Shown here piece after piece: positions 1-64,000 of a stretch of DNA of 64,000 bases. The DNA is from Spirochaetota bacterium (GTDB taxonomy: Bacteria; Spirochaetota; UBA4802; UBA5550): positions 190,488 to 254,487 of the forward strand of contig JAGNKX010000007.1 in NCBI GenBank assembly GCA_017999915.1, given 5' to 3'. Each line of letters begins with the position of its first letter. The stretch's first letter is position 1. The translations under genes and the position numbers were made by a program. The notes beneath the pieces are model-generated. The model was not told the DNA's origin and made no database searches. It saw nothing but the letters and a program-made list of their open reading frames with translations.

Positions 1-467
1 AAGCCGTTACGTTTAATGCATTCCACCGCGGCAAAGACGTCATCGGCGCTGTGTCCCCGGCTCGCCGCCGACAGCACCTTGTCGTCAAGGGATTGGACGC
101 CTATCTCGACGGTCGTCACGCCGTACTTTTCAAGAAGGGCCAGCGATTCGTTGGAGATATAATCGGGCCGCGTTGACAGGCGAATTCCGTGGATTGCGCC
201 CGTTTCCAGGTGATGGCGTGCCCGGCGGAGAAAGGATTCCTGTATCTCCTTCTTTATCCCGGTGAAGCTGCCGCCGAAGAAGGCAAGCTCGATCCGCTTC
301 ACCGTCTTCCGTACATGGGGCAGGTATCGCAGGACCGTATCGTCGACGATATCCGCTCCGGCTTCGGCTTCGGCAGGGGTCGTGCTCCACTGGTCGCAGA
401 AAATGCAGCGGTGCGGGCACCCGAGATGGGGGATGAATACGGGTATTGTTATCTGGTGCTTGCCCAT
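1..467 (-). CDS. Radical SAM protein, Elp3-like (3' end outside window)
   Basis: Reading from an ATG at 467, at least 155 residues are in the window and the gene runs off the left edge. The N-terminus reads MGKHQITIPVFIPHLGCPHR and continues into the radical SAM cluster motif CxxxCxxC (CPHRCIFC), which binds a 4Fe-4S cluster and S-adenosylmethionine. Further on come ELAFFGGSFTG, the glycine motif of the SAM fold, and VEIGVQSLDD. This arrangement, with the cluster motif very near the N-terminus, is typical of the COG1243-like stand-alone radical SAM proteins related to the Elp3 core. Substrate is unknown. The family assignment is firm; the exact function is not. Confidence 0.88.
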   Translation of the reverse strand, partial: MGKHQITIPVFIPHLGCPHRCIFCDQWSTTPAEAEAGADIVDDTVLRYLPHVRKTVKRIELAFFGGSFTGIKKEIQESFLRRARHHLETGAIHGIRLSTRPDYISNESLALLEKYGVTTVEIGVQSLDDKVLSAASRGHSADDVFAAVECIKRNG

Positions 468-684
468 CGTGATATGGAATAGTTATCTCTCCTGCGCCGA
501 TGGCCTCGATCCGGGCTGGATACCGGTCCGTAGCGGAAGCGTGTATTGATAATTCGGCATCGGAGGTTATTAATAATAGAAAAGTGATAATTGGATTTCA
601 AGGATTTTTTTGGTGTAATCCTGATGAAAATAGGGAAACCAATAATGAAAGACGGCCAGGCCGCTTGTAAAGCGAAAAAAATTA

Positions 685-712
685 TTGACAGAGCCGTGCT
701 ATAAATTCTAAT
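685..712 (+). promoter_or_regulatory. Sigma-70-type promoter of the FmdB-like gene
   Basis: TTGACA at 685-690 and TCTAAT at 707-712 are separated by 16 bp. A start of transcription near 719 would place the small hairpin ATCGGG/CCCGAT (721-726 with 734-739) at the very 5' end of the mRNA. Confidence 0.6.
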
Positions 713-763
713 GCCTCAAAATCGGGAAAACCACCCGATGGCATAAAAGCAGGAGAGATGGCT

Positions 764-1051
764 ATGCCGACATATGAATATGAATGCCTGGAATGCAAGA
801 ACAGATTCGAAGTATTCCAGTCTATGAGTGATGAACCTATAACGAAATGCGAAAAGTGCAGCGGTAAAGTTCGTAAGCTGTTCGGGACAGCCGGCATTAT
901 TTTTAAAGGGTCCGGGTTCTACGTCAATGATTACAAGAAGAACGGAGAAATGAAGAAACGGGCCGGGAAAGGAAACGATAGTTCGGAGGCGGCATCCTGT
1001 CCGGCCTCCGGTACCTGCGCCGCGGGTTGTTCCGGGGGATCTTCGGAATAA
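764..1051 (+). CDS. FmdB family zinc ribbon protein
   Basis: A 95-residue protein beginning MPTYEYEC, the hallmark start of the FmdB/CxxC_CXXC_SSSS family. Two CxxC knuckles (CLEC, CEKC) form a small zinc ribbon within the first 45 residues, followed by the conserved LFGTAGIIFKGSGFYVNDY segment and a low-complexity Ser/Gly/Cys tail with further cysteines. The ATG at 764 is preferred over the one at 758 because AGGAGAG (751-757) abuts the upstream ATG but lies about 6 nt before the second. Family members are called putative regulatory proteins; the biochemical role is not established. It is a monocistronic gene between its own promoter and a strong terminator. Confidence 0.9.
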   Translation: MPTYEYECLECKNRFEVFQSMSDEPITKCEKCSGKVRKLFGTAGIIFKGSGFYVNDYKKNGEMKKRAGKGNDSSEAASCPASGTCAAGCSGGSSE

Positions 1052-1100
1052 CCGCAAAGTCATGCCGATGCCGTATAGCCTTGCACGTGTCACCCCACCC

Positions 1101-1132
1101 AAAAAAACGCTCCCGCGACGGAGCGTTTTTTT
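1101..1132. terminator. Bidirectional intrinsic terminator
   Basis: Stem AACGCTC / GAGCGTT with an A-tract on the left and a T-tract on the right, so it can serve both the plus-strand FmdB gene and the convergent minus-strand gene ending at 1147. Confidence 0.9.
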
Positions 1133-1146
1133 ATATCCTCTCGATG

Positions 1147-3048
1147 CTATTTCTTTGCTTTTGCCTTCCTGATCATCTGCGCCTTTTTCTGCGAATATAT
1201 GGACATGAGATATTTCTCGATGTTGAGGATGGCCTGGCCGGTGATTTTTTCATCTTTGACCTTCTCCCCGGCGAGGGAATCGGCGAATTCGCGGATTCCC
1301 TCGGGCGACTGGATTATATCGGGGTTCACCATTAAATATTCCATGTCGGGGATGAGGTACTGCTGGCTGCGGATGGGGTAGAGCACTTTCCGCGCGTTGT
1401 AAATGGGTATCACTATCTTGAGGTTGAGTTTCCTTATGTCGTTGATGATAATCTCGATGTCGGCTTCATTGGCCGGCAGCAGGTCTATGTAGTTGGAGAG
1501 TACGATCAGCTTCGCGTTGCTGTTCTTTATCTTGAATACGATGCTCTTTGCCTCGCCCCTGGCCAGGGGGCGGTACTGTTCCGTCTCGTTCTCGGACAGG
1601 GAATCCCGCTCAATCGCTCCGGAAATCGGTTCGTCCTTTTTAGGCGCGAAGAGGGACATGAAAAAATCGGATATGGCTTCGATCAGCGACCGGCGCTTGC
1701 GGGCGGCTCTCTCCTCTCTATCAACGGCCGTTTCCTTGAAGTAGCTGTTCTGGTAATTATCGTACTCATCGATGATCCGGTGCATCTTTTTCATGCTCTC
1801 GTCCTTGTCCAGGACGGCCCTTGCGTTGTCATCGGACAGAAGAAGGTTCCGGCCGGCGTTGCACAGGAGGTTCATCTCGTCGAAAATCTTTTCCCTCTCC
1901 GAATGGCTCATCTCCATGAGCACATCCGGTTTTTCCAGTATCAGGTCGTGGAGCTCCGTAAGCCTGGGGAGGAGAAAGGCCCCGTCTATGAGATAGATAA
2001 TGGCGTCCTCGTCCCGGAACTGTATGATCTTTTGCCGGGGTCCGTTTTCCTCGACCCAGGAGAGGAGCCGTTCTTCGGCAAGCTGATTGAATACCGATGA
2101 TACAGCCGATGCCGCGCAGATGCTGTTTTCCCTGATGTACGCGACGATGTCGTTGCCGGCGGTTATGATGGGATCTATCAGCGTTTCGACCTTGAGAATG
2201 CAGGACCTGAGGGAATTGAAGTTTTTCACTTCCGTCAGCTCGCTGTCCGAGAGGGACAGGTAGAGGTCTTGCAGAAGAATGTTCAGCAGGTAGTCGAGCT
2301 TGGTGTCGGTATAATCGCTGAATTCCGTGTTGAGGATCCCGAAGTTCTTCAGCCTTCGCAGGATGGGCGCCGAATGGTTGGCGATGACCTTGTTGATTTT
2401 TTCGAGCGTCATGGTCTTCCGGACGGAGTCGTAGTTGTCATGGTGAAAGCAGTAGTCTTCGGCGATTTCCATGCTCTGCTTGTTCATCGAGAAATGCTTG
2501 TAGGTGAAAACCGTTTTCCCGAGCTCCAGCTTGATCACCTGCGACAGGAGAGCGCGCTCCCTGGTTTTCTTCAGCAGCTTGGTAAGGTTGAATAGCCGGA
2601 ATTGGCTTATGAGGGTCAAAAAATGATCGCATGAAACCTCGTTCCTCTCACCCTGGAGCTTGTTCATGTCGTCATTGCTGATGAGCACGGTTAGTTCGCG
2701 GGTTTCGTTGATCGATAATTTTTTAGAATCGGGATCCACCTCGAACGAAAAGGTGATGATCGGGCGAACCTCGTCGGGGTAGTTTTTCAATAGAATGTCG
2801 ACGAGATTCGTGATGATCTTGTTCCTGGCGATGGTGAAGGGAATCTTGATGTTCCGCGATGTCTTCAGGTCGTCAAGTGTCATGAGGTGCCCGATCCCTG
2901 TTTTGAGGACATTGTTTTGGAACGCCATTATCTCGTTAAGGACCTCGAATATATGAGGCTCACGGGCTATATGCGCATGAAGGAAGGGGAATCGCTTGTC
3001 CTGAATGTTCTCTTTTACCATAGTATGAAATTTGGGGGTGCGCAGCAC
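1147..3048 (-). CDS. Large hypothetical protein, 633 aa, no recognised family
   Basis: Long open frame with normal codon use. A GTG start at 3048 gives 633 aa; an ATG at 3021 would give 624 aa; neither has a clear Shine-Dalgarno sequence. The protein is charged and mostly helical by eye. There is no signal peptide and no convincing membrane segment. A basic-hydrophobic stretch around residues 440-470 (RKRRSLIEAISDFFMSLFAP) separates a long N-terminal part from a C-terminal alpha/beta part containing IVLSNYIDLLPANEADIEII and a Lys-rich end. No catalytic motif was identified. It is monocistronic, with a TTGACA at 3113-3108 upstream but only a weak -10. Function unknown; a cytoplasmic role is inferred from the lack of export signals. 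Confidence 0.85.
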   Translation of the reverse strand: MLRTPKFHTMVKENIQDKRFPFLHAHIAREPHIFEVLNEIMAFQNNVLKTGIGHLMTLDDLKTSRNIKIPFTIARNKIITNLVDILLKNYPDEVRPIITFSFEVDPDSKKLSINETRELTVLISNDDMNKLQGERNEVSCDHFLTLISQFRLFNLTKLLKKTRERALLSQVIKLELGKTVFTYKHFSMNKQSMEIAEDYCFHHDNYDSVRKTMTLEKINKVIANHSAPILRRLKNFGILNTEFSDYTDTKLDYLLNILLQDLYLSLSDSELTEVKNFNSLRSCILKVETLIDPIITAGNDIVAYIRENSICAASAVSSVFNQLAEERLLSWVEENGPRQKIIQFRDEDAIIYLIDGAFLLPRLTELHDLILEKPDVLMEMSHSEREKIFDEMNLLCNAGRNLLLSDDNARAVLDKDESMKKMHRIIDEYDNYQNSYFKETAVDREERAARKRRSLIEAISDFFMSLFAPKKDEPISGAIERDSLSENETEQYRPLARGEAKSIVFKIKNSNAKLIVLSNYIDLLPANEADIEIIINDIRKLNLKIVIPIYNARKVLYPIRSQQYLIPDMEYLMVNPDIIQSPEGIREFADSLAGEKVKDEKITGQAILNIEKYLMSIYSQKKAQMIRKAKAKK

Positions 3049-3149
3049 CGGGGGTCATTTCGACCGAATACTAATAATGATAATAGTTGAATTGGGCGAA
3101 CAAATTTTGTCAATTCTTTTAAGGAAACCCCGAAAAATCAAAAGGGTGC

Positions 3150-3848
3150 TCACTGGCCGTGAATCATCGGCACAAAACGCACATAGGTTATGGTACGCTT
3201 GATAACCTTGCCGTTCTGCCTGGTTATTTTCACCAGTTCCTGCGAATATTCCCCTTCAGGCGCCACCAGGATGCCGCCTTCGCCGAGCTGATCGATGAGG
3301 CTCTGGGGAATTTTAGGGGGCGACGCGGTGAGTATTATTACATCAAAGGGAGCCTGGTCGGGCCAACCGAGATAACCGTCGCCAATACGGACCTGGACAT
3401 TATCGTAGCCCAGCTCCGAAAGCTTCCGTCCTGCGCTCTGGCCGAGGGGAGCCACGACCTCAATGCTGTAGACCTGCTTCGCGAGGAGGGAGAGGACGGC
3501 CGCCTGGTACCCTGACCCGGTTCCTATTTCAAGGACCTTTTCCGTGCCGTCGAGCTCGCACAGCTCCGTCATGAGGGCGACTATATAGGGCTGGGAAATT
3601 GTCTGGCCGTGCCCGATGGGAAGGGGATGGTCCTCATAGGCGCTGGTGACATGGTGTCCGGGGATGAACCTGTGCCGCTCAACGCTTCTCATGGCGTCAA
3701 GCACCCGCTTGTCGCTGACGCCGCGGGCCTCGATCTGGTCTCGTACCATGAGCTCACGTAATTTTTCCATGGGCATGTCTCCTTTGCTTCGGCAAGCGGC
3801 CGGAATTAGCAGCATAATGACAGTCAAATAAAGTAACGTGTGAAGCAT
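3150..3848 (-). CDS. pcm: Protein-L-isoaspartate O-methyltransferase, possibly exported
   Basis: Repairs isoaspartyl residues in damaged proteins by S-adenosylmethionine-dependent methylation (EC 2.1.1.77). The classic Pcm features follow in order: MVRDQIEARGVSD, PLPIGHGQTISQPYIVA, the SAM loop VLEIGTGSGYQAAVL, and the C-terminal LVAPEG and ITYVRFVPM. Two starts are plausible. From 3848 the protein (232 aa) opens with a hydrophobic segment ending in IPAAC, a relaxed lipobox, predicting an exported lipoprotein. From 3770 it is a standard 206-aa cytoplasmic enzyme, and that ATG has a good AAAGGAG 8 nt upstream (around 3779-3785). Exported Pcm variants with lipoprotein-like leaders are known in diderm bacteria, so both products could exist. 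Confidence 0.93.
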   Translation of the reverse strand: MLHTLLYLTVIMLLIPAACRSKGDMPMEKLRELMVRDQIEARGVSDKRVLDAMRSVERHRFIPGHHVTSAYEDHPLPIGHGQTISQPYIVALMTELCELDGTEKVLEIGTGSGYQAAVLSLLAKQVYSIEVVAPLGQSAGRKLSELGYDNVQVRIGDGYLGWPDQAPFDVIILTASPPKIPQSLIDQLGEGGILVAPEGEYSQELVKITRQNGKVIKRTITYVRFVPMIHGQ

Positions 3849-4114
3849 AACGGACAACTTAATTAATATTATCGCGTGACCTCTGAAAAATATCAAATAA
3901 TATATTTATAAAAAATAGTATTGAAATAATATGCGATATCTTGGATTATTATATTTTTAAGGCCCTTTTATCGTTAGGCGGCCGGGTGAGCCTGTTTCCT
4001 CAACTGAATAATCCGCCTGATAATTGGACCTGCTTAATAAAGTAGCGAAGATTCTTATTTATTTCAAGAAAATTAATTGCATGTAAGGTCGTTGGCCGGT
4101 GGAGGACTTGAACG

Positions 4115-4927
4115 GTGGCTAAGAAAACAGTAAAAAAGACAACAAAGAAAAAGACGGTCTCCAAATCAAGGCCGAAGAAAGCCGCCGCGTCACCACCCGC
4201 CGCGGCTCCCCGCAGGGCGGAAAAAGGGAAAAATCCCCTCTATGTATTGATCATCATGGCGCTGGTGACCGCGATAGCACTCATGGTTAACCGTTATTCC
4301 ATGCGCGATGAAGGCGTTAAAAACAAGCATAAGAAGAACCCGGTCCCAATCAGCGGCGAATCGAAGGATCAAAAGGACGAGGGGGAAACGCGCGAAGAAA
4401 AAAAGAAAGCCCCTGAAAAAAAGGTGAAAGCAGAGAAGACCGAGAGAATCGAGAAGGCCGAAAAAGCCGAGAAGCGCGAAGGGACGGAGAAAAAGGAGGG
4501 GGCGGAAAAGCCGCCCGCGGAAGAAGTAAAGGTGTATTTTGTAAAACTGAACGAGAAATCGGAAAAGATGTACCTTGCCCCGGTAACAAGGACCGTCAAC
4601 GGGGGTTCCCTTCTTGAAAACACCATGAAGGAGCTTATCAAGGGACCCACGGCTGCTGAAAAAAAGAAGGGACATCTCACGGCGGTGCCCTCCGGCCTCA
4701 GGGTGAACAGCGTGAAGATAAAGAACCGTTCCGCCGAGATAGATTTTAACGGCGCCATCGAGCAGGGCGCCGGCGGGAGCATCCTGATCAACCGCATTGA
4801 CCAGATAGTGTACACGGCAACCCAGTTCCCGAACGTGAAGAGCGTTGTCATCAAGATCAACGGAAAGCAGAGGCAAACCCTCGGGACCGACGGCCTTTCC
4901 ATCGGGGGACCGTTGCACCGGAGATAG
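4115..4927 (+). CDS. Membrane-anchored GerMN-domain protein
   Basis: A 270-residue protein from a GTG start at 4115, chosen because GGAGG (4101-4105) lies 9 nt upstream. The first 35 residues are Lys/Ala rich and basic, followed by one membrane segment (residues about 42-62, YVLIIMALVTAIALMV) and a very charged Lys/Glu linker (about 70-140). The C-terminal 125 residues match the GerMN fold: VKVYFV, LLENTMKELIKGPT, LTAVPSGLRVNSVKI, AEIDFN, and a late INRIDQIVYTATQF segment. GerMN domains occur in spore germination protein GerM and in many cell-envelope proteins of non-sporulating bacteria. The topology suggests a periplasmic domain tethered to the inner membrane. It ends 2 nt before the next gene, so it probably shares a transcript with the CYTH and GGDEF genes. 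Confidence 0.85.
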   Translation: MAKKTVKKTTKKKTVSKSRPKKAAASPPAAAPRRAEKGKNPLYVLIIMALVTAIALMVNRYSMRDEGVKNKHKKNPVPISGESKDQKDEGETREEKKKAPEKKVKAEKTERIEKAEKAEKREGTEKKEGAEKPPAEEVKVYFVKLNEKSEKMYLAPVTRTVNGGSLLENTMKELIKGPTAAEKKKGHLTAVPSGLRVNSVKIKNRSAEIDFNGAIEQGAGGSILINRIDQIVYTATQFPNVKSVVIKINGKQRQTLGTDGLSIGGPLHRR

Positions 4928-4929
4928 CC

Positions 4930-5460
4930 ATGGACTTGCTGGAGATAGAAATAAAGTCGTATTGTGACGACCATGACGCTGTAATCGAAAAGGCGCGGAC
5001 CCTGGGCGCCAGGCGCGGGAAGACCCTCCGCGAGAGGGACCTCTACCTGAACCACCCGGGCAGGGATTTCCGGAAGACCGATGAGGCACTGCGCCTGCGG
5101 CAGGTCGGCGACGAGGTCGTGCTGACCTACAAGGGCCCCAAGCTGGGGGCCGTCTCGAAAACGCGCCGCGAGGAAGAGGTCCCGGTGGGGAGCTTCGAGA
5201 AAACCCTCGATATTCTCACGCTTCTCGGCTTCATACCGTCGGGGACTGTCGAGAAAGATCGTGAGATATATACCCTCGGCGACATCGAGATATGCATTGA
5301 CAGGGTCGATGGTCTTGGTAATTTTGTGGAGCTTGAATTGAAGGGAACGGACCGGGAGCGCGTCGAGAAGGAGCTCTTCCGTATCGCAGGGGAACTGGGC
5401 CTGGACCGGTTCGAAAGAAGATCGTACCTTGAATTGAAATACCTGGGAACGGGCGCCTGA
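4930..5460 (+). CDS. CYTH-domain protein, class IV adenylate cyclase-like
   Basis: A 176-residue CYTH (CyaB/thiamine triphosphatase) domain protein. The N-terminal EIEIK motif, the YLNHP and LRLRQVGDEVVLTYKGPK strand pair, the acidic REEEVPV, and the late VELELKG and RSYLELKYL strands line the triphosphate tunnel of this family with alternating acidic and basic residues. Family members make cAMP from ATP or hydrolyse inorganic or thiamine triphosphate. The length and the early EIEIKSY motif fit the CyaB-type class IV cyclases best. The gene sits 2 nt behind the GerMN gene and 48 nt before a diguanylate cyclase gene. Adenylate cyclase activity is plausible because a cAMP-receptor-like protein is encoded at 49.7-50.9 kb, but this is inference. 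Confidence 0.87.
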   Translation: MDLLEIEIKSYCDDHDAVIEKARTLGARRGKTLRERDLYLNHPGRDFRKTDEALRLRQVGDEVVLTYKGPKLGAVSKTRREEEVPVGSFEKTLDILTLLGFIPSGTVEKDREIYTLGDIEICIDRVDGLGNFVELELKGTDRERVEKELFRIAGELGLDRFERRSYLELKYLGTGA

Positions 5461-5508
5461 TGCGGGGTATCGCGCCCGGGCGCTTTATATCGAGATCTGT
5501 CGAGGGTA

Positions 5509-6600
5509 ATGATGTTTAATCGCAATCAATCAAAGGAGCTTGAAGACGCACGGGAGCGGCTGGCTTCTCTTGAAGAAAAGAACAAGCAGCTGCGCACCCT
5601 TATCGAGATCAACACCTACATCGCCAACTCCCTGGAAAAGGAGGAGGTGCTGAAGCGGATATTGAACCAGACGAAGATCCTCCTCAATTGCGAATCCAGC
5701 AGCATCCTCCTCGTGGACCGGGGCCTGAAGCTGCTTAACTTTGCCGTGCTGAGCAGGGACGAGGAGGGCGACCTGTTGAAAGATGCCGGCCTTCGCATGG
5801 GCGAGGGCATCGCGGGCACGGTATGGCAGAACGGGATACCCATCCTTATAAACGACGCCCAGAACGATCCCCGGTTTTCCGACAGGGCCGACAAGTTGAT
5901 CAAGAATACCACGCGGTCGATAATAGCCGTCCCCCTTACCGTCAACGGCGAGATCATCGGCGTCATCGAGGCCATTAACAAGATCTACGGCGGCTTCTCC
6001 ATATTCGACATGCAGGTGCTTCAGTTCGTATCGACCCAATCCGCCATAGCCATCAACAACGCCGACCTGTACAACAAGGCGATCCGGGACGGCATGACGA
6101 AGCTCTATATCGGCAAGTATTTTCGCGAGCGTCTCCAGGAGGAATGGAACCGCACCAGGAGGAAAAACCACAACCTCTCGGTGGCCATCTTCGATATCGA
6201 CAATTTCAAGGGGATCAACGATACCTACGGGCACCAGGCGGGGGACCGGGCCATCAAGGAGATTGCGACGGTGCTGCTCAATAACTGCCGAAATATCGAC
6301 ATCCCCTGCCGGTACGGAGGGGAGGAATACACGGTCATCCTCCCCGAGACGGGCAGCGCCGAAGCCTTCGTTTTCGCTGACCGGATACGGTCCGTCGTGG
6401 AGAGCCTGAGACTCGAATACGACGACGTGACCATACGCTTCACCATCTCCGGGGGCATCGCCGCGGTGCCCGAGCTCGAAGCCAACGACCCGAGCGAGCT
6501 TATCGAGATGGCGGATCTAGCCCTTTACCATTCCAAGAAGACGGGCAGGAACAGGGTATCATTCTATGATCCAAAGGTGGTGGAAAAGAAGGGGACCTGA
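5509..6600 (+). CDS. GAF-GGDEF diguanylate cyclase
   Basis: A 363-residue cytoplasmic protein. Residues about 5-30 form a short coiled coil, about 35-185 a GAF sensory domain (IPILINDAQNDPRF, IIAVPLTVNGEIIGVI), and about 190-360 a GGDEF domain. The active-site motif is GGEEY (270-274), a GGEEF variant with Tyr in the last position; the metal-binding FDIDNFKGINDTYGH segment is at 228-242. An RxxD inhibitory site (RNID, 261-264) lies exactly five residues ahead of the motif, so product feedback by c-di-GMP is expected. The likely reaction is 2 GTP to cyclic di-GMP. GAGGG at 5502-5506 precedes two tandem ATGs (5509, 5512). It is probably the last gene of the GerMN-CYTH operon. Confidence 0.93.
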   Translation: MMFNRNQSKELEDARERLASLEEKNKQLRTLIEINTYIANSLEKEEVLKRILNQTKILLNCESSSILLVDRGLKLLNFAVLSRDEEGDLLKDAGLRMGEGIAGTVWQNGIPILINDAQNDPRFSDRADKLIKNTTRSIIAVPLTVNGEIIGVIEAINKIYGGFSIFDMQVLQFVSTQSAIAINNADLYNKAIRDGMTKLYIGKYFRERLQEEWNRTRRKNHNLSVAIFDIDNFKGINDTYGHQAGDRAIKEIATVLLNNCRNIDIPCRYGGEEYTVILPETGSAEAFVFADRIRSVVESLRLEYDDVTIRFTISGGIAAVPELEANDPSELIEMADLALYHSKKTGRNRVSFYDPKVVEKKGT

Positions 6601-6601
6601 G

Positions 6602-6627
6602 GGCTACCGGAGCTGGTAGCCTTTTTT
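6602..6627 (+). terminator. Terminator of the GGDEF gene, inside the end of pheT
   Basis: GGCTACC (6602-6608) pairs with GGTAGCC (6615-6621) and is followed by six T. It begins right after the GGDEF stop codon and covers the stop codon of the convergent pheT gene (6604-6606). Confidence 0.85.
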
Positions 6628-8997
6628 ATTGAGCGCCTCGATGGTGCCTTTCTGCAGCTTCTCGATTTCTTCCGGCGTCAGGGTCCGGTCCTTTGAAGCG
6701 AAGACCGCTTTCAGGGAAATGGATTTCCTGCCTTCAGGGATGGGTGAACCCTCGTAAATGGATACGACCTCAACGCTCTGAATAAGCTCCCTGTTGACCT
6801 TGGCAATGAGCGAGCAGAGATCCCGGGCGTAGACCTGGCGGTCAGCCAGGACGCTCACCTCAAATGGAACTTCCGGGTACTTCTGGAGCTCCACGAAGAC
6901 CGTGTCCTTCCTGCGCGCGCCGTATATGATGGAGAGGTCGATGTCGAACAGGGCGGCGGCGCCGCTGATGTCGAAGGCGGCCATGGTGTCGGGATGCAGC
7001 TCGAAAATGCAGCCGGCGGTTTCCTTGCCGACCATGACGACCATGGACCTGCCCGGATGGGCGTAGGGCGGCAGGGCCTTCTCCTCCGGGACCAGCGAAT
7101 AATCCGCCACCTGTAGCTTTGCCATGAGACCGGTCACCACCTCTTTCCCCCCGTAGAAGATCGGCGTGTCCGTTTTTTTCATGAACAGGGCGCCGGTGAC
7201 CATCGTTTTTTCCTCCGCCAGGTCCGCGGACTTCCTGCTTTTCTTCAAATAAACGCGGCCGAGCTCGTAAATGCGGAATTCGTCGGAATACCTGCTGTTG
7301 AGCTTTATGTTGTTTACCGTGTTGGGAACGAGGCTCCTCCTGAGACGGTCCTGCTCCTTCGACAGGGGATTGCGCAGGAACAGCTCCAGGTCCTCGTTGA
7401 TCTTCAGCCTGTTCAGAGGGTCCTCACCGGTGAAGGAATAGCCGCTCACTTCTATCATGTTGTGATGGGTCGACAGGATACCCTTGACCTTCCGTTCGAA
7501 GAGGCGGAATTCGTTCTTGCGCGGCGGCGCGCAGGTGACCATCGGCGCGGCCGGCGTGATGTTGTCGTAGCCGTATATCCGCCCGACTTCCTCCACGATG
7601 TCTTCCGGTATCGATATGTCCTTGGTGGCACGGTAGCTCGGTACGTCTATCGTGAGCTTCGATCCGTCGCTCTTCAGCTTGAAATCGAGGGACGTGAGGA
7701 TCGAGGCGATCCTGGCGTCGTCCACCTGCTGTCCCAGGCGCTTGCGGATGAAATCGGCGGAGGTGACGATGGATATGCTTTTCTGCTTCACCGGGTAGCA
7801 GTCGATGATCTCGGAGGCAGCTTCCGCGCCGGGTATGATCTGCCTGATGAGGTCGTAGCAGCGCAGCAGCGCCGGTATCGTGTTCTCCGGCGAGAGGGAT
7901 TTTTCGAACCTGATGGCCGCCTCGGTGCGGTGGGCGTACCGGTTGGCGGTCTTCCGGATGTTGACCGGGTTGAAGTTGGCCGCTTCAAGGACTATTTCCG
8001 TGGTGCCGTCCTCGATCTCGCTGTTGCCGCCGCCCATGACGCCGGCCAGGGCGATGGGGCCCGAGGCGTCGGCGATGACGACGTCTTCGGACATAAGCTC
8101 GAAGGTCTGCCCGTCAAGGGTCATCAGCGGCTCCTTGTCGCCGGCCAGGCGGACGAAGATGGTGTTGCCTTTAAGCTTTTTCCGGTCAAAGGCGTGCATT
8201 GGCTTGCCGATCTCCGCCATTACGTAGTTGGTGATGTCGACGATGTTATTGATGGGGCGCATGCCGATGGCTTCCACGGCCGCCTTGAGCCATTCCGGCG
8301 ATTCGGCTATCTTTATGCCAGTCACCACCAAGCCGCTGTAACGCGGCGACGCTTCCGGGTTGAGTATCTTGACCGTGAGCTCCTCCCTGTTCTTCATCGT
8401 GTCGAGGAGCGAATAATCTATAACGCTCTTGAAGGGCCGGTTGAAGAGGGCGCCGATCTCGCGGGCGAAACCCTCGTGGCTCCAGAGGTCGGGCCGGTGC
8501 GTGATGGACTTGTTGTCGATCTCGAAGCGGACATCCATCCTGAGCGGGTAGAGCTCGCTTAAGGGTGCGCCGAGCTTCGTGTCCGGGGGCATCACCATGA
8601 TGCCGGAATGGTCGTCGCTCAGTCCCAGTTCACGCTCCGAGCAGAGCATCCCTTCCGATTCCTCGCCGCGGATCTTGGTTTTCTTGATGGTGCCCTCGGC
8701 GAAGACGGTGCCCACCGTGGCAAGGGGAACGATGTCGCCCTTCCTGTGGTTCGGGGCGCCGCACACGACGCGGTATTGCCTTGTTCCGGCGTCGAGGTCG
8801 ACAAGGGTGAGCTTGTCCGCGTTGGGATGCGGCTTTACATCGAGAATCTTCGCCGCGTATATGGTTTTGAAGTGGGTATTGACATGCTCGACGGAATCAA
8901 TCTCGGCGCTGGACATGGTGATGCGGAGGGCCATCTCCTCCGGGGAAATGCCGCTCGTGTCCACCATCTTGTTCAGTATGTTCAGTGAAAGCCACAT
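6604..8997 (-). CDS. pheT: Phenylalanine--tRNA ligase beta subunit
   Basis: A 797-residue PheT of normal length for the bacterial type. Domains in order: N-terminal MWLSLNILNKMVDTSGISPE, an EMAP/OB-like tRNA-binding domain (about 40-150, with KILDVKPHPNADKLTLVDLD), the B3/B4 domain carrying editing functions (about 200-380), a B5 domain (about 395-480, IPSYRA/EEVGRIYGYDNI type), the catalytic-core-like domain (about 480-690) and a C-terminal ferredoxin-fold anticodon-binding domain (about 700-797, FVELQKYPEVPFEVSVLA). It pairs with PheS, encoded 12 nt upstream, as the alpha2-beta2 enzyme that charges tRNA-Phe. The very 3' end is shared with the terminator of the opposite gene. Confidence 0.98.
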   Translation of the reverse strand: MWLSLNILNKMVDTSGISPEEMALRITMSSAEIDSVEHVNTHFKTIYAAKILDVKPHPNADKLTLVDLDAGTRQYRVVCGAPNHRKGDIVPLATVGTVFAEGTIKKTKIRGEESEGMLCSERELGLSDDHSGIMVMPPDTKLGAPLSELYPLRMDVRFEIDNKSITHRPDLWSHEGFAREIGALFNRPFKSVIDYSLLDTMKNREELTVKILNPEASPRYSGLVVTGIKIAESPEWLKAAVEAIGMRPINNIVDITNYVMAEIGKPMHAFDRKKLKGNTIFVRLAGDKEPLMTLDGQTFELMSEDVVIADASGPIALAGVMGGGNSEIEDGTTEIVLEAANFNPVNIRKTANRYAHRTEAAIRFEKSLSPENTIPALLRCYDLIRQIIPGAEAASEIIDCYPVKQKSISIVTSADFIRKRLGQQVDDARIASILTSLDFKLKSDGSKLTIDVPSYRATKDISIPEDIVEEVGRIYGYDNITPAAPMVTCAPPRKNEFRLFERKVKGILSTHHNMIEVSGYSFTGEDPLNRLKINEDLELFLRNPLSKEQDRLRRSLVPNTVNNIKLNSRYSDEFRIYELGRVYLKKSRKSADLAEEKTMVTGALFMKKTDTPIFYGGKEVVTGLMAKLQVADYSLVPEEKALPPYAHPGRSMVVMVGKETAGCIFELHPDTMAAFDISGAAALFDIDLSIIYGARRKDTVFVELQKYPEVPFEVSVLADRQVYARDLCSLIAKVNRELIQSVEVVSIYEGSPIPEGRKSISLKAVFASKDRTLTPEEIEKLQKGTIEALNKKGYQLR

Positions 8998-9009
8998 GGC
9001 CGCGCTCCG

Positions 9010-10041
9010 TTAAAACTGCTTCAGGAAGCGGATATCGCCGCTCAGGAAGTGCCGTATATCGTTAATGCCGTATTTCATCATTATGAGACGGTTCAGTCCC
9101 AGGCCGAAGGCGAAACCGGACCACTGCTCCGGATCAATACCGCCCATGCGGAGTACGTTGGGGTGCACCAGTCCGCAGGGGAGGAGCTCCACCCAGCCCG
9201 ACTGCTTGCACACGCTGCAGCCCTTGCCGTCGCAGATGAGGCAGTTTATGTCAAGCTCGAAGCCGGGCTCCACGAAGGGGAAATACCCGGGGCGCAGGCG
9301 CACCTTCACCTCGCGGTGAAAGATCTCGCTGAGGAGCTTCTTCATGACGTAGATAAGGTGGGCCACGGTGATCTCCCGGTCCACCATCATCCCCTCCACC
9401 TGGTAAAAGGTGTTCTCATGGGAGGCGTCGGTGCTCTCATACCGGAAGACCCTGCCGGGCCCAACGATCTTGAAGGGGGGCTTCACCTTTTCCAGCGCCC
9501 GTATCTGGATGGCCGAGGTGTGGGTCCTGAGGAGGTTGCCATCCTCGGTCCAGAAGGTGTCCTGCATGTCCCGGGCCGGGTGGTGCTTCGGAATGTTCAG
9601 GGCTTCGAAGTTGTAATAATCGGTCTCCACCTCGGGACCGTCCTGTATCTCAAATCCCATGGAGGTGAAGATGTCTTCTATTTCATATTGAATCTGCGAG
9701 ATGGGATGGAGCCGTCCGAGAGATTCCCGACCCGTGGCCGCGGGACTGTCAAGGGTGACATCGATCCACTGTTTCCTGATCTTCTCTTCGGCGCCCGATT
9801 TTGAGAGTTCCGCTGTTCTGGCATCCAGGGATGTTTCGATTTCGCTTTTATACTGGTTGGAGAGTTTGCCGATGGCGGCCCGTTCTTCGGGCTGCAGGTT
9901 GCCGACGGAGCGGAGGATCTGGGTGAGGGCCCCTTTCCTGCCGAGATACTTGATGCGCAGTTCCTCTATCGATTGGACGCTGTCCGCCGCCTTGATCGCC
10001 GCGAGGGCTTCGCCGCGTAATGTTCCCAGTTCCTGTTCCAT
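9010..10041 (-). CDS. pheS: Phenylalanine--tRNA ligase alpha subunit
   Basis: A 343-residue PheS. The N-terminal coiled coil (about 1-90, with LGRKGALTQILR) is followed by a class II synthetase core with motif 2 (GPGRVFRYE ... TFYQVEGMMVDR) and motif 3 (GFAFGLGLNRLIMMKYGI). A GTG at 10050 could add three residues; the ATG at 10041 is used here, and neither has a strong ribosome binding site. A cysteine-rich insert (LICDGKGCSVCKQSGWVE) before motif 3 looks like a small zinc-type knuckle found in many PheS proteins. It is co-transcribed with pheT. No T-box leader is visible upstream. Confidence 0.98.
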   Translation of the reverse strand: MEQELGTLRGEALAAIKAADSVQSIEELRIKYLGRKGALTQILRSVGNLQPEERAAIGKLSNQYKSEIETSLDARTAELSKSGAEEKIRKQWIDVTLDSPAATGRESLGRLHPISQIQYEIEDIFTSMGFEIQDGPEVETDYYNFEALNIPKHHPARDMQDTFWTEDGNLLRTHTSAIQIRALEKVKPPFKIVGPGRVFRYESTDASHENTFYQVEGMMVDREITVAHLIYVMKKLLSEIFHREVKVRLRPGYFPFVEPGFELDINCLICDGKGCSVCKQSGWVELLPCGLVHPNVLRMGGIDPEQWSGFAFGLGLNRLIMMKYGINDIRHFLSGDIRFLKQF

Positions 10042-10152
10042 GTGTCGCACTCAGCGGTTACAACCGCGTTATGACCAATAGGGTCAAGGTACGGTAAAAG
10101 TCAAGAACATTGTAAGGATTTTTTTGTCGGGTCAAGAGGCACAGTTGCCGTC

Positions 10153-10221
10153 GGTTGCCGAGCGGAGCGATGCAGTGAGCCTGCCGAACTGACGAGGCAA
10201 GCGGGATAGCCCGGCCCCCAC
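10153..10221. repeat. Partial palindromic element related to 31497-31602
   Basis: TTGCC (10155-10159) pairs with GGCAA (10196-10200), followed by AGCGGGATAGC and a GC-rich tail ending CCCCCACCCA. The element at 31546-31607 has CCGCC/GGCGG in the same place, then AGCGGGATGGCTC and CCCCCACCCA. The stem bases differ but still pair. The left half of the larger element is not recognisable here. It lies between pheS and the ROK kinase gene. Confidence 0.5.
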
Positions 10222-10237
10222 CCAATGCTACTCCCCA

Positions 10238-11185
10238 TCAGCCGTTCATGGCGTTGATGGCGATCTTCGCCGCGCCGAATGCGGGGACCTTCATCGGATC
10301 CTCCAGGGGGAGGATGGCGCATTTGCCCTTGAATCCCTTGAGGACACGTTCGTTCACGACCTGTTTGACGGATGGCAGAAATAGCCTGTGCGCCCGGGAA
10401 ACGCCGCCGCCGATAAGGATCGCCTCGGGATTGAAGATGTTGACCAGGTTGGCGATGCCGAAGCCTACATAGGCGGCGTATCCCTCCAAAATTTTCAGGG
10501 CCGTTTCATCCTTTTTCGCCGCCTCTTCCGAGATCATTTTAGCCGATAGCTCCTCTTCGTCGAGACGTCCCTGTATAGAGGACTTCTTGTTCTTCTTTAA
10601 GAGTTCGCGGCCCAGCTCGACCATAGCCGGCGCCGACGCGTACCGCTCCCAGCAACCGCGGCTGCCGCAGGGGCATTCCCTGCCGTTGTAGTCGATGGAC
10701 ATGTGGCCCACCTCCATGGCGTTTCCCGCCTGGCCGGTGTAGATTTTGTTGTCGATGACCACGCCGCCGCCTATGCCGGTTCCCAGGGTGATCATGATCC
10801 AGTTCCGGTACTTGCTGACGTTTTCCTTCCACCACGCTCCGATGAGGGCCACGGTGGCGTCGTTTTCCAGGAATACCTTCGTACCGGTGGCGCTCTCGAT
10901 GTTCTTCGCGATGGGATGGTTGTTGAAGGAGGGGATGTTCGGCGCCTTTATTATCAGCCCTTTCTCCTTGTCGATGGGTCCGGGCGTGCCGATGCCGATT
11001 CCCTTGATGTCGATCTTGGAGACCGAGGCGGACGTGGCCAGCACTTCAATGAGCCTGATGATGCTGTCGTCGATGTCTTTCGCGGTTTTCAGTGTCTCGA
11101 TTTCCCTGAAGCTCAGCTCCCTGCCAGAGCGGTCGGTGAGGATCCCCTTTATTTTTGTTCCGCCAATATCTATACCTGCGAACAT
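10238..11185 (-). CDS. ROK family sugar kinase, probable glucokinase
   Basis: A 315-residue ROK protein. The N-terminal phosphate loop is GIDIGGTKIKG, and the catalytic motif END is at 107-109. ITLGTGIGGGVV follows around 133-143. The structural zinc site comprises GH (160-161) and CPCGSRGCWE (171-180), and the C-terminal IGGGVS is present. There is no N-terminal helix-turn-helix, so this is a kinase rather than a repressor. Likely reaction: ATP-dependent phosphorylation of glucose or another hexose. AAGGAG precedes the ATG by about 10 nt, and it follows the M32 carboxypeptidase gene after 21 nt, so the two probably form an operon. The exact sugar cannot be read from sequence. Confidence 0.93.
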   Translation of the reverse strand: MFAGIDIGGTKIKGILTDRSGRELSFREIETLKTAKDIDDSIIRLIEVLATSASVSKIDIKGIGIGTPGPIDKEKGLIIKAPNIPSFNNHPIAKNIESATGTKVFLENDATVALIGAWWKENVSKYRNWIMITLGTGIGGGVVIDNKIYTGQAGNAMEVGHMSIDYNGRECPCGSRGCWERYASAPAMVELGRELLKKNKKSSIQGRLDEEELSAKMISEEAAKKDETALKILEGYAAYVGFGIANLVNIFNPEAILIGGGVSRAHRLFLPSVKQVVNERVLKGFKGKCAILPLEDPMKVPAFGAAKIAINAMNG

Positions 11186-11206
11186 GGTCCATTGACTCCT
11201 TGATGG

Positions 11207-12709
11207 TTATCGATATATTTCCCGGAATTTGCCGGAAAGATAAGAAATGAAGGGCTGCACGCGCACTTCGCCGCCGGTGATCTCCTTCACAAGCTCCGTG
11301 AAGGTATAGCGCGAGCCATGGCGATGCACCTTGTCCCTGAGCCATCCTCGGAGGGTGCCCATATTCCCCTGTTCGATTTCGTACGGGATCGACGGGTGGT
11401 CCTCCAGGGCCCTGTTGAAGAGCTGGGCGGACAGTAGGTTGCCGATGGTATAGGTCGGGAAGTATCCGAAGGCGCCATGGGCCCAGTGTATGTCCTGGAG
11501 GCAGCCCCGGGCGTCATCGGGCGGCGTTATCCCCAGGTACTGGCTGTATTTTTCGTTCCAGACCTCGGGGATTTCCTTTGTCTCGAGGGTCCCGCCGATG
11601 AGCTCTTTCTCTATTTCGAACCTTATGAAAATATGGAGATTGTATGTGAGCTCGTCCGATTCGACGCGGATCAATCCCGGCCTGGCGCTGTTCACAGCGC
11701 GGTAAAACTGTTCCAGCCCGATGCCGTCAAGCTGGCCGGGAAAATGTTTTTTAAGAACAGGAAGATAGTGTTTCCAGAAGAATCTGCTCCTTCCGACGAT
11801 GTTTTCCCACAGACGGGACTGGGATTCATGGACCCCCAGCGAGATGGGCTGGCACAGGGGCGTGTTGACCAGATCTAAGGGGAGACCCTGGTCGTACAGG
11901 GCATGGCCGCCTTCATGGATGGTGCTGAACAGGGCGGAGAGAAGATCGTTCTCGTCGAAGCGCGTGGTGATGCGTACGTCATAGGGGGTGAAGGACGTGG
12001 TAAAGGGATGGGCCGAACGGTCCTGGCGGCCTCTCTTGAAATCATAGGACATATCTTTAAGAACGATCAGGCCGAAGGCCTCCTGTGCAGCGGCGCTGAA
12101 ATTCTGCTTTAAGAAAGAGGTATCCGGGGCCCTTTCGCTTTCGGTGATCTCCCTGGCCAGGGGGACCAGCTCCGCTTTCATCTCGGTGAAGAGCTTTTCC
12201 ACGGCCGAGGTCTTCAGGTCCGGCTCGAAGAGGTCGAGAAGTGCGTCGTAGCGGTGTTCCCTGTAGCCGAGGCAGTCTGCCTCCTCGCGGTTCAGCTCTA
12301 TCAGCTCCGACAGTATTGGAGCGAAGGCGTTGAAATCGGACCGTTTTCTTGCGTCAATCCAGATTGAATTCGCCTTTGTGGTGGTGCGCGCCATCCGGGT
12401 GACCAGCTCTTCCGGTATTTTGACTTTCTGATCAAAGGCCCGGCGCGCCACACGGACCATGGCCACTTCAGTGGAGAAATAGTCGCCGCCCCTGGTTTCA
12501 GCTTCGGCGTCTTCAAGGAGGCGGGCCATGGTATCGGAAACGAGCCACCGGTGAGCCAGCTCCGATAGAAGGGTGACCTGCTCCGACCGGGCCTTCACGC
12601 CTTCCTCCGGCATGAAGGTTTCCATGTCCCAGCTCAGTATCGATATGGTCTGCTCCAGGGTGCTGATGCGGGCCCACTGTTCCTTGAATTTGTCCAGAGC
12701 CGATTTCAT
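11207..12709 (-). CDS. Thermostable carboxypeptidase, M32 (Taq) family
   Basis: A 500-residue metallocarboxypeptidase of the usual M32 length. All family motifs are visible: HPF (234-236), DVRIT (244-248), the zinc site HEGGH (265-269), and HESQSRLWEN (294-303). It removes C-terminal residues from peptides, apart from proline, and is cytoplasmic because no leader is present. The ATG at 12709 has AGGAGG-like sequence just upstream (AAAAGGAGGAACTCAGCCCG). The downstream ROK kinase gene suggests a peptide/sugar utilisation transcript, though the pairing may be only positional. Confidence 0.96.
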   Translation of the reverse strand: MKSALDKFKEQWARISTLEQTISILSWDMETFMPEEGVKARSEQVTLLSELAHRWLVSDTMARLLEDAEAETRGGDYFSTEVAMVRVARRAFDQKVKIPEELVTRMARTTTKANSIWIDARKRSDFNAFAPILSELIELNREEADCLGYREHRYDALLDLFEPDLKTSAVEKLFTEMKAELVPLAREITESERAPDTSFLKQNFSAAAQEAFGLIVLKDMSYDFKRGRQDRSAHPFTTSFTPYDVRITTRFDENDLLSALFSTIHEGGHALYDQGLPLDLVNTPLCQPISLGVHESQSRLWENIVGRSRFFWKHYLPVLKKHFPGQLDGIGLEQFYRAVNSARPGLIRVESDELTYNLHIFIRFEIEKELIGGTLETKEIPEVWNEKYSQYLGITPPDDARGCLQDIHWAHGAFGYFPTYTIGNLLSAQLFNRALEDHPSIPYEIEQGNMGTLRGWLRDKVHRHGSRYTFTELVKEITGGEVRVQPFISYLSGKFREIYR

Positions 12710-12832
12710 CGGGCTGAGTTCCTCCTTTTGGGTGCGGATATGATTCGGCAGTTATTGTTTTTAATCAAGCACTTCTATATTATTGCCCTGACTCAGGGCA
12801 TGGGTTTTGACCGGGATCCGGTCGGGAATTGT

Positions 12833-12870
12833 ACGAGGGGACAAGGGCTGGCGCGCCCTTTTCCCCTCGT
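12833..12870. repeat. Strong hairpin
   Basis: Outer stem ACGAGGGG (12833-12840) with CCCCTCGT (12863-12870), inner stem AAGGGC (12843-12848) with GCCCTT (12855-12860), and a 2x2 internal loop. It is not followed by a T-tract, so it is not a standard terminator. Confidence 0.7.
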
Positions 12871-13090
12871 GCTCCCCTTTTCCCCGGTCGCTCAATCGCC
12901 GCGACGGGCTTACTTTTGATGCTTGTAATGTTTTCAAGGTTTTTCTGTTTGTGAAAGATTGTGGATATTGTTTGCTTTATAGCGATGGCAATAAAAGCCT
13001 TTCTCCTTTCGCTCCGGAAGGCCCTTCCTGGGCCATCCTCGCGACGCCGCGCGTCCTGCGCGGCGACTTGCCAATAAAGGTTACTATGAA

Positions 13091-13116
13091 CACCCGTGGC
13101 AGGGAGGCCACGGGTG
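13091..13116. repeat. Perfect 10-bp-stem hairpin
   Basis: CACCCGTGGC (13091-13100) and GCCACGGGTG (13107-13116) enclose a 6-nt loop. No T-tract follows. Confidence 0.75.
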
Positions 13117-13382
13117 GCGCGAGTCTGCAGGAGGCTGCATAGGAGCGCCGGGCAGGTTAACTAATTTCTTAGATAACGACCAGCCCGCCGCAGGCGCGGG
13201 GGAGAAGGGGAGCGCGAAGGGGGAGAAGGGAGGCCGCCCCTCTCCCCCTCGCATAATCCCTGCCCCGGTTCAGGGTAAAGAAACATGAGTGCTTTTTAAG
13301 ATATTTCGGCCACATCATATAAATCGTGCTTGCCTGATTTTCGACTTGCATGCTGGATCATACCAACAGGAAACCAATCATC

Positions 13383-14231
13383 ATGAAAAAGATCGACTTC
13401 CATACCCATACCACCGCCTCTGACGGCATCTTTTCCCCCCGGCAGCTCATCGACCTGGCGGTCCGGAACGGCATTGTGGCCATGGCAATAACGGACCATG
13501 ACACGGTTGAGGGGCTGCCGGAGGCGATGGACTACGCGGCATCCTTAGGCCTCCGCCTTTACCCTGGCATTGAGTTCAGCATCGAGTATGCTACCGGCTC
13601 CTTCCATCTCATCGGCCTCGACATCGATTATCGTCACGAGGGACTACGGAGCACGGCGAAACGACTGACGGAATTCCGCAATAACAGGATCTTCCGCATT
13701 ATCGACGATCTAAAACAGCACGGTATTGACATTCCCCTGGACGAGGTCATGGCTGCGGCGGGAGGAGGGGCCATGGGCCGTCCCCATGTGGCCAGGGTCA
13801 TGGTGAGCCACGGGCATGGGCCGAATATTAAGGATATATTTAAGAATTACCTTGTTCCGGGGAAGCCCGGATATGTAAAAAAAGTGCGCATCGAGTTCAA
13901 CGAGGCGGTTGCCCTCATCAAGGAAAGCGGCGGCATTCCGGTCATCGCCCATCCGGTGTCGCTCGAATGCAGGGACATGGACGAGTTCGAAGGACTGTTG
14001 AAGGGATTTGTCGGGGCCGGTGTTGAGGGGGTGGAAGCCTACGCATCGATGCATACCCCTGAAATGGCCGAGATGTACCGGGCCCTTGCGGTGAAATACA
14101 ATCTGGTGATAACCGGCGGGAGCGATTTCCACGGAGACAAGGACGAAACAATGGGTAATTACCAGAAGGAGAGCCCCATCCCCTTTGAGCTGTATGAGCA
14201 GCTTGAAAGCTATATCGGCAGGCGGCTATAG
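13383..14231 (+). CDS. PHP-domain phosphoesterase (TrpH/RNase AM-like)
   Basis: A 282-residue PHP protein starting MKKIDFHTHTTASDG. The metal ligands of the family are visible: HTH (early), ITDHDTVEG, PGIEFS (Glu), HPVS (His), and the late GGSDFHGDK. This set is typical of the stand-alone bacterial PHP proteins once called TrpH, now assigned 5'-3' exoribonuclease or 3',5'-nucleotide bisphosphatase activity. The ATG at 13383 is preferred over 13350 because the conserved N-terminus begins there and AGGAAA lies about 10 nt upstream. The gene ends in a 6-nt convergent overlap with the EIIA fusion gene. Confidence 0.92.
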   Translation: MKKIDFHTHTTASDGIFSPRQLIDLAVRNGIVAMAITDHDTVEGLPEAMDYAASLGLRLYPGIEFSIEYATGSFHLIGLDIDYRHEGLRSTAKRLTEFRNNRIFRIIDDLKQHGIDIPLDEVMAAAGGGAMGRPHVARVMVSHGHGPNIKDIFKNYLVPGKPGYVKKVRIEFNEAVALIKESGGIPVIAHPVSLECRDMDEFEGLLKGFVGAGVEGVEAYASMHTPEMAEMYRALAVKYNLVITGGSDFHGDKDETMGNYQKESPIPFELYEQLESYIGRRL

Positions 14232-15044
14232 AAGAATCAAAAACCTTCCGCAGTGGGTGCACAGCGAGATTCCCTTCCGCTCCTTGATCTGTTCAATGTA
14301 GAAGGGGGGTATTTCCATGTGGCAGCCGGAACAGCTGTTCTTTTCCACGATGGAGAAGGGATTGTCCCTCTTTTTCCTCATCCTTTCATAGTATGTCAGG
14401 GACCTGTTGTCGATGAGCTTCCTCATGGATTCGATCTTCCTGGTGACAGATTCGCTTTTATCTCCCTCGTCAAGAAGCTTGTACAGGCTGTCGAGACGGA
14501 TCAGTAGGTCAAGGTCGGAGGAGGGCACGCCGGACAGGTTTTCCGGTTTGCCGGTGGCCGGTTTGTCCTTTGTCGATATGGATTCGAAGTAGGATTTAGC
14601 CTCTTTCTTGAGAAGGGTATACAGCTTCGCCGGCGTGGGCTCGGCGTCGATCATTTTCCTTTTTTCCTTGTTCGAGAAGAGGCGCGCCATCATGCCGATC
14701 AGGTAGAGGTACTTGGTGCTCATCTCGGTGGGGAATATGCTGAGGAGGACATACTTTACCGGCTTTTCATCCGGTGCCTGGTAATCGATCGGCTTCTCGA
14801 GGATGCCGATTATTGATATGAGATCACTCACTGATTCGGTGCGGGCATGGGGAATGGCCAGGCCGTTGCCTATGCCGGTATTTTCGAGGGATTCCCGGTG
14901 TATCACCTGGGCGTAATAGCGTTCCTTGTTGGTTATACATTCCAGATCCTGGAGCTTGTCCACGAGCTCTTTAATGACGAGCTGCTTTTCCGTGGATTTT
15001 ATTTTGAGAATTTTCTTTTTTTCAAATAGCTCTTCGAGATCCAT
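14226..15044 (-). CDS. PTS EIIA-type domain fused to a C4 zinc ribbon
   Basis: A 272-residue protein from the ATG at 15044. Residues about 1-150 form a PtsN/fructose-type EIIA domain with the phosphorylatable histidine in GLAIPHAR (about residue 66). A Lys/Asp-rich linker and a helical part (about 185-235) follow. The last 35 residues carry CSGCHMEIPP and CTHCGRFLILL, the pattern of the zinc ribbon in the CT398/HP0958 family. The frame stays open upstream, but that stretch runs through tRNA-Pro, so a longer protein is rejected. EIIA-Ntr proteins usually regulate by phosphorylation state; the zinc ribbon suggests contact with nucleic acid or a protein partner. The fusion is seen directly; the role is inferred. 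Confidence 0.82.
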   Translation of the reverse strand: MDLEELFEKKKILKIKSTEKQLVIKELVDKLQDLECITNKERYYAQVIHRESLENTGIGNGLAIPHARTESVSDLISIIGILEKPIDYQAPDEKPVKYVLLSIFPTEMSTKYLYLIGMMARLFSNKEKRKMIDAEPTPAKLYTLLKKEAKSYFESISTKDKPATGKPENLSGVPSSDLDLLIRLDSLYKLLDEGDKSESVTRKIESMRKLIDNRSLTYYERMRKKRDNPFSIVEKNSCSGCHMEIPPFYIEQIKERKGISLCTHCGRFLILL

Positions 15045-15091
15045 AATGTACCGCCCGGTAGAAATTGGAAGATGGTTGAAAGGTAAAACTT

Positions 15092-15166
15092 TCGGGGCGA
15101 GAGGATTTGAACCTCCGACCCCTTGACCCCCAGTCAAGTGCGCTAACCGGACTGCGCTACGCCCCG
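15092..15166 (-). tRNA. tRNA-Pro (anticodon GGG)
   Basis: On the minus strand the acceptor arms CGGGGCG and CGCCCCG pair. The D arm is GCGCAGTCCGGTTAGCGC, the anticodon arm is CTTGA-CTGGGGG-TCAAG, and the T loop is GTTCAAATC. The seven-base loop C-U-GGG-G-G gives anticodon GGG, reading CCC and CCU. CCA is not encoded. Confidence 0.96.
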
Positions 15167-15183
15167 TATAAGTTTCGTGACAA

Positions 15184-15211
15184 TAGTTACAACATGAGGA
15201 TGCGCTGTAAA
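15184..15211 (-). promoter_or_regulatory. Promoter of tRNA-Pro
   Basis: On the minus strand TTTACA (15211-15206) and TAACTA (15189-15184) are 16 bp apart, about 18 nt before the mature tRNA 5' end. The EIIA fusion gene may be read from the same promoter. Confidence 0.45.
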
Positions 15212-15247
15212 GTAAATTTCTTAAAATATTCAAAATGCGGTGATTTG

Positions 15248-15286
15248 CGTCATGAGGGCGAGGATGCGCATCCTCGCCTCGTGACG
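15248..15286. repeat. Long near-perfect palindrome
   Basis: Arms of about 19 nt meet without a loop: CGTCA, GAGG and CGAGGATGC pair with GCATCCTCG, CCTC and TGACG. It lies between the divergent tRNA-Pro and the TPR lipoprotein gene and has no T-tract. Confidence 0.75.
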
Positions 15287-15355
15287 TGTATCATAAAATT
15301 GAATTGACGTAAATTATTGAATATTTGATCTACAAGCATGATGAGGAAGAACATT

Positions 15356-16105
15356 ATGAAATCATACATATCCATATATTTGAACATGGCTGTTATATTA
15401 TTCTGGATCTTCCTAACGTCCTGTTCCACTACCTCGGACGGCAAGATGGTTGTGGCTTTTAATAATTCCCGCATGCACAGCCTGAATATCGAGGCAAAGA
15501 CATATTGCAATGAGGCCCTGCGTTATTCCAAACAGAAAAAAACCCGGGATGCCATCAAGGCCTTTACCAGGTCCATTGAGATCGATCCGAGTGTAGCGGC
15601 CTATAACGGCCGAAGCCTTGAATACTACCGTGCCGGGCGCTTCGATGACGCGGTCACTGACGCCAACAGGGCCATTATGATGAACCCGAAGTTTCCGATA
15701 CCCTATGTGACCAGAGGGAATTCTTTTTACCGGCTGAAGGAGTATGACAGGGCCCTGAAAAGCTACAAGAAGGCGATACAGCTTGATCCCCGCAACCCGG
15801 AATTGTATTACAATCTCGGCCTGGCCTATTATAAGAATGAACAGTACGACGACGCAATGAAATCGTACGATAAGGCAGTTGAACTGGATCCCCGTTACTA
15901 CGCGGCATGGTACAACAGGGCCTGCATCTGTTCCGAAAAAAAGGACCTGGAGGGCGCCATCGAGGGGCTGGAGCGGGCCATTGCAGCCGGTTTTAACGAT
16001 GCAGACCGCGTGAAGGGGGAGGCTGCATTGGCCAATGTAAGGGGCCTGCCGGAATTCAAGGAACTTCTCAACAAGATGGGGAACAGGGGCAACAAGCCTC
16101 AGTGA
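15356..16105 (+). CDS. TPR-repeat lipoprotein
   Basis: A 249-residue protein from the ATG at 15356, chosen because GAGGAAG (15343-15349) lies 6 nt upstream; ATGs at 15338 and 15341 are in frame but less well placed. A hydrophobic leader ends in the lipobox LTSC, predicting lipid attachment and an outer-membrane or periplasmic location. At least four consecutive 34-residue TPR units follow (for example ALKSYKKAIQLDPRNPELYY and AMKSYDKAVELDPRYYAAWY), forming a protein-docking scaffold. The C-terminal unit is degenerate. The gene overlaps uvrC tail-to-tail by 7 nt. Partners are unknown. Confidence 0.9.
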   Translation: MKSYISIYLNMAVILFWIFLTSCSTTSDGKMVVAFNNSRMHSLNIEAKTYCNEALRYSKQKKTRDAIKAFTRSIEIDPSVAAYNGRSLEYYRAGRFDDAVTDANRAIMMNPKFPIPYVTRGNSFYRLKEYDRALKSYKKAIQLDPRNPELYYNLGLAYYKNEQYDDAMKSYDKAVELDPRYYAAWYNRACICSEKKDLEGAIEGLERAIAAGFNDADRVKGEAALANVRGLPEFKELLNKMGNRGNKPQ

Positions 16106-17898
16106 AAGAACCGGTGTATTTTTTCCGCAGTCTTTGCGCCGATGCCGGGAACTGACTTCAATTCATCCATTGTGGCCGCGCGGATGTCTTCCATTGATTT
16201 AAAATGCTCCAACAGCAGCTTCTTCGCCTTTGTCCCGATGTCCGCATCGTCCAGCATTGAACGGGTCGTCTTCCTGTCGCGCAGCTTCCGGTGATAGGTG
16301 ATGGCGAACCGGTGCGCCTCGTCGCGGATGTTCTGCAGCATTTTAAGGGCCGGCGAAGTCAGGGGCAGCCTCACTGGCTCCGCGGCGGGGTCGGTATAGA
16401 TCTCCTCGAACCGTTTCGCCAGCGATATGATGCGTATGGCGGCGGAGAAATTCGCAGCAGCTTCCCTGGCCCGGGTGAGCTGGGTGGGGCCGCCGTCGAT
16501 GATCATCAGGTCCGGGAGGGAGAGCTCCTCGTTGACCAGGTACTGTATCCGCCGCGCCACGACCTCGTGGATCATGCCGGGGTCGTCGGCCGATCCGTAT
16601 CCCCTGATCTTGTAGCGCCGGTATCCCTTCTTGTCGGGCAGGCCGTCCCGGAAGGACACCATGGACGCCACCGCGTCGGTCCCCTGGAGGTTGGATATGT
16701 CGAAGCACTCCATGGTGCGGGGGAGGGCTTCCATGGCCAGGGCCTCCTGGATCTCCTCCATGGCCGCGAGGGTGTTCCTGTTCTCTTTTTCTGCGAAGCG
16801 ATCCGCCGCGATGAGGTCTATGTTCTTGTGTATGAGGCGCATGATGCCGTGGTCATCGGGGGTTTCGGGCGGGACGATCGCGACCTTGCGCTTCGCCCGG
16901 TCTGTCAGGTGCTTCTGCAGAATTTCCCGGTCCGCGATCTGCCGCTCCGTTATGATCCGCTGCGGAGCCTCCGTGTCCCGGTAATAGCCGAGAATGAAGG
17001 AGCTGATGATCTCCTCCGGGTCGGCGTACTCCGCGTTGTCGAAGACCGATATCTTCCTCCCCAGGAGGGCGCCGCTCCGGAACTCGAAGAGGATGACGAT
17101 CCCCTCGTTCCCGAACTTGGATACGCCGATGTAATCCTGGTCAGCTCCTATGGCGGTGTGGACCTTCTGAGTCTCCGAGAGCTTCTGGATGTCGAAGATC
17201 ATGTCCCGTATTTCCGACGCCTTTTCATATCTCTGCCGAGACGAGTAGTCCTTCATCATCTCCCCGAGGCTTTTCAGCACCGGCCCGGTGCTTCCCTCGA
17301 GGAACCTGACCGCGTTGTCCACTATGGTCCGGTATTCCTCGCGGGTCATTTCGCCGCGGCACACGCCGCTGCACTTGTTGATCTGGTAGTTCATGCAGGG
17401 CCGCTCGTTTTTTTTCAGGGGAAGGTCCCTGGTGCAGAGCTTCAGCTTGAATATGGCGTTGATGAGGGCCACGGTGCCGCGTGCGGCGTTGGCGTCAGTG
17501 TAGGGGCCGAAGTACCTGGTGCCGTTCTTTTTCACCGTGCGGGTGAAGATGACCCTCGGATACTCCTCGTCGAGGGTGATGGCGATGTAGGGGTACCGCT
17601 TGTCGTCCTTCTTCTGGATGTTGAACTTGGGCCGGTGCTTTTTGATCAGGCTGCTTTCGAGGATCAGGGCCTCCACTTCGGAGTCGGTGACGATGTACTC
17701 GATGTCCCTGACGATCTTCACCAGGATGCGCGTCTTGATGTCGAGGTCCCGCTTCTGGAAATAGGAGGACACCCTTTTTTTGAGGGAGGAGGCCTTGCCG
17801 ATATAGATAATGGTCCCGGCGTCGTCTTTCATGATATACACGCCGGGATCCGCCGGGAGCCCGGCGACGACGGTCTTGAGGTGATCAGTTCCGGTCAT
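16099..17898 (-). CDS. uvrC: UvrABC excinuclease subunit C
   Basis: A 599-residue UvrC making both incisions in nucleotide excision repair. Domains: GIY-YIG nuclease (about 10-95, GVYIMKDDAGTIIYIGKAS), a cysteine cluster (CTRDLPLKKNERPCMNYQINK is near it), the UVR helix pair that contacts UvrB (about 200-235, YEKASEIRDMIFDIQ), the RNase H-like second nuclease (about 365-520, ECFDISNLQGTDAVASMV, IDGG), and a terminal helix-hairpin-helix (LKSVPGIGAKTAEKI). The ATG at 17898 overlaps the end of the preceding HAMP/TPR gene by 14 nt, indicating translational coupling. Confidence 0.97.
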   Translation of the reverse strand: MTGTDHLKTVVAGLPADPGVYIMKDDAGTIIYIGKASSLKKRVSSYFQKRDLDIKTRILVKIVRDIEYIVTDSEVEALILESSLIKKHRPKFNIQKKDDKRYPYIAITLDEEYPRVIFTRTVKKNGTRYFGPYTDANAARGTVALINAIFKLKLCTRDLPLKKNERPCMNYQINKCSGVCRGEMTREEYRTIVDNAVRFLEGSTGPVLKSLGEMMKDYSSRQRYEKASEIRDMIFDIQKLSETQKVHTAIGADQDYIGVSKFGNEGIVILFEFRSGALLGRKISVFDNAEYADPEEIISSFILGYYRDTEAPQRIITERQIADREILQKHLTDRAKRKVAIVPPETPDDHGIMRLIHKNIDLIAADRFAEKENRNTLAAMEEIQEALAMEALPRTMECFDISNLQGTDAVASMVSFRDGLPDKKGYRRYKIRGYGSADDPGMIHEVVARRIQYLVNEELSLPDLMIIDGGPTQLTRAREAAANFSAAIRIISLAKRFEEIYTDPAAEPVRLPLTSPALKMLQNIRDEAHRFAITYHRKLRDRKTTRSMLDDADIGTKAKKLLLEHFKSMEDIRAATMDELKSVPGIGAKTAEKIHRFFH

Positions 17899-19147
17899 CG
17901 GGGTTCTGCAGTCCCTTGATCTTCTCAATGTACTGGGCCGTCACTTCAAAGGCCGGGTTTATCCGCGCCGCTTCCTCGAACATGGCGATGGCCCTGCCGT
18001 ATTCCCTCTTTTTCGCGTAGGCCACCCCGAGGTTGAAGAAGCTGCCGAAGCCGTTCGGCTTCATGATGGTGAGGGTGAGGAATATCGCGATGGCCTCGTC
18101 GAGCCTGTTTTCCTTGAGCCTGGATACGCCGGTGATGAAAATGGCGCCGAACCCGTCGCTCTCCGGGCCTTGGTCGGGCTCCCGCCCCTGTTCACGCTCC
18201 GGCTCGGGCGACTGCGCCTGGACCGGGGGCTGTTCCGGTTGCGGTTCCGCCGCGGCCGCGGGTTCCGCCGCCTGGGCGGTCATGGCCGTCTTATCCTTCA
18301 ATTCCTCGATGAGGGTGTTGAACGAGAGGGCGAGCTGGTTCAGCTCGTCGTCACCGGTCTGGTGCAGGGAAACATCAAGGTCGCCGTCGGCGGCCTTTTT
18401 CATGAAATGCGACAGGTTGCTTATGAGGAGGGAATAATTCTGGAGAAAAATGATCGACAGAACGATCACGGCAATGACCAGCGCGACGGTCACGATGATG
18501 TTGACGATGCGAATGCTCCGTGTCGAGGCGGCGTAGGCGTCTATGGTGGCCTGGGTCCGCGCGGCGGAAACGAGGAGCTGGATCACCGATTTCTTGTTCT
18601 TGATTTCGTAGGGATAATACACGTTCTGCCAGGAATAGCCGTTTCGGGAATAGATGTCGGGGTCCACCGCGCTCTGGAGCAGTCCCAGCTTAAGGTAGTT
18701 GATCTCCTTCTGTTCCCTGACGACCTCGGATTTGGTGATTTCCAGGGTCAGATCGTCGTGGAACATCAGGGTGTCGGCGATGCGGAAATAATTCTCGTCC
18801 TCTGTCTTGGTGAAGATGATAACGCCGAGAATGTCCCCCGCCGAAGCGTTGTAATCGCGCATTTCAATTTTAATCAGGTCTCCCGTGGTCGCTTTTTTGG
18901 TCCTGAGCCGTTCCACAAGGGCGTCTATTTTACCGAGATACAGGTCACGGTTGTTGGAGACCAGGGCGTCCTTTAATATGCTGTCATTTCTGGCCATTGA
19001 TACATGGAAACTGACCGATGTCATGATTATGAGGACCGAATAGATTATTGAGATAATAATGATGAAGTTCCTGGAAATAACGGATCGTTTTTTTGCATTC
19101 TGGTTTTTATTCGTATCTTCCTTTTGTTTACCGAACAATGATGGCAT
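17885..19147 (-). CDS. Membrane protein with sensor-like domain, HAMP and TPR
   Basis: A 420-residue protein from the ATG at 19147 (a GTG at 19162 is possible). One membrane helix lies near residues 25-50 and a second near 215-240 (IIVTVALVIAVIVLSIIFL), enclosing an extracytoplasmic domain of about 165 residues. A HAMP segment follows (FMKKAADGDLDVSLHQTGDD), then a Pro/Gln/Glu-rich linker (PQPEQPPVQAQSPEPEREQ), then one or two TPR units at the C-terminus (FFNLGVAYAKKREYGRAIA). It resembles the front half of a receptor whose output is protein-protein contact rather than a kinase or cyclase. The upstream ligand is unknown. It overlaps uvrC, so co-expression is likely but the functional link is unclear. 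Confidence 0.82.
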   Translation of the reverse strand: MPSLFGKQKEDTNKNQNAKKRSVISRNFIIIISIIYSVLIIMTSVSFHVSMARNDSILKDALVSNNRDLYLGKIDALVERLRTKKATTGDLIKIEMRDYNASAGDILGVIIFTKTEDENYFRIADTLMFHDDLTLEITKSEVVREQKEINYLKLGLLQSAVDPDIYSRNGYSWQNVYYPYEIKNKKSVIQLLVSAARTQATIDAYAASTRSIRIVNIIVTVALVIAVIVLSIIFLQNYSLLISNLSHFMKKAADGDLDVSLHQTGDDELNQLALSFNTLIEELKDKTAMTAQAAEPAAAAEPQPEQPPVQAQSPEPEREQGREPDQGPESDGFGAIFITGVSRLKENRLDEAIAIFLTLTIMKPNGFGSFFNLGVAYAKKREYGRAIAMFEEAARINPAFEVTAQYIEKIKGLQNPDDRN

Positions 19148-19234
19148 AATACGCACCCGCACCTGTTTTTGTATATTTTCACTATCGCCCGTAGTCGTCT
19201 TTTTGTAAAGAATTCTTTTTTTATTGATCGCAGC

Positions 19235-19276
19235 GCGCGCAAACCCCGGAGCTCTGCTCCGGGGATGAGAGCGCGC
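19235..19276. repeat. REP-like hairpin 1
   Basis: CCCCGGAGC (19244-19252) and GCTCCGGGG (19256-19264) form a 9-bp stem with a TCT loop, flanked by GCGCGC on both sides (19235-19240 and 19271-19276). Its core matches the hairpin at 19292-19323. Confidence 0.75.
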
Positions 19277-19291
19277 AAAACATTATGCGAC

Positions 19292-19323
19292 AAAATACCC
19301 CGTAGCTTGCTGCGGGGTATTTT
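19292..19323. repeat. REP-like hairpin 2, terminator-shaped
   Basis: AAATACCCCG pairs with CGGGGTATTT around an inner AGC/GCT. It has A and T tracts like a bidirectional terminator, but both flanking genes point away from it. Confidence 0.7.
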
Positions 19324-19404
19324 ATATCATCGGCCCCCTGGTTGATTAGCGCAGAGGGAATCTCTAAAGCTGCAGTCCATCAAGGCGGGCATCGGTCATG
19401 GTGT

Positions 19405-19439
19405 TTGGACGGTCGTCCAATATTATTTGCATATTGCAA
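19405..19439 (+). promoter_or_regulatory. Two operator-like palindromes before the MarR gene
   Basis: TTGGACGGTCGTCCAA (19405-19420) is a 7-2-7 palindrome and TTGCATATTGCAA (19427-19439) is a 5-3-5 palindrome; another TTGCAA begins at 19450. They lie 47-81 bp before the MarR start codon, where self-regulation by a MarR dimer would be expected. The first has the shape of a TetR-type site, so a second regulator is possible. Confidence 0.5.
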
Positions 19440-19485
19440 TAAAAAAGGGTTGCAAAATCAATATATTTACAAATAGTATGCCACC

Positions 19486-19962
19486 ATGAATAAACCGTCC
19501 AAAAAGGAATTTTCCCGCACGTATGTTGAAGAAATCCTGTATCACGCGTTGCGTTCCATCTACCTTTTTGAGCGGGCCGAGATCGAACAGTTTAATCTCA
19601 ATTACCAGCAGATGTATCTATTGAAGCTTCTGAAAAAGAATATACCCTTTCGCATAAGCGATATAGCTAACGACCTGTCGATCCCGGTGTTTGCGGCAAC
19701 CCGCCTGGTTAGCCAGCTGGAGGGCAGTAATCTAATCGAGAAGAAAAGGGACAAGAAAGACCGGAGAAACATCTATGTCAATATAACGCCGGAGGGTTTG
19801 GAGCAGGTCAAGAAGATCGAGTCGCACATCGTCGATCTTGCGCTCTCCAGCCTGAGCTCCTATTCCGAAGTTGAAAGCAGGCTGATATTGGATGTTGTCA
19901 AGAATCTTGATGTCATTCTCGGGCTCAGGCCCGGAGCAAAAGAGGCGGGGAATTTCCATTAG
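19486..19962 (+). CDS. MarR family transcriptional regulator
   Basis: A 158-residue winged helix-turn-helix protein. The recognition region is RISDIANDLSIPVFAATRLV (about 64-83), and the wing follows with LIEKKRDKKDRRNIYVNITPEG (in two parts: LIEKKRDKKDRRN, then IYVNITPEG), the diagnostic MarR D-x-R-x wing. Helices before and after form the dimer interface. It probably represses by binding the palindromes just upstream and is relieved by a small ligand or oxidation. The aldehyde oxidoreductase gene begins 68 nt downstream and is a likely target. No conserved redox cysteine is present, so an organic ligand is more likely than an OhrR-type switch. Confidence 0.92.
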   Translation: MNKPSKKEFSRTYVEEILYHALRSIYLFERAEIEQFNLNYQQMYLLKLLKKNIPFRISDIANDLSIPVFAATRLVSQLEGSNLIEKKRDKKDRRNIYVNITPEGLEQVKKIESHIVDLALSSLSSYSEVESRLILDVVKNLDVILGLRPGAKEAGNFH

Positions 19963-20030
19963 AAAAAAGGGAAGCCCGGCCAGGAGAGATGGGCAGTGCC
20001 GTGTGCAATTTATAATCGGAGGAAACTATA

Positions 20031-22001
20031 ATGGCAAGCAAGTATAAGGGATATATGGGTAAAGTGCTCGATGTGAACCTGTCAACGGGATCGGTCGGTG
20101 AGTTCCAGTTGAGCGATACGGACCGCGAGCTTTTCCTGGGAGGCAGGTATCTGAGCACGAAGATCCTCTGGGACGTGTTGAAGCCCGGCATCGACCCTCT
20201 CTCTGAGGATAACGTCCTCGTGGTTATGACCTCGCCCATGACCGGCTCCGGAGGTCCCTGCACCAGCAGGTATGACATATCCGCCAAGAGCCCCCAAACC
20301 GGGGCCATAGGGCATTCCAACAGCGGCGGCAATTTCGGCATGAACCTGAAGCGCGCCGGGTGGGACGCGATGCTGGTAAGAGGCAAGGCCGAGAAGCCCG
20401 TCTATATCGAGATTGAGGATGACAAGGTGGAAATCAAGTCCGCCGAGCACATATGGGGCATGGATACCCAGGAATCCCAGAAGGCACTTCTGGGAAAGAA
20501 TACCAAGGGTGGCACCATGGCCATCGGCCCGGCCGGTGAGCACCTGGTCAAGTTCGCGGCCGTGGTCTCGCAGGAGCGCTGTCATGGCAGGACCGGCATG
20601 GGGGCCGTCATGGGATCGAAGAACCTCAAGGGAATGGTGGTCAGGGGCACCAAGACGATACCGATCCATGACCCTGCACATTTCAAGGTCACCATCAAGA
20701 AGTGGATCAAGATGCTTCAGTCACATCCGGCGACGGGCGAAATAGCCCCCCGGCTGGGCACGGCCTTTTCCCTCATCCCGCTTTCGGTGCGCAACACCCT
20801 GCCGACCAAGAATTTTTCCGTCGGGTCCTATGACAAGGCCTATAATATCAGCGGAGAGCTGCTGGCCGAGAAACACCTTGTGAAGAATTACGGCTGCACG
20901 TCATGCCCCATCCGGTGCGGTCGGGTCGTCAACATCGACGGCCACGAGGTCAAGGGGCCGGAATACGAGATACTATGCCTGATGGGATCGAACATGCTCA
21001 TCGACGATATAGAAGCCATCATACGATGGAACTATGAGATAGACCTGCTCGGCATGGACGCCATCAGCACCGGCACCATACTGGGATTTGCGGCGGAGTT
21101 GAATGAAAAGGGCCTCTGGAAGACGGGCATTGAATTCGGGAAAAAAGAGGGGATCTCTCAGGTGCTCAAGGATATGGCCTCCCGCAACGGTATCGGCAAT
21201 GACCTTGCCGAGGGCGTCAGGTTCCTGTCGAAGAAATACGGCGGCGAGGATTTCGCGCCCCATGCCAAGGGGCTGGAGTTCCCGGCCTACGAGCCGCGGG
21301 GCACCGTGGGCCAGGCCCTGGGTTACGCCACGTCGTCCCGCGGGGCCTGCCACCTCGATTCCGGATATGACGTGTACATGGAAGTGACGGGCCCGGCCAC
21401 CATGAACCAGCACCAGTACCGCGGGAAGCACGCCTGGTCCATACTGACACAGAACCTGATGGCGGTCATAAGCGCCGGCGGGAACTGCCTCTTTACGGGA
21501 TGGACCTTCTATCCCGGACCGGCGTACAAGCTTCCGGGAATGCCTATCCTTTCAAAGATCGTCAATGGCATCATGAGCAACCTCGGAAGCGTAATAGCCC
21601 TTACCGTAAAGCTGCCGCCGTGGCTCCTCCCGATCCATGTGCCGTTCCTGCTGCCACATTCGAAAGCCCTCAAGGAGCTGACGGGAATGAAAATGCATTT
21701 CGGCAAATGGATACGCGCCGGGGACAGGGGATATAACATGGAGAAGCTCTTCAATCTCCGCGAAGGGGTCAACAAGGACCATGACAAGCTTGCCAAGCGG
21801 TTTACCGACGTGCCGCTGCTGCCGAATAATAAAAAGACCGTGGTGCGGATGGATAAGATGCTTCCCCGGTATTACAAGCTGAGGGGCTGGGACAAGGACG
21901 GGATTCCGAAAAAGGGGACCCTGAAGAAACTGAAGCTCGATTTTGTTGATATGGATATCGTCAGGAAGGGCGCCGCGGCCGGCATGCCCGGCATGAAGTA
22001 G
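20031..22001 (+). CDS. Aldehyde:ferredoxin oxidoreductase (tungsten/molybdenum)
   Basis: A 656-residue AOR-family enzyme that oxidises aldehydes to acids (or, with low-potential ferredoxin, reduces acids) using a tungsto- or molybdopterin cofactor and one 4Fe-4S cluster. The cluster ligands are C289, C292 and C296 (CTSCPIRC) and C486 (GGNC), matching the spacing of the Pyrococcus enzyme. Pterin-binding signatures include the GGRYLSTKILWD and SGPMTG-like regions near residues 37-75 (here MTSPMTGSGGPC). GGAGG precedes the ATG. It is oxygen-sensitive and cytoplasmic, pointing to anaerobic life. No ferredoxin or cofactor gene is adjacent. Regulation by the MarR protein upstream is inferred. Confidence 0.95.
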   Translation: MASKYKGYMGKVLDVNLSTGSVGEFQLSDTDRELFLGGRYLSTKILWDVLKPGIDPLSEDNVLVVMTSPMTGSGGPCTSRYDISAKSPQTGAIGHSNSGGNFGMNLKRAGWDAMLVRGKAEKPVYIEIEDDKVEIKSAEHIWGMDTQESQKALLGKNTKGGTMAIGPAGEHLVKFAAVVSQERCHGRTGMGAVMGSKNLKGMVVRGTKTIPIHDPAHFKVTIKKWIKMLQSHPATGEIAPRLGTAFSLIPLSVRNTLPTKNFSVGSYDKAYNISGELLAEKHLVKNYGCTSCPIRCGRVVNIDGHEVKGPEYEILCLMGSNMLIDDIEAIIRWNYEIDLLGMDAISTGTILGFAAELNEKGLWKTGIEFGKKEGISQVLKDMASRNGIGNDLAEGVRFLSKKYGGEDFAPHAKGLEFPAYEPRGTVGQALGYATSSRGACHLDSGYDVYMEVTGPATMNQHQYRGKHAWSILTQNLMAVISAGGNCLFTGWTFYPGPAYKLPGMPILSKIVNGIMSNLGSVIALTVKLPPWLLPIHVPFLLPHSKALKELTGMKMHFGKWIRAGDRGYNMEKLFNLREGVNKDHDKLAKRFTDVPLLPNNKKTVVRMDKMLPRYYKLRGWDKDGIPKKGTLKKLKLDFVDMDIVRKGAAAGMPGMK

Positions 22002-22039
22002 AGTGTTACGAAGGCTCGTTTCTTACGCTGTCTTTATAG

Positions 22040-22093
22040 AAAAGCCCCATGAAAACGCGGTTTCTGCACCGTGCTTTCATGGGGCTTTTTTTT
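22040..22093. terminator. Bidirectional terminator between AOR and the 74-aa gene
   Basis: AAAAGCCCCATGAAA pairs with TTTCATGGGGCTTTT, with an inner CGCGG/CCGTG-type stem and T-tracts in both directions. It serves the AOR gene on the plus strand and the small gene on the minus strand. Confidence 0.92.
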
Positions 22094-22096
22094 ATA

Positions 22097-22321
22097 TTAC
22101 GCCGCATACATGTCCACGTGTTTGACTTTTTTGAGCGGGATTTTCCTTTCCCCATTGTTGACATCGAAGGTGACAATCATATCGCCTTCGATCGATCTGT
22201 TTTTATAGAGCTCGATTTCGTTCCCATCCTCGAGAACAATTATAATATCCAATCCCTTGATATCCAGGTACTTCGCCAGCATTTGCTTGAAATTCTTTTT
22301 TTTCGCCTTTCTGTGTGCCAT
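22097..22321 (-). CDS. Small basic protein, 74 aa, unknown
   Basis: A credible gene: GAGGGG lies a few nt before the ATG at 22321 and a strong terminator follows the stop. The N-terminus is Lys/Arg rich (MAHRKAKKKNFKQML). The rest alternates short beta-like segments: LDIIIVLEDGNEIELY, DMIVTFDVN, KIPLKKVKHVDMY. The size, the central LEDGNEIEL and the final strand could fit a small barrel of the Sm/Hfq kind, but the Hfq signatures are absent and the idea is speculative. No recognised family. Confidence 0.75.
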   Translation of the reverse strand: MAHRKAKKKNFKQMLAKYLDIKGLDIIIVLEDGNEIELYKNRSIEGDMIVTFDVNNGERKIPLKKVKHVDMYAA

Positions 22322-22380
22322 GGTATCCCCTCAAGAAGATTATTTATGTCCCATTAATAATATCGGTTTTTCCTTGAATA

Positions 22381-22436
22381 TATTAATTAATTTTTATATA
22401 TATTATAAAAAAATTGTAAGTACAAATTAATTAATA
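22381..22436. repeat. AT-rich inverted repeat
   Basis: TATTAATTAATTT (22381-22393) and AAATTAATTAATA (22424-22436) are exact inverse 13-mers with a 30-bp AT-rich middle. It is upstream of the 74-aa gene and may be a regulatory or cruciform site. Confidence 0.6.
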
Positions 22437-22511
22437 GGGGGAACAAGAAACTGTCACCAAAGACCAATTACTTATTAATCAAGACAAGATATTAATGAAA
22501 AATCCTTAATA

Positions 22512-22540
22512 CTCTCTCAGAGACGCAGAGATCGCCGAGG
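22512..22540. repeat. Dispersed repeat, half copy
   Basis: TCTCTCAGAGACGCAGAG differs at three positions from TCTCGCAGAGGCGCTGAG at 47452-47469. It lies next to the end of the GH18-like gene. Confidence 0.5.
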
Positions 22541-22565
22541 AATGTATGGATGATATTTTTTTTTG

Positions 22566-23507
22566 CTAGTCCTCGAAACCTAAACGCCAGAGGGCTGTTC
22601 CTGCGAGGCCATATCGAGAAGAAAGTTTTTGAAGGAGAAGCCGGGTTTGTCTATCGGAGATGTAAGCGGTGCAGGACATGCCTGCTTCTTTATATGAAAA
22701 GCGCAAGGTCCCTGATTGATCCCGGGCCGGAGAATGGTCCATGGCGAGCCTGACTCCCTGGCGCGCGGAAAGGGCAACGGCGCGGCTTCCGCACCAGCGG
22801 TATCCGTAAGCGGGAATGCCCAACCAGGTACTTGAAGGCTTCATATGTTTGAGGACGATCTGAATGTTTTTTTCGGACCACCTGGCATCGGTGACCGGCC
22901 CCGGGCCTGAATGGAGCCCATGATAATCATAGCACATAAGGACAATTTCATCCACCCGGGATGATATGATCTTCAGATCGTGAAAACGGCTCCATTTTTC
23001 CGGAAATCCTATGGGAGGAAACACGGCCATGGAAATCTTCCCGGAATAGGCCTTTCGCAATTCCGAAAGAAAATCTCCGAGCCTGGCCGCATCTTCCGGC
23101 GGCAGGTATTCAAGATCCAGATGTATTCCACCAACACCGCTGGAACGGGCAAATGCTGATATGGCTGCGGCTGTCTTATGTCGAAGCGTTTCTGAATTAA
23201 GTATTCTATGGCCCAGGGCGGCTGATTTGAAAGAGATCAGAGGGTACAAAGTTATGCCATTCTTATCGGTAATGGCTTTTATCTTGTCGAACATCCCGAT
23301 TGATGCAATGGAAACAGCGCCTCCTTCGACAATGTTGAATCCTGTCAGGCATATGACTGAGTATCCCGGGATAACGGTTCGCAGATAGTTATCGGTAAGG
23401 GATGAGTTGTGAAGAATATACCCCCACCGCCCGGGTTTCTTCTCACCGGCGGATAATACTTGAGACAATAATAATATAGTAAGTACAGAATAGATTATTT
23501 GTTTCAT
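22566..23507 (-). CDS. Exported GH18-like glycosidase
   Basis: A 313-residue protein with a cleavable signal peptide (MKQIIYSVLTILLLSQVLSA). The body is a TIM-barrel of the glycoside hydrolase 18 superfamily, close to the YdhD/spore-lytic type: the catalytic strand GGIHLDLEYL (about 126-135) keeps the D-x-E end of the DxxDxDxE motif, and MCYDYHGLHSGPGPV and WLGIPAYGY supply the later barrel strands. Members cut N-acetylglucosamine-containing polymers such as chitin or peptidoglycan. The first two acids of the consensus are replaced (GGIHLDLE), so activity may be altered. Location periplasmic or secreted. No operon partner is visible. Confidence 0.82.
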   Translation of the reverse strand: MKQIIYSVLTILLLSQVLSAGEKKPGRWGYILHNSSLTDNYLRTVIPGYSVICLTGFNIVEGGAVSIASIGMFDKIKAITDKNGITLYPLISFKSAALGHRILNSETLRHKTAAAISAFARSSGVGGIHLDLEYLPPEDAARLGDFLSELRKAYSGKISMAVFPPIGFPEKWSRFHDLKIISSRVDEIVLMCYDYHGLHSGPGPVTDARWSEKNIQIVLKHMKPSSTWLGIPAYGYRWCGSRAVALSARQGVRLAMDHSPARDQSGTLRFSYKEAGMSCTAYISDRQTRLLLQKLSSRYGLAGTALWRLGFED

Positions 23508-23600
23508 AAGATGATAATCTGTTATTGACGTTAGGCGAAATTCACTTGTTTAGTGCGACATGGAATTGAATAAACAATAATCAATCAATACAAAAGTCAA

Positions 23601-23661
23601 GCAAAACAGGATGTTTTGCGTGAAGCGAGGATGGTTCACGATGAACCTTCCGCAGCAAAAC
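23601..23661. repeat. Nested hairpins with ACAGGATGT core
   Basis: GCAAAAC-aggat-GTTTTGC (23601-23619) is a tight hairpin; the same GTTTTGC can alternatively pair with GCAAAAC near 23655-23661 around GGTTC-acgat-GAACC. The two pairings are mutually exclusive. The ACAGGATGT core recurs in the element at 31497-31602. Confidence 0.55.
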
Positions 23662-23763
23662 AAATAGCTATAATTGCGCACCAACTAATAAAGCAATAAA
23701 CAGGTGGATTTCGCCTCTATTGTTATTAATCAGGACCTCAATTTTGATTAAAAACATCTCCGT

Positions 23764-24158
23764 ATTTACAAGCTAATTATTGCATTTTCGGGGTCAAGGG
23801 GCGAAGCCCCTCGTAAACCCAACCCCCAAGTTATTATTCATGATCATATTTTCGTTTAAAAGACAATGCCTGAATTTACAAGCTAATTATTGCATTTTCG
23901 GGGTCAAGGGGCGAAGACCCTCGTAAACCCCACCCCCAAGTTATTATTCATGATCATATTTTCGTTTAAAAGACAATGCCTGAATTTACAAGCTAATTAT
24001 TGCATTTTCGGGGTCAAGGGGCGAAGCCCCTTGAAAACCCCACCCCCAAGTTATTATTCATGATCATATTTTCGTTTAAAAGACAATGCCTGAATTTACA
24101 AGCTAATTATTGCATTTTCGGGGTCAAGGGGCGAAGCCCCTTGAAAACCCCACCCCCA
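23764..24158. repeat. Tandem array of a 110-bp unit (3 full + 1 partial copy)
   Basis: Units begin at 23771, 23881, 23991 and 24101 (AGCTAATTATTGCATTTTCG) with an exact 110-bp period; the last stops after about 58 bp. Each unit holds the palindrome TCAAGGGGC-gaa-GCCCCTTGA, perfect in units 3 and 4 and damaged in units 1 and 2, followed by a C-rich CCCCACCCCC. A more diverged remnant lies just upstream. Copies differ at only a few positions, so duplication is recent. Confidence 0.92.
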
Positions 24159-24334
24159 CTTTTTTTTGACAAAAATGACTTTAAGTATTAATTTTATATA
24201 TAAAGTAAAAGATAATGTATATAGTAGCAAATAAGTGGTTTTACCGTGTTTCGAAGTTGCCCTTTCAGGTGGAGAAGAGAATATAATAATAAGAGATTGT
24301 ACTACGGGCATAGAGGATAATTCAGGATAGTTAT

Positions 24335-24775
24335 ATGCATTATAAAATGACAAAAATAGCAGTAATAATGATCGGTTTGTTGATGCCTCTACTCTGTTCA
24401 TGTAATAAGGTAACCGGAGACATTGCCGAGCAATTGCCGGCCCTGTGGGTAACCATTCAGAATAATACCGGCACTCCCATCGATGCGACCCATCCGGTAT
24501 ATCTTGTTTTTTACTCCGAGAAGAATTGGACTAATCCCTGGTTGCAGATAGGGTCCACCAGCGATACGATCATAGATCCGGCCGTGGGCACCACGACCAC
24601 CTATCTCATGGCTTTCCTGGACCTCAATAACAACGGTGTTGTAGATGCCGGCGAGCCGTGCACAGGCCATGAGAACAAGGACCACGCCGTTCCCGATGAA
24701 TTGACCAAACTGGAGTTTCTTCCCCTGGAATGGCGAATGCTGACCATAACGCTGGAAGCGACCCGGGTTTACTGA
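24335..24775 (+). CDS. Small lipoprotein with a Ca-loop-like motif (first of a pair)
   Basis: A 146-residue protein. Leader MTKIAVIMIGLLMPLLCSCN has a Cys after a hydrophobic stretch, predicting a lipoprotein. The mature part is short and beta-rich (LWVTIQNNTGTPID, YLVFYSEKNW) and includes DLNNNGVVDAGEP, which resembles an EF-hand or dockerin-type calcium loop (DxNxxGxxD). CAGGAT lies 6 nt before the ATG at 24335. The layout matches the next gene, though sequence identity is low. Not assigned to a known family; probably surface or periplasmic. Confidence 0.8.
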   Translation: MHYKMTKIAVIMIGLLMPLLCSCNKVTGDIAEQLPALWVTIQNNTGTPIDATHPVYLVFYSEKNWTNPWLQIGSTSDTIIDPAVGTTTTYLMAFLDLNNNGVVDAGEPCTGHENKDHAVPDELTKLEFLPLEWRMLTITLEATRVY

Positions 24776-24812
24776 GTCGCCATAGATCTCTGCCGAGGAG
24801 GTTGGGCTACCT

Positions 24813-25247
24813 TTGAAAAGAACATATATACAAAGCATCATGATTGCTCTGATAATAATGGCGGTATCGCTGGTTTCGAGCTGCGATACCAGTAAAAAGA
24901 AGCATCCCTACCTGGTAATTACTATCAACTATTCCGGAACAGTGGACAGCACGAACAAGCTTTTTATATTATTCTATATAATGCCGAACTGGAGCGGTTT
25001 TTATTACATGACATCTTCAACGGAGAAGCGGTTTATAATACCGAGGATGAATATCGGTACCACGCCGCTCTATTTCGAAATAGTGCATGATATAAATGGC
25101 GACGGTATTGTAGGATCGGGCGATCTCTATCAGGGCTGGAGCGGAGTTACAAGCATGTCGGCCCTGCTGACGCCACTGGTGCTTCCCACCACACTGGATG
25201 CGGTGATGATCAATTTCGATTTGGATAACAATGCCGCGATACCGTAG
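24813..25247 (+). CDS. Small lipoprotein with a Ca-loop-like motif (second of a pair)
   Basis: A 144-residue protein. A TTG start at 24813 is supported by GAGGAGG (24795-24801) 11 nt upstream and gives a basic MKRTY n-region, a hydrophobic core and a lipobox-like VSSC. The mature protein repeats the plan of its neighbour: LVITINYSGTVDSTNKLFIL, then FYIMPNWSGFYYM, then HDINGDGIVGSGDLYQGW carrying a DxNxDG calcium-type loop. The two genes are 37 nt apart and probably co-transcribed. They look like diverged paralogues; function unknown. Confidence 0.8.
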   Translation: MKRTYIQSIMIALIIMAVSLVSSCDTSKKKHPYLVITINYSGTVDSTNKLFILFYIMPNWSGFYYMTSSTEKRFIIPRMNIGTTPLYFEIVHDINGDGIVGSGDLYQGWSGVTSMSALLTPLVLPTTLDAVMINFDLDNNAAIP

Positions 25248-25425
25248 CTCCCTGGTATGCCCGGGGAGCGACACCCCGGTAAATTCAGACGATTGATCGA
25301 TACATCGATTCATGGCTGTTTCATGGGGCGTCATTTTTTGATTTTCAAGGAAAAAACAGTTGCCATGGCGCCGCTTCCGATCGTCATCTGTTAACCTTGA
25401 AATGATGCTCCCACAAAGGCACGAT

Positions 25426-25722
25426 ATGAACCCACTCAATGGCGAACAAAAACGCCGGTTAAAATCCATGGCGCACCACCTGAAGCCGGTGATCATGATA
25501 GGCAAAAACGGATTAACGGCGGCTCTCCTCGACGCCGTGAACAAGGCGCTGGATGATCACGAGCTCATAAAGATCAAGTTCATTGATTTCAAGGATGAGA
25601 AGGGGGACATCATCCGTGAAATCACGCACACAACCGCCTCTGAACAGATAGCGGTCATAGGGAATATCGCCATTATTTTCAGGCAAAACAAGAATGCGGA
25701 AAAGAGACGAATTGTCGTTTAG
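25426..25722 (+). CDS. yhbY: YhbY-type CRM-domain RNA-binding protein
   Basis: A 98-residue CRM-domain protein. The ATG at 25426 gives the conserved start MNPLNGEQKRRLKSMAHHLK. The diagnostic loop is IGKNGLT, followed by DALDDHELIKIKF-like helix/strand (here NKALDDHELIKIKF) and the terminal IGNIAIIFRQN. YhbY binds the large ribosomal subunit precursor and assists assembly. The upstream in-frame extension to 25360 lacks a ribosome binding site and conservation. It precedes asd by 117 nt, with a promoter candidate between. Confidence 0.94.
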   Translation: MNPLNGEQKRRLKSMAHHLKPVIMIGKNGLTAALLDAVNKALDDHELIKIKFIDFKDEKGDIIREITHTTASEQIAVIGNIAIIFRQNKNAEKRRIVV

Positions 25723-25737
25723 TTTCGTTATTTATTG

Positions 25738-25764
25738 TTGACAACCGGCCATACTAATTAAAAT
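25738..25764 (+). promoter_or_regulatory. Candidate promoter of asd
   Basis: TTGACA (25738-25743) and TAAAAT (25759-25764) are 15 bp apart, one to two bases short of ideal, about 75 bp before the asd start codon. Confidence 0.4.
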
Positions 25765-25839
25765 TACGCAAAACTACGAGGGAACCCTATTTTGCCCCCG
25801 GGCTTCAAGGAGATGTCCCCATATTACCGGAGGTCCATA

Positions 25840-26853
25840 ATGAAAAAGTACAATGTTGTCATACTCGGCGCAACCGGCGCAGTGGGTGTTGAATTCAGGA
25901 AGATACTGCTCGAGCGGAAATTCCCTATAGATAAAATAAAGTTCCTGGGCCTGACAACGGTGGGTAAGGAATACGACTTCGGCGGCAGGAAAGTCATCTC
26001 GGAGGCCGTTGTGGAAGGATGCTTCAAGGGATATGATATAGGCCTGTTCTCCGCCGGCGGAGATATCAGCAAGAAGGTGGCGAAGCGGGCGGTTGAAGAA
26101 GGCTGCATCGTGGTCGATAACAGCTCCGCGTGGCGGATGGATCCCGGCGTTCCCCTGGTCGTGCCTGAAGTGAATCCCCATGATGTCGATTGGCATAAGG
26201 GCATCATCGCCAACCCGAACTGCTCCACCATCCAGATGGTGGTTGCCCTCAAGCCGATTCACGACGCGGCCAGGATCAAGCGTATCGTGGTAAGCACCTA
26301 CCAGGCCGTGTCCGGGACCGGTCTCAAGGCGATCGACGAGTGCCTGATCCAGACCAGGGACATCGTCGCCGGGAAAGAGATCTCCCAGCGGAAAGTCTAC
26401 CCGCACCAGATCGCCTTCAATGTCCTTCCCCAGATAGACGTGTTCCTGGAGAACGGCTACACCAAGGAAGAGATGAAGATGGTCAACGAGACCAAGAAGA
26501 TCATGGGAGACGATTCCATAAATGTCACGGCGACTACGGTCAGGGTCCCGGTCCTGTTCGGTCACTCCGAATCCGTTAACATCGAAACCGAGAAGAAGAT
26601 CACGCCTCACGATGTGCGGGAGCTGCTGCGGAAGGCACCGGGGATCACGATAGTGGACAACCCCACTAAAAGCGATTACCCGCTGGCAATCAACGCCGCC
26701 GGCAAAGACGACGTGTTTGTCGGGCGCATTCGCGAGGATGAGTCGATCGCCAACGGTATAAACATGTGGGTCGTTTCCGATAATATCCGCAAGGGCGCGG
26801 CCCTCAACGCGATCCAGATCGCAGAATTGCTGATCCAGAAGGGGAAGCTGTAA
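25840..26853 (+). CDS. asd: Aspartate-semialdehyde dehydrogenase
   Basis: A 337-residue enzyme that reduces aspartyl phosphate to aspartate semialdehyde with NADPH, feeding lysine, diaminopimelate, threonine and methionine synthesis. Seen: NADP loop GATGAVGVEF, FSAGGDISKK, the catalytic cysteine in IIANPNCSTIQMV, the STYQAVSGTG segment, and the catalytic histidine in PVLFGHSESVNIET. The ATG at 25840 has GGAGG a few nt upstream; the frame opens further upstream but without conservation. A strong terminator follows, so it appears monocistronic. Confidence 0.97.
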   Translation: MKKYNVVILGATGAVGVEFRKILLERKFPIDKIKFLGLTTVGKEYDFGGRKVISEAVVEGCFKGYDIGLFSAGGDISKKVAKRAVEEGCIVVDNSSAWRMDPGVPLVVPEVNPHDVDWHKGIIANPNCSTIQMVVALKPIHDAARIKRIVVSTYQAVSGTGLKAIDECLIQTRDIVAGKEISQRKVYPHQIAFNVLPQIDVFLENGYTKEEMKMVNETKKIMGDDSINVTATTVRVPVLFGHSESVNIETEKKITPHDVRELLRKAPGITIVDNPTKSDYPLAINAAGKDDVFVGRIREDESIANGINMWVVSDNIRKGAALNAIQIAELLIQKGKL

Positions 26854-26883
26854 AGAATAGGAATCCAAAACTTCGAATGAAAC

Positions 26884-26926
26884 GAAACGCCTTCCCGGGG
26901 AATACCCCGGAAAGGCGTTTTTTATT
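26884..26926. terminator. Terminator of asd
   Basis: AACGCCTT, then CCGGGG, pair with CCCCGG and AAGGCGTT around an AATA loop and are followed by TTTTT. Confidence 0.93.
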
Positions 26927-27082
26927 GCACAGTATCATGCAAAAAAGCTTCATTTAATGCCTTTATCAGAATAAAGTCGGTAAAGACGGCTATTTTTAAT
27001 CAAAATATTGATTCTAATTCTCAATTTTTATTACATTTGTTACGAAAATAGTAATAATAGAGAGGGTAAGGTATCTTTATTC

Positions 27083-28807
27083 ATGAAAAAAATTTTATTC
27101 TATTTTGACCCGACAGTCAAGAAGGTATTAAGCGAAGTTGAATCCGAGGGCGGTGAGAAAAAAGGGGTCCTTTCATCGCCGCATAATTTCGTCTTCACTT
27201 CCGAGATCGTCGCCAGGATTATCAATATAGATAATGACGACCAGATCCCGACCCGACTCGATCCGGGGTATAATTACTATACTACCCAGGATTATTCCTC
27301 CATTAAAGCGGATTCCGGCATTTATTTTGATGAAGCTGCCGGCGCCTACAAGGCTTCCGAGTACGGCTTCGTGGTGCTGGATGGAGGGAAATTACGGTTG
27401 ATTTCCCCCCTTGTCATCAGCAAGGACAAGCTCAGGGCGTTTTTTTATGTGTATCCGACGAAATTCGGCAGGGTGCCTTCATATGCAGACATTGAAGAAA
27501 TCATGCACCAGTACCGGATCCTTGCCCGCATCGATCAGAACAGGATACTGGAGCAGCTTCAGTCGATTGATGTCAACAAACCACAATTGACAAAGATACT
27601 CATTGCCCAGGGGAAAGAACCGGTCAACGGCCATGAGGAGTATTATCTGCCCATCATTCATTTACAGAAAAAGGCCGGCGAATTGAAATCGGACGGAAGC
27701 ATCGATTTCAAGGAGGTCGGATTCATCGTTGAAGTCAAGAAGGGACAGGACGTGCTCCGCCGGATACCGAAGGCAAAGGCTGTCGACGGTTACAATGTAT
27801 TCGGCGACAAGGCCCTGGGCGAAAGCGAGAAAAAGGACGGTTACAACAAGGGGGCCAATCTCGAGCCGGGGAAAGGCGATGAGAATATCTTCGTTTCGTC
27901 CATAGACGGGTGCGTCGATGTGGACGGCAGAACGATATCGGTGCTGCCCATTGTTCATATCAACGGCGACATCAATTACGAGACGGGAAACATAGATTTC
28001 GACGGGTCGGTCCACATCGGGGGATCGGTGCTGCCGGGCTTTTCGGTGAAGGCCCGCGGGGACGTCATCATAGAAAAGAACGTCGATGACGCCCTGATCG
28101 AAGCGCATGGCGATATTACGGTCAAGATGGGCGTCGTGGGCAAGGAGCACGTAAAGCTTGTCGCCAATGGCAAGGTGTCGGCCAAGTATCTGTTGAACGC
28201 CAAGGTTGAGGCGGTCGGCGACATCATCGTCGATGATTCGATCATCAATTGTGACGTGTTTTCCAATTCGAAGATCACCGTCGTCGCGAAACAGGGGAAG
28301 ATTATTGGGGGAAAGACCACGGCGTTGTACGAGATCATGGTGAACGTGTCCGGCTCGCCCAATGAAACGGAAACCCACCTGAGGGTCGGAAGGAACCTTT
28401 TCATTGAAAAAGAGCTGGCGGACATACACAAGGAAATAACCAAGTGGCGCGAGGCCGTCAATGAGTCGATCAGGGAGATAAAGGGAAGCTTCGGAGAAAC
28501 GGTATTTGAGAATCCCAAGGAGTTCATAGCCAAGCTTCCGGCGGTTAAGCAGAAGAAATGCCTGATTCTCCTCAAGGAGTTGAGCAATAACAACAAGGAA
28601 TTAAAAAGCCTGATCGAACAGAGCAAGGAAGTCCAGGATAAGCTGAAACTGGATCGCGAGCCGTACATCATTATTAAAAACAAGGCCTATCCGAACACGA
28701 TCATAAGCGTAAAAAAGAGCATCAAGCGGATCGATAGTCCCATCGATAACGTAAAATACTATGAGGATCCCGAAGAGAAGATAATCCGCTTCAGCCCTGC
28801 TTTGTAA
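27083..28807 (+). CDS. FapA/DUF342 family protein
   Basis: A 574-residue DUF342 protein starting MKKILFYFDPTVKKV. The N-terminal part (about 1-200) contains a KOW-like and spacer region. The centre (about 270-440) is a right-handed beta-helix made of imperfect repeats (VHINGDINYETGNIDFDGSV, VKARGDVIIEKNVDDALIEA, VEAVGDIIVDDSIINCDV). The C-terminal 120 residues are a charged coiled coil. FapA affects polar flagellar assembly in Vibrio, and related proteins are common in spirochaetes; no flagellar gene is nearby here. It is cytoplasmic and flanked by terminators. The family call is good, the role inferred. Confidence 0.9.
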   Translation: MKKILFYFDPTVKKVLSEVESEGGEKKGVLSSPHNFVFTSEIVARIINIDNDDQIPTRLDPGYNYYTTQDYSSIKADSGIYFDEAAGAYKASEYGFVVLDGGKLRLISPLVISKDKLRAFFYVYPTKFGRVPSYADIEEIMHQYRILARIDQNRILEQLQSIDVNKPQLTKILIAQGKEPVNGHEEYYLPIIHLQKKAGELKSDGSIDFKEVGFIVEVKKGQDVLRRIPKAKAVDGYNVFGDKALGESEKKDGYNKGANLEPGKGDENIFVSSIDGCVDVDGRTISVLPIVHINGDINYETGNIDFDGSVHIGGSVLPGFSVKARGDVIIEKNVDDALIEAHGDITVKMGVVGKEHVKLVANGKVSAKYLLNAKVEAVGDIIVDDSIINCDVFSNSKITVVAKQGKIIGGKTTALYEIMVNVSGSPNETETHLRVGRNLFIEKELADIHKEITKWREAVNESIREIKGSFGETVFENPKEFIAKLPAVKQKKCLILLKELSNNNKELKSLIEQSKEVQDKLKLDREPYIIIKNKAYPNTIISVKKSIKRIDSPIDNVKYYEDPEEKIIRFSPAL

Positions 28808-28850
28808 TACCCTATTGCGGCAACATTTGCCCGCGGCGGCAGAATTTAAT

Positions 28851-28879
28851 TTGACAAAAGTCTTCATTCATTTTTAATG
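28851..28879 (+). promoter_or_regulatory. Candidate promoter of tatA
   Basis: TTGACA (28851-28856), 17 bp, TTAATG (28874-28879). Transcription would start about 20 nt before the tatA start codon's ribosome binding site. Confidence 0.42.
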
Positions 28880-28904
28880 ACTTAAATTTTATGGGAGGTA
28901 ATCC

Positions 28905-29108
28905 ATGAATACGGGAATGCAGCTGGCCATTATACCCAATGTCGGTCCCTGGGAACTCGCTTTAATTCTCCTGATCGTCCTGATCATATTCGGCGCCAAT
29001 AAACTGCCCAAAATCGCGAAAGACCTCGGCAGCGGTATCCGGGAGTTCAAAAAATCGATATCCGGTGAAGCGGAAAAAAAAGACGACGATACGAAGGAAT
29101 CCAAGTAG
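28905..29108 (+). CDS. tatA: Twin-arginine translocase subunit TatA
   Basis: A 67-residue TatA/TatE protein: an N-terminal membrane helix (about 14-30, WELALILLIVLIIFG), the hinge FG-x-NKLPK, an amphipathic helix (IAKDLGSGIREFKKSI) and a charged tail. TatA forms the pore that exports folded proteins carrying twin-arginine signals. GGGAGGT lies 6-7 nt before the ATG at 28905. tatC is not in the window, as is common for a separately encoded tatA. TatB function by the same protein is possible. Confidence 0.95.
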   Translation: MNTGMQLAIIPNVGPWELALILLIVLIIFGANKLPKIAKDLGSGIREFKKSISGEAEKKDDDTKESK

Positions 29109-29238
29109 AATAAGCCCTTCTCGCCACATGATTCGGCGGGATCTGACGATCGAGCATCGATCAAATCCGATCATGGCGCTGATCATTTAAGATTTGACAA
29201 AACGATTGACGTACCGACAGAATCGATAATTAACTGAC

Positions 29239-29270
29239 ATGGCGGTTGTATTATACCGCCATTTGTTTTT
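29239..29270 (+). terminator. Terminator of tatA
   Basis: ATGGCGGT (29239-29246) pairs with ACCGCCAT (29255-29262), 8-nt loop, then TTGTTTTT. It ends immediately before the next frame, favouring a downstream start codon for that gene. Confidence 0.85.
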
Positions 29271-29294
29271 ATGACGACAGGCGGTGCCCAATCC

Positions 29295-30173
29295 ATGATT
29301 TTAATCCTCAATCCTACCCATAACCGCCATTCCCCGGGACCATCCATACACGCAGTTCTGCAGGAATTGTCATCGTCGTTCATGGTCTCCATGAGCGACG
29401 GGGATTTCGCCAGCCGCGATTCACTTCTCGGTCTCCTTCGGGAGTACCGGCCGAAAATAGCGATCAATTGCATCGAATACGACGATTGTGACGCGGCGGA
29501 ATATGAGCGGGAACGTGCCTATGCCATAAACGGCTTCTCTCTGAAAAACCTGTCGGACCTGTGCCGGGAACAGGATGTCATGCTGATTCACCTGAGCACA
29601 TCCCTTGTCTTTAACGGGTCCGGTCCAACTCCCTGCGGGGAGGACGATGATCCCTGCCCGGATACGGTGTACGGCGATTCTAAGCTCCTGGGCGAGCGGT
29701 TTATAGCGCAATCCGGTTGCCGTCACCTGATCATACGCGTCACGGACATGTTCGGAGAGCATATCCCCTTTTTCAGCGGGCGGCTGGCAGCCATGGACGG
29801 CGATAGCTCTCTCCGGGTGATCCGGGGGCAGGTTGTCGCGCCAGCCTATTCCGCCGACCTGGCCAGGGCGGTACTGGAGCTGGCAGGCAGGGGGTGCGAA
29901 GGGCTGTACCATTTTTCACAGGGAAGTCCCGTTGCTACCGCGGACTTCATGGCACGGGCGGCGGAGCTTTTTTTACGGCATGGCGTCACGGATAAAAAAT
30001 ATGCTGTTGAGGCTATCGAAAAAGAGGATTTTCTTGCGCCCTGCGATCGGCCCGACTATAATGTCCTCGATGCCGGTAAACTGGCCCGGGCCGCCGGGGG
30101 CCATATCCGGTCATGGGATGGGGCGCTGGAAGAGTATGTCGCGAAGAACGTGACCTCGATTGTTCTATCATGA
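29295..30173 (+). CDS. RmlD-like extended SDR protein, degenerate nucleotide site
   Basis: A 292-residue protein from the ATG at 29295; the ATG at 29271 directly abuts the terminator T-tract and is less likely. It follows the dTDP-4-dehydrorhamnose reductase plan: RPKIAINCIEYDDCD, then AYAINGFSLKNLSDLC, LSTSLVFNG, and the catalytic pair YGDSK. The N-terminal glycine motif GxxGxxG is missing: the first strand runs MILILNPTHNRHSPGPS. Loss of this loop should impair NADPH binding, so the protein may be regulatory, as in the MAT2B branch of the family, or use the cofactor differently. It ends 15 nt before the Lrp regulator gene. Confidence 0.82.
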   Translation: MILILNPTHNRHSPGPSIHAVLQELSSSFMVSMSDGDFASRDSLLGLLREYRPKIAINCIEYDDCDAAEYERERAYAINGFSLKNLSDLCREQDVMLIHLSTSLVFNGSGPTPCGEDDDPCPDTVYGDSKLLGERFIAQSGCRHLIIRVTDMFGEHIPFFSGRLAAMDGDSSLRVIRGQVVAPAYSADLARAVLELAGRGCEGLYHFSQGSPVATADFMARAAELFLRHGVTDKKYAVEAIEKEDFLAPCDRPDYNVLDAGKLARAAGGHIRSWDGALEEYVAKNVTSIVLS

Positions 30174-30188
30174 AAAGGAGTCATACCG

Positions 30189-30692
30189 ATGAAACCATAC
30201 AAGACAGATGAAATCGGCGAAGAGATTCTCGAAATACTGTACAAGGATGCGAAAGCCGAGATCGCGGATATCGCCAAACAGGTGAATATCCCAGAAGAGA
30301 GCGTGAAAAAATATATAAAGAAATTCGAAAGCGATAAAATTATCCTCGGGTACCATACCGATATCAACTGGCAGCGGATCCGCCTCCACGATGTCAAGGC
30401 CCTTATCGAGGTTAAGGTGATCCCGGAGCGGAAAGTCGGGTTCGATTCCGTGGCTGAGGCAATTTACCGCTATCCGGAAGTTACCTCGGTCTATCTGCTC
30501 TCGGGAGGGTACGATCTCCTCGTGCAGGTGGAGGGAGACAATCTGCGGGAGGTGGCGCTTTTCGTTTCGGAGAAGCTGGCGACGATAAATGGAGTCCAAT
30601 CCACAGTGTCCCACTTTTTACTGAAAAAATACAAGGAAGACGGCGTCATCCTTGTTGACCAGGGCGATTCCAAGCGCCTTCCGGTCTCGTAG
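30189..30692 (+). CDS. Lrp/AsnC family transcriptional regulator
   Basis: A 167-residue regulator. The N-terminal HTH (about 8-55: EILEILYKDAKAEIADIAKQ, then VNIPEESVKKYIKKFE) precedes a RAM/AsnC effector domain (about 70-155: VKALIEVKVIPER, VTSVYLLSGGYDLLVQVEG, IQSTVSHF-like VQSTVSHFLLKKY). Such proteins bind amino acids and control amino-acid metabolism genes as octamers. AAAAGGAG lies upstream of the ATG at 30189. Its position behind the SDR-like gene with a 15-nt gap suggests one transcript. Ligand unknown. Confidence 0.94.
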   Translation: MKPYKTDEIGEEILEILYKDAKAEIADIAKQVNIPEESVKKYIKKFESDKIILGYHTDINWQRIRLHDVKALIEVKVIPERKVGFDSVAEAIYRYPEVTSVYLLSGGYDLLVQVEGDNLREVALFVSEKLATINGVQSTVSHFLLKKYKEDGVILVDQGDSKRLPVS

Positions 30693-30755
30693 GGGGACGG
30701 GACGGCGCGGCTGTTCACGCGCGGGAACCCGCATTCTTTCATCTGAAGCAGGAAC

Positions 30756-31454
30756 ATGAATAACATTCGAACCGTTTATAAACGGCTCCTCGCGTTCCAT
30801 GGCCCCCAGGGATGGTGGCCCATCGTCAATGAATCGACCCTCCGGAGCGAGTACCACCTCGGCGCCCCCCGCGATGGGAGCGACTTTTTCGAGATATCCA
30901 TAGGCGCGATTCTCACGCAGAACATAGCCTGGAAAAACGTTGATACCGCCCTGGCGGCATTGAAAAGCCGAGGCATGCTGGACCCGCAATCTCTGCGAAA
31001 TCTGAAACTTATAACCCTTGCTAAGATCATCAGGCCTACGGGTTATTACAACCAGAAGGCGAAAAAGATCAGGAACTTTCTGGACTTCTACAAACGATAT
31101 GATTATGATCACCGGGCCCTGGGCCGTTGTAACATCCATGACCTGAGAAAAGGGCTGCTTTCCGTCAACGGCATCGGGCCTGAAACGGCGGACTCGATCC
31201 TCCTGTATGCCCTGAACATGAAAATCTTCGTCGTCGACGCCTATACCAGGCGGATATTCACCCGCCTCGGAGTCTTGACCGGCAAGGAAACCTACCACGA
31301 GATCCAGGACCTGTTTCACCGGGAATTCAAGGGGAGTGTCCCTGAATATAACGAATACCATGCCCTTATCGTGGCCCACGGAAAGAATTACTGCAAAAAG
31401 AAGCCCCTCTGCGACTTATGCTGTATTGCTTCATTGTGTGAGAAGAAGTATTAA
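30756..31454 (+). CDS. HhH-GPD DNA glycosylase, endonuclease III relative
   Basis: A 232-residue base-excision repair protein. The HhH motif LLSVNGIGPETADSILLYAL (about 133-152) has Glu where endonuclease III has its catalytic lysine; the catalytic Asp is in VVDAYTRRI. Four cysteines at the C-terminus (CKKKPLCDLCCIASLC) form a 4Fe-4S loop with Cx5C-x2-C-x5-C spacing, one residue shorter in the first gap than in the E. coli Nth. Both traits match the MagIII/HP0602 branch of monofunctional alkyl-base glycosylases rather than Nth itself. It probably lacks the beta-lyase step. The gene stands between the Lrp gene and the palindromic element. Confidence 0.88.
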   Translation: MNNIRTVYKRLLAFHGPQGWWPIVNESTLRSEYHLGAPRDGSDFFEISIGAILTQNIAWKNVDTALAALKSRGMLDPQSLRNLKLITLAKIIRPTGYYNQKAKKIRNFLDFYKRYDYDHRALGRCNIHDLRKGLLSVNGIGPETADSILLYALNMKIFVVDAYTRRIFTRLGVLTGKETYHEIQDLFHREFKGSVPEYNEYHALIVAHGKNYCKKKPLCDLCCIASLCEKKY

Positions 31455-31496
31455 ATTTTACCCCAGTCCCATGAAAGGAGGCCGCAGTATATTTTT

Positions 31497-31602
31497 GGGG
31501 GTATGGAGCCATGCCGGCGAGTAGGTGACAAGGACGTCGCCGATTCCGCCGAGTCAACAGGATGTTATACGAGGCGGACGAGCGGGATGGCTCCGTACCC
31601 CC
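31497..31602. repeat. Multi-branch palindromic element (possible structured RNA or MITE)
   Basis: A closing stem joins 31497-31512 (GGGGGTA, then GGAGCCAT) with 31587-31602 (ATGGCTCC, then TACCCCC) over 16 pairs including one G-U. The enclosed 74 nt hold two more stems: GGCGA/TCGCC (31516-31520 with 31537-31541) and CCGCC/GGCGG (31546-31550 with 31573-31577), the latter topped by AACA-GGA-TGTT. This is a three-way junction with no T-tract. A partial relative lies at 10153-10221. Confidence 0.7.
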
Positions 31603-31706
31603 CACCCATTTACTACTGTGATCCAGAAGGGGCATGTTTTACCATCCATTAAAGTTCTTGACGTTCACCGTGAAATCATGTACAATTCAAATGTTGAGAG
31701 AATCCG

Positions 31707-33344
31707 ATGAACAGAAAAAAATTGACTGACATGAATGAATGGAAGGCCCTGGAGAGCCATTATAAGGAGATCAGGGAAATCTCCCTGAAATCGCTCTTCG
31801 ACTCGGATGCCGGGAGGGCGGAAAAATTCACCATCATCGAAGATGATATCCTCTTTGATTACTCGAAACATCGCATTACCGGAAAGACTATTAACCTGCT
31901 TTTAGCCCTCGCCGAAGCCTGCGATCTGAAGGGTGAGATCGAGCGGATGTTCCGTGGCGAAGCAATTAATGCCACTGAGGACCGCGCCGTGCTCCATACG
32001 GCCCTGCGGAACCTGTCCGGAGCCCCCGTCATGGTCGACGGAAAGGACGTCATGCCTGGGATCAGGGCGGTACTGGATAAAATGAAGGATTTTTCAGAAC
32101 GTGTCCGTGACGGCAGGTGGAAGGGCTTTACCGGCAAGCCGATGAGGAACATCGTCAATATCGGCATCGGAGGCTCCGACCTGGGGCCCTCCATGGCTAC
32201 CGAGGCGTTGAGGTTTTATTCTCAGCGGGACCTCCGGTCGTATTTCGTATCAAATATTGACGGTACCCACATCATGGAGACCCTCCGCGCCTGTGACCCG
32301 GCCGAAACGCTCTTCATAGTCGCGTCCAAGACCTTCACCACCCAGGAGACCATGACCAACGCCGAAACCGCCAGGAAATGGATCGTGGAGCGATTATCAT
32401 CCGAAAAGGCGATCCCCCGTCATTTCGTGGCGCTGTCGACCAACGCAGCTGCCGTGTCCGACTTCGGCATCGACGCAGAGAACATGTTCGAGTTCTGGGA
32501 CTGGGTCGGGGGGCGTTATTCCCTGGCCTCGGCGATCGGCCTTTCCCTGATGATCGCCATCGGCCCAGAACACTTCATGTCGCTCCTGGGGGGCTTCCAT
32601 ACCGTGGATAATCATTTCAGGAGCGCGCCCTTCGAGCGGAACATCCCGGTCATCATGGCCCTGCTGGGAATATGGTACGGCAACTTCTTCGGAGCGGAGA
32701 CCCTCGCGGTTTTGCCCTATGATCAGTACCTTCACAGGTTTCCCGCGTATCTTCAGCAGGCTGACATGGAATCGAACGGGAAGAGCGTCGACCGCGAGGG
32801 GAGAAGGGTGGATTACATGACCGGCCCGGTCATATGGGGAGAACCGGGCACCAACGGCCAGCACGCTTTTTACCAGCTGATCCACCAGGGAACCAGGCTT
32901 GCGCCGGCCGACTTCATAGGTTTCGCCCGGCCGCTCCATGAAGCCGGCGACCATCACCGGAAGCTCGTGGCCAACCTGTTCGCTCAGACCGAGGCCCTGG
33001 CCTTCGGCAAGACGGCGGGGGATCTGCGGGGAGAGGGCGTCACGGAGGCCCTTATACCGTACCGCACCTTTGAAGGAAACCGGCCGACCAGCACCATCAT
33101 GGCTGAACGGCTGACCCCCTCGGCGCTCGGGAAGCTCATCGCCCTGTACGAGCACAAGATTTTCGTCCAGGGCGTCATTTGGGACATCTACTCTTTCGAC
33201 CAGTGGGGCGTCGAGCTCGGCAAGGCGCTGGCGAAGAATATCCTGCCGGAGCTGGCTACGGGGTATGCGGGCGAATTGCGTCATGACGGCTCCACGAACG
33301 CTCTCATACGCTATTACAGGAACAAGCAGCCCGATGGACAGTAA
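31707..33344 (+). CDS. pgi: Glucose-6-phosphate isomerase
   Basis: A 545-residue phosphoglucose isomerase interconverting glucose-6-phosphate and fructose-6-phosphate. Seen: [30 protein letters not shown], the PROSITE-type [16 protein letters not shown], the catalytic Glu region, PEPT-like [20 protein letters not shown] with the catalytic His, and [10 protein letters not shown] at the C-terminus. GAGAG precedes the ATG at 31707. The length and motifs are those of the long bacterial/eukaryotic type. The following phosphatase gene starts inside its last codons. Confidence 0.98.
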
Positions 33345-34272
33345 CGTACCCGGCGACATTGACGAGTTGCGGAACCTATCCGAGGATGATCGGGAGAAGC
33401 TGCGGCAGTTCAATTTGATCAGCGCCGAGGCCAACTTGATCCGTGAAAGGGACAAGATCCTCATACGGGGACTTTTCAGGAATTTCTACAACAAGAAGCT
33501 CAATGTCGGGATCGGGTTCCAGCGCGCCTACGGGGCGGTCCTCTCGGGCGATTATTTCGACCTCATCTACCTGCCTGACGGCAACTACCTGTTCATCTTT
33601 GCCGACATGAGCGGCCACGGGCTCCCTGCCTATACCACCCTGGTGAGATTCAGGTCGGCCATAACCATGTCGATCACCGACGCCAGGAAGATATACGAAC
33701 ATTCAGGGTCGGTGGACAAGGATTTCTTCGTGAAAAACGTCACCACCAAGTTCACGGACATCATGGAGGAATCCAATTCCCACGATTTTGCGTGCGTCCT
33801 CTTTACCTTCATATCCAACGAGGAAGACAAATTTCATCTCACGTTCTACAACCGGAGCATGCTTTTCCCCATCATAGTACGGAAGTTTCAGAAGGACATA
33901 GTCGACGTCTATGACCTGAACAAGGAGGAAAAAGGGTGGATTCCCCTCAAGGGGAACCTTCTCAGCAGCGATGTGCGGCTCATCCTGGGGAATTCATACC
34001 TCGACTGCCCTTCATGCACCTTCACCCTCTACGAGGGGGATTCGATACTCTATTACAGCGACGGCATCATCGAGGCATACAACAGGGAGTTGCAGTCCGA
34101 GGAGTTCGGCGAAAATAGATTAATTGATATCCTCAAGGAAAATATCAATCTTATGCCGCAGCTCGCGGTCCATGAGCTGTTCGCCGCTGTCTACCAGTTC
34201 ATGGGACGCCCCGAGCTGCAGAAGGACGACATGACGGCGGTCCTGATCGGTTTTCCTCCGGTCCGCCAGTAA
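33334..34272 (+). CDS. SpoIIE/RsbU-type PP2C serine phosphatase
   Basis: A 312-residue protein starting [14 protein letters not shown] at 33334, overlapping pgi by 11 nt. A helical N-terminal part (about 1-60) precedes a complete PPM/SpoIIE catalytic domain: [34 protein letters not shown] and [10 protein letters not shown] supply the acidic metal-binding residues. Such phosphatases act on anti-sigma-factor antagonists of the STAS type or on phosphoproteins in partner-switching pathways. No STAS or anti-sigma gene is adjacent. There is no membrane segment, so input comes through the N-terminal part or a partner. Confidence 0.92.
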
Positions 34273-34332
34273 AAATGTTGACACTGAATTCCTTCCTCAT
34301 ACCGTGTGTGCAAATCGCGGAGGTGTTGCGCA

Positions 34333-35685
34333 ATGCAAGACATTCTTAAAAAAATAGAAAAACTTACCATACTGAATGATTATCTCACACCTCAGATTAT
34401 CAAGGATAAGGATGTCAAGCTCGGCCTCAGGAACCCTGACGGAACGGGTGTCGTGGTCGGCATAACCACCAAGGGGCGGGTTGACGGATACCGGAAGGTG
34501 CAGCCGGGCGGCGACAAAAAGAGCTATGAAGTCAAGGCGATCCCCGGGAAGCTTTTCTACTGCGGATATGATGTCGAGAAGATAGTCAAGACGATGGAAA
34601 AGACAAAGCGCTTCGGCTACGAGGAAGTGGCATACCTTCTCCTGGCCGGGGAATTGCCGAATGCGGCCGATCTGAAAAAATTCACCGAGGAGCTGGGCAG
34701 GCGCAGGACCCTTTCAAAGGTGGAGCGGCAGATCATCATGGGAGAGGTGCAGAACGACAACCAGATGTACGCCCTGCACAGCGTTCTCTCGCACCTGGGC
34801 CGCTGCGACGAGGAGGCGGATTCCACCGATATCCCCAACGTGTGCCGGCAGAGCATCAACCTGATAGCAAAGTTCCCCACCATAGTCGCGTCAAATTATA
34901 ATGTGCTGCGGTACAGCAAGGGCTTTGACCTGAAGATCCTGCGTCCCAAGCCGGAGTATTCCATAGCCCAGAACTTTCTTTATCTTCTCCTCGGCGAAAA
35001 ACCCGATGACGAGGACGCCCATATCTTCGATATCGCCCTGATCCTCCACGCCGAGCATGGAGGCGGTAATAATTCCACCTTCACGGTGCGGTCCGTATCG
35101 TCCAGCGGCGCCAATACCTACATGGCTATCGCCGCCGGTATCGCGTCCCTGTCGGGCCACCTCCACGGGGGCGCCAACGAATCGGTCAAGCTGATGATGA
35201 AAGACCTGAAAAAATCCATAAGAGACTGGCAAAGCGAGAGGGAGATCAAGGCCTATCTGACGAAGATCCTGGATAAGAAGGCCGGGGACCGGTCCGGAAA
35301 GATATACGGGTTCGGGCACGCGGTGTATACCATTTCCGATCCGCGGGCCCTCATCCTCAAGGAATACGCCAGGGAGATGGCGATGAAGCGGGACTACCAT
35401 GACGAGTATCTCCTGTATGAAAGCGTGGAGAGAATCGCGTCGTCGCTGCTGAACAGCAGGGGCAAGAAAGTCGTCAGCGCCAATGTCGATTATTATTCAG
35501 GATTCGTATACGAGATGCTGGGAATCCCCATGGAGCTCTACACGCCGATATTCGCCATGGCCAGGGTCGTCGGGTGGTGCGCCCACCGCATAGAGCAGAT
35601 CATGCAGGGTAAAATCCTCCGGCCCGCATATATGCAGGTCTACACTGACGAGAAGAAATACAGGGACCTTAAGGCCCGGAAGTAG
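34333..35685 (+). CDS. Citrate/2-methylcitrate synthase
   Basis: A 450-residue citrate synthase-fold enzyme condensing acetyl-CoA (or propionyl-CoA) with oxaloacetate. Seen: the first catalytic His region HAEHGGGNNSTFTVRSV, HLHGGANESV, the second catalytic His in GFGHAVYTISDPRA, and the C-terminal IFAMARVVGWCAHRIEQI with the arginine. GGAGGTGT lies about 11 nt before the ATG at 34333. The N-terminal 60 residues are longer than in the E. coli enzyme and similar to those of a large anaerobe-type clade. Substrate preference cannot be read from sequence. Confidence 0.94.
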   Translation: MQDILKKIEKLTILNDYLTPQIIKDKDVKLGLRNPDGTGVVVGITTKGRVDGYRKVQPGGDKKSYEVKAIPGKLFYCGYDVEKIVKTMEKTKRFGYEEVAYLLLAGELPNAADLKKFTEELGRRRTLSKVERQIIMGEVQNDNQMYALHSVLSHLGRCDEEADSTDIPNVCRQSINLIAKFPTIVASNYNVLRYSKGFDLKILRPKPEYSIAQNFLYLLLGEKPDDEDAHIFDIALILHAEHGGGNNSTFTVRSVSSSGANTYMAIAAGIASLSGHLHGGANESVKLMMKDLKKSIRDWQSEREIKAYLTKILDKKAGDRSGKIYGFGHAVYTISDPRALILKEYAREMAMKRDYHDEYLLYESVERIASSLLNSRGKKVVSANVDYYSGFVYEMLGIPMELYTPIFAMARVVGWCAHRIEQIMQGKILRPAYMQVYTDEKKYRDLKARK

Positions 35686-35733
35686 GGATTCCCGGCTCCG
35701 GGCGGTCTGTTATTTCGCGGGGACATCCCTAAT

Positions 35734-37764
35734 CTATTTCTTCAGTATCCGCCGGAAGTATTCTTCTTTATAACTTCTCGCCTTAAGCACGAAGGCGCGG
35801 TACCGTTTCGTGATATCGTCATGCCGCGCGGCGATGTTGTTTAATTCTTCTGGATCCTTTCGTATATCGTACAGCTCCTCGATGCCGTCCACGGTTCTCC
35901 GTATATATTTCCAATGCTGGTCGACGACTCCCATGAAATCATCCTTCCATGAGGTGTGAAGAAGGGCCAGCTGCTCCCTGTGCCCCGAGAGTATGGATAT
36001 GCCCTCCTGCTCCGGCGACCGGGCCATGCCGAGGATGTCAAGGATGGTCGGGAGTATGTCGATGTGCCTGGTGATGCCGTCGAAATATTCCGGCGACGGG
36101 AATATCTTTTTATTGTAAATCAGGAAAGGCACGTGCACGTTCTCGTTATAGATGAACAGCGGGTGGTTGTAATTCATGCGGTGCTGGTAAAAGGCCTCAC
36201 CGTGATCGGCAAAGAGGAAGAGGAGGGTGTTGTCCATCAGGTTGTGCCGCTCCATCTCGTCGACGAGCATTCCCAGTGAAACGTCCGAGTAGTAGAGCGA
36301 ATTGAGGTAATTACACCAGTTCCGCTTCCGGTAATCCTGTTCACCGCCGCCGTTCGCGGCTATCCTGAATTCCTCGCCGGGGATCGCGTAGGGATGATGG
36401 GGGTTAACCGGCAGCAGCACCAGCAGGCCGGGACGGCCGGTGTCGCGGCTCAGATATTCGATCGCCGGTTTGACCATCGCCCGTTCGTCGATTCCCCATC
36501 CCACCTGCCTGTTGTAGGGCGGGATCCGGGCCAGGTCATTGTATTCCAGGATCGTGTCGAATTTCCTGTTCTGCAAAAATCGCTTCTGGCCGGCGTACCC
36601 GAGGCCGCCGGTGTGTATGAGACAGGTGCGGTAATTGCGCCTCTTTAGGAGCTCGGGAAGCGTCTGGAGCCCGATATCGGGGTATTTCTGTATCACCATG
36701 TCCTTGGAATTAAGGTCATAGGCTGATGTGAGAACGGACATCAGGGCATTGGCTGACAGGGGATAGTTCGCGTAATGGTTGCGGAGGTTGAGGCTGTTCT
36801 TTTCCAGGCGGCGCCAGGTGCCGAGGACCGGGCGGCCGTTAATCTCGATGTCATAATACCTGCGCGGCGTGGATTCAAAAAAGTAGAGTATGATGTTGTA
36901 TTTCCTGCCCCTGGGGATTATGCTTTGCCTGTCGTAATACCTGTCCGTGACAAGGGAATCCGTATTGAGTCCGAAGGCGAAGGTCGCATTGTTCTTTCCC
37001 GGCGTCGCTTCCCGCCCGCCGGCCGTGTCAGGGGCTTCCGTGATCAGGTTGTACACCGGGTTCATTGATAATTCTCTGAGCAGCGAGAGGCGCCGCGCGC
37101 TCTCCTGGCCGTTCCGTGAACCCTCTGAACCTCCCGGCGCGTCGGTGAAGAGGGCGATGACAAGGCATGAAAGCGCTATGGCCGGGACGGCCAGTCGCAG
37201 TGCCCTGAAGAGGAACAGGTCGGAATTGAACTGGATGAAGTCCTGCAGGTCGGTCTTTTCCTCCCACCGGTAAAGGGCGATATTCATGGCGATCATGCCT
37301 GCCGACAGGAGAAGGAAGAGGATGTAGAATTCCGCGGAGAATTCCGCCAGGGCTGAATCCAGCATGTTGCCGAGGCCGGTGAAATGCTCTTTCCCGGCGA
37401 AGTTCTTCTGGAATGTCGTTTCATAGACCCTGAAGAATTCCATGCTGAAAAGCAGGAAAAAGATGAAAATGACCGAATAAACGGTCAGCAGGCAGTATCG
37501 CAGCTTCCTGAAATATGCCGTAATGTATAAAAGGAAAGCGAGGAAAGACAGGGAAAAGCAGAGGGCGGCGCTGTCATAATGCAATGACGATGATAGATAA
37601 GCGCCAAACCCGCCGAGTTTTATATCCGGGTGGATTGACAGGATGTACCGGTAGATCCTGGACCGGTAGAACAGGTACAGCACCATGGCAATGATGCCAT
37701 GGGCAAGTATCAGGTGCGAAACGGCATTGTAGCGGATCTCAATTGTTTTCCAGAGGTTTTTCAT
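35734..37764 (-). CDS. LtaS/sulfatase-family membrane phosphotransferase
   Basis: A 676-residue protein with five N-terminal membrane helices (about residues 15-210) and a large extracytoplasmic alkaline-phosphatase-superfamily domain (about 290-650). Metal-site strands are NIILYFFESTPRRYY, LFLFADHGEAFYQH and MNYNHPLFIYNENVHVPFLI. The nucleophile is probably the serine in HYANYPLSANALMS, by position. The fold matches LTA synthase and phosphoglycerol/phosphoethanolamine transferases, which decorate glycans or lipids at the membrane surface. It is last in a four-gene minus-strand set with two methyltransferases and an ATP-grasp ligase, suggesting that the set modifies a surface glycan. Start 37764 is used; a TTG at 37770 is an alternative. 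Confidence 0.87.
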   Translation of the reverse strand: MKNLWKTIEIRYNAVSHLILAHGIIAMVLYLFYRSRIYRYILSIHPDIKLGGFGAYLSSSLHYDSAALCFSLSFLAFLLYITAYFRKLRYCLLTVYSVIFIFFLLFSMEFFRVYETTFQKNFAGKEHFTGLGNMLDSALAEFSAEFYILFLLLSAGMIAMNIALYRWEEKTDLQDFIQFNSDLFLFRALRLAVPAIALSCLVIALFTDAPGGSEGSRNGQESARRLSLLRELSMNPVYNLITEAPDTAGGREATPGKNNATFAFGLNTDSLVTDRYYDRQSIIPRGRKYNIILYFFESTPRRYYDIEINGRPVLGTWRRLEKNSLNLRNHYANYPLSANALMSVLTSAYDLNSKDMVIQKYPDIGLQTLPELLKRRNYRTCLIHTGGLGYAGQKRFLQNRKFDTILEYNDLARIPPYNRQVGWGIDERAMVKPAIEYLSRDTGRPGLLVLLPVNPHHPYAIPGEEFRIAANGGGEQDYRKRNWCNYLNSLYYSDVSLGMLVDEMERHNLMDNTLLFLFADHGEAFYQHRMNYNHPLFIYNENVHVPFLIYNKKIFPSPEYFDGITRHIDILPTILDILGMARSPEQEGISILSGHREQLALLHTSWKDDFMGVVDQHWKYIRRTVDGIEELYDIRKDPEELNNIAARHDDITKRYRAFVLKARSYKEEYFRRILKK

Positions 37765-37905
37765 AATCAATCATCGGCATAGAAAATCATGCGCAGCGGC
37801 GCAAGGCGCGCATCCATGTATAAAAAGATTAGATGTAGTGCCGGGTCAAGCATTTTGCAAATTGAAAAAGTAGATGGTTGTTTTATATTTTTTTTCCGGC
37901 GTTTT

Positions 37906-38787
37906 TTACTTGAACGCGTACACTACCATGGAGCTGGTGGCTGCACAATCGCGGAAGTGAATTTTGCTGATGAAATGGTACGCCGCTATCCGGACCCAGC
38001 AGCGGTAATCCCAGGGCGACGTGAAGGTATACCGGGATTTCTTAAGCTTTGGCAGAAGGCCGAATTCAACGGGATAAAATACTTTTATGCGGCTGAAGCC
38101 GGCCCTGGTCAGGGCGCCGGCCAGGTTGCTTTTGCTGAAATAGGAGAGGTGACCCGGCATGAAATAGGCATAATCGCTCCCCTGCATTTTCGCCTGGAGG
38201 CCGGCCATGTTGGCGGTTTGAATAAGGAGGACTCCGTCTTTCCGAAGAAGGCGGTGGCACTCCCGGATGGCAAAGAGGGGGTCCGGCAGGTGCTCGATGA
38301 GCTCTATCATGGTTATTGCCGAGAAAAAATCATACTTGAAGGGGTGGTCAGCCAGTGTGCCGATATGGATGGCGTCGCCCAGCAGTGACCGGGAATGCCC
38401 CCCCGCGTAGGGGGAAAGTTCGATCCCGTGAGGGGCAAAGTGGGGGGCGGCGGCCTTGAGGAGCCCTCCAAATGAGGAACCCACATCGAGAAGGTTCCCC
38501 CCGGGTACATGGCGGCGAAGCACCTTGATCCGCTTGTTCCAGACATAGGCAGAGAATCGTTCAGCCTCGCGCTCGTCGTAATAGGAGTATTCCGCCTTTC
38601 CGGTGTAATAATCCTCGCCATATAAAGCGCGCACAGCACTGTCGTTGAGGCGCGGATTCATGAACATGAATCCGCATGATCCGCAACGGTCCACGGTAAA
38701 GGCGGGCCTGTAACGCTCGATCCGGAAGCGCCGTTCTATGGCGCCGCTTTCGCAGAGGGGGCATTGCGTCACGGCCCCGTTGAACAT
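37906..38787 (-). CDS. SAM methyltransferase with N-terminal zinc ribbon
   Basis: A 293-residue protein. Residues 1-45 hold two CxxC pairs (CPLCESG and CGSCGFMFMNPR), a zinc ribbon typical of carbohydrate-acting methyltransferases. A class I methyltransferase core follows (GGNLLDVGSSFGGLLKAAAP, IELIEHLPDPLFAI, GVLLIQTAN). AGGAAA lies before the ATG at 38787. The open frame extends upstream across the preceding gene, but that part lacks conservation. It is 50 nt behind the other methyltransferase in the same direction. Confidence 0.86.
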   Translation of the reverse strand: MFNGAVTQCPLCESGAIERRFRIERYRPAFTVDRCGSCGFMFMNPRLNDSAVRALYGEDYYTGKAEYSYYDEREAERFSAYVWNKRIKVLRRHVPGGNLLDVGSSFGGLLKAAAPHFAPHGIELSPYAGGHSRSLLGDAIHIGTLADHPFKYDFFSAITMIELIEHLPDPLFAIRECHRLLRKDGVLLIQTANMAGLQAKMQGSDYAYFMPGHLSYFSKSNLAGALTRAGFSRIKVFYPVEFGLLPKLKKSRYTFTSPWDYRCWVRIAAYHFISKIHFRDCAATSSMVVYAFK

Positions 38788-38837
38788 GGCGTTTTCCTCA
38801 ATGACTTCCGCTGGGGGCGGGTCGGGGTGTTCCTGCC

Positions 38838-39479
38838 TCACTTGCGGGCCTCTATGACCCAGTGCGATATGAGGGACGTGATATCGCCCATGAGCGTCCG
38901 CTCCATGAGTCCGTAGGTATGGGCGCTGAATATGGAAAAGGCCACCTGAAGCTCTCCCTCGCCGTAAAACGAGGCGGTGGATCCGCTTATGTCGCTCAGG
39001 TCGGTGATCCACACGTTGTTGCCCAGGTGCTTGCCGCGCTTCAGGTATGTATCGCGCTCCGACCGGAGGGTGGCGAAGAGATACCCTCCGGATTTCAGGA
39101 TCCGCAGTATCTCCTCCAGCATTCCCATGAAATGGTACTTGTTGTTGTAATGAAGGGAGCCCCAGGCGATGACGATGTCGGCGCATTCATTTTTCAGTGG
39201 AAGGCGTTGATTGTCCCCCTGGATGAGGGCGCCGGGGGCCTGTTTCCCGGACAGCACAAGGGCATTGTAGCTCGTATCGATGCCGATGGCCTCGGGGATG
39301 CCCAGGTCGGCCAGGAGCCGGAGGTGCCTGCCGCTCCCGCATCCGAGATCGACCGCCGTAAGCCCGGCCGGTGATTCAAGGAGGGGGTTTTTCCTGAGGA
39401 GACGTACCAGGTTCTCATCCGGGTAGAGAAGCGCGGATTTACCGGCGGTGTAATGGCTTTCCCACGATGACGCTTCCAC
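38838..39479 (-). CDS. Class I SAM-dependent methyltransferase
   Basis: A 213-residue methyltransferase with the SAM loop LTAVDLGCGSGRHLRLLADL (about 39-58), the acidic IGIDTS, and IAWGSLHYNNKYHF plus ILRILKSGGYLFATLRSE. The GTG start at 39479 falls 2 nt after the ATP-grasp stop codon, indicating tight coupling. There is no membrane segment. Its short N-terminus (SWESHYTAGKSALLYPDENL) is seen in small-molecule methyltransferases of surface glycan clusters. Substrate unknown. Confidence 0.88.
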   Translation of the reverse strand: MEASSWESHYTAGKSALLYPDENLVRLLRKNPLLESPAGLTAVDLGCGSGRHLRLLADLGIPEAIGIDTSYNALVLSGKQAPGALIQGDNQRLPLKNECADIVIAWGSLHYNNKYHFMGMLEEILRILKSGGYLFATLRSERDTYLKRGKHLGNNVWITDLSDISGSTASFYGEGELQVAFSIFSAHTYGLMERTLMGDITSLISHWVIEARK

Positions 39480-39481
39480 GG

Positions 39482-40699
39482 TTACTTGATCCGGATGTTG
39501 AAATTCGATGACGCCTGTTCCGACAGGGCCAGGGCTTCTTCCCTGGTGGGCGCCGATACCACCACCACGCCTATGCGGTCAAGGTTGGTGACCGGGTCGT
39601 CGATGGGCGACCCAATTTCCTTGAAGATGCGGGAGAAAATGGTCCCGGACACGTTCCGCGGCCCCTCGGGGTTGCATGACGCCAGAATTCCCTTCTGGCC
39701 GGTTATATATCTGACGACAACGGCGTTTTTTCTTTTCTGGGCCTGAGGCGGCTTGAACCCGCGGCCTGTCATCGATTTTATGGCCTCGCCGATGAGGTTG
39801 TAATTGACGCTGGCCGGCACCAGCACGTCGGGAATGAATTCACCCCCGAATTCCGGGACCGCCTCGATGAGAAAGGGCTCTTCGTCCTTGTCGATGACTA
39901 TCTCCATGATAAGGGGAGACCGCGATATGGAGAACGCCTCGGCGACCTGCTGACCGATGGCCTCGATTTTTTTCCACAGGTGCAGGTGCTTCGATGGCGC
40001 GATGTGGAGCAGGTCGATGAAATAGGGCGGATATGACGTCTTCTTGTCGGTGATTTCCACAAGGTGATATCTGCCGTCGTGGATGATGCCTGCCACGATT
40101 ATTTCATCGCCGGTTATGAATTTTTCAAGGAGGTATTCTTCATCGCTGCGATAATGGGCCGCGCAGATCCTCTTCAGCTCCGCGCTGTCGGACGCCATCC
40201 GCACGTTCTTTTTCGCGTGACCGACGTTGGGCTTAATGATCACCGGGAAGCCGCCGGTATTGTTTTTATCCTGCTTGTGCCTGGCATTCTGCTGAATTGT
40301 GTACGGTGTCAGTATGTTATGCTCGACGAAATGGGACTTCATCTTCTTTTTATCGATGAAGCTGCCGCTGGCGGCGAAGGGAATGAAGGGTATCTTGAAT
40401 TTTTCCGTGAGAAAGCTCGTCGTTATGATCGCGGGACCGTATGATTTGGTCATGATGCCGTGGATATCGCCGTCCACCAGGAGCTCGATCAGCTTTTCGT
40501 AGATACTATCGTAGTTTTCGACGGATTCCTGGATTTTCAGGTCGCATTGATAAAAGCCAGGCGCATACACGCTGGCATCGACGCCGATAACATGAAATCC
40601 CTGTTTTTTCGCCTCATTGATAAGGGGTATCTGGTTTAAGCCGGAACCGATGGAGACAAAGTAGCTTACTTGCTGTGATTTTCTTTTGCCGAAAAGCAT
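39482..40699 (-). CDS. ATP-grasp ligase
   Basis: A 405-residue ATP-grasp enzyme of the PurK/CarB-like type. The N-terminal Rossmann-like domain (about 10-115, VSIGSGLNQIPLINEAKKQG) is followed by the ATP-binding lysine in FPVIIKPNVGHAKKNV, a central LLEKFITGDEIIVAGII, and the metal-binding FLIEAVPEFGGEFIPDVLV. ATP-grasp ligases couple ATP to carboxylate-amine (or thiol) bond formation via an acyl phosphate. First gene in a compact minus-strand set with two methyltransferases and an LtaS-like transferase. The acyl substrate and nucleophile are unknown; amino-acid attachment to a sugar is one possibility. Confidence 0.86.
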   Translation of the reverse strand: MLFGKRKSQQVSYFVSIGSGLNQIPLINEAKKQGFHVIGVDASVYAPGFYQCDLKIQESVENYDSIYEKLIELLVDGDIHGIMTKSYGPAIITTSFLTEKFKIPFIPFAASGSFIDKKKMKSHFVEHNILTPYTIQQNARHKQDKNNTGGFPVIIKPNVGHAKKNVRMASDSAELKRICAAHYRSDEEYLLEKFITGDEIIVAGIIHDGRYHLVEITDKKTSYPPYFIDLLHIAPSKHLHLWKKIEAIGQQVAEAFSISRSPLIMEIVIDKDEEPFLIEAVPEFGGEFIPDVLVPASVNYNLIGEAIKSMTGRGFKPPQAQKRKNAVVVRYITGQKGILASCNPEGPRNVSGTIFSRIFKEIGSPIDDPVTNLDRIGVVVVSAPTREEALALSEQASSNFNIRIK

Positions 40700-41535
40700 G
40701 GAATATTTTTGAATGCTTTTAAGATACCGTCAACAAGATTATCTTTTAACAGCTGCAATAATATTCAAATCCGGAACACGGGGACCGCCTGACCAGGTGG
40801 TTTGGTATGTACAGGGGCGCCGGTCTTCTTTTTTCTATTCGTATTTTTTCTCCAATGTGAGGTAATGTTATACCATGGCTGTCACGGCTGCGGTGACCTG
40901 GCGATTCAACCGGCGGTGATCCCTGAGTTGATGAATGATGTCGTAACTTTTTCTTCTTTATAATCCTAATAGTATTGTAATATTTTAGTAAATTAAAAAA
41001 TATGGCAAAGAAATATTGGAGTTGTTGCATAACTTGTATAAAATTATTCAATTTGAGACAGTAGACGATGTCGGCGGTGGTGAATTTTATTGATTATTAA
41101 GTGCTGTAAAATGCACATTAATTTCATTGGTATTGAAAAAAATATACACTATTTAACATTTGCTAAATTATGGCTTGCATCAAGGTTTGTATAATGATAT
41201 ATTAGACATGACGCAAAATTATGTTTTGGTTCGAAGGAAGACCTCCGAGGGGGGCATTTAAGGGCTCTGTCCCATAGCCTCGGCAAAATGGTTTAGAATC
41301 GAAAAAAATCAATTTAGGAATAATATGCCGGGAATTGGTAAAAAAATCATTTTGGTTAACTGTATTACCAGATAATTTAGTATATTAAAATTGTGCTGAA
41401 CGTAAAGATTTTATAAAGGAGCTTTTCATACCGGTAATCGCTTATAATGATGATGCCTTGTAATATGCCGGGAATCATGCAAGGACGGCGATCAGAACGA
41501 CCGGTGTTAAGCGTGCAGGTGAGAAATAGTATAAT
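40700..41535. other. AT-rich non-coding interval upstream of mcsA (836 bp)
   Basis: Divergent region between the ATP-grasp gene and mcsA. No convincing gene. It contains a hairpin closed by CCGAGG/CCTCGG (41245-41283) and a 15-bp direct repeat TAATATGCCGGGAAT at 41321-41335 and 41461-41475. Short open frames on either strand lack ribosome binding sites. Confidence 0.6.
41321..41475. promoter_or_regulatory. Direct repeat TAATATGCCGGGAAT upstream of mcsA
   Basis: Two exact 15-mers, at 41321-41335 and 41461-41475, 140 bp apart in the same orientation, ending 60 bp before the mcsA start codon. The spacing and placement suggest a regulator site. Heptad repeats of the CtsR type were not found. Confidence 0.45.
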
Positions 41536-42057
41536 ATGTTCTGTGAACGGTGCAAAAATACGGAGGCTACCATCCACCTGACAGAGATTATAAAAGATGT
41601 CAAGTCGGAGCTGCATCTGTGCGAGAGTTGCGCGCGTGAGATCGGATTGAATTCGAAGCTTTCGAATTTTTCCCTATCCATCCCTGAAATGCTGTCATTT
41701 CTTGATGTGAACGAGGTCGATGAGTACGTCACCGGCGGCGTGTGCAAGAGCTGCGGCCTATCCTTCGTGGATTACAGCAGGGAGAGCAAGCTCGGCTGTC
41801 CCGATTGTTATCGATATCTCGGGGAGTCGCTGAAATCGGTCATCGCGGGATATCATGGAGGGGGTAAGCATTCCGGCAAGCATCCGGCCAATCCCGAAGG
41901 CATCCAGATCATGACCTACGAGAAGCCGGCTGATTTTATCTACGCGAAAAAATCGATCGAAGAGCTGAAGAGCATGCTGGGACAGGCCGTCAATGACGAG
42001 CGCTATGAAGAGGCGGCCCGCCTGCGCGATAAAATACGGGAGCTTGAAGCATCATGA
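41536..42057 (+). CDS. mcsA: McsA, zinc-finger activator of McsB
   Basis: A 173-residue protein with four CxxC pairs: CERC (3-6), CESC (29-32), CKSC and CPDC around residues 70-95, forming zinc sites. The C-terminal 40 residues carry a UVR motif (SIEELKSMLGQAVNDERYEE) of the UvrB/UvrC interaction type. In Bacillus, McsA binds and stimulates the arginine kinase McsB and connects it with ClpC. Here it is first of three genes in the order mcsA-mcsB-clpC, without ctsR, which precedes them in Firmicutes. The protein is cytoplasmic. Confidence 0.94.
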   Translation: MFCERCKNTEATIHLTEIIKDVKSELHLCESCAREIGLNSKLSNFSLSIPEMLSFLDVNEVDEYVTGGVCKSCGLSFVDYSRESKLGCPDCYRYLGESLKSVIAGYHGGGKHSGKHPANPEGIQIMTYEKPADFIYAKKSIEELKSMLGQAVNDERYEEAARLRDKIRELEAS

Positions 42058-42069
42058 TCATGCGGGGGA

Positions 42070-43131
42070 ATGACATTGTTTGAGGAAGTGCTACAACAGT
42101 CCGGCTTCTGGACGTCAACGGGCCCCTTCAGCCATATCGTGCTATCCAGCAGGCTCCGGCTGGCCCGCAACATGCTGTCGGTGCCGTTTCCTGGAAGGAT
42201 GGCCGATGATGAGACGTTCCCCATACGGGGAGCGATTGAGCGGTTCGCCCGCGAATCCGCGTACCGCGGCCATGTGAGTATCATCGATCTGAAGGATGTC
42301 GACGCAAACGAGAAGCGGTTTTTACGCGAGAGAAACATAATTACCTACGAGATGGAAGTGGCCGACAACAGCATGGTGGCCCTTGATGGTATCGATGATT
42401 TCAGCATCCTCGTGAACGAGGAAGACCATTTCAGGATACAGGTGATCCGTCCCGGCCTTCAGCTCATGGAGACCTATAAAACGGCGGACCGGGTGGACAC
42501 CGAGCTGAACCGCTTCGTGCCCTACGCCTTTTCCGACGAGCTGGGATACCTGACGGCATGCACGTCGAACCTGGGCACGGCCCTCCGGGTGTCGGTTCTC
42601 CTTCACCTGCCGGTGATAACGATCAAGAACGCGGTCCAGGAGCTTATCCCCGAGGACAAGAAGAACTCCATGGAGATTAAGGGCACCATCGGTAAGTCGA
42701 GCAAGACCCTCGGCGGCCTTTACCAGCTGTCAAACCGGATTTCCCTCGGGCCCTCTGAGGTGGACATTATCGAGTCCGTCGATGAAGTGGTGGGCCGGAT
42801 CCTCGAGAACGAAGACAACCGCCGCGACGAATACTTTTCGGAGTCCCGCACCGAGATCGAGGACATGGTATGGCGCTCCTACGGGACCCTGCTCTATTCG
42901 AGGCGGATCAGCTACATCGAGGCCATGGACCACTGTTCCAACGTCCGACTCGGGATCGTGCTGGCTGTCATCAAGAATATAGATGTCAAATCGATCAATG
43001 ACATCATGGTCAATATCCAGTGGGCCCATCTCCAGCGCCATTATGCCCTGCTGTTCAAGAGCACCGCCGAATGCGACGAGTACCGGGCCGATTATATCCG
43101 CAAAATAATGCAGACATTCGAGGTTAAATGA
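42070..43131 (+). CDS. mcsB: Protein arginine kinase McsB
   Basis: A 353-residue kinase of the phosphagen kinase fold that phosphorylates arginine on proteins, marking them for ClpC. Seen: SSRLRLARNM (26-35), NEEDH (116-120), LTACTSN with C164, the ATP-phosphate-binding SSKTLGG, and a helical C-terminus. The allosteric pocket sequence RDxxRA of known McsB proteins is CDEYRA (335-340) here, with the first arginine replaced by cysteine. The ATG at 42070 follows a GGGGGA box. It overlaps clpC by 4 nt (ATGA), so all three products are coupled. Confidence 0.95.
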   Translation: MTLFEEVLQQSGFWTSTGPFSHIVLSSRLRLARNMLSVPFPGRMADDETFPIRGAIERFARESAYRGHVSIIDLKDVDANEKRFLRERNIITYEMEVADNSMVALDGIDDFSILVNEEDHFRIQVIRPGLQLMETYKTADRVDTELNRFVPYAFSDELGYLTACTSNLGTALRVSVLLHLPVITIKNAVQELIPEDKKNSMEIKGTIGKSSKTLGGLYQLSNRISLGPSEVDIIESVDEVVGRILENEDNRRDEYFSESRTEIEDMVWRSYGTLLYSRRISYIEAMDHCSNVRLGIVLAVIKNIDVKSINDIMVNIQWAHLQRHYALLFKSTAECDEYRADYIRKIMQTFEVK

Positions 43132-45626
43132 TGTTCGAGTTCACCAAGCGTTCCAAAAAAGTGTTGGAAATAATGGCCCAGAGCGAAGGGAAGCGCCTCA
43201 ACTCGGACATGATCGATCCGGATCACATCATGATATCGCTGCTGAAAGACGAGGAATCGGTGGCCGCCCGCATCATGAAAAACCTCGGCATCAATTTCGA
43301 AAAATTCATCCAGGACATCGAGCAGTCGGTCCGCAGGGACCGGGCCACCATAATTCTCGGCAAGGTCCCCCTCAGCTCCAAGTACAAGCGCATCATCGAG
43401 ATGTCGAAGGAGGAGGCCCGGAAGCTCCGAAACTCCTATATCGGCACGGAGCACCTGCTCCTGGCCATTTTCCGCGAGGGAACCTGCTCGGGCCTTGACA
43501 ATCTCATCCGCTCCGGCATCGATTACAACGTCATCAGGAACGAGATATTGCGCGTCCTCGGCGTGAAGGTAAACAACGAGAAGCAGGCCAAGGTCAAGAC
43601 GGTGAAGCCCCCCGCGCTTGATGAATTCGCCCGCGACCTCACCAAGATGGCCACCGAGGGGGCCCTTGACCCGGTTATCGGCCGGGATGACGAGATAAAC
43701 CGCGTCATTCGCATCCTGTCGCGGAAGCGCAAGAACAATCCGATCCTGATCGGCGAGGCCGGCGTGGGCAAGACCGCCATCGTGGAGGGCCTGGCGCAGC
43801 GCATCGTCCGCAAGGAGATCCCGGAGCCGCTGTACGACAAGAGGGTCCTTTCCCTCGATATGGCGGCCATCGTGGCTGGCACAAAGTACCGCGGCGAGTT
43901 CGAGGAGCGCCTCAAGCGCGTCGTTAAGGAGATCACCGATGACGGCAACATCATCATTTTCATAGACGAGGTCCACACACTGATCGGCGCCGGCGCCGCC
44001 GAGGGCGCCATAGACGCGGCCAATATCCTGAAGCCGGCCCTGGCGCGGGGCGAGCTGCAGTGCATCGGAGCCACCACCATCAACGAGTACAAGATGTACG
44101 TGGAAAAGGACACGGCCCTGGTGCGGCGCTTCCAGTCGATCCTGGTGGAGGAGCCCGACGTGGACGAGACCATACGCATCCTGAAGGGCCTGAAGGAGCG
44201 CTTCGAGAGCCACCACAAGGTGCGGTTCATCCAGGAGTCGCTGGTGAAGGCGGCGGTACTGGCCGACCGCTACATCAACGACCGCTGCCTGCCGGACAAG
44301 GCCATCGACATCATCGACGAGGCCGGCGCCATGGCCCGGCTGGAGAATTTCGACATCCCCGAGGACATCATCGCCCTGGAGGCGGAGATTGACGGCCTCA
44401 TCACGAAGAAGAACGAGCTCGTGCTGTCCCAGGAGTACGAACAGGCGGCCGCGATCCGCGACCTGATCCATGACAAGCGAGAGATCCTCGCCGTGAAGAT
44501 GGAAAACTGGCACGACAAGAAGAACGAATATGAAATAATGGTAACCCCGGACCAGATCGCGGTGATCGTTTCAGAGAGCACCGGGATCCCGGTCAAGAGC
44601 ATCGAGGAATCGGAAACCGAAAAGCTGATGCGCATGGAGGAGGAGATCCACAAACGTATCATAGGGCAGGACGACGCCATACGCGCCGTGAGCCGCGCCA
44701 TCAGGCGTTCCCGGGCCGGCCTCGGCAGCTCGAGCCGGCCCATGGGGGCCTTCATATTCCTGGGCCCGACGGGCGTGGGAAAGACCGAGCTGGCGAAGGC
44801 CCTCGCCGAGTTCCTCTTCGACGACGAGCGGAACCTTGTCAGGGTGGATATGTCGGAATACATGGAAAAGCATTCCGTGTCGCGCCTTATCGGGGCGCCC
44901 CCGGGCTATATCGGCTACGAGGAGGGCGGGCAGCTCACGGAAAAGATCAGGCGGAGGCCCTATTCGGTCATTCTTCTCGACGAGATCGAGAAGGCCCATC
45001 CGGACGTCTTCAACATCCTCCTCCAGGTCTTCGAGGAGGGCGAGCTGACCGACGGGTCCGGCTCCACGATCAGCTTCCGGGACACCATCATCATCATGAC
45101 CTCGAATATCGGCAACAGGGAGTACCAGAAGATCGGGAAAATGGGATTCGGCGACGATGAATCGCGAGACAGCGGCGCCCGGGACAAGGTGAGCGACGAG
45201 TTGAGGCGCCTGTTCAGCCCCGAGTTCCTGAACCGGGTCGACGAGGTGGTCTATTTCCACAAGCTCGACAGGAACCATATCAAGCGGATCGTCGACCTGA
45301 TGCTCTCCCGCATCAATGAGAAGCTGTGGGACCGGAAGATCGAGCTGGTATTTTCCACGGGGGTCAGGAAGTACCTGATAGAAAAAGGATTTGACGAAAA
45401 TTTCGGGGCCAGGAACCTTCGCAGGGTAATCCAGAGCGACATAGAGGATTCCCTGGCCAATGAGCTGCTGAAGGGCAAGGTCCAGGAATCTTCCCGCCTG
45501 AAGGTCGTCCTCAAGGGAAAGTTCATCGCGTTCAAAGATATAGGGAAGGTCATTCCAGGCGACGATGACGACGGCGAGGGCGAATTCCTGGAGAGCGGCG
45601 CATTAGAGATCAAAGGTATTCAGTGA
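43128..45626 (+). CDS. clpC: AAA+ unfoldase ClpC
   Basis: An 832-residue Hsp100 unfoldase working with ClpP. Domains: N-terminal double repeat (about 5-145, [12 protein letters not shown], then [20 protein letters not shown]), first AAA+ module with GEAGVGKT and [12 protein letters not shown], a middle UVR-type coiled coil ([12 protein letters not shown]) for adaptor binding, second AAA+ module with [14 protein letters not shown] and the ClpP-loop region around KMGFGDDES, and a D2 small domain. The middle domain is what recognises McsB/MecA-type partners. It overlaps mcsB and is followed closely by leuC, with no terminator visible between. Confidence 0.97.
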
Positions 45627-46919
45627 ATGGGATATACAATAGCGGAAAAAATATTCAACGCACATCGCATCGACAATCCGACTCCAGCCATACATGTTCT
45701 CACCCTTGACGCGGTCTTCTGCCACGAGATCACGACGCCCATCGCGATCAACGACCTGGTGGCGAAGGGGAAGGACCGGGTCTTCGATCCGGACAGGATC
45801 AAGGCCGTGATCGACCATGTAACGCCGGCCAAGGATTCGAAAACGGCGGAGCAGGGGAAGATCCTGCGCGACTGGGCGCGGCGCCACGGCATAAAGGACT
45901 ATTTTGACATCGGCAGGAACGGCGTGTGCCACGCCCTGTTCCCGGAGAACGGCTTCGTGCGGCCCGGCTATACCGTCATCATGGGCGATTCCCACACCTG
46001 TACCCACGGGGCCTTCGGCGCCTTCGCGGCCGGGGTCGGCTCGACCGATCTCGAGGTGGCCATCCTCAAGGGTGTGTGCGCCTTCAATTCGCCCCGCACC
46101 ATGAGGATAAATGTCACCGGCGATCTTCAGGAAGGCGTCTTCGCGAAGGACGTCATACTATCCATCATCGGGAATATCGGCGTCAACGGCGCCACCAACA
46201 TGGTCATAGAATTCACCGGCCCGGTCATCGCGGCCCTGTCCATGGAGTCCAGGATGACCCTCTGCAACATGGCAGTCGAGGCCGGCGCCACCAGCGGGAT
46301 ATGCCATCCGGACATGACCACGGTGGAGTATCTCTGGGAATTCATCGGCGGCGATTATGCCTCGAAGGAAGAGGCGCTCAAAGACTATTTAAAATGGATC
46401 TCCGATCCTGGCGCCTCCTATGAAAAAACAATCGACCTTGACGTCTCCGGCCTGGAGCCGGTGGTCACCTTCGGCTACAAGCCTGACCAGGTGAAGCCGG
46501 TGCGCCTCATGGAAGGAACGCCCGTGGACCAGATCTATATCGGGTCATGCACCAACGGCCGCATCGAGGACCTCCGCGTGGCTGCCCGGGTGCTCAAGGG
46601 AAAGAGGATCAGCGACCGCGTCAGGGCCATCGTGTCGCCGGCCACCCCGAAGATATACCGGATGGCCCTCGAAGAGGGGATCATAAAGATATTTATGGAC
46701 GCGGGCTTCTGCGTCACCAATCCGACCTGCGGGGCCTGTCTCGGCATGAGCAACGGCGTCCTCGCCTCCGGCGAGGTGTGCGCCTCCACGACCAACCGGA
46801 ACTTCCAGGGCAGGATGGGGGCGGGCGGCATGGTCCACCTCATGAGCCCTGCCACGGCCGCCGCCTCGGCGATCGCCGGCGCCATAGCAAACTCTGAACT
46901 CTACCGGGGGCGGAAATAG
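45627..46919 (+). CDS. leuC: 3-isopropylmalate dehydratase large subunit
   Basis: A 430-residue aconitase-superfamily large subunit. Iron-sulfur ligands lie in GSCTNGR and NPTCGACLGMS; the substrate loop SHTCTHGAFG is present. The shorter length and the sequence style match the LeuC2/homoaconitase group. With LeuD it isomerises 2- and 3-isopropylmalate in leucine synthesis; homoaconitate or citramalate-pathway substrates are possible alternatives. AAAGG precedes the ATG. leuA and leuB are not in the window, so the pathway is split. Confidence 0.94.
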   Translation: MGYTIAEKIFNAHRIDNPTPAIHVLTLDAVFCHEITTPIAINDLVAKGKDRVFDPDRIKAVIDHVTPAKDSKTAEQGKILRDWARRHGIKDYFDIGRNGVCHALFPENGFVRPGYTVIMGDSHTCTHGAFGAFAAGVGSTDLEVAILKGVCAFNSPRTMRINVTGDLQEGVFAKDVILSIIGNIGVNGATNMVIEFTGPVIAALSMESRMTLCNMAVEAGATSGICHPDMTTVEYLWEFIGGDYASKEEALKDYLKWISDPGASYEKTIDLDVSGLEPVVTFGYKPDQVKPVRLMEGTPVDQIYIGSCTNGRIEDLRVAARVLKGKRISDRVRAIVSPATPKIYRMALEEGIIKIFMDAGFCVTNPTCGACLGMSNGVLASGEVCASTTNRNFQGRMGAGGMVHLMSPATAAASAIAGAIANSELYRGRK

Positions 46920-46920
46920 C

Positions 46921-47445
46921 ATGAAGAATTTCAACGGGAAGGCCCTCTTCCTCGACAGGGCAGACATCAATACAGACGAGATCATCCCCGCCCATTACCT
47001 CACCGAGATCACGAAGGAGGCGCTGAAGCCCCATCTCCTCGAGGGCCTGAAAATGGAAGGCTTTGACCATCGCCGCGACATCCCCGGCAAGAGCGTCATC
47101 ATCACCCGCTCCAATTTCGGGTGCGGCTCCTCGAGGGAGCACGCGCCGTGGGCCCTCGAAATGAACGGCATCAACCTGGTGATCGCCGAAAGCTTCGCGA
47201 GAATATTCAGGCAGAACATGTACAACTGCGGCATGATGGCGGTGGAGCTCCCCCATGAGGCCATCGACATGCTCTTCACGTCAGCGGCGGACAAGGACGC
47301 CGAGATCGAGACCGATTTCACCCAGGGGCAGTTCATCATCCGGGTAAACGGGGAGGAGGAGCGGATCAGGTTCGCCATCTCGGAATTCGACCGGGACCTC
47401 GTCCAGGCCGGGGGCTGGCTGGAGTACGCCGATAAAAAATATTAA
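46921..47445 (+). CDS. leuD: 3-isopropylmalate dehydratase small subunit
   Basis: A 174-residue swivel domain subunit with the signature RADINTDEIIPAHYL, SNFGCGSSREHAPWAL, and the NMYNCGMMAVEL segment. It starts 1 nt after the leuC stop and pairs with LeuC. The short size agrees with the LeuC2/LeuD2 class. This is the last gene of the mcsA-mcsB-clpC-leuCD run. Confidence 0.95.
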   Translation: MKNFNGKALFLDRADINTDEIIPAHYLTEITKEALKPHLLEGLKMEGFDHRRDIPGKSVIITRSNFGCGSSREHAPWALEMNGINLVIAESFARIFRQNMYNCGMMAVELPHEAIDMLFTSAADKDAEIETDFTQGQFIIRVNGEEERIRFAISEFDRDLVQAGGWLEYADKKY

Positions 47446-47450
47446 AAAGG

Positions 47451-47630
47451 TTCTCGCAGAGGCGCTGAGGCGCAGAGTTCGTTTGAGCTGTTTTTAAAAT
47501 AATATTTTCGGATTTTGTTGTGCGGTTATTTTTTATTTAGATGATGAATGCAGGATATGATGCAGTTGTATCATATTTCTGTAAAGGCCAAACCTATAAA
47601 ACCTCTGCGTCTCCGCGACTCCGCGAGAGA
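47451..47630. repeat. Inverted pair of a dispersed repeat
   Basis: TCTCGCAGAGGCGCTGAG at 47452-47469 and, inverted, CTCCGCGACTCCGCGAGA at 47612-47629 flank about 140 bp of AT-rich sequence between leuD and the convergent AsmA-like gene. A third half copy is at 22512-22540. The layout is that of a small non-autonomous element with terminal inverted repeats. Confidence 0.6.
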
Positions 47631-47638
47631 TCTTCTTC

Positions 47639-49696
47639 TCAGTTTACCCGTTTCACGTTGCTGCCGTTCATCATGTCGCCGTTAAGGACGAAGGGCATGA
47701 TGTACCATTCCCCCCTCAGGTAGTTGTTCAGGCCCATGGTGATGAGCCCCGGGAGGTCCTGTATGAATTCCCTGGTGAATTCCAGCGTGATGTTCAGCGG
47801 GCTCGCGACCAGCTTGTCGTTGAAAGTGCCGGTGATCTTCAGGCGCACCTTGTTGGAGCTGAATATGAAGGAGCGGACGAGATAGTTCGTGCCCCTGATG
47901 TCCATGTTGCCGTAGATCTTGTTGAACTCCAGGTCCCGCAGCTTGTATTTCAGCTCCGACAGGAGGAGTCCGAGGCCGTTCTGGACCCCGGTATCGACAA
48001 GCTTCCCCCGGTCGACGGTGAACTCGACGTTGCCCCGCGCCGTCTGGAGGATCCTTCCGCTCAGCTCGAAGTCGACCTTCGCCTTGCCGCTCGCCGTCCC
48101 GAAGATCCTGTTGCGTATCTTTTCATTGGGAGATACCGCGTCCTGCATCAGGAGGCCCGCGAAATTCAGCGCCAGCGACGCCTGCGGCGGGCCCTGACCC
48201 ATGGAGATGGCGCCGCTGCCGTTGATTTTCCCCTCGGAAAAAATGAACTGGAACCCTTTTATGGAGACGGTGCTCCCGGAGAGGAGGTACTGGAGCTGAA
48301 TGCCGCTGACCTGGTGGGCGCCGTACTGGAGACGGTTCACATTAATAATGCCGCTGATCTCCTTCGGGATGTTGATGGGCGCGTCGCCCTGGGAGAACCT
48401 GTTCTTTTCGGGATCGATGACGATTTTTTCGGCCCCGACGTTGATGAAGAGTTTCGAGAAGTCCGCTTCCGTGGAGGCGATGGAGAGTACGCACGGATTG
48501 CCGTAGAACCTGAAGGGGATTCCGGTCTGCTTGAATCGGCTTTCGGCTATGGTTACGGAGGCGTTCAGGTCGCTGATCAGCTTGATCTCCGGGTCATAGC
48601 CGCAATTGACCAGCTTGAGGTTCCCGTTATAGAGTCCGCCGCCGTAGCGAAGGTCTCCCTCCACCTTACCGTACAGCTTGGCCGGGAGGAATTTCAGGAC
48701 AGCCGCTGCGTCCGATACCTGGGCATCGATGTTCCTGATGTTGAAGCCTATCAGTCCGCCGCCAAAGGTGAAATGGAGGCTGTCAATGTAGAATGAGGAT
48801 TTATCGATTCCTCCGCTGACGCGCCCGATGAAGACCGTCCGTCCGCTGATATCAACCTTGCAGAATCCGTTGGCGCTTATGACCTTCGGGGTATTGAGGA
48901 GCGTCGATGCGGCGATGACGTCCCCCCTGACGAATGATTTTGTTATCACCAGGTTTTTAACGGTTCCATTGACAACATTGTAAGGGAGGTTCACGTTTTT
49001 TCCCCACTGGTATACCCAGAGAAGGGACGCGTTTTCCAGCCTGACATCGCCGGTTATTTCAAAGTTGTCCTTCGATGTTTTTATGGTCAATTCCGGATGC
49101 ACGATCCCCCGCGGACGCGGCAGTTGAACCGTGCAATCCTTTACCATGATATTCGTGCCGATCTTTACCGTGACGTCGATGTTGTAGGTGCCGGCCAGTG
49201 GCGCCAGTACGGGGGGCGGATTTGAGAGGGTAACGGTAGCGTCCGTAACCTTGATCCTGGATATTTTCGCCGTTACGCCGGATCCCTTGCCTTTCGTGAG
49301 GCTCGAGAGGAGCTTCCCGATGTTCGATTCCCTGTTCTCGTCGAACACGATATTGCAGCGCGCCTTTTTCAGGGATATGGAGCTGAAATCCAGCTCCATC
49401 TTGAACAGGGAAAGAAGGGAGATGCGGAGGTCGGCCCTGTCGACGCCGGCCAGGACCGGTGATTCTTTGTCTGATTCGTAAACGGTGACGTCCTCAAGGG
49501 TAATCCCGCCGATGCCGTACCCGATGTGCCGGATGATGACTTTTCTTCCCAGGGCGCTCTCGGCCTTCTCCGTGACCAGGGATAATATCCTTTCAGCGGG
49601 GTAAAAGGCGACCAGCAGCGCAATGGAGGCGGACAGAAGGAGGATTACGGAAACAAGGACAAAGGCGGCGGCTTTAAGCGTTTTTACTGGCTTCAC
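47639..49696 (-). CDS. AsmA-like periplasmic protein
   Basis: A 685-residue protein, single N-terminal membrane helix (FVLVSVILLLSASIALLVAF) then a long beta-rich extracytoplasmic body with repeating short strands (GGITLEDVTVYES, GGLIGFNIRNIDAQV, VSIKGFQFIFSEGKINGSGA, GNVEFTVDRGKLVDTGV). The C-terminal LRDLEFNKIYGNMDIRGTNY region matches the AsmA conserved core. AsmA/TamB-like proteins act in lipid or outer membrane protein traffic between membranes. The GTG at 49696, 8-10 nt behind GGAAAG, overlaps the CNB gene by 23 nt. Its gene pairs with the CNB gene, suggesting a link to envelope stress; this is inference. Confidence 0.84.
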   Translation of the reverse strand: MKPVKTLKAAAFVLVSVILLLSASIALLVAFYPAERILSLVTEKAESALGRKVIIRHIGYGIGGITLEDVTVYESDKESPVLAGVDRADLRISLLSLFKMELDFSSISLKKARCNIVFDENRESNIGKLLSSLTKGKGSGVTAKISRIKVTDATVTLSNPPPVLAPLAGTYNIDVTVKIGTNIMVKDCTVQLPRPRGIVHPELTIKTSKDNFEITGDVRLENASLLWVYQWGKNVNLPYNVVNGTVKNLVITKSFVRGDVIAASTLLNTPKVISANGFCKVDISGRTVFIGRVSGGIDKSSFYIDSLHFTFGGGLIGFNIRNIDAQVSDAAAVLKFLPAKLYGKVEGDLRYGGGLYNGNLKLVNCGYDPEIKLISDLNASVTIAESRFKQTGIPFRFYGNPCVLSIASTEADFSKLFINVGAEKIVIDPEKNRFSQGDAPINIPKEISGIINVNRLQYGAHQVSGIQLQYLLSGSTVSIKGFQFIFSEGKINGSGAISMGQGPPQASLALNFAGLLMQDAVSPNEKIRNRIFGTASGKAKVDFELSGRILQTARGNVEFTVDRGKLVDTGVQNGLGLLLSELKYKLRDLEFNKIYGNMDIRGTNYLVRSFIFSSNKVRLKITGTFNDKLVASPLNITLEFTREFIQDLPGLITMGLNNYLRGEWYIMPFVLNGDMMNGSNVKRVN

Positions 49697-50894
49697 GTTT
49701 TCTTTCCATGGCGGCTTTTTTTCTGTAGAACTGCACGGTCTTTTCCAGTTCAAGGATATCGGTGCAAACGATCTTACCTTCAGAGAGGACGAAATGCTTG
49801 TCCTCCAGGAGCTGGACGACGTACATGTCTCCCTTTTCGGGAGTGAGGCCCACCATGTTGATCAATTCCTTTGTGCCGAATTCAAAGTTATGGGGCTGCT
49901 TCGCTTCGATCCGTATTTTTTGCTTTTCAAGCTGTATGAGAAGGGTATCGTAAATGCGCCCCAGGGGATCCTGGATCATGAGGTTTTCCAGCTGACGGTA
50001 GGCGGTCCAGATACGCTCGCTCAGGATCTGGATCAGGCGCGTCGCCAGCTGGGGCTGGGCCTGGACCATGCTCTCGAAGTTCGACTTGTTGATGGCCAGC
50101 ACTTCGACGTCGCCGAAGGTAATGGCGGAGGCGCTGCGCGGCTTGTTGTCGAGGATGGCCATTTCGCCGAAAATGTCGCCCTGCTTGAGCACCGCCAGGA
50201 GCACTTCCTCGTTGACGATCTTGGTGATCTTGACCTTGCCTGATTGGATGATGAAGAGCTCTTCGCCCGGCTCGTATTCGCAGAATATCATGGTATTGTC
50301 CCTGTATTTGCGGTTCATGCCCGCCTTTTGGCCCGTGTCGGGGGATTTCAGGGGGGCTTTCAGGGATTGGAGACGCTGTATGGCCATATCACGGTTCTCA
50401 CTGGTCGGCCTGTATTGCAAAAACTTCTGGTAGGCGTATATGGCATGGTTCAGGACCCTCTTCTTGATATAATATTCGCCGATATTATAGAGGTGCGAAG
50501 GGTCTTCGGTTGCTACATTTTTGAAGGTCAGGTTGGTGATGGCCTGGTCAAAATCGCGGAGCTGGCGGCTGAAAAACCGTATGATTTTCATGGCCACGGT
50601 CGGGTTTTTCTGGATAAGGAGGCCGAATTTCTCCCTATCGACGGAGATGAGTGAAACGTTTTCAAGGGCAACGGCTGATTCGATCCGGGCATGGGCGCTC
50701 ATGCATGACACAACACCGAAAAAATCGCCCGGTCCCAGGACGGAATACGGCTCGGTAGCTATTACCGGGTTATCCTTGGCGACCTTGACCTTTCCCTTGA
50801 GAATAATATAAAAGTTATTGGCGTTTTTTTTGCCTTCAACAATAACAAAGGAATTGGCGAGGTAATTTTCGACCTTAAACTGTATGTCAGACAT
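49674..50894 (-). CDS. Double cyclic-nucleotide-binding regulator
   Basis: A 406-residue protein with two CNB domains. The first (about 15-115) lacks the phosphate-binding Glu/Arg (FFGVVSCMSAHARIES). The second (about 215-315) has an intact cassette, FGEMAILDNKPRSASA. Between them is a TPR-like helical segment (HLYNIGEYYIKKRVLNHAIY). The C-terminal 90 residues look like a Crp-type helix region (IYDTLLIQLEKQ, ELINMVGLTPEKGDMYVVQL), possibly DNA-binding. cAMP from the CYTH cyclase at 4.9 kb is a candidate ligand. Start 50894 follows an AGGCAA-type box. Confidence 0.85.
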   Translation of the reverse strand: MSDIQFKVENYLANSFVIVEGKKNANNFYIILKGKVKVAKDNPVIATEPYSVLGPGDFFGVVSCMSAHARIESAVALENVSLISVDREKFGLLIQKNPTVAMKIIRFFSRQLRDFDQAITNLTFKNVATEDPSHLYNIGEYYIKKRVLNHAIYAYQKFLQYRPTSENRDMAIQRLQSLKAPLKSPDTGQKAGMNRKYRDNTMIFCEYEPGEELFIIQSGKVKITKIVNEEVLLAVLKQGDIFGEMAILDNKPRSASAITFGDVEVLAINKSNFESMVQAQPQLATRLIQILSERIWTAYRQLENLMIQDPLGRIYDTLLIQLEKQKIRIEAKQPHNFEFGTKELINMVGLTPEKGDMYVVQLLEDKHFVLSEGKIVCTDILELEKTVQFYRKKAAMERKREASKNA

Positions 50895-51026
50895 TTTGCC
50901 TCTTGATTAAACACATAATATATTATCACTAATAATAAAATCGGCAAAAAATCAAGTAATTTCTATTATTTTTATAACTCATTGATTTTTTACGATGATT
51001 ATCAAATTCCTATAGGATCATCTTCA

Positions 51027-53603
51027 TTATTCGATCAGTTTTTTCAACCGGTGCAGCTCATTTAAAGCCTCTATCGGGGTGATGGTATCGGTATCGATGT
51101 TTTTTATAGCCTGGACAACCAGATGGTTTGAGGCGTTAAAAATCTCGAGCTGCTCGGCGTCCTCTTCCTCTTCAGGGTTCAGGGGCTTGATGTTCTTCCG
51201 GCCCTTCTCAAGGCGCTGGAGAATCTGCTCCGCCTTGGCGATGATCGGTTTCGGTATCCCGGCCAGGTTCGCCACATGGATGCCGTAGGATTTGTCAGCG
51301 GCCCCCCTCACCACCTTGTGGAGAAAATCGACCCCGTTCAGGCGCTCCTTGACCATGACCGTATAATTGACGATGCCCCTGCGGTTTCCGAGCTGGGTGA
51401 GCTCATGGTAGTGCGTCGCGAAGAGGGTCCGCGCTTTCAGGTAGCGCTGGATGTACTCCACCACGGCCCAGGCGATCGACAGGCCGTCGTAGGTGCTGGT
51501 GCCCCTGCCGATCTCGTCCATGATTATCAGGCTCCGGGGCGTCGCGTTGTTGAGTATGCCGGCGGTTTCGTTCATTTCGACAAGGAACGTCGATTCACCC
51601 CGGGATATGTTGTCCGACGCGCCGATCCTGGTGAATATGCGGTCGGCGATGGAAAGGACGGCCTCCCGCGCCGGCACGAAAGACCCTATCTGCGCCATGA
51701 GCTGTATTACCGCCGACATCCGGATGTAGGTCGACTTCCCCGACATGTTGGGGCCGGTGATTATCTTTATGATGTTTTCGTCCGCGTCCAGGTTGATGTC
51801 ATTGGGGATGAACACCTCCCTGGTGTAGTATTTTTCCACCACGGGATGGCGACCCTCCCTGATGCGGGTGATGCCGTCGGCGTTGATGCCGGGGCGCACG
51901 AAGCGGTTCTCTTTCGCGGCCATGGCGAGGGAGCACCAGCAGTCGAGGCCGCCGATGGCTTCCGCCATGGCCTGGAACCCGGCCCTGGCCTCGAGGACCG
52001 CCTTCGTGAGCCTGGCGATCTCCTCGTTTTCGATCTGAACGATCTTTTCCGACGCGGAGAGGATCTCCGACTCGAAGGCCTGGAGTTTCTCGGTGGTGAA
52101 GCGCTCCGATCCTACCAGTGTCTGTTTTCGGAAATACGTTTCCGGCATGGCCGAGGCCTGACCCTTGCTCACCTCGATATAGTAGCCCAGGATCTTGTTG
52201 TAGCGTATCTTAAGGGACGACATGCCCAGGTTTTTCTTCTCCTCCTCCTGGTACTCCACGATCCAGTTCTTCGCGTTGGTCTTCAGCTCGTAGATGCGGT
52301 CCAGGTCGGCGTTGAATCCCTTCCGGATGACCCTGCCGTGCTCGGGGGACAGGGAGGGATCGTCGTCGATGGCGGCGTGAATGATGGACGCAAGCTCGGT
52401 CAGGTCGGGTATGGTTTCGGCGATCTCCCGCACCAGGTCATGGGGCTGCTCGGCGAGGATGGACCGGATTTCCGCGGCCGCCCTGGTCGAGTTCATAAGG
52501 GCGATGAAATTCCTCGGGAAGGTCCTGCCGATGACGAAGCGCGAGATGAGGCGCTCGATATCATGGATGCCTCCCATGATTCCCGAGAGCTGCGCCGTGA
52601 GCTGGTGGAACTCGTGCAGGTACTGGACCATGTCAAGGCGCTTTTCAATCGCGGCCGTGTCCAGGAGCGGCTGGAGGATGTTTCGCTCCAGGGCGCGCCT
52701 TCCCATGGCGGTCCCGGTGTAGTCGAGGACGGAAAAGAGGGTGCGGTTCTTCGTCCCGTCCTGGAGGTTCCTGACCAGCTCGAGGTTGGATATCGTGGCG
52801 TCGTCCAGGGTCATGATGTCGCCGGAGAGTATTTTCCGGGGGTATTTCAGGTGGTCGAAGCTCTTCTTGTGGGCCTCCTTCAGGTACTGGAGAATGGATC
52901 CCGCGGTCATGATGTCGAGATCGGCGGTGATGCCAAGGCCCTTGGTCCCGGCGATCCTGAAGGTCTCGCAGATGATGTTCGCCATGTAATCCGCGTCGTA
53001 GAGCCACTCGTTGATGCGGTAGACCGGGATGTCCCGCAGGGCGATGAAATCGGCGAAGGCGCCGTTGTCGGGGGAATCGCCCTCGTAGAGTACAGCCTCG
53101 CGGGGATTAAACTTGATGATCTCGCTGCGGAAGAGGTCCATCGACTTGCCGATGGACGACAGGAAAAAATCGCCCGTCGATATGTCGACGAAGGCCAGGC
53201 CGATGGCGGCAGTGTCGATGATAATCGAGGCGAGGAAATTGTTCTCGTCCGACTGGAGCAGGTTGGCCTCCACCACCGTGCCGGGCGTGACGACCCTCAC
53301 CACCTCCCGTTTCACGACAGGGCCGCTCGAGGGGACCGCCTCCATCTGCTCGCAGATGGCCACGCGCTTTCCGGCCTTGATGAGGCGGGCGATATAGCTT
53401 TCGGCGGCGTGGTACGGGATGCCGCACATGGGTATGTCGTTCTGCCGCGAGGTGAGGGCGATGTCCAGGATCTTCGACGCTATCCGGGCGTCCTCGAAGA
53501 ACATCTCGTAGAAATCGCCCATGCGGAAGAAGAGTATCTCTTCCTGGTACTTTTTTTTCATGTCCAGGTACTGCTTCATTGCCGGCGTTATTTTGGAATC
53601 CAT
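51027..53603 (-). CDS. mutS: DNA mismatch repair protein MutS
   Basis: An 858-residue MutS. The mismatch-reading motif is FYEMF near the N-terminus (RMGDFYEMFFEDA), followed by connector, lever and clamp domains, and an ABC-type ATPase (about 600-790) with GPNMSGKSTYIR, STFLVEMNETA and IMDEIGRGTSTYDG. The C-terminal tail is short. MutS recognises mismatches and recruits MutL. Standard length; no frameshift. It is transcribed divergently from the histidine kinase gene. Confidence 0.98.
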   Translation of the reverse strand: MDSKITPAMKQYLDMKKKYQEEILFFRMGDFYEMFFEDARIASKILDIALTSRQNDIPMCGIPYHAAESYIARLIKAGKRVAICEQMEAVPSSGPVVKREVVRVVTPGTVVEANLLQSDENNFLASIIIDTAAIGLAFVDISTGDFFLSSIGKSMDLFRSEIIKFNPREAVLYEGDSPDNGAFADFIALRDIPVYRINEWLYDADYMANIICETFRIAGTKGLGITADLDIMTAGSILQYLKEAHKKSFDHLKYPRKILSGDIMTLDDATISNLELVRNLQDGTKNRTLFSVLDYTGTAMGRRALERNILQPLLDTAAIEKRLDMVQYLHEFHQLTAQLSGIMGGIHDIERLISRFVIGRTFPRNFIALMNSTRAAAEIRSILAEQPHDLVREIAETIPDLTELASIIHAAIDDDPSLSPEHGRVIRKGFNADLDRIYELKTNAKNWIVEYQEEEKKNLGMSSLKIRYNKILGYYIEVSKGQASAMPETYFRKQTLVGSERFTTEKLQAFESEILSASEKIVQIENEEIARLTKAVLEARAGFQAMAEAIGGLDCWCSLAMAAKENRFVRPGINADGITRIREGRHPVVEKYYTREVFIPNDINLDADENIIKIITGPNMSGKSTYIRMSAVIQLMAQIGSFVPAREAVLSIADRIFTRIGASDNISRGESTFLVEMNETAGILNNATPRSLIIMDEIGRGTSTYDGLSIAWAVVEYIQRYLKARTLFATHYHELTQLGNRRGIVNYTVMVKERLNGVDFLHKVVRGAADKSYGIHVANLAGIPKPIIAKAEQILQRLEKGRKNIKPLNPEEEEDAEQLEIFNASNHLVVQAIKNIDTDTITPIEALNELHRLKKLIE

Positions 53604-53987
53604 CTATGCTCCCCGTGAATATAACGATCCGCGCCAACTTTACGGTGAATCCGTGAATCTGATCCAATTCATGCCGGTGGTGACCTTATAGAGAATGAAT
53701 ATGCCCGTCAAGTGGTTATTTCACGGCAGGACCGCCAATGGAGCAATTCCCGTGAGTTTATAACATGGCGCCTCCCGGTTCCCGGGCATTGCATTAATCG
53801 AATATATGCAGTTCTATCCATATCAATGGATTGACACCGGGACAATAATGTGATATCTATATAATAGTGGGGATACAGGGGTCGCTTTCCAGAAATAGAG
53901 CCGGTGCTGTTGTATCGCGGGCCCTGCAATCTATCCGGTCCACTATCAGGGTATCAATATTTGGCTGTAATATTGAGGGAGGTGGAG
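53604..53987. other. Divergent intergenic region mutS / histidine kinase
   Basis: A 384-bp stretch without a credible gene. On the plus strand TTGACA (53831-53836) is followed by TATCTA at 53854-53859 (17-bp spacing) and TATAAT at 53860-53865, a likely promoter for the kinase gene with a 120-nt leader. No riboswitch-like structure was recognised. Confidence 0.5.
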
Positions 53988-56591
53988 ATGTCTGGCAGCA
54001 CGGACACCGGGCGAAAATGCATTCTCCTGGTAGAAGATGAGGCCTTCGTCGCGATGGAGGAAACGGCGGCCCTGTCTGAAATGGGTTACCGGGTCGTTCC
54101 CGCGTACAGCGGCGACGAGGCGGTAGAGAAGGTCCGAGCTTCGGCGGATGATTTCGACCTCATCCTCATGGATATAAACCTCGGCCAGGGAATCGACGGG
54201 GTCGAGGCCGCCCGGCAGATCCTCACGACCCATGACATACCCGTTGTTTTTCTCTCATCCCATTCGGAAAAGGAGATCGTGGAACGGATCGAGAGCGTCA
54301 CATCCTACGGATATGTGATAAAGAAAACCGGCATGACGGTGCTGGCCGCTTCGATCGCCATGGCGTTCAAGCTCCACGATGCATATCGCGCGCTCAAGGA
54401 GAAGGAAACCCAGGTCAGCGAGAGCGAAAAGAAATACCGGGCCATTTTTGAAAATACCGGGACGGCCGTCGTCATTTACAATGAGGATGCCGTCATCGTT
54501 CACGCCAATGCCCAATTCGTGTCTCTGTGCGGCTATACAAAGGAAGACATAGAAGGCAGGAAGAAGTGGTCTGATTTTGTGGTTCCGGAAGACCTGAATA
54601 TCATGCTCGAATGGCATCGTTCACGAAGCAATCCGAACAAAGGCGTTCCGCGGCAGTATGAGTTCAGGTTTGTAACAAAGAAAGGCGAGATACGGGATAT
54701 TCTCGTCACCGTGGATATAATCCCCGGCACCATGAATAGGGTCGCCTCCCTCATGGATATTACGGACCGGAAGCGGTCCGAGACGGTTTTATTTGAGAGC
54801 GAAGCGCGGTATCGGCGAATGTTCGAAAATTCGATCATGGGCATATTCCAGACCAGCCCCGAAGGCGAGCTCTTGTCCGTCAATCCGGCGCTGGCAGCCA
54901 TGCTTGACTATGATTCCCCGGAGGAATTACTGGCGGCCATTGAAAGGAAAGTCTCCAGGCTTTATGCCCACCCGGAGCAGCGGGAGAGAAATGTCAGGAT
55001 GATCGTCGGAAGCGATTCGTTGCGCAAATTCGAGGGCGAATTTTTCAAGAAGAACGGCACCATCGCGGTCGGGTACCTGTACGCGTGGCCCCGCTACGAT
55101 GCGCAGGGCGCCTTCCAGGGAATAGAGGGATTCGTGGATGATATTACCGAGCGCAAGAGGGCCGAGGAGAGGCTGAACGCGACCTTGCGGCAGCTGGACG
55201 ACATCATCGAGTTCCTCCCTGACGCGACCTTTGTCATAGACCGGGACCGGAAGGTGATCTACTGGAACAAGGCCATTGAGCACATGAGCGGCGTGAACAA
55301 GGAGGAGATGCTGGGGAAGGGCGGATACGAATACGCGGTCCCCTTTTACCGTGAGCGGAGGCCGATCCTGATCGATCTTGTCGATCTTACGACGGCCGAA
55401 CTGGAGGCGAAGTACACCAATGTACGGCGTGTGGAAAACAATATCTATGCCGAGGTTTACATCCCCCATATGAACCAGGGTGCCGGGGCCTATCTCTGGG
55501 GGTCGGCTGCGCCGCTGTTCGATTCTGACGGAGAGCGGATCGGAGCCATCGAGATCATCCGCGATATCACCGAGCACAAGACGGCGGAAAAGGCCCTTGG
55601 CGAGAGCGAAGCGAAGTACCGGCAGCTGTTCACCCATGCGCCGGCCGGGATCTGGGAAATTGATTTCACCAGGGGACGCTTCGTCAAGGCAAACTCCCTC
55701 ATCTGCGAGTATACGGGGTATTCCGAAGAAGAGCTTCTTACCATGAACACCTTTGATATTTTGACTGACGATAGCAAGGAGCTCCTCATGGAACGGCTGA
55801 AAAAAATTCACGCGGGAGAGAACGTTCCTGAGAGCCTGGAATACCGCATCAAGGAAAAAAACGGCAATACCCGGTGGGTGGAGCTCCACAATGATTTTAT
55901 CCGCCATGACGGGAAGATCGTGGGCTCGACCGTCGTAGCCCATGACATCAGCGAGCGGAAACAGGCGGAAGAAAAAATAAAGAACCTCCTCGCAGAAAAG
56001 GAGCTGCTCCTGAAGGAAGTCCATCATCGTATCAAAAACAACATGAACACCATCATGAGCCTGCTCTCCCTGCAGTCAAACGCAGCGAAGGAACCTGCCG
56101 TGGCGGTGGCCCTGAAAGACGCCGTACGGCGCATGCAGGGCATGGCAGTGCTCTATGACAAACTCTACCGTTCAGAGAATCTCAGGGAGCTTTCGATCAG
56201 GAGCTACCTCTCGACGCTGGTGGACGAGATCATAGCGATGTTTCCCGGCAATACGATCGTGATGGTCGAAAAGCATATTGAGGATATCCCCCTCGGCGTC
56301 ACCACCCTGTCGTCGCTGGGCATCATCGTCAACGAGCTTATAACCAACGCGATGAAATACGCCTTCGCCGGCATGGCTGAAGGCCTTCTATCCATATCCG
56401 TCACCTCGCGGGATAACCGTGCGACCCTCCGGGTCAGGGACAACGGCAAGGGCATCCCAGTATCCGTTGATATTGACAGGTCCGGCGGATTCGGGTTTAC
56501 CCTTGTGCGCATACTGGTAAAACAGCTGAAGGGAAGCCTCTCGATCGAGCAGGAGAAGGGGACCGCGATCGTGATCGATTTTGGCCTGTAG
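53988..56591 (+). CDS. Receiver/multi-PAS histidine kinase (HisKA_2 type)
   Basis: An 867-residue cytoplasmic kinase without membrane segments. Order: receiver domain (about 10-125, phospho-acceptor Asp in LILMDINLGQ, about residue 62), then four PAS domains (about 140-265, 270-400, 410-540, 550-680; each preceded by a SEKKYRAIFENTG-like linker), then a HisKA_2/HWE-style dimerisation helix with the His in KEVHHRIKNNMNTIM, and an HATPase (IIVNELITNAMKYAF, DNGKGIPVSVDIDRSG). Receiver-first kinases usually answer to another kinase. GAGGGAGGTGGAG directly before the ATG at 53988 sets the start. Partner response regulator is not in the window. Confidence 0.93.
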   Translation: MSGSTDTGRKCILLVEDEAFVAMEETAALSEMGYRVVPAYSGDEAVEKVRASADDFDLILMDINLGQGIDGVEAARQILTTHDIPVVFLSSHSEKEIVERIESVTSYGYVIKKTGMTVLAASIAMAFKLHDAYRALKEKETQVSESEKKYRAIFENTGTAVVIYNEDAVIVHANAQFVSLCGYTKEDIEGRKKWSDFVVPEDLNIMLEWHRSRSNPNKGVPRQYEFRFVTKKGEIRDILVTVDIIPGTMNRVASLMDITDRKRSETVLFESEARYRRMFENSIMGIFQTSPEGELLSVNPALAAMLDYDSPEELLAAIERKVSRLYAHPEQRERNVRMIVGSDSLRKFEGEFFKKNGTIAVGYLYAWPRYDAQGAFQGIEGFVDDITERKRAEERLNATLRQLDDIIEFLPDATFVIDRDRKVIYWNKAIEHMSGVNKEEMLGKGGYEYAVPFYRERRPILIDLVDLTTAELEAKYTNVRRVENNIYAEVYIPHMNQGAGAYLWGSAAPLFDSDGERIGAIEIIRDITEHKTAEKALGESEAKYRQLFTHAPAGIWEIDFTRGRFVKANSLICEYTGYSEEELLTMNTFDILTDDSKELLMERLKKIHAGENVPESLEYRIKEKNGNTRWVELHNDFIRHDGKIVGSTVVAHDISERKQAEEKIKNLLAEKELLLKEVHHRIKNNMNTIMSLLSLQSNAAKEPAVAVALKDAVRRMQGMAVLYDKLYRSENLRELSIRSYLSTLVDEIIAMFPGNTIVMVEKHIEDIPLGVTTLSSLGIIVNELITNAMKYAFAGMAEGLLSISVTSRDNRATLRVRDNGKGIPVSVDIDRSGGFGFTLVRILVKQLKGSLSIEQEKGTAIVIDFGL

Positions 56592-56678
56592 CCCGTTCAC
56601 CCGGGATTGGAGGGGGGTGTCGGCGGCGCGGTGTATCGGACCGCGCAGGATGTCGGCTGAGGAGGGAACCGGCGGCCG

Positions 56679-57824
56679 TCATTCCCCGTAAATATAGGAG
56701 CGCTCGCCGTCTGTGGAAATGCGGACAATGCGGCCGTTGATGCCGTATTCCTCCGCGAGCCTCACCTTGAGCTTCAGGGCGGCTCCCTCGTCGAAGCCCT
56801 TGCCGACATACAGTGCGTATCCCTTCGTAAGCCGTACCGTTTTAACGAAATCGAACCCTTTCAGAAGGCCCTTCAGCTCCGCCGCCTCCCGGGCGGAGGC
56901 GAGGGGCCCGACGGAAATCGAATAGAAGGCGGATGAATGATCTTCTTCCGAAATGTCCGTTTCCGGATGTATATCTATCTTTTCAGTGGCATCAAGTACC
57001 ATTTTTCCCGGGAGGTAGGGGACCCGGCGAGGGCCGTGTTTCATCAGCCCCTTGACGCGGCGGGCAGCCTCCGCGGCTTCGGGCGATCCGGGATATTTTG
57101 AAAGGAGATCGTAATAGGCGGAATACGATTCGTCATACATGCGCCTGTTTTCATAGAATTCGCCGAGCAGGTACAACACCGCCTGCATGGCGTCGGAATC
57201 TCCGTAGCCGAGGGCGATGTCCCTGAGGGTGCCAATGTATTCCCGGGAAAATCCCGATGTCAGGCGGAGGATGTGCGAGAGTATGAGCAGGGACCGGGCC
57301 ATGGTGCGGTAGTCATGGTTCTCCTCTATGAGAAACCGGCATTCCCTCTCGGCTCCGGCGTAATCGCCGGTATGTATCAGGGCGATGATCAGGTAAAAGC
57401 TGAATTTTCCCGCATAGGGGCTTTTACCCAGATGGCGCCCTTCACGGGCCTCCCTCACAAGGATCTCCCATTGTGACTGGAGGTAGGCTATTTCACAGAG
57501 GCGATGCTGGGTATAGGCACGCCTGTTATAGCGGCGGTATTTTGTTACGATGGCCCGTAATTGTGCGACGGCTTCGTCGGGGGATGTTTCAATTTCCGCA
57601 CGGAGGAGGCGTACGTCCGGAGCAAGGTGGCTGTCCGGGTGCTTTTTCAGGAATTCGGCCGACTTTTTTGCCACGGCCCAGTAATTTTTCTCCGCTGCCA
57701 GCTTACGAATGGCCGCGAAGTCCTTCCGGTCGGCATGGCCCGATTGACCGGCGAAGGAGAGGGGCGGATCCATGACGCCGCCGATGAACAGCGCGGCCAG
57801 CACTATGGCGGACGCTTTACGCAA
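56679..57824 (-). CDS. Exported TPR-SPOR protein
   Basis: A 381-residue protein with a signal peptide (MRKASAIVLAALFIGGV ... SFAG), a helical TPR-type body (about 35-270; EFYENRRMYDESYSAYYDLL and related units), and a C-terminal SPOR-like domain (about 305-375; SSAFYSISVGPLASAREAAE, then LLKGFDFVKTV, GYALYVGKGFDEGAALKLKV). SPOR domains bind denuded glycan strands of peptidoglycan at division sites. It overlaps miaB by 8 nt and is the last gene on that transcript. Confidence 0.85.
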   Translation of the reverse strand: MRKASAIVLAALFIGGVMDPPLSFAGQSGHADRKDFAAIRKLAAEKNYWAVAKKSAEFLKKHPDSHLAPDVRLLRAEIETSPDEAVAQLRAIVTKYRRYNRRAYTQHRLCEIAYLQSQWEILVREAREGRHLGKSPYAGKFSFYLIIALIHTGDYAGAERECRFLIEENHDYRTMARSLLILSHILRLTSGFSREYIGTLRDIALGYGDSDAMQAVLYLLGEFYENRRMYDESYSAYYDLLSKYPGSPEAAEAARRVKGLMKHGPRRVPYLPGKMVLDATEKIDIHPETDISEEDHSSAFYSISVGPLASAREAAELKGLLKGFDFVKTVRLTKGYALYVGKGFDEGAALKLKVRLAEEYGINGRIVRISTDGERSYIYGE

Positions 57825-59151
57825 TGCGCGTTCCCTGCAGCGTGGAGCCGAGAACGCCGTCTATCCTGATCTTGATCTTTTTCCCGATATCCTCCGGCGC
57901 CCCGGGGGTTATGACCACGTGGTTGAGAAAGGTCTTTCCCCTGACACGGTCCGGCGATTTTTTGCTGAGCCCCTCGATGATGGCGTCTTCAACGCTGTCG
58001 ATGCGCTCCGCCAGTTTCTGTTTCGTAATGCCTCTCTGGACGTCGATGAGCTTCGCCAGGCGGCCGCTCTTCTCTTCACGGCTGATTGATTCGGTCAATG
58101 AGAACGCCGGTGTGCCCCGGCGAGGGGAATAGGCGTAGGTGAAGGCCTCGTCAAAGCGGATGGACTCGAGCGCCCCGATGGTCTGGAGGAATTCCTCCGC
58201 GCTTTCGCCGGGAAAGCCGACGATCAGGTCCGTGGAAATCGAGCTGCTGTAGAGGAGGCTCCGGATATTCTCCACTATTCTCATGTAATCGGCCATGGTG
58301 TAGCCGCGGTTCATGAGCCCCAGGATACGGTCCGAGCCGCTCTGGAGCGGAAGGTGTATCGAGCGCGAAATGGAAGGTGTGTCCCGGATGACGCGGATGA
58401 TGTCGTCGGAAAAATCCCGTGGATGGGACGTTATGAAGTTTATCCTTTCAATGCCGGGGATGCCGGCTGACGCCTCGAGGAGCCTGTGGAAGGGCACGTC
58501 GCCGCTGTCCGAGCCGTACTGGTTTACGTTCTGGCCGAGAAGTGTGATCTCCCGTATGCCGCCGCCCGCCAGGGTGCGTATGTAGTCAAGGATCTGCTTC
58601 GAGGGAAACGATATGAGCCTGCCGCGCACGGAGGGCACAATGCAGTAGGAACAGAAGTTTTCGCACCCATGGGTGATGGTCACCCACTTGTGCCAGGGCG
58701 GCGTATCGCTGAGGCGGCGGAGGTCGTGGTTTATCCTTCCGGTAAAGTCGGACATGTCCTGCGAAATGAAGGCATTGGCCTTGCCGTCCTCCATGCGCCG
58801 CAGCAGCAGCTCCCCGATGGCGGGTGACTGGTAGGGGCCGATGATCATGTCGGCGATCCCGTTTTCGATGAGCTCTTTTCCCATGCGCTGGGCCATGCAG
58901 CCGGCCACGACGATGATGCCGCCGCTCCCGCGGATCTGCTTGCGCCGGGAGCGGATCCGCGAAAGGACCCTGTTCTCGGCGTGTTCCCGCACGGAGCAGG
59001 TGTTGTATATGGTTATATCCGCGATCCGTCCTTCTTCGGCGGCCGTAAAGCCGTTATCGGCAAGGGAGAGCGACATCAGCTCTGAATCGTTTTTGTTCAT
59101 CTGGCACCCGAAGGTTTCTATGGAATAGGTCTTTTTCACGTAGCTGTCCAT
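57817..59151 (-). CDS. miaB: tRNA-2-methylthio-N6-dimethylallyladenosine synthase
   Basis: A 444-residue methylthiotransferase. The N-terminal MTTase domain holds a cluster with ETFGCQMN, YNTCSVRE and VAGCMAQR; the radical SAM domain has the cluster CENFCSYC; the C-terminal TRAM domain follows (residues about 375-440). MiaB adds the methylthio group at A37 of tRNAs that read codons starting with U. The ATG at 59151 gives the usual spacing to the first cysteine; ATGs at 59187 and 59202 are in frame but lack clear ribosome binding sites. Confidence 0.95.
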   Translation of the reverse strand: MDSYVKKTYSIETFGCQMNKNDSELMSLSLADNGFTAAEEGRIADITIYNTCSVREHAENRVLSRIRSRRKQIRGSGGIIVVAGCMAQRMGKELIENGIADMIIGPYQSPAIGELLLRRMEDGKANAFISQDMSDFTGRINHDLRRLSDTPPWHKWVTITHGCENFCSYCIVPSVRGRLISFPSKQILDYIRTLAGGGIREITLLGQNVNQYGSDSGDVPFHRLLEASAGIPGIERINFITSHPRDFSDDIIRVIRDTPSISRSIHLPLQSGSDRILGLMNRGYTMADYMRIVENIRSLLYSSSISTDLIVGFPGESAEEFLQTIGALESIRFDEAFTYAYSPRRGTPAFSLTESISREEKSGRLAKLIDVQRGITKQKLAERIDSVEDAIIEGLSKKSPDRVRGKTFLNHVVITPGAPEDIGKKIKIRIDGVLGSTLQGTRIA

Positions 59152-59433
59152 TACGGCGAAGCGATCGCCCGGGCCCCTGTAAGGCATGGCCAATTCTGCC
59201 ATGGCGCCGGTGAGTAATCAAACAATTTTTATGCCGAAATTAATCAACACTATTTTACATTTGTTTCAAAATAGGCCCACAGGGCGGTTTTTTCAAGGAA
59301 TGGATTTTTTTTCTTGAATAATTGGGGCTTATCGGTTATTTTAATTCTATCAGAATGGATTCACGATCGCGGTGATGAAAAATCTTTTGGTAAATGTCGA
59401 TTGTCATTCCGCGTCATGTAAAGGGAGGTTTAT

Positions 59434-59601
59434 ATGGCAATACAGAAAGTTAACGAAAATCTCATGACCCGCGGGCCCATTGATGCAATGAAACGGCAGG
59501 GAAATGAAATCGCCAAGCCCGAGGCGGAAAAAAAGACTCAATCACAATTACAGGGATTCAAGGAAGCCAACAAGGGATTTAGCATCGACACCAAGGCTTA
59601 A
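59434..59601 (+). CDS. Small protein, 55 aa, unknown
   Basis: GGGAGG stands before an ATG at 59434, and the frame codes a 55-residue hydrophilic protein starting MAIQKVNENLMTRGPIDAMK, with many Lys, Glu and Gln, ending FSIDTKA. A clear terminator follows 24 nt after the stop. It is below the usual length cut-off for gene callers. No family recognised; helix-rich and probably unstructured or a small binder. It precedes the PilZ gene by 117 nt. Confidence 0.7.
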   Translation: MAIQKVNENLMTRGPIDAMKRQGNEIAKPEAEKKTQSQLQGFKEANKGFSIDTKA

Positions 59602-59623
59602 AACATCATCAGAGTAACGGGAA

Positions 59624-59650
59624 ACGGATGCGCTGAGCATCCGTTTTTTT
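59624..59650 (+). terminator. Terminator of the 55-aa gene
   Basis: CGGATGC, GCTGA loop, GCATCCG, then eight T, between the small gene and the PilZ gene. Confidence 0.88.
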
Positions 59651-59718
59651 TGACGCAGCTCGAGGGAAGCGCTTGATTTTACGATGAACGCATAAGAAAA
59701 ACCAAGGAGTTTTGCCCC

Positions 59719-60075
59719 ATGTCCCGGGTCGAATGCAAGAGAGAATATGTGCGCATCAATGACCAGTTCAACGTGCGTATCGTCGCGAGGGACAAGGCGG
59801 CGCAGTTCGGGACGAGGGAAATCAACACGTCCAAATCCGTCAATATCAGCGCCGGCGGGCTGCTGATAAACGTAGCCGAGCGGCTTGCGGTGGGAACCCT
59901 CGTGAATATTACCTTCATGAAGCCGAATACTTTCGAGATCTTCAAGGGATCGGGCAGCGTCGTGCGCGTGGACGACGACGCGGACGGGACCTGCAAGGTA
60001 GCCATCAATTTCATCAACCTTTCCGATCATGACAAGCAAAAGCTCGATTATTATATTCACCTGGGCGCGTTATGA
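59719..60075 (+). CDS. PilZ-domain c-di-GMP receptor
   Basis: A 118-residue single-domain PilZ protein. The N-terminal basic motif KREYVRIND supplies the RxxxR arginines, and NISAGGLLI the D/NxSxxG motif. The barrel ends with ADGTCKVAINFINLSDHD. It should bind c-di-GMP and signal to a partner. AAGGAG lies 10-12 nt before the ATG at 59719. The GGDEF protein at 5.5-6.6 kb could supply the ligand; the link is inferred from family roles. Confidence 0.9.
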   Translation: MSRVECKREYVRINDQFNVRIVARDKAAQFGTREINTSKSVNISAGGLLINVAERLAVGTLVNITFMKPNTFEIFKGSGSVVRVDDDADGTCKVAINFINLSDHDKQKLDYYIHLGAL

Positions 60076-60146
60076 TGAATGGTCCCATGGGGATCGATGA
60101 ACGACGGCCGGATGAATGCTCTGTCGGATTCCAACTGACCCGCTAT

Positions 60147-60752
60147 TTAAAATTGCACGGTACATTCGATGAGAGGAATGGGAAGCAGTATCCTGTTCCC
60201 CTTTTTTTTCCTCATTGAAATCGTGGTCACCACCGAGTAGTCATAGTTAATCCATAAATTGATACCGGTCTTGAACCGGTTAGCGAACTTGAAGTTAAAC
60301 CCCATGCCCGTGCCGAAGGTCACATCGTGGAGATTGCCCCTGCGCACGGTGCGGTCAATGCCGATATTTAGATACGAAAGTTTTGATTCCCAGTGGTGAT
60401 AGGAATACACGAGCCCGATCATGAGAACCGGGTCAAGGATCTTGAACTCCGGGGCAAGATGAATGACGGGGGCGATGATGGCGGCAATGATGTATTCATT
60501 CCTGTTCATGCTGTTGAAATCGGCGCCCAGTATGCATAGTCCGACGGTCCTGACGCCGAATTCGGGTATGAAGTCGTATTCTCCCTGCAGTCCCGCCATG
60601 GTAATGCCGCCAAGGACGCTGATGGAGCCCCGGTAAGGATGCCGCTCCGAATGCTCCGGAAGCTCGGGTTTCGGCTCCTTTTCCGGGGCGGCAGCGCGGA
60701 TTCCCTCTGACATGATAAGCGCGATCACGATGGCGAAGCACATTTTTTTCAT
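60147..60752 (-). CDS. Small outer-membrane-type beta-barrel protein
   Basis: A 201-residue protein with a signal peptide (MKKMCFAIVIALIMSEGIRA) and alternating strand pattern (GSISVLGGITMAGLQGEYDF, FGVRTVGLCILGADF, GMGFNFKFANRFKTGINLWI). It ends in a C-terminal Phe, as outer membrane barrels recognised by BamA do. Around eight strands are plausible from length. The stop is 56 nt before the 4Fe-4S gene's end, in the same direction. Function unknown, possibly adhesion or lipid-type barrel. Confidence 0.72.
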   Translation of the reverse strand: MKKMCFAIVIALIMSEGIRAAAPEKEPKPELPEHSERHPYRGSISVLGGITMAGLQGEYDFIPEFGVRTVGLCILGADFNSMNRNEYIIAAIIAPVIHLAPEFKILDPVLMIGLVYSYHHWESKLSYLNIGIDRTVRRGNLHDVTFGTGMGFNFKFANRFKTGINLWINYDYSVVTTISMRKKKGNRILLPIPLIECTVQF

Positions 60753-60807
60753 GAAAGGATTGCCACCCGCTCAGTTATGTGAACCGGATATCATCGGACT
60801 TTACCGG

Positions 60808-61644
60808 TTATTTCGCGTCCGGGCCGATATTGATCCGCTCGTTGAGCCTTCCCATGACTTCCCTGACGGCTTCCTCCACGTCGTCAACGGCGATGGTGAT
60901 GATCTTCTGGGGGCATACGGTTGCGCAGTGCCCGCAGCCCTTGCACAGGCTCTCGTCCCATGCGACGCCGCCGTCTCCGAGGGTCAGGGCCCGGGTGAAG
61001 CACCCCTCGACGCAGAGGCCGCACCTGGTGCAGGCGCTGTTGTCGATGAGGACCTTGAGCCCCTTCAGGCGCACCAGTGAGCCCTTGACGTCATCGGGAA
61101 AGTAGCGGGTCGATTCAAATATCGTGCAGCAGCAGGGACAGCAGAAGCAGACGGTGAGGGACCTGCCGGTGTTGGGCGTGCCGTAGAAGAAGTCGTCCAT
61201 GCGCACCCTGCCGATCATCGGGATGAGGCCCATCCCGATCATTTTACGCATGTGGGCGAGGGCGCTCTCGACGGTCCGCGGCGTGGCCAGGTGCGGGTCG
61301 AGATAGCTGGTCCCTTCACCGAGATGCAGGCACGCGTCCTCGACGGGGTAGTGCTTGCACTGCTTGGACTCGCGGCAGGTGCAGCGATTGATGGTCACCC
61401 GGTGCGCCGAGCGCTTTATGAGCTCCTCCAGGATGCGCTCCGGGAGGTACGTGCTGCCGGCTCCCCTTACGTCAAGGTTGACCGGAACATGGGTGACATG
61501 AAAATTTTTGCCGGTGAAGATGGGACGGACCAGCACCGCTAAGAACTTGCCCACGATGGGCCATTGCGTCATCTTTGCGCTTAGGGTGGTCAGGGGCCAT
61601 GCGATTCGCAGGAAATCGAGCCACCAGGATGGGCGTTTTTTCAT
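60808..61644 (-). CDS. 4Fe-4S ferredoxin-type protein
   Basis: A 278-residue protein with two ferredoxin cluster motifs at the C-terminus (CTRCGLCVEGC and CKGCGHCATVC), a cysteine-rich centre (CFCCPCCC) and an N-terminal CTCRESKQC. A hydrophobic, arginine-containing N-terminal stretch (SWWLDFLRIAWPLTTL) may be a peripheral membrane anchor. Such proteins carry electrons to or from reductases in anaerobes. Direction is the same as the glutamine-synthetase-like gene 152 nt upstream. Partner unknown. Confidence 0.83.
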   Translation of the reverse strand: MKKRPSWWLDFLRIAWPLTTLSAKMTQWPIVGKFLAVLVRPIFTGKNFHVTHVPVNLDVRGAGSTYLPERILEELIKRSAHRVTINRCTCRESKQCKHYPVEDACLHLGEGTSYLDPHLATPRTVESALAHMRKMIGMGLIPMIGRVRMDDFFYGTPNTGRSLTVCFCCPCCCTIFESTRYFPDDVKGSLVRLKGLKVLIDNSACTRCGLCVEGCFTRALTLGDGGVAWDESLCKGCGHCATVCPQKIITIAVDDVEEAVREVMGRLNERINIGPDAK

Positions 61645-61796
61645 TTTTAGCTCCTACATTTCAGATCTGTACGGAAGGAATACACCGGCACTGCCGGAAG
61701 GACCGGTGTTTCCTTCGCCGGGATTAATATTTGCAAAATGGAAGAATTTGTCAATCGGGATGTTGCCGCTCCGGTAATTTATTAACGCCTGCTTGA

Positions 61797-63188
61797 TCAA
61801 ATCTGCTCAAAATAACGGGCCCGCTCCCAGTCGGTAACGGCCCGGTCGAAGCTCTGCTGCTCGGTTTTATAGAAGTGGAGGTAATGCTCGATCACATCGT
61901 TGCCGAAGGCTTCCCTTGCGAAGGCGCTCTCCTCCAGGGCCGCGATGGCGTCCCGCAGCGTGGCGGGGACGCGGGGAAGCGACGTGGCTGAATACATGTC
62001 GCCCTCGTAGAGGGGCGGCGGCTCGATCCTGTTCCTGATGCCGTCGAGTCCCGAGGCGAGGGCCGCGGCAAAGCCGAGGTACGGATTGATGTCCGCGCCG
62101 GGGATCCGCGATTCGATGCGCAGGGATTCTCCGCCGCCGACTATTCTGAATCCGGCGGTGCGGTTGTCGTAGCTCCAGGCCAGGGCGGTGGGGGCCCAGG
62201 AGCCGGCCTGGTATCTCTTGTAGGAATTCACCGTGGGTGCGTAGAAGGGCATCATCTCCGCCGCGTGGCCGATCCATCCTCCCAGGAACCAGCGGAACAG
62301 ATCGGACCCGGCGACGGGACCGATTTTCTCCCTGCCCGCGAAAAGACTTTTCTTTCCTGCCGGGTCCCAGAGGCTCAGATGCATGTGGCAGCTCGAGCCG
62401 GCCAGGTTCTCGTCGAACTTGGCCATGAAGGTCACTGATATGCCCAGTGCGTCCGCCACCTCCTTGAAGCACTGCTTGTACACCATCTGGTTGTCGGCCA
62501 TGGTCAGGACATCGGCATAGCGCGTGTTGAGCTCGTGCTGGCCGGGGCCCCATTCGCCCTTGCTGAACTCGACGGGGACGCCGCTGTTGGCCAGGTGGCG
62601 GCGCACCGCCGCGTTGAGGGGCTCTTCCCGCGTGCCCTGAAGGATATGGTAGTCCTCGATGTATGATCCGAAGGGCTCGAGACCATGATGCTTCTTCGAT
62701 CCCGCCTCTTCGTAGCTCTCCTTGAAGATATAATATTCCAGTTCGGCTGCGCCCATCGGAAGAAATCCGAGGGACGAGGCTGCGGCCACCTGCTTCTTGA
62801 GAATGGACCGGGGCGCAACGGCGGTGAGGGAATCCCCGTGCTCGTCGTAAATATCGCAGATGACCAGGGCGGTCTTGTCGAGCCACGACGCGTGCCGCAG
62901 GGTCGCCATGTCGGGAACGCAGTGAAAATCGCCGTACCCCGTGTTCCAGTTGGCGTAGCGGTAGCCGGGCACCGGGTTCATCGGCATGTCGACGGTGAAG
63001 AGGTAGTTGCAGGCGTGCATCCCCGTTTTCGCCACATGGCCGAGAAAGAAATCCGGCGCGATGCGCTTGCCGAAAAGCCTACCGTATAGGTCGGGGAAGG
63101 CGGCGATGACCGTTTCGATCTCGCCGGAGCGGATTTTTTCATCGAGCTGTGTGAGGGTGAGCATTCCCCTGGTCTGATTCTGTTCCAT
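61797..63188 (-). CDS. Glutamine synthetase family ligase
   Basis: A 463-residue glutamine-synthetase-fold protein from the ATG at 63188 (AGGCGGTG upstream; the frame opens to 63227). The catalytic-domain signatures are MGAAELEYYIFKE, GEWGPGQHELNTRYADVLTM, DENLAGSSCHMHLSL, and NSYKRYQAGSWAPTALAWSY with IESRIPGADINPYL. These are closest to the PuuA-like gamma-glutamyl-amine ligases; true glutamine synthetase is not excluded. The reaction would join glutamate to an amine with ATP. Next to an RCK_C protein on one side and a ferredoxin on the other. Confidence 0.87.
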   Translation of the reverse strand: MEQNQTRGMLTLTQLDEKIRSGEIETVIAAFPDLYGRLFGKRIAPDFFLGHVAKTGMHACNYLFTVDMPMNPVPGYRYANWNTGYGDFHCVPDMATLRHASWLDKTALVICDIYDEHGDSLTAVAPRSILKKQVAAASSLGFLPMGAAELEYYIFKESYEEAGSKKHHGLEPFGSYIEDYHILQGTREEPLNAAVRRHLANSGVPVEFSKGEWGPGQHELNTRYADVLTMADNQMVYKQCFKEVADALGISVTFMAKFDENLAGSSCHMHLSLWDPAGKKSLFAGREKIGPVAGSDLFRWFLGGWIGHAAEMMPFYAPTVNSYKRYQAGSWAPTALAWSYDNRTAGFRIVGGGESLRIESRIPGADINPYLGFAAALASGLDGIRNRIEPPPLYEGDMYSATSLPRVPATLRDAIAALEESAFAREAFGNDVIEHYLHFYKTEQQSFDRAVTDWERARYFEQI

Positions 63189-63223
63189 GGTCACCGCCTG
63201 TGTGATAAGGTTATTGTGGTGAG

Positions 63224-63556
63224 TCAATCAAGCTCTCGGATCCTGAGGAGGTCGGCCTTGCGTCCGAGGAATAGGAGCGCCGCATGATCCGGGATGATGT
63301 CGTTGGCCGTGGGAGCTATCTTCATGTTTTTCCATTCCGGCGAGCCTGCGGTCCATTGGGCATGTCCTTCCAGATAGATGATGCAGAGTATCTGGCACTG
63401 GAACCGGGCGCCGATCTGAAGGTCCCTGATGGTGCTGCCGATGAAGCTCTTCGGCGGCCCGATGGTCATGATCATGTAGTCTCCGTCGTAATCTTTCAGC
63501 GATGCGGCCATGTGGGATCCGAACGTATCGAGACTGATGACATCATTTTTCGTCAT
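63224..63556 (-). CDS. Stand-alone RCK_C (TrkA-C) domain protein
   Basis: A 110-residue protein consisting of one RCK C-terminal domain: MIMTIGPPKSFIGSTIRDLQ, LQIGARFQCQILCIIYL, and NDIIPDHAALLFLGRKADL. RCK_C domains bind small ligands such as c-di-AMP or cations and gate transporters; here no transporter is attached. AGGAGG precedes the ATG at 63556. The stop is 35 nt before the ligase start, so the two are co-transcribed and the domain may sense a ligand that controls the ligase; this is inference. Confidence 0.82.
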   Translation of the reverse strand: MTKNDVISLDTFGSHMAASLKDYDGDYMIMTIGPPKSFIGSTIRDLQIGARFQCQILCIIYLEGHAQWTAGSPEWKNMKIAPTANDIIPDHAALLFLGRKADLLRIRELD

Positions 63557-63785
63557 GATGGTCCCTCCTGGGCTAGAGCGTTAATATGGTGAAGATGCGG
63601 GTCCGGGGGAGGCTGTTCTGAACGAGGAAACGGATATGATCTGTATGGTCTTCACTATCATGCAAAAAAGAGTACCCTATGGAGATGCAATGTCAAGCGG
63701 AAAAAGAAAATCAGCGCGCGGGAGCTGCACAACAGGTGTTGGATAAAAAATCATACGACATAAAAATTTTAACTTGTATTTTTAT

Positions 63786-64000
63786 ATGAAGCGTTTCAAT
63801 ATATTCATCATGGGTTCATACATCGTTCTTACAGCTGTAGGTTCCGACCGGCCGGGGCTGGTGGATGAGATAAGCTCCTTCCTGGCGGCGCGGAAGATCA
63901 ACATTGAGGACAGCAGGATGGCGGTTCTCGGGGGCGAATTCGCCGTGGTCCTTCTCGCGTCGGGCGCGAAGGATATGGTGGAGAAGCTGGGGGGGCAGCT
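63786..64000 (+). CDS. ACT-domain regulator, GcvR-like (3' end outside window)
   Basis: The last 215 bp open an ACT-domain protein: IVLTAVGSDRPGLVDEISSF, then INIEDSRMAVLGGEFAVVLL. The motif GxDRPGLV is the ligand loop of GcvR-type glycine cleavage regulators and of amino-acid-sensing proteins. Two in-frame ATGs (63786 and 63810) are possible; neither has a clear ribosome binding site. The gene continues beyond the window. Confidence 0.85.
   Translation, partial: MKRFNIFIMGSYIVLTAVGSDRPGLVDEISSFLAARKINIEDSRMAVLGGEFAVVLLASGAKDMVEKLGGQ

Follow-up and report, generated by a model that had tools for sequence, protein, structure and literature searches.

MITEs, MITE-derived sRNAs such as those of Coxiella, and CsrA decoy sRNAs are each already known. 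The QMITE1 and QMITE2 elements of Coxiella burnetii are short MITEs without genes, with terminal inverted repeats and target duplications of 7-9 bp; they occur in about 50 copies, some of which give sRNAs, and their transcript is stably folded (PMC5896051). They were described without CsrA-type hairpins or a structure-preserving core (PMC5896051). The sRNAs CsrB, CsrC, RsmY and RsmZ carry GGA in several hairpin loops per RNA, and each is a single chromosomal locus with its own promoter and terminator and no transposon character. REP/BIME sequences are dispersed extragenic palindromes that measure about 20-40 bp and are tagged at one end with GTAG or CGTC (PMC3733652). In Leptospira, which is without a csrB or csrC homologue, CsrA binds a GGA hexaloop in a flagellin leader, with FliW proposed as its antagonist (PMC8668096). 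A literature search that covered few subscription papers found no paper linking MITEs with CsrA decoys.

The element described here lies in a window of 64,000 nucleotides (the whole stretch of DNA analysed) from an uncultured Spirochaetota bacterium. Its family resembles QMITE1 and QMITE2 in being short and geneless, with terminal inverted repeats, target duplications, dozens of copies and a stable fold, but the spirochaete core stays constant while the arms and transposon ends change. With CsrB, CsrC, RsmY and RsmZ it shares GGA in hairpin loops, several per RNA, and the same consensus; unlike those loci, it is mobile and scattered over the genome, and its two core hairpins are set in a three-way junction.

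Fold and setting of the window copy

The RNA fold of positions 31497-31602 reached -63.7 kcal/mol, against -39.8 ± 3.5 kcal/mol for dinucleotide shuffles (z -6.8; none of 200 shuffles was as good). A preliminary description had claimed a nested three-way-junction palindrome beyond chance at this place, with a 16-bp closing stem, two further stems, one of them capped by AACA-GGA-TGTT, and no T-tract; the fold and the sequence bore out each of these points. With no T-tract present, a plain terminator was rejected. Because the element is palindromic, the opposite strand folded as well, less strongly (z -4.4). An Rfam scan of the element gave no family at gathering scores and chance-level matches only at relaxed E-values, so that the element did not class with sRNA genes of the CsrB/RsmZ type.

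The copy is located about 42 nt past the HhH-GPD gene and about 104 nt ahead of pgi (Table 1). This copy was too eroded for the automatic end test, and no target duplication was recognisable at its ends.

Table 1. Positions of the element, its parts, its neighbours and the related fragment in the window.
Feature	Position	Strand	Basis or remark
Decayed fragment: family right arm plus another module; non-working copy	10150..10224	+	
Upstream neighbour: HhH-GPD (endonuclease III-like) gene	30756..31454	+	Co-directional with the element's GGA strand
Left transposon end, degenerate: GGCCGCAGTATATTTTT; family form GGTAGCAGTATAATTTTA	31480..31496	+	By-eye comparison with other copies
5' closing-stem arm	31497..31512	+	RNA fold; arm covariation across copies
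Junction strand, conserved GCGAG-N-A	31513..31523	+	Near-invariant columns in alignment A1
Hairpin 1, loop AAGGAC; tip CAAGGACG at 31529-31536, fits CANGGANG	31524..31541	+	
Hairpin 2, cap AACA-GGA-TGTT; tip CAGGATG at 31558-31564, fits CA(N)GGANG	31545..31578	+	
Junction strand and inner pairs, CGAGC region	31579..31586	+	Fold; alignment A1
3' closing-stem arm	31587..31602	+	RNA fold; 16 bp paired with 31497-31512
Right transposon end, degenerate; family form TAATTTACGACTGCTACC	31603..31624	+	By-eye comparison with other copies
Downstream neighbour: pgi (phosphoglucose isomerase)	31707..33344	+	

Copies in the genome and its relatives

The genome comprises 5.46 Mb in 29 contigs. Nucleotide searches found the element throughout it and in sister genomes, and a pattern scan of named genomes put these relatives among uncultured Spirochaetes MAGs, for example RBG_13_51_14. 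Pattern matches outside the spirochaetes, in Methylobacterium (L110) and Caulobacteraceae (L120), had no structure beyond composition and were set aside as chance.

Thirty-five copies collected by BLAST were aligned with MAFFT (alignment A1), and a covariance model built from copies (R1) was used for searching. R1 found 37 copies in the genome itself, 21 in G003, 15 in G004, 8 in G005, 5 in G001, 5 in G021, which belongs to another genus, and 1 in G011. A second model (R2) was built from 107 matches, and alignment A2 was fitted to the model. The R2 search added 8 copies in G013 and 9 in G027, two genomes from other families of the order, plus one copy each in G016 and G045; a tip-masked model (R3) added one further, degenerate copy in G002. 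Matches at E 1e-5 or better were present in 14 of the 345 genomes of the phylum. Three of the 14 genomes lie outside the order; their matches were weak, yet the long arms were there, as were two GGA motifs of the right type on the matching strand. The covariance search for further copies that the preliminary description had proposed thus returned about 40 in the genome itself, with more in sister genomes and other families. The family occurs mainly in one order of spirochaetes.

Structure-preserving change

In alignment A2, 26 of the 31 pairs were altered on both sides and 91% of cells paired. Two-sided changes numbered 454, while shuffles gave 109 ± 8 and slid controls 37-127. A2 had been fitted to its model, but the BLAST-collected A1 showed the same picture. 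Entire arms were swapped between subtypes, for example GGAGCCATCCC/GGGATGGCTCC, GGGTTCATC/GATGAACCC and GAGGCTTATC/GATAAGCCTC. What stayed constant across copies were the junction residues around GCGAG-N-A and CGAGC and both hairpin tips. The family is under selection for its structure, and the compensatory change that had been suggested as a check proved to be massive.

It had first been argued from a half-related element at 10153-10221, whose helix TTGCC/GGCAA was set against CCGCC/GGCGG. This element has in common with the family just the right-hand part (AGCGGGATAGC..CCCCCACCCA). The remainder is a different inserted module, also present in locus L074; the fold was at chance level (z -0.30), and covariance models run against 10153-10221 gave no match. 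The comparison fails because 10150-10224 joins the right arm of the family to a foreign module, and the helices compared are non-homologous. The preliminary interpretation therefore stood for further copies and compensatory change and fell for this comparison; the idea of structure-preserving change, invalid at 10153-10221, was confirmed by the real family.

Hairpin tips and the CsrA recognition site

The tip CA(N)GGANG was found on hairpin 1 in 78 of 92 scorable copies and on hairpin 2 in 61 of 72, and the stems that bear it were unrelated (GGCGAC/GTCGCC, GGGGAC/GTCCCC, GGCGCC/GGCGCC, GGCAGC/GCTGCC, TAGTAC/GTACTA). In an old subfamily hairpin 2 carries CGA. Because the earlier models include the tips, R3 was rebuilt with both tips masked as N. 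Besides recovering the family, it found 12 places that no model had been built on; the core was scorable in 11 of the 12, with GGA in 20 of 22 hairpins and CA(N)GGANG in 19 of 22. In 366 kb of DNA from the genome itself, which is enriched for the family and hence gives no genome-wide rate, there were 27 different hairpins with such a tip on a stem of 6 bp or more, whereas permuted loop cores gave 0-6. Ultra-stable DNA loops of the GNA type were considered as the cause of the GGA tips and rejected, as the last loop base varies (CAGGATG, CAGGACG, CAGGAGG, CAGGAAG).

At the level of sequence, both tips match the published CsrA/RsmA recognition hairpin. The consensus is given as A/UCANGGANGU/A for RsmE/CsrA (PMC6849547) and as RUACARGGAUGU for CsrA (PMC8668096), and the N positions of the tips vary in the same manner as in these two. 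More than one hairpin per RNA exposes (A)N GGA in its loop, as is asked of a CsrA ligand. CsrA is probably the ligand of the hairpin tips. The genome has a single csrA immediately downstream of fliW, and the CsrA sequence is normal. Since nearly all relatives have csrA, including relatives without the element, the presence of the gene is uninformative.

Transposon ends, target duplications and nested modules

Copies of one subfamily in the genome end in the terminal inverted repeats GGTAGCAGT..ACTGCTACC, as is usual in MITEs. They showed an exact 9-bp target duplication, 9 of 26 matching at 8 or 9 of the 9 bases, against none in controls and none at the other lengths tested. The GGTAGCAGT end sequence is essentially confined to this genome. 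In G013 and G027 the same core is flanked by GAGCCTATTTCAGTAGG, ends unrelated to these, and by a 3-bp TNA-type duplication that was identical in 6 of 13 copies (18% expected). Ends that begin with GAG and a 3-bp TNA duplication are typical of the IS1031 branch of IS5, and the G013/G027 lineage resembles that branch in both respects. The elements are short (54-259 bp between ends), multi-copy and without a transposase gene inside, and their target duplications are of fixed length in each lineage (9 bp; 3 bp, TNA type), all features of MITEs.

Minimal copies of 54-67 bp, made of the two ends only, also had duplications (L080, L081, L082). Among the ends-only copies of 54-58 bp (L081, G000:C19:25886-25943; L082, G000:C18:36143-36196; L083, G000:C15:87289-87342) the 9-bp duplications ranged from partial to perfect. 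End-sequence searches of the genome and of G013 and G027 found no related autonomous element, and no transposase gene with GAGCCTATTTCAGTAGG ends was found in the latter two. A 0.9-kb end pair on contig C12, considered as an autonomous IS with the same ends, lies in ordinary genes.

Some copies hold nested two-hairpin modules. One such module, inverted and bearing GGA tips of its own on the opposite strand, was present in the genome itself, G002 and G013. A nested inverted two-hairpin module stands beside hairpin 1 at L042 6350-6508, L057 1922-2134, L060 1970-2170, L248 and L293, with CANGGANG tips on the opposite strand; it is common to two families of the order.

The element family is mobile. 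The preliminary description had offered a structured RNA or a foldback mobile element as alternatives; the two hold at once, since the foldback element is mobile and has a core with the behaviour of a structured RNA. The CsrA-type tips, the transposon ends and the target duplications are additions to that description.

A REP/BIME-type palindrome mobilised by a RAYT (TnpA-REP) transposase would also occur between genes in many dispersed copies. The spirochaete element, however, measures 105-250 bp and forms a three-way junction; the GTAG or CGTC tag is absent, the GTAG position being unconserved and reading GAG-N-AG with N variable, and the 9- and 3-bp target duplications point to DDE-type and not to single-strand Y1 transposition. 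This origin is disfavoured and very improbable.

Clear transposon ends, target duplications and nested modules in both orientations are what a purely selfish foldback MITE would present. Its structure would exist only at the DNA level with no RNA role, the arms being kept complementary by template-switching self-correction and the tips being read in single-stranded DNA by a transposition or replication protein. Self-correction does not preserve loops, yet the tips persist on unrelated stems, and the tip positions that are free are exactly those that CsrA leaves free. The same core is carried by two unrelated end types, which leaves the conservation of the tips unexplained by any one transposase.

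Strand, orientation and transcription signals

Among 60 mutually diverged copies, the GGA strand had 53 G-T cells against 25 A-C cells (p = 0.002), with the reservation that the models favour G-T somewhat and that cells of related copies are non-independent. The BLAST-collected alignment A1 leaned toward G-T over A-C as well. Palindrome self-correction in double-stranded DNA would yield no such asymmetry, which thus stands against the selfish MITE. The excess of G-T over A-C points to the GGA strand as the one that folds, as RNA or as single-stranded DNA.

Between co-directional neighbours the GGA strand was antisense in 50 cases and sense in 17 (p = 7e-5, with gene calls from a simple hexamer model); the window copy, between the repair gene and pgi, is a sense case. 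This bias argues against simple mRNA-borne sites and is the main difficulty for the reading of the hairpins as CsrA ligands. Either GGA hairpins do harm within mRNAs and have been purged from them, or each element has its own transcription, which might start on the divergent side of a neighbouring promoter. No dedicated promoter was found upstream of the element, where signals toward it were no stronger than signals away from it. The antisense bias and the failure to find a promoter or terminator favour the purely selfish MITE, which, with the tips and the strand asymmetry weighed against it, we regard as rather unlikely.

The copies are intergenic, near stop codons and just outside promoters. 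Together with the very stable fold of both strands, this placement would fit a strong cis-acting boundary hairpin where transcripts of neighbouring genes are ended, processed or insulated, be it a terminator-like structure, an RNase III site or a cruciform. Such a role is improbable: there is no T-tract, convergent gene pairs are not robustly preferred, and the fixed GGA tips and junction residues would go unexplained. An avoidance of convergent pairs was dropped as well, as none was seen with 57 copies but 11 of 111 in a set of 129 copies.

A structured RNA module as proposed transposon cargo

With these results side by side, we somewhat favour a MITE-type element that carries a CsrA-binding RNA module as cargo and whose GGA strand is transcribed. 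A short non-autonomous transposon would carry the structured module, its ends, which differ by lineage, flanking self-complementary arms. The arms would close a three-way junction from which two hairpins tipped CA(N)GGA(N)G project. In a transcript of the GGA strand each hairpin would be a high-affinity CsrA site, and the pair could fill both RNA-binding faces of one CsrA dimer as a bivalent ligand. With many dispersed copies, CsrA may be drawn off by decoys or retained at transcripts close by. What is observed is a mobile multi-copy family with target duplications, structure-preserving change and fixed tips, in a genome that has a csrA gene. A decoy role in trans is conceivable, at less than even chances. 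It is somewhat unlikely that a CsrA-recruiting RNA module was acquired by unrelated transposon families within one spirochaete order and spread as a mobile, multi-copy network for CsrA titration.

MITEs are usually viewed as passive ends with filler; in this family what fills them appears to be an RNA module under selection. The module agrees with the site that a global regulator recognises, and elements with different transposon ends have it in common. If the proposed role is right, the module would take the place of sRNAs of the CsrB/RsmZ type, which are not known from these bacteria, and engaging the regulator may benefit the transposon. The copies are candidate RNA antagonists of CsrA in spirochaetes, and with the family one can test concretely whether a post-transcriptional network can be rewired by mobile DNA that spreads decoy sites.

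Other palindromes and repeats

An unrelated multi-hairpin palindrome at 12960-13220 of the window has similar tips, CGCCGCGCAGGACGCGCGGCG and GGCCCAGGAAGGGCC on the - strand and CACCCGTGGCAGGGAGGCCACGGGTG on the + strand. A relative at L056 230-520 has kept the tips and changed the stems. A small element at 23600-23670 of the window, GCAAAACAGGATGTTTTGC followed by GGATGGTTCACGATGAACCTTCC, resembles it in layout. Another dispersed element, of four hairpins, occurs at L045 1290-1450 and L074 1-140; it includes CCTGAAAAACTCCAAGGAAGGAGTTTTTCAGG with a GGA tip, which is also retained in the second copy, on CACGGAGG. At L103 5156-5289 and L042 2060-2109 the hairpin-2 tip of the family is swapped for a different palindrome (AATCCCGAT..ATCGGGATT), which looks like a small insertion of separate origin in the loop. 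Positions 23764-24165 of the window hold a tandem direct repeat with a period of 110 bp, whose copies are 95-97% identical.
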